Positions 1-11,864 of a stretch of 11,864 nt of DNA are shown here, piece by piece (the stretch's first letter is position 1; every line of letters starts with the position of its first letter). This DNA comes from Anaerolineae bacterium (GTDB taxonomy: Bacteria; Chloroflexota; Anaerolineae; 4572-78; J111). A program made the position numbers and the translations under genes. The stretch spans positions 1-11,864 of the forward strand of contig JAGRBY010000084.1 of assembly GCA_020433835.1 (NCBI GenBank). Reading direction: 5' to 3'. The notes below the pieces were generated by a model. That model did not search any database and had not been told where the DNA came from. It worked only from the letters and a program-made list of their open reading frames with translations.

Positions 1-690
1 CCTCGTTACGTGCAAGATAAAATCAGCAATTCGCTGGTCAACTACCAAGAAGATGGGTACATCAATCCCTTTATGGTCATGAACGAGCTGGAATCAGGCA
101 TGAAAAATCATCCTCTGATTACAGATGAAGATCAGCGCAAGAGTTATCGGGAACTGCTGGCTGTGGTTAAGAATGAGTATACTGAGATTGTGAAAAACGA
201 AGTTCAGCGGGCCATCAGCGCCGATGAAGAAGCCATCAAGCGCCTGTGTTCTAATTACATCGACAACGTGAAGGCTTATACCCAACGTGAAAAAGTAGTC
301 AACAAATTCACCGGTCAGGCCGAAGAACCCGATGAGCGATTGATGCGCAGTATCGAAAAGAAAATCGACATTCCCGAAAGCCGTAAAGATGATTTCCGGC
401 GCGAGATTATGAACTACATCGGTGCCCTGGCGATTGAAGGCAAAACCTTTGATTACAAAACAAACGCTCGTTTGCAAAAAGCACTTGAGTTGAAACTTTT
501 TGAAGATCAGAAGGATAGTATTAAACTTACCTCTCTGGTCAGCCAAGTTGTCGACCAGGCCACCCAGGAGAAAATTGACGTTGTTAAAGCCCGTTTGATC
601 AAAAACTTCGGTTATAACGAGCAAAGTGCGACAGACGTATTAAATTACGTAGCCAGCATCTTTGCCCGTGGTGATACAAACGGCGCATAA
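1..690 (+). CDS. prkA: PrkA family serine protein kinase, C-terminal part (5' truncated)
   Basis: The reading frame is open from the first base, giving about 229 residues that begin [13 protein letters not shown] and end at TAA 688-690. The GTG at position 10 is an internal valine codon, not a start. The sequence resembles the C-terminal domain of PrkA (YeaG in E. coli), an AAA+-like serine kinase or ATPase of roughly 630-645 residues that responds to starvation and stress. The N-terminal P-loop ATPase half therefore lies upstream of the window. The visible part is highly charged and mostly helical, with no membrane segment. The assignment is strongly supported by the next two genes, yhbH and spoVR, its usual operon partners. 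What is seen is the tail and the gene order; kinase activity is family knowledge and cannot be checked here because the catalytic part is missing. Confidence 0.93.
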
Positions 691-710
691 TCAGAATTAA
701 TAAGTCGAAA

Positions 711-776
711 ATTGCCGGAAGGTGCAGGGTGTTTTTTAGCGCCTTGCACCTCGACCAAAAGCAGTTACCCGGCAAT
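711..776 (+). repeat. Nested hairpin between prkA and yhbH
   Basis: Two inverted repeats are nested in the 111-bp gap. The outer arms are ATTGCCGG (711-718) and CCGGCAAT (769-776), a perfect 8-bp match. The inner arms are GGTGCAGGG (721-729) and CCTTGCACC (742-750), 9 bp with one G-U pair. The run TTTTTT lies in the inner loop, not after a stem, so this is not a canonical intrinsic terminator. It may be an mRNA processing or stability element that sets prkA levels relative to yhbH-spoVR; that role is inference. Confidence 0.5.
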
Positions 777-801
777 AATAGACGGATGAGCTACGGAATC
801 C

Positions 802-1905
802 ATGCAAAGAATTCAACAAGACTTAAACCGTTTTCGCCGTATTGTACGGGGACAGATCAAAAAGAACTTACGCAAGTATATGTCGCAAGGGGAAATGATT
901 GGCCGGCAGGGTAAGCGGGCCGTCAGCATCCCCCTTCCTCAAATTGACCTGCCTCGTTTTCGATACGGTCCTAAACAGTCAGGCGGCGTAGGTCAGGGAG
1001 AGGGTGAAGTTGGCGATGCGATTGGCAAAGGCGATCCGCAAGAAGGTTCGGGCGAAGCCGGCAAAGACCCTGGCCAGCACATTATCGAGGTCGACATCAC
1101 CCTGGAAGAGTTGGCCGAAATTTTAGGCGAAGAGCTTGAACTCCCCAACATCGAACCCAAAGGCCAGAAGAACATCGTTGCCGAAAAGGCGAAGTACAGC
1201 GGTATTCGGCGGGTTGGCCCTGACAGTTTACGCCATTTCAAACGTACATACAAAGAGGCTCTGCGCCGTCAGGTGTCCAGCGGCCTCTATGATTTTAAAA
1301 ACCCGGTCATCATTCCCATTCGCGATGATATTCGCTACCGCTCCTGGACTGAAACGCCACTACCCCAAAGTAATGCCATCATTATCTACATGATGGACGT
1401 TTCCGGTTCTATGGGCAACGAGCAAAAGGAGTTGGTTCGCCACACCGCGTTTTGGATTGAAACCTGGCTAAGAAGCCAGTACCAACAAATTGAAATCGTT
1501 TACATTGTGCACGATGCGGCAGCCAAAGAGGTTGACAAAGAAACGTTCTACCATCTTCGCGAAGGTGGCGGCACCCGCATTAGCAGTGCCTACAATTTAT
1601 GTAACAAAATTATCGACGAGCGCTATCCCCCAACAGAATGGAATATCTATCCTTTCCATTTTAGCGATGGTGACAACTGGGGCAATGGCGACACACAAAT
1701 TTGTACCAAACTGCTTGCGAATGAAATTATCCCTAAATCAAATCTATTTTGTTACGGACAAGTTCGCAGTTTGTATGGCTCAGGCAACTTCTTCCATGAC
1801 CTCAAAAATCATTTTGAAAAGGAAGACGGGCTGGCGATGTATGAGATCACCAAGCGCGATGAAATTCTCGATGCGATTAAAGAATTCTTGGGGAGGGGTC
1901 GGTAA
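802..1905 (+). CDS. yhbH: YhbH/YeaH family protein (DUF444), von Willebrand A-like domain
   Basis: A 367-residue protein of the YhbH/YeaH (DUF444) family. The N-terminal third is basic and helical, followed by a glycine/acid-rich, probably disordered stretch at residues 61-91. The C-terminal half is a von Willebrand factor A-like fold with a MIDAS-type metal site: DVSGSMG (D199, S201, S203), GGGTRISS with T258, and SDGDNW with D289. Length is in the usual range. The ATG at 802 has only a weak SD (ACGGA, 793-797), consistent with expression from an upstream transcript. The stop codon is directly followed by the spoVR ATG, so the two are probably translationally coupled. In E. coli and B. subtilis the gene sits with prkA and spoVR and is linked to stationary-phase, stress or sporulation responses; its biochemical role is not settled. 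Confidence 0.93.
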
Positions 1906-3402
1906 ATGAAACGTACGGATCTCTCGCCTGAATTGCAGGCTGCCTGGGATGAAATTGATGGTTATGCCAAGGGCTATGGCTTAGATTACTTTCCTATCAT
2001 TTACAAAGTTCTCGATTACAAAACTTTGTATGAGATTGCGGCTTTAGGCGGCTTTCCCATTCGCTATCCGCACTGGCGTTTTGGAATGGAGTACGACCAG
2101 CTATCCAAAGGGTACACCTACGGGTTAAGCGTTATTTATGAGATGGTCATCAACACCGATCCATCGTATGCCTATCTGCTGGAAGGCAATGAGATGGTTA
2201 CCCAAAAGATGGTGATGGCTCACGTAACGGCCCACGTCGATTTCTTCAAACACAATATGTGGTTCGCCTACACCAATCGAAAAATGCTTGATGAAATGGC
2301 GAACCACGCGACACGTATCCAACGGTTAATCAACCGCTATGGGTATGAGATGATTGAAGATTTTATTGACGTGTGTCTGTCGTTGGATAATTTAATTGAT
2401 TATCATGCTCCTTATATCAAACGTCCAGAGGCCAGAACCGAAATTCCTCTCTCCTCACCACTCGCTGAAGATAGGGCGATTGAAGGACTTAAGGTTGACC
2501 GAGATTACATGCGCCACTACATTAATCCACCTGAGTATCTGGCTCAGCAGCGACAAAAGCAGATTGAGGAAAAGCAGAAAGCCCGAAATTTCCCGGAAAA
2601 TCCTCAAAAAGATATTCTCTTGTTCCTCCTCAATTACGCCCCTCTCGAACCATGGCAACACACCATCTTGGAGATAATTCGAGATGAATCCTACTACTAT
2701 GCCCCTCAAGGCATGACGAAAATCATGAACGAAGGCTGGGCATCGTACTGGCACAGTAGAATTATGACCGAGAAGGCATTGACCGACTCGGAAGTCATTA
2801 GCTTTGCTGACCACCATGCCGGCGTAGTGGCGACCAGTCCGGGGCGGTTAAATCCCTACAAGTTAGGTTTGGAGTTACTACGCGATATCGAGGATCGCTG
2901 GAACAAAGGCAAATTTGGCAAAGAGTATGAAGAGTGTGAGGATATTCAGGCCAAACGTAATTGGAACAGAAATCTAGGTTTGGGCCAGGAAAAGCTTTTT
3001 GAAGTTCGCAAACTGTATAACGATGTCACCTTTATCGACGAATTCTTAACCCCGGAATTTGCCGCCGATCAAAAACTTTTCAGCTTTGATTACAATGACC
3101 GGAACGACCTTTATGAGATTGCCTCGCGCGAGTTCAAGATGATTAAGGAAAAACTTCTTTTCCAATTGACGAACTTTGGCCAACCCTACATTTGTATAGA
3201 AAATGGTAATTATGGTAATCGTGCGGAACTCTACTTAAAACATCGCTATGAAGGCGTTGATTTGAAATATGATTATGTAAGAGATACCATGCGGAACTTA
3301 CACACCATTTGGACTCGGCCTGTCCATCTGGAAACGGTTATTGATGACGCCCCTTATATTTTATCATATGACGGAAATGAATTAACGAAACAAAAACTGT
3401 AA
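1906..3402 (+). CDS. spoVR: SpoVR family protein
   Basis: A 498-residue protein of the SpoVR/YcgB family, close to full length (B. subtilis SpoVR is about 468 residues, E. coli YcgB about 510). Recognisable family segments include [20 protein letters not shown] (48-67), a histidine-rich stretch [16 protein letters not shown] (H106, H110, H116) and [13 protein letters not shown] (275-287), whose conserved histidines look like possible metal ligands. There is no signal peptide or membrane segment. The SD GGGAGG (1891-1896) lies inside the end of yhbH, 9 bases before the ATG. SpoVR affects spore cortex formation in Bacillus, but the family is widespread in non-sporulating bacteria as part of the prkA-yhbH-spoVR stress operon. 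No other sporulation gene is visible here, so a general stress role is more likely. No terminator is evident after the stop. Confidence 0.95.
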
Positions 3403-3431
3403 TTGGCACTCGGGTAGAGTTCAGGTAAAAT
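3403..3431 (+). promoter_or_regulatory. Sigma70-like promoter for the 189-aa gene and fmdB-like gene
   Basis: The -35 box is TTGGCA (3403-3408) and the -10 box TAAAAT (3426-3431), each 5 of 6 to consensus, with a 17-bp spacer. It begins right after the spoVR stop. A start near 3438 would leave a 5' leader of about 90 nt before the SD GGGAGG (3515-3520) of the next gene. A weaker extended -10-like element (TGGTATAGA, 3479-3487) lies inside that leader. Confidence 0.6.
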
Positions 3432-3526
3432 AGTAAAACGATATCACATGTTTAGCTGGAGAAAATTTACATCGTACTGGTATAGAAAATTTATGGTCTG
3501 TTTTGTAGTTATTTGGGAGGTTAACA

Positions 3527-4096
3527 ATGGATATTAAAGAACAACTTATCGAGCAGTTAAATCAGTTTGCGGCTAAAGGGCCAGAACACGTTGAAGCTGT
3601 AATCCAAAATACGCCTGAGCGAGGCTATATCGTGGACGTTTTATCGAAAACGGATGATAGTGTCGGCGCGTCGCTGAATGTAGCCGATTATGATCGCTTC
3701 AGTGTGGCCCTGCGTCACTTAGAGGTTTTTAACAAATCAACTACTGTAGACGCCGATGAAGTTAAAACCTATCTGCAGCAAAGTGCTGAGGCTATTGTTG
3801 AAAAGCTAACCTACCTGGAAGAGCCTCTAGAGTTGTTAGAACTTGACCAAACTGAGGGTATCGCCCAAATACGCAGTAATCCGCCATTAACAAATGCCGC
3901 TGAAAACGAAGCGATCTATTGGGAAGTTTTTCTGCGTGCAACTCCCCACGCCCACGTTAAGCTAACCCGCTATCACTGGTCTGCCAATACGGGCGATCGA
4001 ACCATTGTAGCTTACCCGGCCACGTTTACAACGTTAGGTCGGATTGCTGAAGATTTAGCCAATGGACTGGCTAAAAAAATATCCAACGAAGAATAG
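3527..4096 (+). CDS. Conserved-looking hypothetical protein, 189 aa
   Basis: I do not recognise this protein. It has a clear start: ATG with SD GGGAGG (3515-3520) six bases upstream. Composition is soluble and acidic, with no signal peptide or membrane helix. The N-terminal part (1-30) looks helical, a central stretch (about 85-115) is helical and Leu/Glu-rich, and the C-terminal part (about 125-170) alternates beta-like segments such as EAIYWEVFLRATPHAHVKLTRYHW with a closing helix. The YWEVFLR...AHVKLTRYHW pattern suggests a small alpha/beta domain, but no catalytic motif stands out. It has its own promoter and is followed after 32 bp by the fmdB-like gene with no terminator between, so the two are probably co-transcribed. 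Codon use resembles that of its neighbours. A role linked to the zinc-ribbon protein is only a guess. Confidence 0.8.
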   Translation: MDIKEQLIEQLNQFAAKGPEHVEAVIQNTPERGYIVDVLSKTDDSVGASLNVADYDRFSVALRHLEVFNKSTTVDADEVKTYLQQSAEAIVEKLTYLEEPLELLELDQTEGIAQIRSNPPLTNAAENEAIYWEVFLRATPHAHVKLTRYHWSANTGDRTIVAYPATFTTLGRIAEDLANGLAKKISNEE

Positions 4097-4128
4097 TGTA
4101 AGCAATAAGCCAAAGCGGAGAGACGAAC

Positions 4129-4362
4129 ATGCCCCTTTATGAGTACTACTGTCCTGATTGTCATACCAAATTTGATGCCTTGCGGCCAATGAGCAAAGCG
4201 GACGAAACGATTGCCTGTAAAAGTTGCGATAGCGAACGTCCAACCCGTACACTGTCTATGTTTGCAACCATAAGCAGCAATGCCGATTCGACAAATCGTC
4301 AACCGGTAGCCAGAAGTTTTGGTGGTGGATGTTGCGGCGGAGCCTGTGGTTGTGGCCATTAG
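4129..4362 (+). CDS. FmdB family zinc-ribbon protein
   Basis: A 77-residue protein of the FmdB family. The N terminus MPLYEYYCPDC is the family signature. C8/C11 and C30/C33 form two CxxC knuckles expected to bind one zinc ion. The rest is a low-complexity tail ending GGGCCGGACGCGH, which carries four further cysteines and a terminal histidine; Gly/Cys tails of this kind occur in the family. The founding member was proposed as a regulator of formamidase/amidase genes, but most members have no known function. The SD is GGAGAG (4117-4122), 6 bases before the ATG. The gene lies 32 bp behind the 189-aa gene and is followed by a strong terminator at 4434-4469. Confidence 0.9.
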   Translation: MPLYEYYCPDCHTKFDALRPMSKADETIACKSCDSERPTRTLSMFATISSNADSTNRQPVARSFGGGCCGGACGCGH

Positions 4363-4368
4363 ATGGCC

Positions 4369-4408
4369 AGTTGGTTGGTTGCTAGTTGGTCAATTTGTTA
4401 GTTAATTA
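4369..4408. repeat. Degenerate GTTGGT/GTTAGTT tandem tract
   Basis: Just after the fmdB-like stop, AGTTGGT-like units recur: AGTTGGT at 4369-4375, GGTTG directly after, AGTTGGT again at 4384-4390, then TTGTTAGTTAATT. This is low-complexity intergenic DNA with irregular spacing; no function is apparent. Confidence 0.4.
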
Positions 4409-4433
4409 ACCAGATCACCTCGTCATAGAAAAC

Positions 4434-4469
4434 AAAAAAGAGTCCGGGATATATTCCGGACTCTTTTTT
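4434..4469. terminator. Strong bidirectional intrinsic terminator
   Basis: The arms AAAAAAGAGTCCGG (4434-4447) and CCGGACTCTTTTTT (4456-4469) are a perfect 14-bp inverted repeat around an 8-nt loop. The A-tract and T-tract flank the stem symmetrically, so it can terminate in both directions: + strand transcripts from the 189-aa/fmdB-like unit, and any - strand read-through from the small unit at 4530-4741. Confidence 0.93.
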
Positions 4470-4530
4470 GCTTTAAAGAGATTTTTGTTTAGAACAATCA
4501 GATAAGTTTGGTTTATCGTGCTAAAAACGT

Positions 4531-4569
4531 TTAAACAAACAAGGGGCCACACTTGCGTGTGACCCCTTG
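4531..4569 (-). terminator. Intrinsic terminator of the small - strand unit
   Basis: On the - strand the stem CAAGGGG.CACAC / GTGTG.CCCCTTG (arms 4569-4557 and 4552-4540, one internal mismatch, 4-nt loop) is followed at once by TTTGTTTAAACG. The T-rich side lies only on the - strand; the + strand side continues with CCGCGCCG. The hairpin therefore fits a - strand transcript and ends the element that starts at the promoter near 4740. Confidence 0.75.
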
Positions 4570-4571
4570 CC

Positions 4572-4616
4572 GCGCCGTAGCACCTTATCTGTTAAACAGA
4601 GGTGATGCTACGGCGC
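4572..4616 (-). repeat. Long hairpin overlapping the end of the 17-codon ORF
   Basis: The arms GCGCCGTAGC (4616-4607 on the - strand) and GCTACGGCGC (4581-4572) pair perfectly over 10 bp. The stem continues after a 3-nt bulge with ACC/GGT (4603-4601 with 4584-4582) and TCTGT/ACAGA (4600-4596 with 4592-4588). The TAA stop of the small ORF lies in the distal part. The 5' arm also contains GCATCACCTC, which can pair with the SD of the same ORF, so this hairpin competes with SD sequestration. Confidence 0.75.
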
Positions 4617-4638
4617 TGCATAAATTACTGCTAGACAT
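4585..4638 (-). CDS. Putative 17-aa small protein or leader peptide
   Basis: The short ORF reads MSSSNLCSAVASPLFNR and ends at TAA 4587-4585. Support comes from its setting: an exceptionally good SD, AAGGAGGTGAT (4653-4643), lies 8 bases before the ATG; a near-consensus promoter lies upstream; and a terminator follows 15 bp after the stop. An in-frame ATG two codons earlier overlaps the SD and is less likely. The peptide is Ser-rich with one Cys, weakly hydrophobic in the middle and too short for a typical membrane helix. Its 3' half is constrained by the hairpin at 4572-4616, so conservation there could reflect RNA structure rather than protein. It could be a leader peptide, a small functional peptide or just the ribosome-loading part of a regulatory RNA. 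I know of no family match. Confidence 0.45.
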   Translation of the reverse strand: MSSSNLCSAVASPLFNR

Positions 4639-4640
4639 TC

Positions 4641-4653
4641 GCATCACCTCCTT
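4641..4653 (-). promoter_or_regulatory. Perfect extended Shine-Dalgarno site
   Basis: AAGGAGGTGAT (4653-4643 on the - strand) is complementary to the whole usual 16S rRNA 3' tail (ATCACCTCCTT), 11 of 11. The ordinary genes in this window have 4-8 matching bases. The site can pair either with TCACCTCCT upstream (4681-4673) or with GCATCACCTC downstream (4608-4599). Confidence 0.75.
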
Positions 4654-4681
4654 ATTTAGAGATAGCAATTTTAGGAGGTGA
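4644..4681 (-). promoter_or_regulatory. SD-sequestering leader hairpin
   Basis: In the predicted 5' leader, TCACCTCCT (4681-4673) pairs perfectly over 9 bp with AGGAGGTGA (4652-4644), the SD of the small ORF, around a 20-nt loop. A small hairpin GAGTTA/TAACTC (4699-4682) abuts it upstream. The arrangement is that of a translational control switch; the signal it would respond to is unknown. Confidence 0.6.
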
Positions 4682-4710
4682 GAGTTATTTAATTAACTCA
4701 TCACGCCGAT

Positions 4711-4739
4711 ATTATTGCATAAACCTGACGTGTTGTCAA
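4711..4739 (-). promoter_or_regulatory. Near-consensus sigma70-like promoter of the small unit
   Basis: On the - strand the -35 box is TTGACA (4739-4734), a perfect match. The -10 box is AATAAT (4716-4711), 5 of 6, with an exact 17-bp spacer. Transcription would start near 4703. The promoter lies 17 bp past the stop codon of the dehydratase gene on the same strand, so the small transcript can be made independently of that operon. It is the best-scoring promoter by eye in this window. Confidence 0.7.
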
Positions 4740-4755
4740 TTACCTATTTTAGTGA

Positions 4756-5730
4756 TTAGGTCAACTGACCAGGTTGATTATGCAAGATATCAGCTAACAG
4801 CGCGGTCTCGATATTCGCACCTGTCAGCACACAGACAACGATTTTACCCTGAAATGGATGCGACTCGGCCAGCAAGGGAGCCAAAGCAAGAGAACCCGAT
4901 GGCTCAACAACCAACTGTTCTTGTTCCACAAACGTAAAAACCGTTCGGCGCAGTTCAGTCTCGGAGAAAAGGAGAATATCATCGATAAGCGTTCGGGCAA
5001 TATAAAAAGGAATCGCCCCAAAACCACCGGCCAACCCATCCGCAATGGTTGGCTCATGATCGTAAGTTTCAAGCGGCAAATTTTGCGCAAAAGAAAGTTT
5101 CGCCGCCGGTGATGCTGTCGGCTGCACGCCGATAATTTGGCATCCGGGCGACATCCGCTTAACCGCCACACCAATACCAGCTACCAAACCGCCGCCGCCA
5201 ATAGGAACGATAATGACCTCCGCATCAGGTAGATCGCTGATAATTTCAAACCCACACGTGCCTGCTCCGGCAATGACAATGGGATCATCATACGCCGGAA
5301 TGTAGGTTGCTCCGGTTTCTTTAACAAACGCCTCGGCAGCGTGGTGCGCTTCATCGTACGTTTGGCCGGCCAACCGTAAGTTAATGGCAAATCGCTTTAA
5401 TTTGGCGATTTTAGGAGCAGGGGCGTTTTGGGGTACAAAGACCGTAACATTTGATATATTAAGCGCAGAAGCTGCGTACGCCAATCCAAGAGCGTGGTTT
5501 CCGGCACTGGCCGTGACCACACCACGTGCCAACTCGGCTGAATTCAAACTCATCAGCTTATTTAACGCTCCCCGAATTTTGAAACTACCGGTCGGCTGGC
5601 GACATTCAAGCTTAAGCCACACATGTGCACCGGTTAAAGCACTAAGTGCCTCGCTGTGAACTAAAGGAGCACGCCGAATGAACGGTTTTATCTGATGGTA
5701 AGCCTGCAAAATATTGTGAAGCTTGATCAT
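4756..5730 (-). CDS. PLP-dependent threonine/serine ammonia-lyase (threonine dehydratase), ACT-less form
   Basis: A 324-residue fold-type II PLP enzyme. QPTGSFKIRGA carries the Schiff-base lysine K51; TASAGNHALG (73-82) is the substrate-binding loop; PIGGGGL (177-182) is the phosphate-binding glycine loop; TIADGLAGG (228-236) and LTGAN (302-306) complete the signature. The last motif has Thr303 where many relatives have the Ser that contacts the PLP ring. There is no C-terminal ACT domain, so it resembles short catabolic enzymes (TdcB type) rather than isoleucine-feedback IlvA. The expected reaction is L-threonine to 2-oxobutanoate plus ammonia, or L-serine to pyruvate; serine racemase or hydroxyaspartate lyase are alternatives. 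The ATG has SD GGAGG (5742-5738), located in the end of the upstream phosphoesterase gene, whose stop is only 3 bp away, so translation is probably coupled. It is the last gene of its operon. Confidence 0.92.
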   Translation of the reverse strand: MIKLHNILQAYHQIKPFIRRAPLVHSEALSALTGAHVWLKLECRQPTGSFKIRGALNKLMSLNSAELARGVVTASAGNHALGLAYAASALNISNVTVFVPQNAPAPKIAKLKRFAINLRLAGQTYDEAHHAAEAFVKETGATYIPAYDDPIVIAGAGTCGFEIISDLPDAEVIIVPIGGGGLVAGIGVAVKRMSPGCQIIGVQPTASPAAKLSFAQNLPLETYDHEPTIADGLAGGFGAIPFYIARTLIDDILLFSETELRRTVFTFVEQEQLVVEPSGSLALAPLLAESHPFQGKIVVCVLTGANIETALLADILHNQPGQLT

Positions 5731-5733
5731 ACC

Positions 5734-6987
5734 TTATCCTCCGGCCAGGGTAAATAGGATAATCTCCGGCGGACAAAGTAATCGCATCCGAGGAGCGCTC
5801 AGGCCTTCCAGCCCTATACCTCGGCTAACGTAAAGAGTCGTGTTCTGTTCGATGTAAGGTCCCATTTCGTACTGCTTGCCGGTGACACTGCTGGTTAGAA
5901 TAGCCCCATAGCCAGGCATACGAATCTGACCGCCGTGAGTATGACCGCATAGGTACAAATCGACATCATAATTTTTCACAACAGGCATTAATTCCGGGGA
6001 GTGATACAGCAAGACACGGGCAGAGTCGTCAGGTGTAATTTCCAAAAGATTTTTCAAAGCCGATGCGTCAGACTGCAAATCGTGTTCGCAATCCATACCG
6101 ATGAGAGCCAATTGTTGCCCGTCGGCCAATTGAATTACGGCGACTTCATCCCGCAGTAAACGGATGTTAGTACCATCGAACAACGAAGGCGTAGTATTAC
6201 GCGGGTCGACGGGCGGGCTACCTAACGTAGCATAGACACCATACGGAGCGTTAAGCTTCGTTAGAATTTTCCGCACATCCTGCCGGGCAACCGGATCATC
6301 AACATAAGAGAGGTTAAGGTAATCTCCGGTGATGACGATTAAATCAGGCTGAAGCTGATCGATCATCTCTAAGAGATGCGCCTCGCGCCGGGTGAACCGT
6401 TCGACATGAAGATCACTGAGATGAAGTAAACGTAGTGGCGATGAAGAGTTTGACCAGGCAGCAGGCTGAATATTGCGATGGGTTACATTCAGAGCAAATG
6501 GCTCGTGTAACATACCCCACCCATAGACGCCACTTCCAAAGAGCTGAAACATGAGCAGCAATCCTAGCCCAACGGCTGCTGACCCCGACAGCCAGGCTAT
6601 GAATCCGGCTACGACGACAGCTCCCAATCGTGGTACAGTTTTAACCAAAAGCTGAGGGCCAATCGGTCCAAAAGAGCGCCCTGAAGAAATCAACCACTTA
6701 AGCAGCAGCCAATCACTTACGGAAAAAAGAAAATAAAGGCCGGCGGCCAGTGTAGCGCCGGTGCTCAGCAGCCACCAAAGAATCCCCGCCATAATCGTCA
6801 AACCAATTAACCCAACCCCCAACTGCCAAAAATTCCACCTAGCCGGGATATGGGTCGCCAAAAATATCTTGTGCAGCCAGCGCTCTTCTAAAACGCCAAC
6901 TTCAGGGGGGATACGCATTTTGGTAGAGGCTTGATAACTGACGTTAAGAGGGGATTTCACCTTCTGGGAGGTACTTGGGATGCTCAT
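5734..6987 (-). CDS. Membrane-anchored calcineurin-like metallophosphoesterase with altered metal-site motif
   Basis: A 417-residue protein. A cytosolic-looking N-terminal stretch (1-50) is followed by about four hydrophobic helices (roughly 57-77, 78-99, 118-136, 137-157). A metallophosphoesterase domain follows from about 186: LLHLSDLHVERFTRRE (D192, H194), ITGDYLN (D222), YHSPE (H329) and CGHTHGGQ (H349, H351). The overall design matches YkuE/YaeI-like phosphoesterases. The third family motif, normally GNH(D/E) after a stretch like GVYATL, is here GSPPVDPRN (256-264): the metal-bridging Asn and the catalytic His are not in place. Activity may be altered, or another residue may substitute. 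The ATG overlaps the stop of the upstream kinase gene (ATGA, 6987-6984), so the phosphoesterase is coupled to the partner-switch pair. The natural substrate is unknown. Confidence 0.88.
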   Translation of the reverse strand: MSIPSTSQKVKSPLNVSYQASTKMRIPPEVGVLEERWLHKIFLATHIPARWNFWQLGVGLIGLTIMAGILWWLLSTGATLAAGLYFLFSVSDWLLLKWLISSGRSFGPIGPQLLVKTVPRLGAVVVAGFIAWLSGSAAVGLGLLLMFQLFGSGVYGWGMLHEPFALNVTHRNIQPAAWSNSSSPLRLLHLSDLHVERFTRREAHLLEMIDQLQPDLIVITGDYLNLSYVDDPVARQDVRKILTKLNAPYGVYATLGSPPVDPRNTTPSLFDGTNIRLLRDEVAVIQLADGQQLALIGMDCEHDLQSDASALKNLLEITPDDSARVLLYHSPELMPVVKNYDVDLYLCGHTHGGQIRMPGYGAILTSSVTGKQYEMGPYIEQNTTLYVSRGIGLEGLSAPRMRLLCPPEIILFTLAGG

Positions 6988-7403
6988 ACGCGACTCTTGA
7001 ATAAGATTAATGTGTTGCCCTGGGGGGTATCAAACTGATAATCGACACGGTCAATTAAATTGTAGATAAAAAACATGCCCATTCCCCGTCGATTTCGCTC
7101 CTCTAGCGGGGCAGTTGGATCGAGCCGGGGAATTTGATCGGGGCTAAACGGTTGACCTTGATCGGTAATAGAGATTTGCAATCCTTCTGATTGGGCGATG
7201 CAGGCAATGTAAATTTGTCCGTTACCCTCTCCGCCATAAGCATGCTCAATAATGTTGGTACAGGCTTCATCAACGGCCATCTGTACAGCGTAGACCGCTT
7301 TTGCATCTAAACCAGCCTGATCGGCAGCTTCTGCGACAAAATCACCAATTTGAGCCAAATTTTTAAAATAGCCTGAAACGGTAAGGGTTTGGAGACGGGT
7401 CAT
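6984..7403 (-). CDS. RsbW/SpoIIAB-like anti-sigma factor serine kinase (HATPase_c_2)
   Basis: A 139-residue GHKL ATPase of the anti-sigma kinase family. The N-box is VDEACTNIIEHAY (44-56), the G1 box DQGQPF (81-86) and the G2 box RRGMGMFFI (105-113); length is typical. Such kinases bind a sigma factor or another partner and phosphorylate a STAS-domain antagonist. The matching STAS gene lies immediately upstream, 36 bp away, forming a two-protein partner-switch module. No sigma factor or PP2C phosphatase gene is visible in the window, so the controlled partner is unknown. The ATG at 7403 has no convincing SD, so translation may depend on coupling. It overlaps the phosphoesterase gene by 4 bp. 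Confidence 0.9.
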   Translation of the reverse strand: MTRLQTLTVSGYFKNLAQIGDFVAEAADQAGLDAKAVYAVQMAVDEACTNIIEHAYGGEGNGQIYIACIAQSEGLQISITDQGQPFSPDQIPRLDPTAPLEERNRRGMGMFFIYNLIDRVDYQFDTPQGNTLILFKSRV

Positions 7404-7439
7404 TGAAACTCAAATTATGCTAACACTAGGGAATATGCT

Positions 7440-7775
7440 TTAAAAGTCACCCACGGCCTCAATTTCGCTAGCATATATCTTAAAAAGTGGTGTCAGGCCA
7501 GCTAAATCTAAAACTTCAGAAACGCGCTTGGGGACTTCAGCCAAAACCAACTCACCGCGATACAACTTTTTGCAGGTATTCTGAGTGGCAATCAGTTCGC
7601 CCAGTCCGGCGCTGGAGATAAAGGTTACTTCCTTCAAGTTGAGCACAATTTTGTAACGCCCGTTTCCGGTAATACCGGCCAATGCCTCGGCCAGCGTTTT
7701 AACGGTTGAAGTGTCGATACGCCCTTTGGCGACCACCACATCACAGCGACGGTGTTGTTTCGTTTCGACTATCAT
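7440..7775 (-). CDS. STAS-domain anti-sigma factor antagonist (RsbV/SpoIIAA-like)
   Basis: A 111-residue single STAS domain. The segment VTFISSAGLGELI (50-62) aligns with the SpoIIAA motif around its phosphorylated serine, making S55 the likely target of the adjacent kinase. I chose the ATG at 7775 rather than an in-frame start at 7838. It has a strong SD AGGGGAGGG (7794-7786), it gives the usual domain length, and the probable promoter has its -10 box on top of the longer start, so that start would not be transcribed. It is the first gene of a four-gene unit running through the kinase, the phosphoesterase and the dehydratase. Confidence 0.9.
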   Translation of the reverse strand: MIVETKQHRRCDVVVAKGRIDTSTVKTLAEALAGITGNGRYKIVLNLKEVTFISSAGLGELIATQNTCKKLYRGELVLAEVPKRVSEVLDLAGLTPLFKIYASEIEAVGDF

Positions 7776-7837
7776 GTATGTTATACCCTCCCCTAAATCC
7801 AATCGATGCTCAATAATTTGTAGATTACAAGCGGGCA

Positions 7838-7866
7838 ATTATAACATCAGCAGGGCCGGATCACAA
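7838..7866 (-). promoter_or_regulatory. Probable sigma70-like promoter of the STAS-kinase operon
   Basis: On the - strand the -35-like box is TTGTGA (7866-7861, 4 of 6) and the -10 box TATAAT (7843-7838, perfect), with a 17-bp spacer. A start near 7831 would give a leader of about 55 nt before the ATG at 7775. The promoter lies just downstream of the mobA stop at 7890. Confidence 0.6.
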
Positions 7867-7889
7867 GCAACTCCACACCTTGTGGTTGG

Positions 7890-8486
7890 TTACGATGATA
7901 TTTGCCTGGCGATTTTCTGAACCTGCTCCCATTCTTCTGGCGTATTCATATTGACAAATGCGTATAAATGGGGATCAAATTTTTCTATGGCTGGGCGTTC
8001 GATGTAACGAACTGTCACCTCATCAAAAAAACCTATGATTTTTAGTCTATTTTTAAGCAACCGCGCTTCAATGGGGGCCAGACAAGCCTTGCTGTAAACA
8101 GCGTGCATGGTCTCCGGCTGGGGCGGGTTGATGACAGGCGCGACGACATCGGCACTATCAGCCAGATTTATGAGGTACTGCAAAAGATCGGCGTTCAAAA
8201 AAGGCATATCGCAGGCAACAACCAAAACGTGCGGATGCCGGGCCTCATGGATGGCTGTAAAAAGGCCCCCTAAGGCCGCTTTATCAGGATAAATATCATT
8301 CACCATCCGCAGTCCGTATTGTTGATACCGGTCTGATGTATTGGTACTAATAAAAACATCATCAGTGAGCGGCTGCACGCACTCTAATACGCGTTCGATA
8401 ACCGGCTTGCCACCGACCTCTAAAAATGCTTTATCTTGCCCCATACGCTTGCTTTGCCCGCCGGCCAAAACTGCAATACTAACCAA
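7890..8486 (-). CDS. mobA: Molybdenum cofactor guanylyltransferase MobA
   Basis: A 198-residue nucleotidyltransferase. LAGGQSKRMGQDK (7-19) is the GTP-binding signature, ACDMPF (91-96) holds the metal-binding Asp93, and FVNMNTPEEW near the C terminus is a typical MobA ending. The enzyme transfers GMP from GTP to molybdopterin cofactor to make the guanine dinucleotide form used by DMSO-reductase-family enzymes. A start at TTG 8486 is chosen because it places the signature at the expected distance and has the SD GAGG 7 bases upstream. No other molybdenum cofactor genes are in the window. CofC or other nucleotidyltransferases of this fold are less likely given the motif set. Confidence 0.9.
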   Translation of the reverse strand: MVSIAVLAGGQSKRMGQDKAFLEVGGKPVIERVLECVQPLTDDVFISTNTSDRYQQYGLRMVNDIYPDKAALGGLFTAIHEARHPHVLVVACDMPFLNADLLQYLINLADSADVVAPVINPPQPETMHAVYSKACLAPIEARLLKNRLKIIGFFDEVTVRYIERPAIEKFDPHLYAFVNMNTPEEWEQVQKIARQISS

Positions 8487-8520
8487 GGTATTACCTCACA
8501 AATTTCTAGGCTTAAAACTC

Positions 8521-8558
8521 AAAAAGCCCGGGTATGAACAGTTAACCACGAGCTTTTT
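8521..8558 (-). terminator. Intrinsic terminator downstream of acpP
   Basis: On the - strand AAAAAGCTCG (8558-8549) pairs with CGGGCTTTTT (8530-8521) over 10 bp with one U-G wobble, around an 18-nt loop, and is followed by GAGTTTT. On the + strand the same pair would be a mismatch, so the structure suits - strand RNA. It would separate acpP from mobA. Confidence 0.55.
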
Positions 8559-8564
8559 AGAAAC

Positions 8565-8605
8565 AAGGACTTACTGAAACCAACCACAAGTCCTTAATAT
8601 TAAGG
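8565..8605 (-). repeat. Overlapping inverted repeats between acpP and mobA
   Basis: AAGGACTT (8565-8572) and AAGTCCTT (8588-8595) form an 8-bp stem with a 15-nt loop. The second arm overlaps a 14-bp perfect palindrome, CCTTAATATTAAGG (8592-8605), so only one structure can form at a time. On the - strand the first stem is followed by GTTTCT and could act as a weak first terminator for acpP. Confidence 0.45.
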
Positions 8606-8643
8606 GATTGTACGGTGCTACTAATCAGGAAGAAGGTAATAAT

Positions 8644-8886
8644 CTAAGCCTGATTTGTGTGCATATATTCAACGGCTTCGCCAACAGTGGTAATTTTCTG
8701 AGCTTCTTCGTCAGAAATTTCGCCGCCAAATTCTTCTTCAAAAGCCATGATCAACTCAACCAAATCGAGTGAGTCGGCTTCCAAATCATCGCGGAAGCTG
8801 GCTTCCATAGTCACATCATCCTCATCAGCGCCAAGTTGTTCAACAACAATGGCCTTGATCTTTTCAAACACTTCGTCTTTAGTCAT
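8644..8886 (-). CDS. acpP: Acyl carrier protein
   Basis: An 80-residue, very acidic acyl carrier protein. [12 protein letters not shown] is the phosphopantetheine attachment motif, with Ser39 carrying the prosthetic group. The four-helix pattern and length are standard. It carries growing acyl chains in fatty acid synthesis in the cytoplasm. The ATG is preceded by SD AAAGGAG (8904-8898) at a long spacing of about 11 bases. The gene stands alone, with its own promoter and terminator and without fab genes beside it. A carrier for a secondary pathway cannot be excluded, but the sequence looks like ordinary AcpP. Confidence 0.94.
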
Positions 8887-8938
8887 TAGAAATTATTCTC
8901 CTTTAGGTTTTTAGGTTTGCCGAGTGCTTATCCGACAA

Positions 8939-8967
8939 ATATTAGCGCATTTTACTTATGCTGGCAA
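8939..8967 (-). promoter_or_regulatory. Sigma70-like promoter of acpP
   Basis: On the - strand the -35 box is TTGCCA (8967-8962, 5 of 6) and the -10 box TAATAT (8944-8939, 4 of 6), with a 17-bp spacer. Transcription would start near 8932, leaving a short leader before the SD of acpP. Confidence 0.55.
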
Positions 8968-9089
8968 AAGACGCAACTTGGACAATAAGCCCAATATGCT
9001 ATCCGCAACAGAAAAGCACTATGGTAAAAAACACCGTACGCTAAGGAAAGTTGCGAGAAACTATGCTCAAATTGTCACTAATTTCACAA

Positions 9090-9182
9090 AGAACCCCGAT
9101 TTTTGCCTAAATGGTAAGTATGTTGCCCAATTTAGCCCAAAAATAAGCCTTTGTGAGTCTCCTGAAGAAAAACCGGGGTTCT
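9090..9182. repeat. Imperfect 15-bp inverted repeat with 63-bp centre
   Basis: AGAACCCCGATTTTT (9090-9104) and AAAAACCGGGGTTCT (9168-9182) pair over 15 positions with a single difference, which is a G-U pair in - strand RNA and an A/C mismatch in + strand RNA. The arms resemble the AACCCCGGTTTCT-type palindromes that recur as dispersed repeats in some cyanobacterial and Chloroflexota genomes. The whole could be a MITE- or REP-like unit or a hairpin element in an untranslated region. No flanking target duplication is evident. Confidence 0.5.
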
Positions 9183-9275
9183 CATGATTGCCAATAATTT
9201 CACGAGGTTGGTTTGTATGTTTGGCCGCTTTTGTCTATCATTTAAGAAAATAAGCTAACTTTTTTTGAGACCATT

Positions 9276-10379
9276 ATGACCACAATTATGCTCATCTTTA
9301 CCATGGCCCTTTTCTTTGGCAGTGTTGGAACCCCCCTGGCCCGCAAAGCAGCCATTAAATCAGGGTTTATTGCCGCACCCAAGGCTGATAGAGCCCATCA
9401 GGAACCTACGGCACTTATGGGCGGGTTAGCTATTTACGCAGCTGCTATCATTGCTTTGTTAATTATTATATTTATTAGTGCCCTCATCGGCAACGTTTTT
9501 CGCCTGGGTGAATTTGCCAGCATCATTATCGCCGCCTCGCTGATGGCTGCTCTGGGATTGTGGGACGATCGCAAAGCTTTACCGCCGTGGTTAAAACTGA
9601 TTGCGCAACTAATCCCGGCGGTTATTGTTTTTATGGCCGGTGTAAGAGTCAGCAGCCTGCCGGTGCCAGCTACTGCATTTTGGGGAAATATGATCCGATT
9701 TGTAGTCACCCTGGCCTGGATACTCTATATTACCAATGCTCTCAATTTTTTAGATAATGCCGATGGCATCGCCGCTATGACCAGCGCCACCACAAGTGCC
9801 AGTTTTTTGCTTATCGCCGTTTTGAATGGCCAGCAGTTGGTTTCTGTGTTAGCCGCAGCCGTGTTAGGAGCCAGTTTAGGCTTTGCTCGCTACAATTTGC
9901 CGTTACCTAAAAGCACTATCTTTATGGGCGACTCCGGATCATTATTCTTAGGGTTTCTCTTAGCTGTATTGGGTATAAAAATTCGAATTCCCGGCAATGC
10001 GCCTGAAATCACCTGGATGGTGCCGATCATTGTTCTGGCTCTGCCTATTTTTGATACGGCCCTGGTCTATATTTCGCGAACGCGGCGAGGGCAATCGTTT
10101 TTTAAGGGGGGTGTCGATCACAGCACCCATCGCTTGAGCCGCTATGGACTGGATAAGTTATCTGTGGCGCTAGCCGTCAGTTTAATTAATGGCGCGTTGG
10201 GACTTGTGGCTATTTTTGTTACCCAAGCATCCAAGTCCGAAGCGTATGTGGTGGGGATATCATTGGTGGGATTGGCACTCTATGCATTGTGGCAGCTTGA
10301 ATTCAAAGCGTCATTTTGGTTTAGAACCGGTAAAGAACCCGTTCAACTCAACCCCGTAAGTGCCGAAGGGAAAAGCTAA
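9276..10379 (+). CDS. Polyprenyl-phosphate GlcNAc/HexNAc-1-phosphate transferase (WecA/TagO/MraY family)
   Basis: A 367-residue integral membrane protein with about ten hydrophobic helices. The family motifs are in order: ADRAHQEPTALMGG (37-50) at the first cytoplasmic loop, GLWDDRK (94-100) with the Asp pair D97/D98, NALNFLDNADGIAA (154-167), FMGDSG (216-221) and FDTALV...GGVDHSTHRL (259-287), the GxDHxxHRL motif of the WecA/TagO group. This fits transfer of a HexNAc-1-phosphate from a UDP-sugar to undecaprenyl phosphate, the first step of cell-surface polysaccharide or teichoic-acid-like glycan synthesis. MraY is less likely because the motif endings are WecA-like and no mur genes adjoin. 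The ATG at 9276 lacks a good SD; an in-frame ATG five codons in (9288) is the alternative. It stands alone and ends at a bidirectional terminator. Confidence 0.92.
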   Translation: MTTIMLIFTMALFFGSVGTPLARKAAIKSGFIAAPKADRAHQEPTALMGGLAIYAAAIIALLIIIFISALIGNVFRLGEFASIIIAASLMAALGLWDDRKALPPWLKLIAQLIPAVIVFMAGVRVSSLPVPATAFWGNMIRFVVTLAWILYITNALNFLDNADGIAAMTSATTSASFLLIAVLNGQQLVSVLAAAVLGASLGFARYNLPLPKSTIFMGDSGSLFLGFLLAVLGIKIRIPGNAPEITWMVPIIVLALPIFDTALVYISRTRRGQSFFKGGVDHSTHRLSRYGLDKLSVALAVSLINGALGLVAIFVTQASKSEAYVVGISLVGLALYALWQLEFKASFWFRTGKEPVQLNPVSAEGKS

Positions 10380-10389
10380 GGTTTCAAAC

Positions 10390-10423
10390 AAAAAGGCTCA
10401 TGCCATACACCGTGAGCCTTTTT
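10390..10423. terminator. Bidirectional intrinsic terminator between convergent genes
   Basis: AAAAAGGCTCA (10390-10400) and TGAGCCTTTTT (10413-10423) form a perfect 11-bp stem with a 12-nt loop and A/T tracts on both sides. It serves the transferase gene ending at 10379 and the convergent histidine kinase gene ending at 10443. Confidence 0.92.
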
Positions 10424-10442
10424 CGTAGTAACCAATTGGCTA

Positions 10443-11864
10443 CTAAATTCCGTTTTCGACTATCGGAATAGCCAATGTAAATGTACTCCCTTTTTCGGGC
10501 TGACTCTCAACCCATACTTGTCCGCCGTGCTGTTCGGCAATGGTTTTTACAATGGCTAACCCCAGACCGGTTCCGGGGATATCATCCACTTCCGAGCGTG
10601 CCCGATAAAACTTCTCGAAGACACGCGGCAAATCTTTAGCCGAAAGCCCCGGTCCATTATCCGTAACAGAAACAACCGCCTGATCGTGATCGTTCCTGGC
10701 CAAATTTATACTCACTCTGCCGCCCGATGGGGTGTATTTAATCGCATTATCAACCAGGTTACTCACAGCCCTAATCAGCAGAACCGCATTCCCTTGAATA
10801 AACAGACTATCATCGGCCCTGTCCATAATAAGGTCGATTTCTTTTGAGGAGGCCAATGGTCGAAGAGTGCCAATACTGGAAAGGACAATCGACTCAAAGT
10901 CGACATCCTCAACCTTTAACTCTTCCAACCTTTCCAGTCGGCTAAGTTCCAATAGATCCTCGATCAGTGATTTCATCAGGTTGGCGGCCCGCGTCATACC
11001 GTCCAAATCTTCCTCTTGACGGGTGGTGATGGGGCCATCCATACGGACCAACTCTATATACCCTTTAACGGTAGCCAGCGGCGTGCGCAGATCGTGCGTA
11101 AAAGCCGTCACAAAATCGCGCTTGAGTTGATCAAGTGCCTTAAACGCACTAATATCCTGCAAAACAGTTACCTGCCCCATTTCAGGAATTTCGACAACGT
11201 TGGCCCACATTGTTCGGCCATCCGGCAACGGTATTTCCCCGGAAGACGGTGTGTTGGGCGAGAGGATTTTAAGCAGCTCTTGGTTCTCGGTCAGCTCGAT
11301 AAGGGGCTGATTGGGGGCGGGTTCGCGCTTTAAACCCAAAATTTCTCGCGCTGCGGGATTTAAGAGCAGCGTTTCGTTAGCCGAGTTTGTCACCAAAACG
11401 GCGTCCTGCGTACCGTTGATAATAGCCGACAGTTTAATGCGCTCTTGTTCTGTCTGCCTAAAGAGTTGAGCATTTTCCAGCGCGATAGCCGCCTGACCGG
11501 CAATAGCCTCCAACAGCGGCAAATCGGCTGCCTTGAATTGGTTCGGTTCATCCTGCACCAGAGTCAACACGCCAATAATCCGCTGGCGACGGCGCAACGG
11601 GGTGCTGATGACCGAGCGAACATCGTAGGGCTGGTTCGCATAAACCAGCCAGCGTTCATCCAGGCGCGTATCATGGATAACATCACCACGACCGTTTTTA
11701 AGCACCCATCCGGCAAATCCGTCGGTGAGAATGCTGCCAACGATACTGGCCGCCCGCTCACGGCTTAAATCTTCCTGTTGTAAGATATAGGCCACAACGC
11801 GATCTTGCTGGTCAAGCAACATCACGCTGCCGGTGGTCGCATTGAGGTGGGCCACAGTTAGATC
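10443..11864 (-). CDS. Sensor histidine kinase, GAF-PAS-HisKA-HATPase (5' truncated)
   Basis: The frame runs open to the window edge (DLT before the GTG at 11855), so the true start lies outside; numbering here is from that GTG. The visible part begins inside a GAF domain (1-130, with NATTGSVMLLD and RRRQRIIGVLTLV). A PAS-like domain follows (about 140-235), then a HisKA dimerisation helix with FTHDLRTPLATVKGY (phospho-acceptor H254). The HATPase_c domain has the N-box NLVDNAIKYTP (366-376), G1 box DNGPGL (399-404) and G2 box GTGLGLAIVKTIAEQHGG (428-445). No membrane segment is visible, so it may be a soluble sensor unless one lies upstream. No response regulator is adjacent within the window, and the 3' side is closed by a terminator, so any partner gene is upstream or elsewhere. 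The signal sensed cannot be read from the sequence. Confidence 0.94.
   Translation of the reverse strand, partial: DLTVAHLNATTGSVMLLDQQDRVVAYILQQEDLSRERAASIVGSILTDGFAGWVLKNGRGDVIHDTRLDERWLVYANQPYDVRSVISTPLRRRQRIIGVLTLVQDEPNQFKAADLPLLEAIAGQAAIALENAQLFRQTEQERIKLSAIINGTQDAVLVTNSANETLLLNPAAREILGLKREPAPNQPLIELTENQELLKILSPNTPSSGEIPLPDGRTMWANVVEIPEMGQVTVLQDISAFKALDQLKRDFVTAFTHDLRTPLATVKGYIELVRMDGPITTRQEEDLDGMTRAANLMKSLIEDLLELSRLERLEELKVEDVDFESIVLSSIGTLRPLASSKEIDLIMDRADDSLFIQGNAVLLIRAVSNLVDNAIKYTPSGGRVSINLARNDHDQAVVSVTDNGPGLSAKDLPRVFEKFYRARSEVDDIPGTGLGLAIVKTIAEQHGGQVWVESQPEKGSTFTLAIPIVENGI

Follow-up and report, generated by a model that had tools for sequence, protein, structure and literature searches.

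The space between a gene for a PALP (pyridoxal-phosphate-dependent, dehydratase-like) protein and a convergent gene for an fmdB-like zinc-ribbon protein carries what looks like a complete small transcription unit, on the minus strand at 4739-4533 of the window (the whole stretch of 11,864 nucleotides that was analysed). This raises the question as to whether the unit is a gene in its own right and, if so, what its RNA could be doing. The initial annotation had considered the ordered set of parts too complete to be expected by chance, and had read it as a stand-alone RNA, peptide-encoding or regulatory, of a kind it did not recognise. Comparison with related genomes makes it very probable that the unit is a genuine, free-standing gene, whose RNA of about 170 nt has a tiny ORF and alternative folds that can hide its Shine-Dalgarno sequence (SD).

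Architecture of the unit in the window

As judged from sequence and fold, all the parts named in the initial annotation are present on the minus strand and in the order given there: promoter, leader hairpin, SD, 17-codon ORF, long hairpin, GC-rich hairpin and T-rich tract.

4711..4739, minus strand: promoter, TTGACA (4739-4734), a 17-nt spacer and AATAAT (4716-4711), with 11/12 consensus letters
4682..4699, minus strand: 5' leader hairpin GAGUUA..UAACUC, from the MFE fold and not counted in relatives
4673..4681, minus strand: segment A, UCACCUCCU, the upstream anti-SD and partner of the SD in predicted full-length folds
4661..4666, minus strand: conserved box GCUAUC (GCYAUCCUAA among relatives), from alignments
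4641..4653, minus strand: segment B, the extended SD AAGGAGGTGATGC (as RNA AAGGAGGUGAUGC), near-invariant columns in alignments A2 and A4
4585..4638, minus strand: 17-codon ORF MSSSNLCSAVASPLFNR plus stop, with the ATG at 4638 and the TAA ending at 4585; frame conserved in relatives
4599..4610, minus strand: segment C, UAGCAUCACCUC, within the ORF and complementary to B and D, from duplex and column comparisons
4572..4616, minus strand: hairpin 1 (C:D), made of the 3' half of the ORF, the stop and the 3' arm D (4584-4572), from covariation
4533..4571, minus strand: intrinsic terminator, a GC-rich hairpin (4571-4538) followed by a T-rich tract, from covariation and MFE fold

A TG precedes the second promoter hexamer, and transcription is predicted to start at about 4704. 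The predicted 174-nt RNA folds at -79.1 kcal/mol vs. -42.4 kcal/mol (sd 4.1) for 200 shuffled sequences (z -8.9), none of which (0/200) folds as stably. Segment A, read by eye, is absent from some relatives. A scan of 2.5 kb gave four promoter-like sites vs. a shuffle mean of 3.5, and the terminator of the unit was missing from the output of a simple scanner over 2.5 kb; simple promoter and terminator scanners are therefore insufficient alone to establish the unit, and conservation is the decisive evidence. Between the unit and the fmdB-like gene there is a near-perfect inverted repeat (4429-4474) with A and T runs at its flanks. This repeat is probably a bidirectional terminator serving the convergent gene, lying outside the conserved unit.

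Distribution among Chloroflexota

One contig scan supplied 80 loci, and a blastn search with the 212-nt unit in nine of their genomes gave matches at E <= 1.5e-5 in four; 12 genomes from the family of G002 yielded six further homologues, ten in total. These ten and the window were aligned with MAFFT (alignment A2, 11 sequences) to build model R1, which gave a strong match in 17/25 genomes from the order and a weak match in one, and matched 240/396 genomes of the class Anaerolineae once each (the ten training genomes counted). Model R2, built from the 76 sequences of alignment A4, matched 246/396 genomes of this class, again once each, and left 150/396 without a match; the 246 include 75 training genomes, and 171 of the 321 remaining genomes are matched. 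At E <= 1e-4, R2 also matched 106/400 genomes drawn from the phylum and, at E <= 0.01, 30/41 genomes from the class of a Roseiflexus MAG. Model R3 was built from 20 more loci, 19 of them in genomes searched from the Roseiflexus MAG's class, and there matched 109/120 genomes (90/101 apart from the 19 training genomes), with a single match in 106 of the 109; over the class of a SAR202 MAG the count was 4/100. Eight candidates were scored per genome in the R1 and R2 class searches and in the R2 phylum search. In a sample of ten Chloroflexota genomes, three had matches at E <= 1.2e-5, one at 0.0016 and two at 0.06-0.09, and four had none. The Roseiflexus genome itself (G398) had no match, nor was there a real one in G001, the Anaerolineae MAG whose dehydratase-like protein is nearest to that of the window (91% identity) and whose contig stops at the dehydratase gene. 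Unmatched genomes may be without the gene, may be incomplete, or may have been missed through strict filters.

Control searches bear on how far weaker scores can be trusted. No match was found in 10 non-Chloroflexota genomes, and R3 matched 1/100 Actinomycetota genomes (L280, E 8.4e-4; the one exact string sought in it was absent). R2 matched 1/101 Bacillota genomes at E 2.3e-6 (L287); this locus has an SD and a hairpin, B:C pairing is absent by eye, and we took it as a chance match rather than a family member. R2 scores near 1e-6 are thus no proof alone, so that some weaker matches may be chance, possibly among those of the 400-genome phylum search and the 41-genome Roseiflexus-class search. 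Judging from the matches as a whole, versions of the unit occur in two large Chloroflexota classes, usually one per genome. The covariance-type search that had been set beforehand for homologous structure in relatives returned hundreds of genomes, a breadth of distribution absent from the initial annotation, as were the alternative pairing of SD, ORF and 3' segment and the selection on the ORF.

Two sets of loci were used for the comparisons below. The first set is A4, 76 sequences including the window, all in the class of G002; its 75 relatives were hand-picked from the matches, mostly high-scoring or on longer contigs, in genomes all within the 396, after 11 weak opposite-strand matches (E 0.002-0.009) had been excluded. 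The second set comprises 40 loci (L236-L275) chosen from the 41-genome and 400-genome searches; the class of G398 (Roseiflexus) supplied 24 of them, the class of G399 (SAR202) 4 and the class of G002 6 more divergent members, and 6 belong to unstated classes. L271, with no start under the rule used, and L259, with too little sequence before the SD, reduce the second-set counts to 39 for ensemble folds and ORF calls and to 38 for B:C duplex tests.

The view that the RNA is of an unrecognised kind is borne out by Rfam 15 at gathering score, which gave no family match in the window and none at the element in 28 relatives (14 per set); within those 28 loci only tRNAs, an rRNA and a T-box were matched, all away from the element. 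A permissive scan of 4360-4800 returned 24 matches, every one below gathering score, the best being BjrC68 (E 0.00027, on the terminator hairpin) and rli40 (E 0.00057, on the plus strand), and we rejected assignment to a known RNA family on these negative and sub-threshold results. Among the titles and abstract beginnings listed by searches of the open-access literature, none describes such an RNA in Chloroflexota. Two families mentioned in the passages searched of one paper (PMC2864571), Chloroflexi-1 (RF01698) and pan (RF01749), gave no match in this analysis. A mobile repeat or phage-borne element was likewise rejected: each matching Anaerolineae-class genome has one match at the thresholds used, with 8 candidates scored each, the plasmid search did not find the unit, phage matches were 31-38 nt long and all outside it, and no viral contig contained the one exact pattern of the unit that was sought. 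Two second-set loci have RNA genes nearby: in L242 the unit and a T-box leader (RF00230, 139-381) are about 1.9 kb apart, and in L238 (2383-2521 and 2827-5001) some 300 nt separate the unit from a large-subunit rRNA gene, the 3' end of which is convergent with it.

Covariation, coding and alternative pairing of the SD

Compensatory changes, which the initial annotation had looked to relatives for, are abundant. In A4 (76 distinct sequences) 96.3% of cells are paired and 26/35 pairs change on both sides, counts that lean towards the modelled structure because A4 was fitted to a model carrying it; the covariation score is 0.551 vs. 0.203 in shuffled and at most 0.145 in slid alignments. All 14 modelled pairs of the terminator and 9/11 pairs of the main helix of hairpin 1 change on both sides among the 76 sequences, and the independent 11-sequence MAFFT alignment has double changes at 10/35 predicted pairs. 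A chance assembly of parts is ruled out by this covariation and by conservation, and the claim that the ordered set is not accidental holds, with homologues in hundreds of genomes.

An ORF of 15-20 codons is in frame with a conserved core in 75/76 sequences, the exception being L149; the distance from start to core is 27, 30, 33 or 36 nt in those 75 and 29 nt in L149. Within the main helix of hairpin 1, the four pairs at third codon positions (columns 62, 65, 68 and 71) hold 2 + 18 + 27 + 14 = 61 double changes, and the other seven pairs hold 29 together. In this alignment, such a bias to third positions is the pattern of a coding sequence doubling as a stem. Comparison across relatives establishes that the family exists, usually in a single copy, and that its ORF of about 15-20 codons stays in frame. 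The first set is typified by the peptides MDSSIKPSAVASLLK and MSDFSSMQSAVASPPVLG and the second by MSSKRMGVTAGEAR and MSNKRKGITVEVVR; the GRAVY means of the two sets are -0.13 and -0.37, and the longest hydrophobic run is 5. Serine codons at positions 2-6 of first-set ORFs are AGY in 120/132 cases, a preference that could be due to an RNA constraint or to tRNA sensing. The GCYAUCCUAA box ahead of the SD (A4 columns 1-10) hardly varies within the first set, and many second-set loci have GCCGUUCAGGC or a similar sequence in its place. The GCYAUCC part of the box pairs with the SD in nearly all sequences, yet with zero double changes, so that the box may bind something.

Another set of pairings links segments B, C and D. 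B is complementary to C over about 11-14 nt, and C has a second partner in D, the segment that follows the stop. For the first set the mean energy of cognate B:C duplexes is -23.3 vs. -21.4 when permuted (sd 0.21; 2000 permutations, best -22.2), and for the second set -21.8 vs. -18.5 (sd 0.42), although the sequences are related, so that the permutation numbers are not probabilities. The cognate duplex is better than its own non-cognate mean in 59/76 first-set sequences, and B:C beats 95% of ORF letter shuffles in 75/76 first-set and 36/38 second-set sequences. The null of synonymous recoding leaves C:D unfixed, and C:D may supply part of the B:C signal seen with it: 69/75 first-set and 27/38 second-set duplexes are more stable than 95% of recodings, and for the window alone 75/2000 recodings pair as well. 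By column, 88.9% of B:C cells are paired (86.6 in shuffles, at most 62.5 when slid), and 32 cells show double changes vs. 14.7 in shuffles; pair 30:68 is U-A in 31 sequences, C-G in 24 and unpaired in 18, and pair 26:72 is A-U in 62 and G-C in 8. Only 2/13 B:C pairs change on both sides, a number reached by 433/500 shuffles, because the SD side hardly varies; the number of pair types is reached by 439/500 shuffles, and the other three column measures exceed all 500. RNAalifold, given the second-set alignment A5, picked B:C unprompted. Taken across relatives, these comparisons establish that the SD, or its partner within the ORF, takes part in pairings that exclude one another.

Folding of successive transcript lengths suggests an order for these pairings, the folds being equilibrium predictions on truncated sequences with assumed starts rather than kinetics. 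When first-set transcripts are cut off at the stop, the predicted ensembles have B paired with the ORF in 72/76; at full length the partner of B is the leader in 61/76 and the ORF in one. For the second set, B:C is dominant in 36/39 prefixes, and the full-length picture is mixed (leader dominant in 16/39, ORF in 5/39), with a less clear handover. The mean unpaired fraction of the SD is 0.11, 0.08 and 0.12 for leader-only, prefix and full-length RNA in the first set, and 0.31, 0.23 and 0.26 in the second, where it is less covered. We had considered that D frees the SD outright; this was rejected, since the SD is predicted to be mostly paired in all three states, and our reading moved to a change from a tight lock to a looser one.

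B has 10-12 contiguous letters that match the complement of the 16S 3' tail (taken from general knowledge) in 56/76 and 34/39 sequences, and C resembles the tail itself. Together with a promoter and terminator that look strong, this fits a mainly non-coding, trans-acting sRNA, in which the anti-SD-like C, or the SD-like B and D, would pair with mRNAs or 16S rRNA and the ORF would be secondary. We regard this as rather doubtful, as the conserved frame and third-position bias show selection on codons, and C is predicted to lie within a strong stem at full length.

Independence, known systems and a proposed mode of action

In 64/75 first-set and 28/40 second-set loci, the 120 nt upstream contain a sigma-70-type promoter with at least 10/12 consensus letters, vs. 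1.4% and 0.4% of upstream sequences after letter shuffling. Of the 75 first-set loci with a downstream ORF, the first such ORF has the same orientation as the unit in 41 and the opposite one in 34; for the second set the corresponding counts are 20 and 19 (by a crude ORF caller). Given the conserved promoter, the mixed downstream strands and the lack of a dominant neighbour, the unit looks independent, in agreement with the stand-alone status proposed in the initial annotation; with neighbours that are not conserved, it is no leader tied to any single gene. The largest downstream cluster, an AIR-synthase-like gene (PF00586 and PF02769 in three members scanned), is the first ORF in 14/76 loci (including L091, 7002-8018), and on this count we rejected the unit as the leader of that gene. 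Two members of the cluster score nearest to HypE, SelD and ThiL models, under their cut-offs.

Amino-acid attenuators combine a leader peptide, mutually exclusive segments (1:2, 2:3, 3:4) and a terminator, and the A/B/C/D pairing logic of the unit and its short ORF ahead of a terminator recall this design. The unit could accordingly be a regulated 5' region whose ORF is a leader peptide and whose downstream gene has been lost in the window, and the AIR-synthase-like gene does follow in 14 loci. Prediction and comparison do give a short ORF with mutually exclusive pairings; but there is no consistent co-directional gene downstream in either set, no downstream cluster exceeds 14/76, and the terminator is a separate hairpin outside the alternative pairing, which makes a leader or attenuator improbable. 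Sinorhizobium meliloti rnTrpL/peTrpL, in the accessible part of its description (PMC7298713), is a released leader that acts in trans. As far as these sources go, the Chloroflexota unit shares with attenuators and rnTrpL a short ORF, mutually exclusive segments, a terminator and a small RNA, and differs from them in having no conserved downstream gene, a terminator outside the switching segments and its own promoter kept amid changing neighbours.

The closest parallel in the handling of the SD is aapA3 of Helicobacter pylori, a type I toxin mRNA (Masachis et al. 2019, PMC6733600), for which the accessible text describes anti-SDs in the 5' UTR and the ORF that act in turn, covariation supporting successive SD-sequestering hairpins, and a third anti-SD that traps the full-length RNA by a 5'-3' interaction until 3' trimming activates it. 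Going by that text, both are small mRNAs with successive, mutually exclusive SD-sequestering pairings (predicted in our case); the final segment D of the Chloroflexota unit, in contrast, captures the ORF anti-SD and not the SD, and the unit has neither an antisense promoter above chance nor a hydrophobic peptide. A type I toxin-like small mRNA, with its SD hidden throughout transcription because the peptide is harmful, would fit an SD predicted to be mostly paired in the leader-only, prefix and full-length states (more weakly in the second set) and the two anti-SDs of the window, one upstream and one within the ORF, an arrangement shared with the aapA3 model. We nevertheless think it unlikely. 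Antisense promoters are at chance level (1/76 at 10/12 or more consensus letters vs. 1.0% of shuffles) and the peptides are not hydrophobic, so membership of the toxins is not supported; type I toxin systems are usually patchy in distribution, whereas 109/120 genomes of one class have the unit, nearly always once.

Small RNAs with short ORFs offer two further comparisons. SgrS/SgrT, SR1/SR1P and RNAIII are stand-alone dual-function small RNAs with a short ORF; the Chloroflexota unit is likewise stand-alone with a short ORF, for which sequence comparison indicates codon-level selection, and unlike them it uses the interior of that ORF as the partner of its own SD. The Downstream-peptide motif/yfr6, according to the accessible part of its description (PMC2864571), has a short conserved ORF recognised by indels in threes. 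On that account it resembles the present unit as a small RNA with a short conserved ORF whose length changes in multiples of three; its conserved structure is the 5' UTR, whereas here structure runs through the ORF and past the stop, and the Chloroflexota unit matches no Rfam family.

On balance, we lean towards a free-standing small mRNA that represents a new Chloroflexota RNA family, with an SD that is handed between exclusive partners during transcription. Its gene and architecture are well supported, and we infer the switching in vivo, the signal and the product. The predicted promoter would start, and the predicted terminator end, an RNA of about 170 nt. The leader would cover the SD (B) first in the early transcript, and C, once made inside the ORF, would lock it tightly; when D, past the stop, is made, it would take C, and the SD would revert to pairing with the leader. 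This order of handover would hold back translation until the transcript is complete. Ribosomes would then start from the leader-paired SD, aided by the near-complete match of this SD to the complement of the 16S tail, and their passage along the ORF would reset the fold. The near-full tail complementarity, the unit's own promoter and its usually single copy across two classes lead us to suggest that it may report or respond to translation capacity, via the peptide or the RNA fold. More tentatively, it might be a widespread, previously undescribed housekeeping RNA of Chloroflexota that acts as a self-contained sensor of translation: the SD, the micro-ORF interior and the post-stop segment would form a three-way switch, each translating ribosome would reset it, and the output would be the peptide or an exposed segment.

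To our knowledge, the RNA biology of Chloroflexota has been little studied, and a usually single-copy, conserved RNA gene in at least two large classes has here no match in Rfam 15. If real, it would have one stretch of codons constrained by a peptide, by the 3'-side hairpin and by antisense pairing with the ribosome-binding site of the same RNA, and the models and alignments from this analysis make the gene directly testable in cultured Chloroflexota. Elsewhere in the window, at 10-3402, genes for the C-terminal part of PrkA, for DUF444 and for SpoVR lie consecutively, a grouping known from other bacteria.
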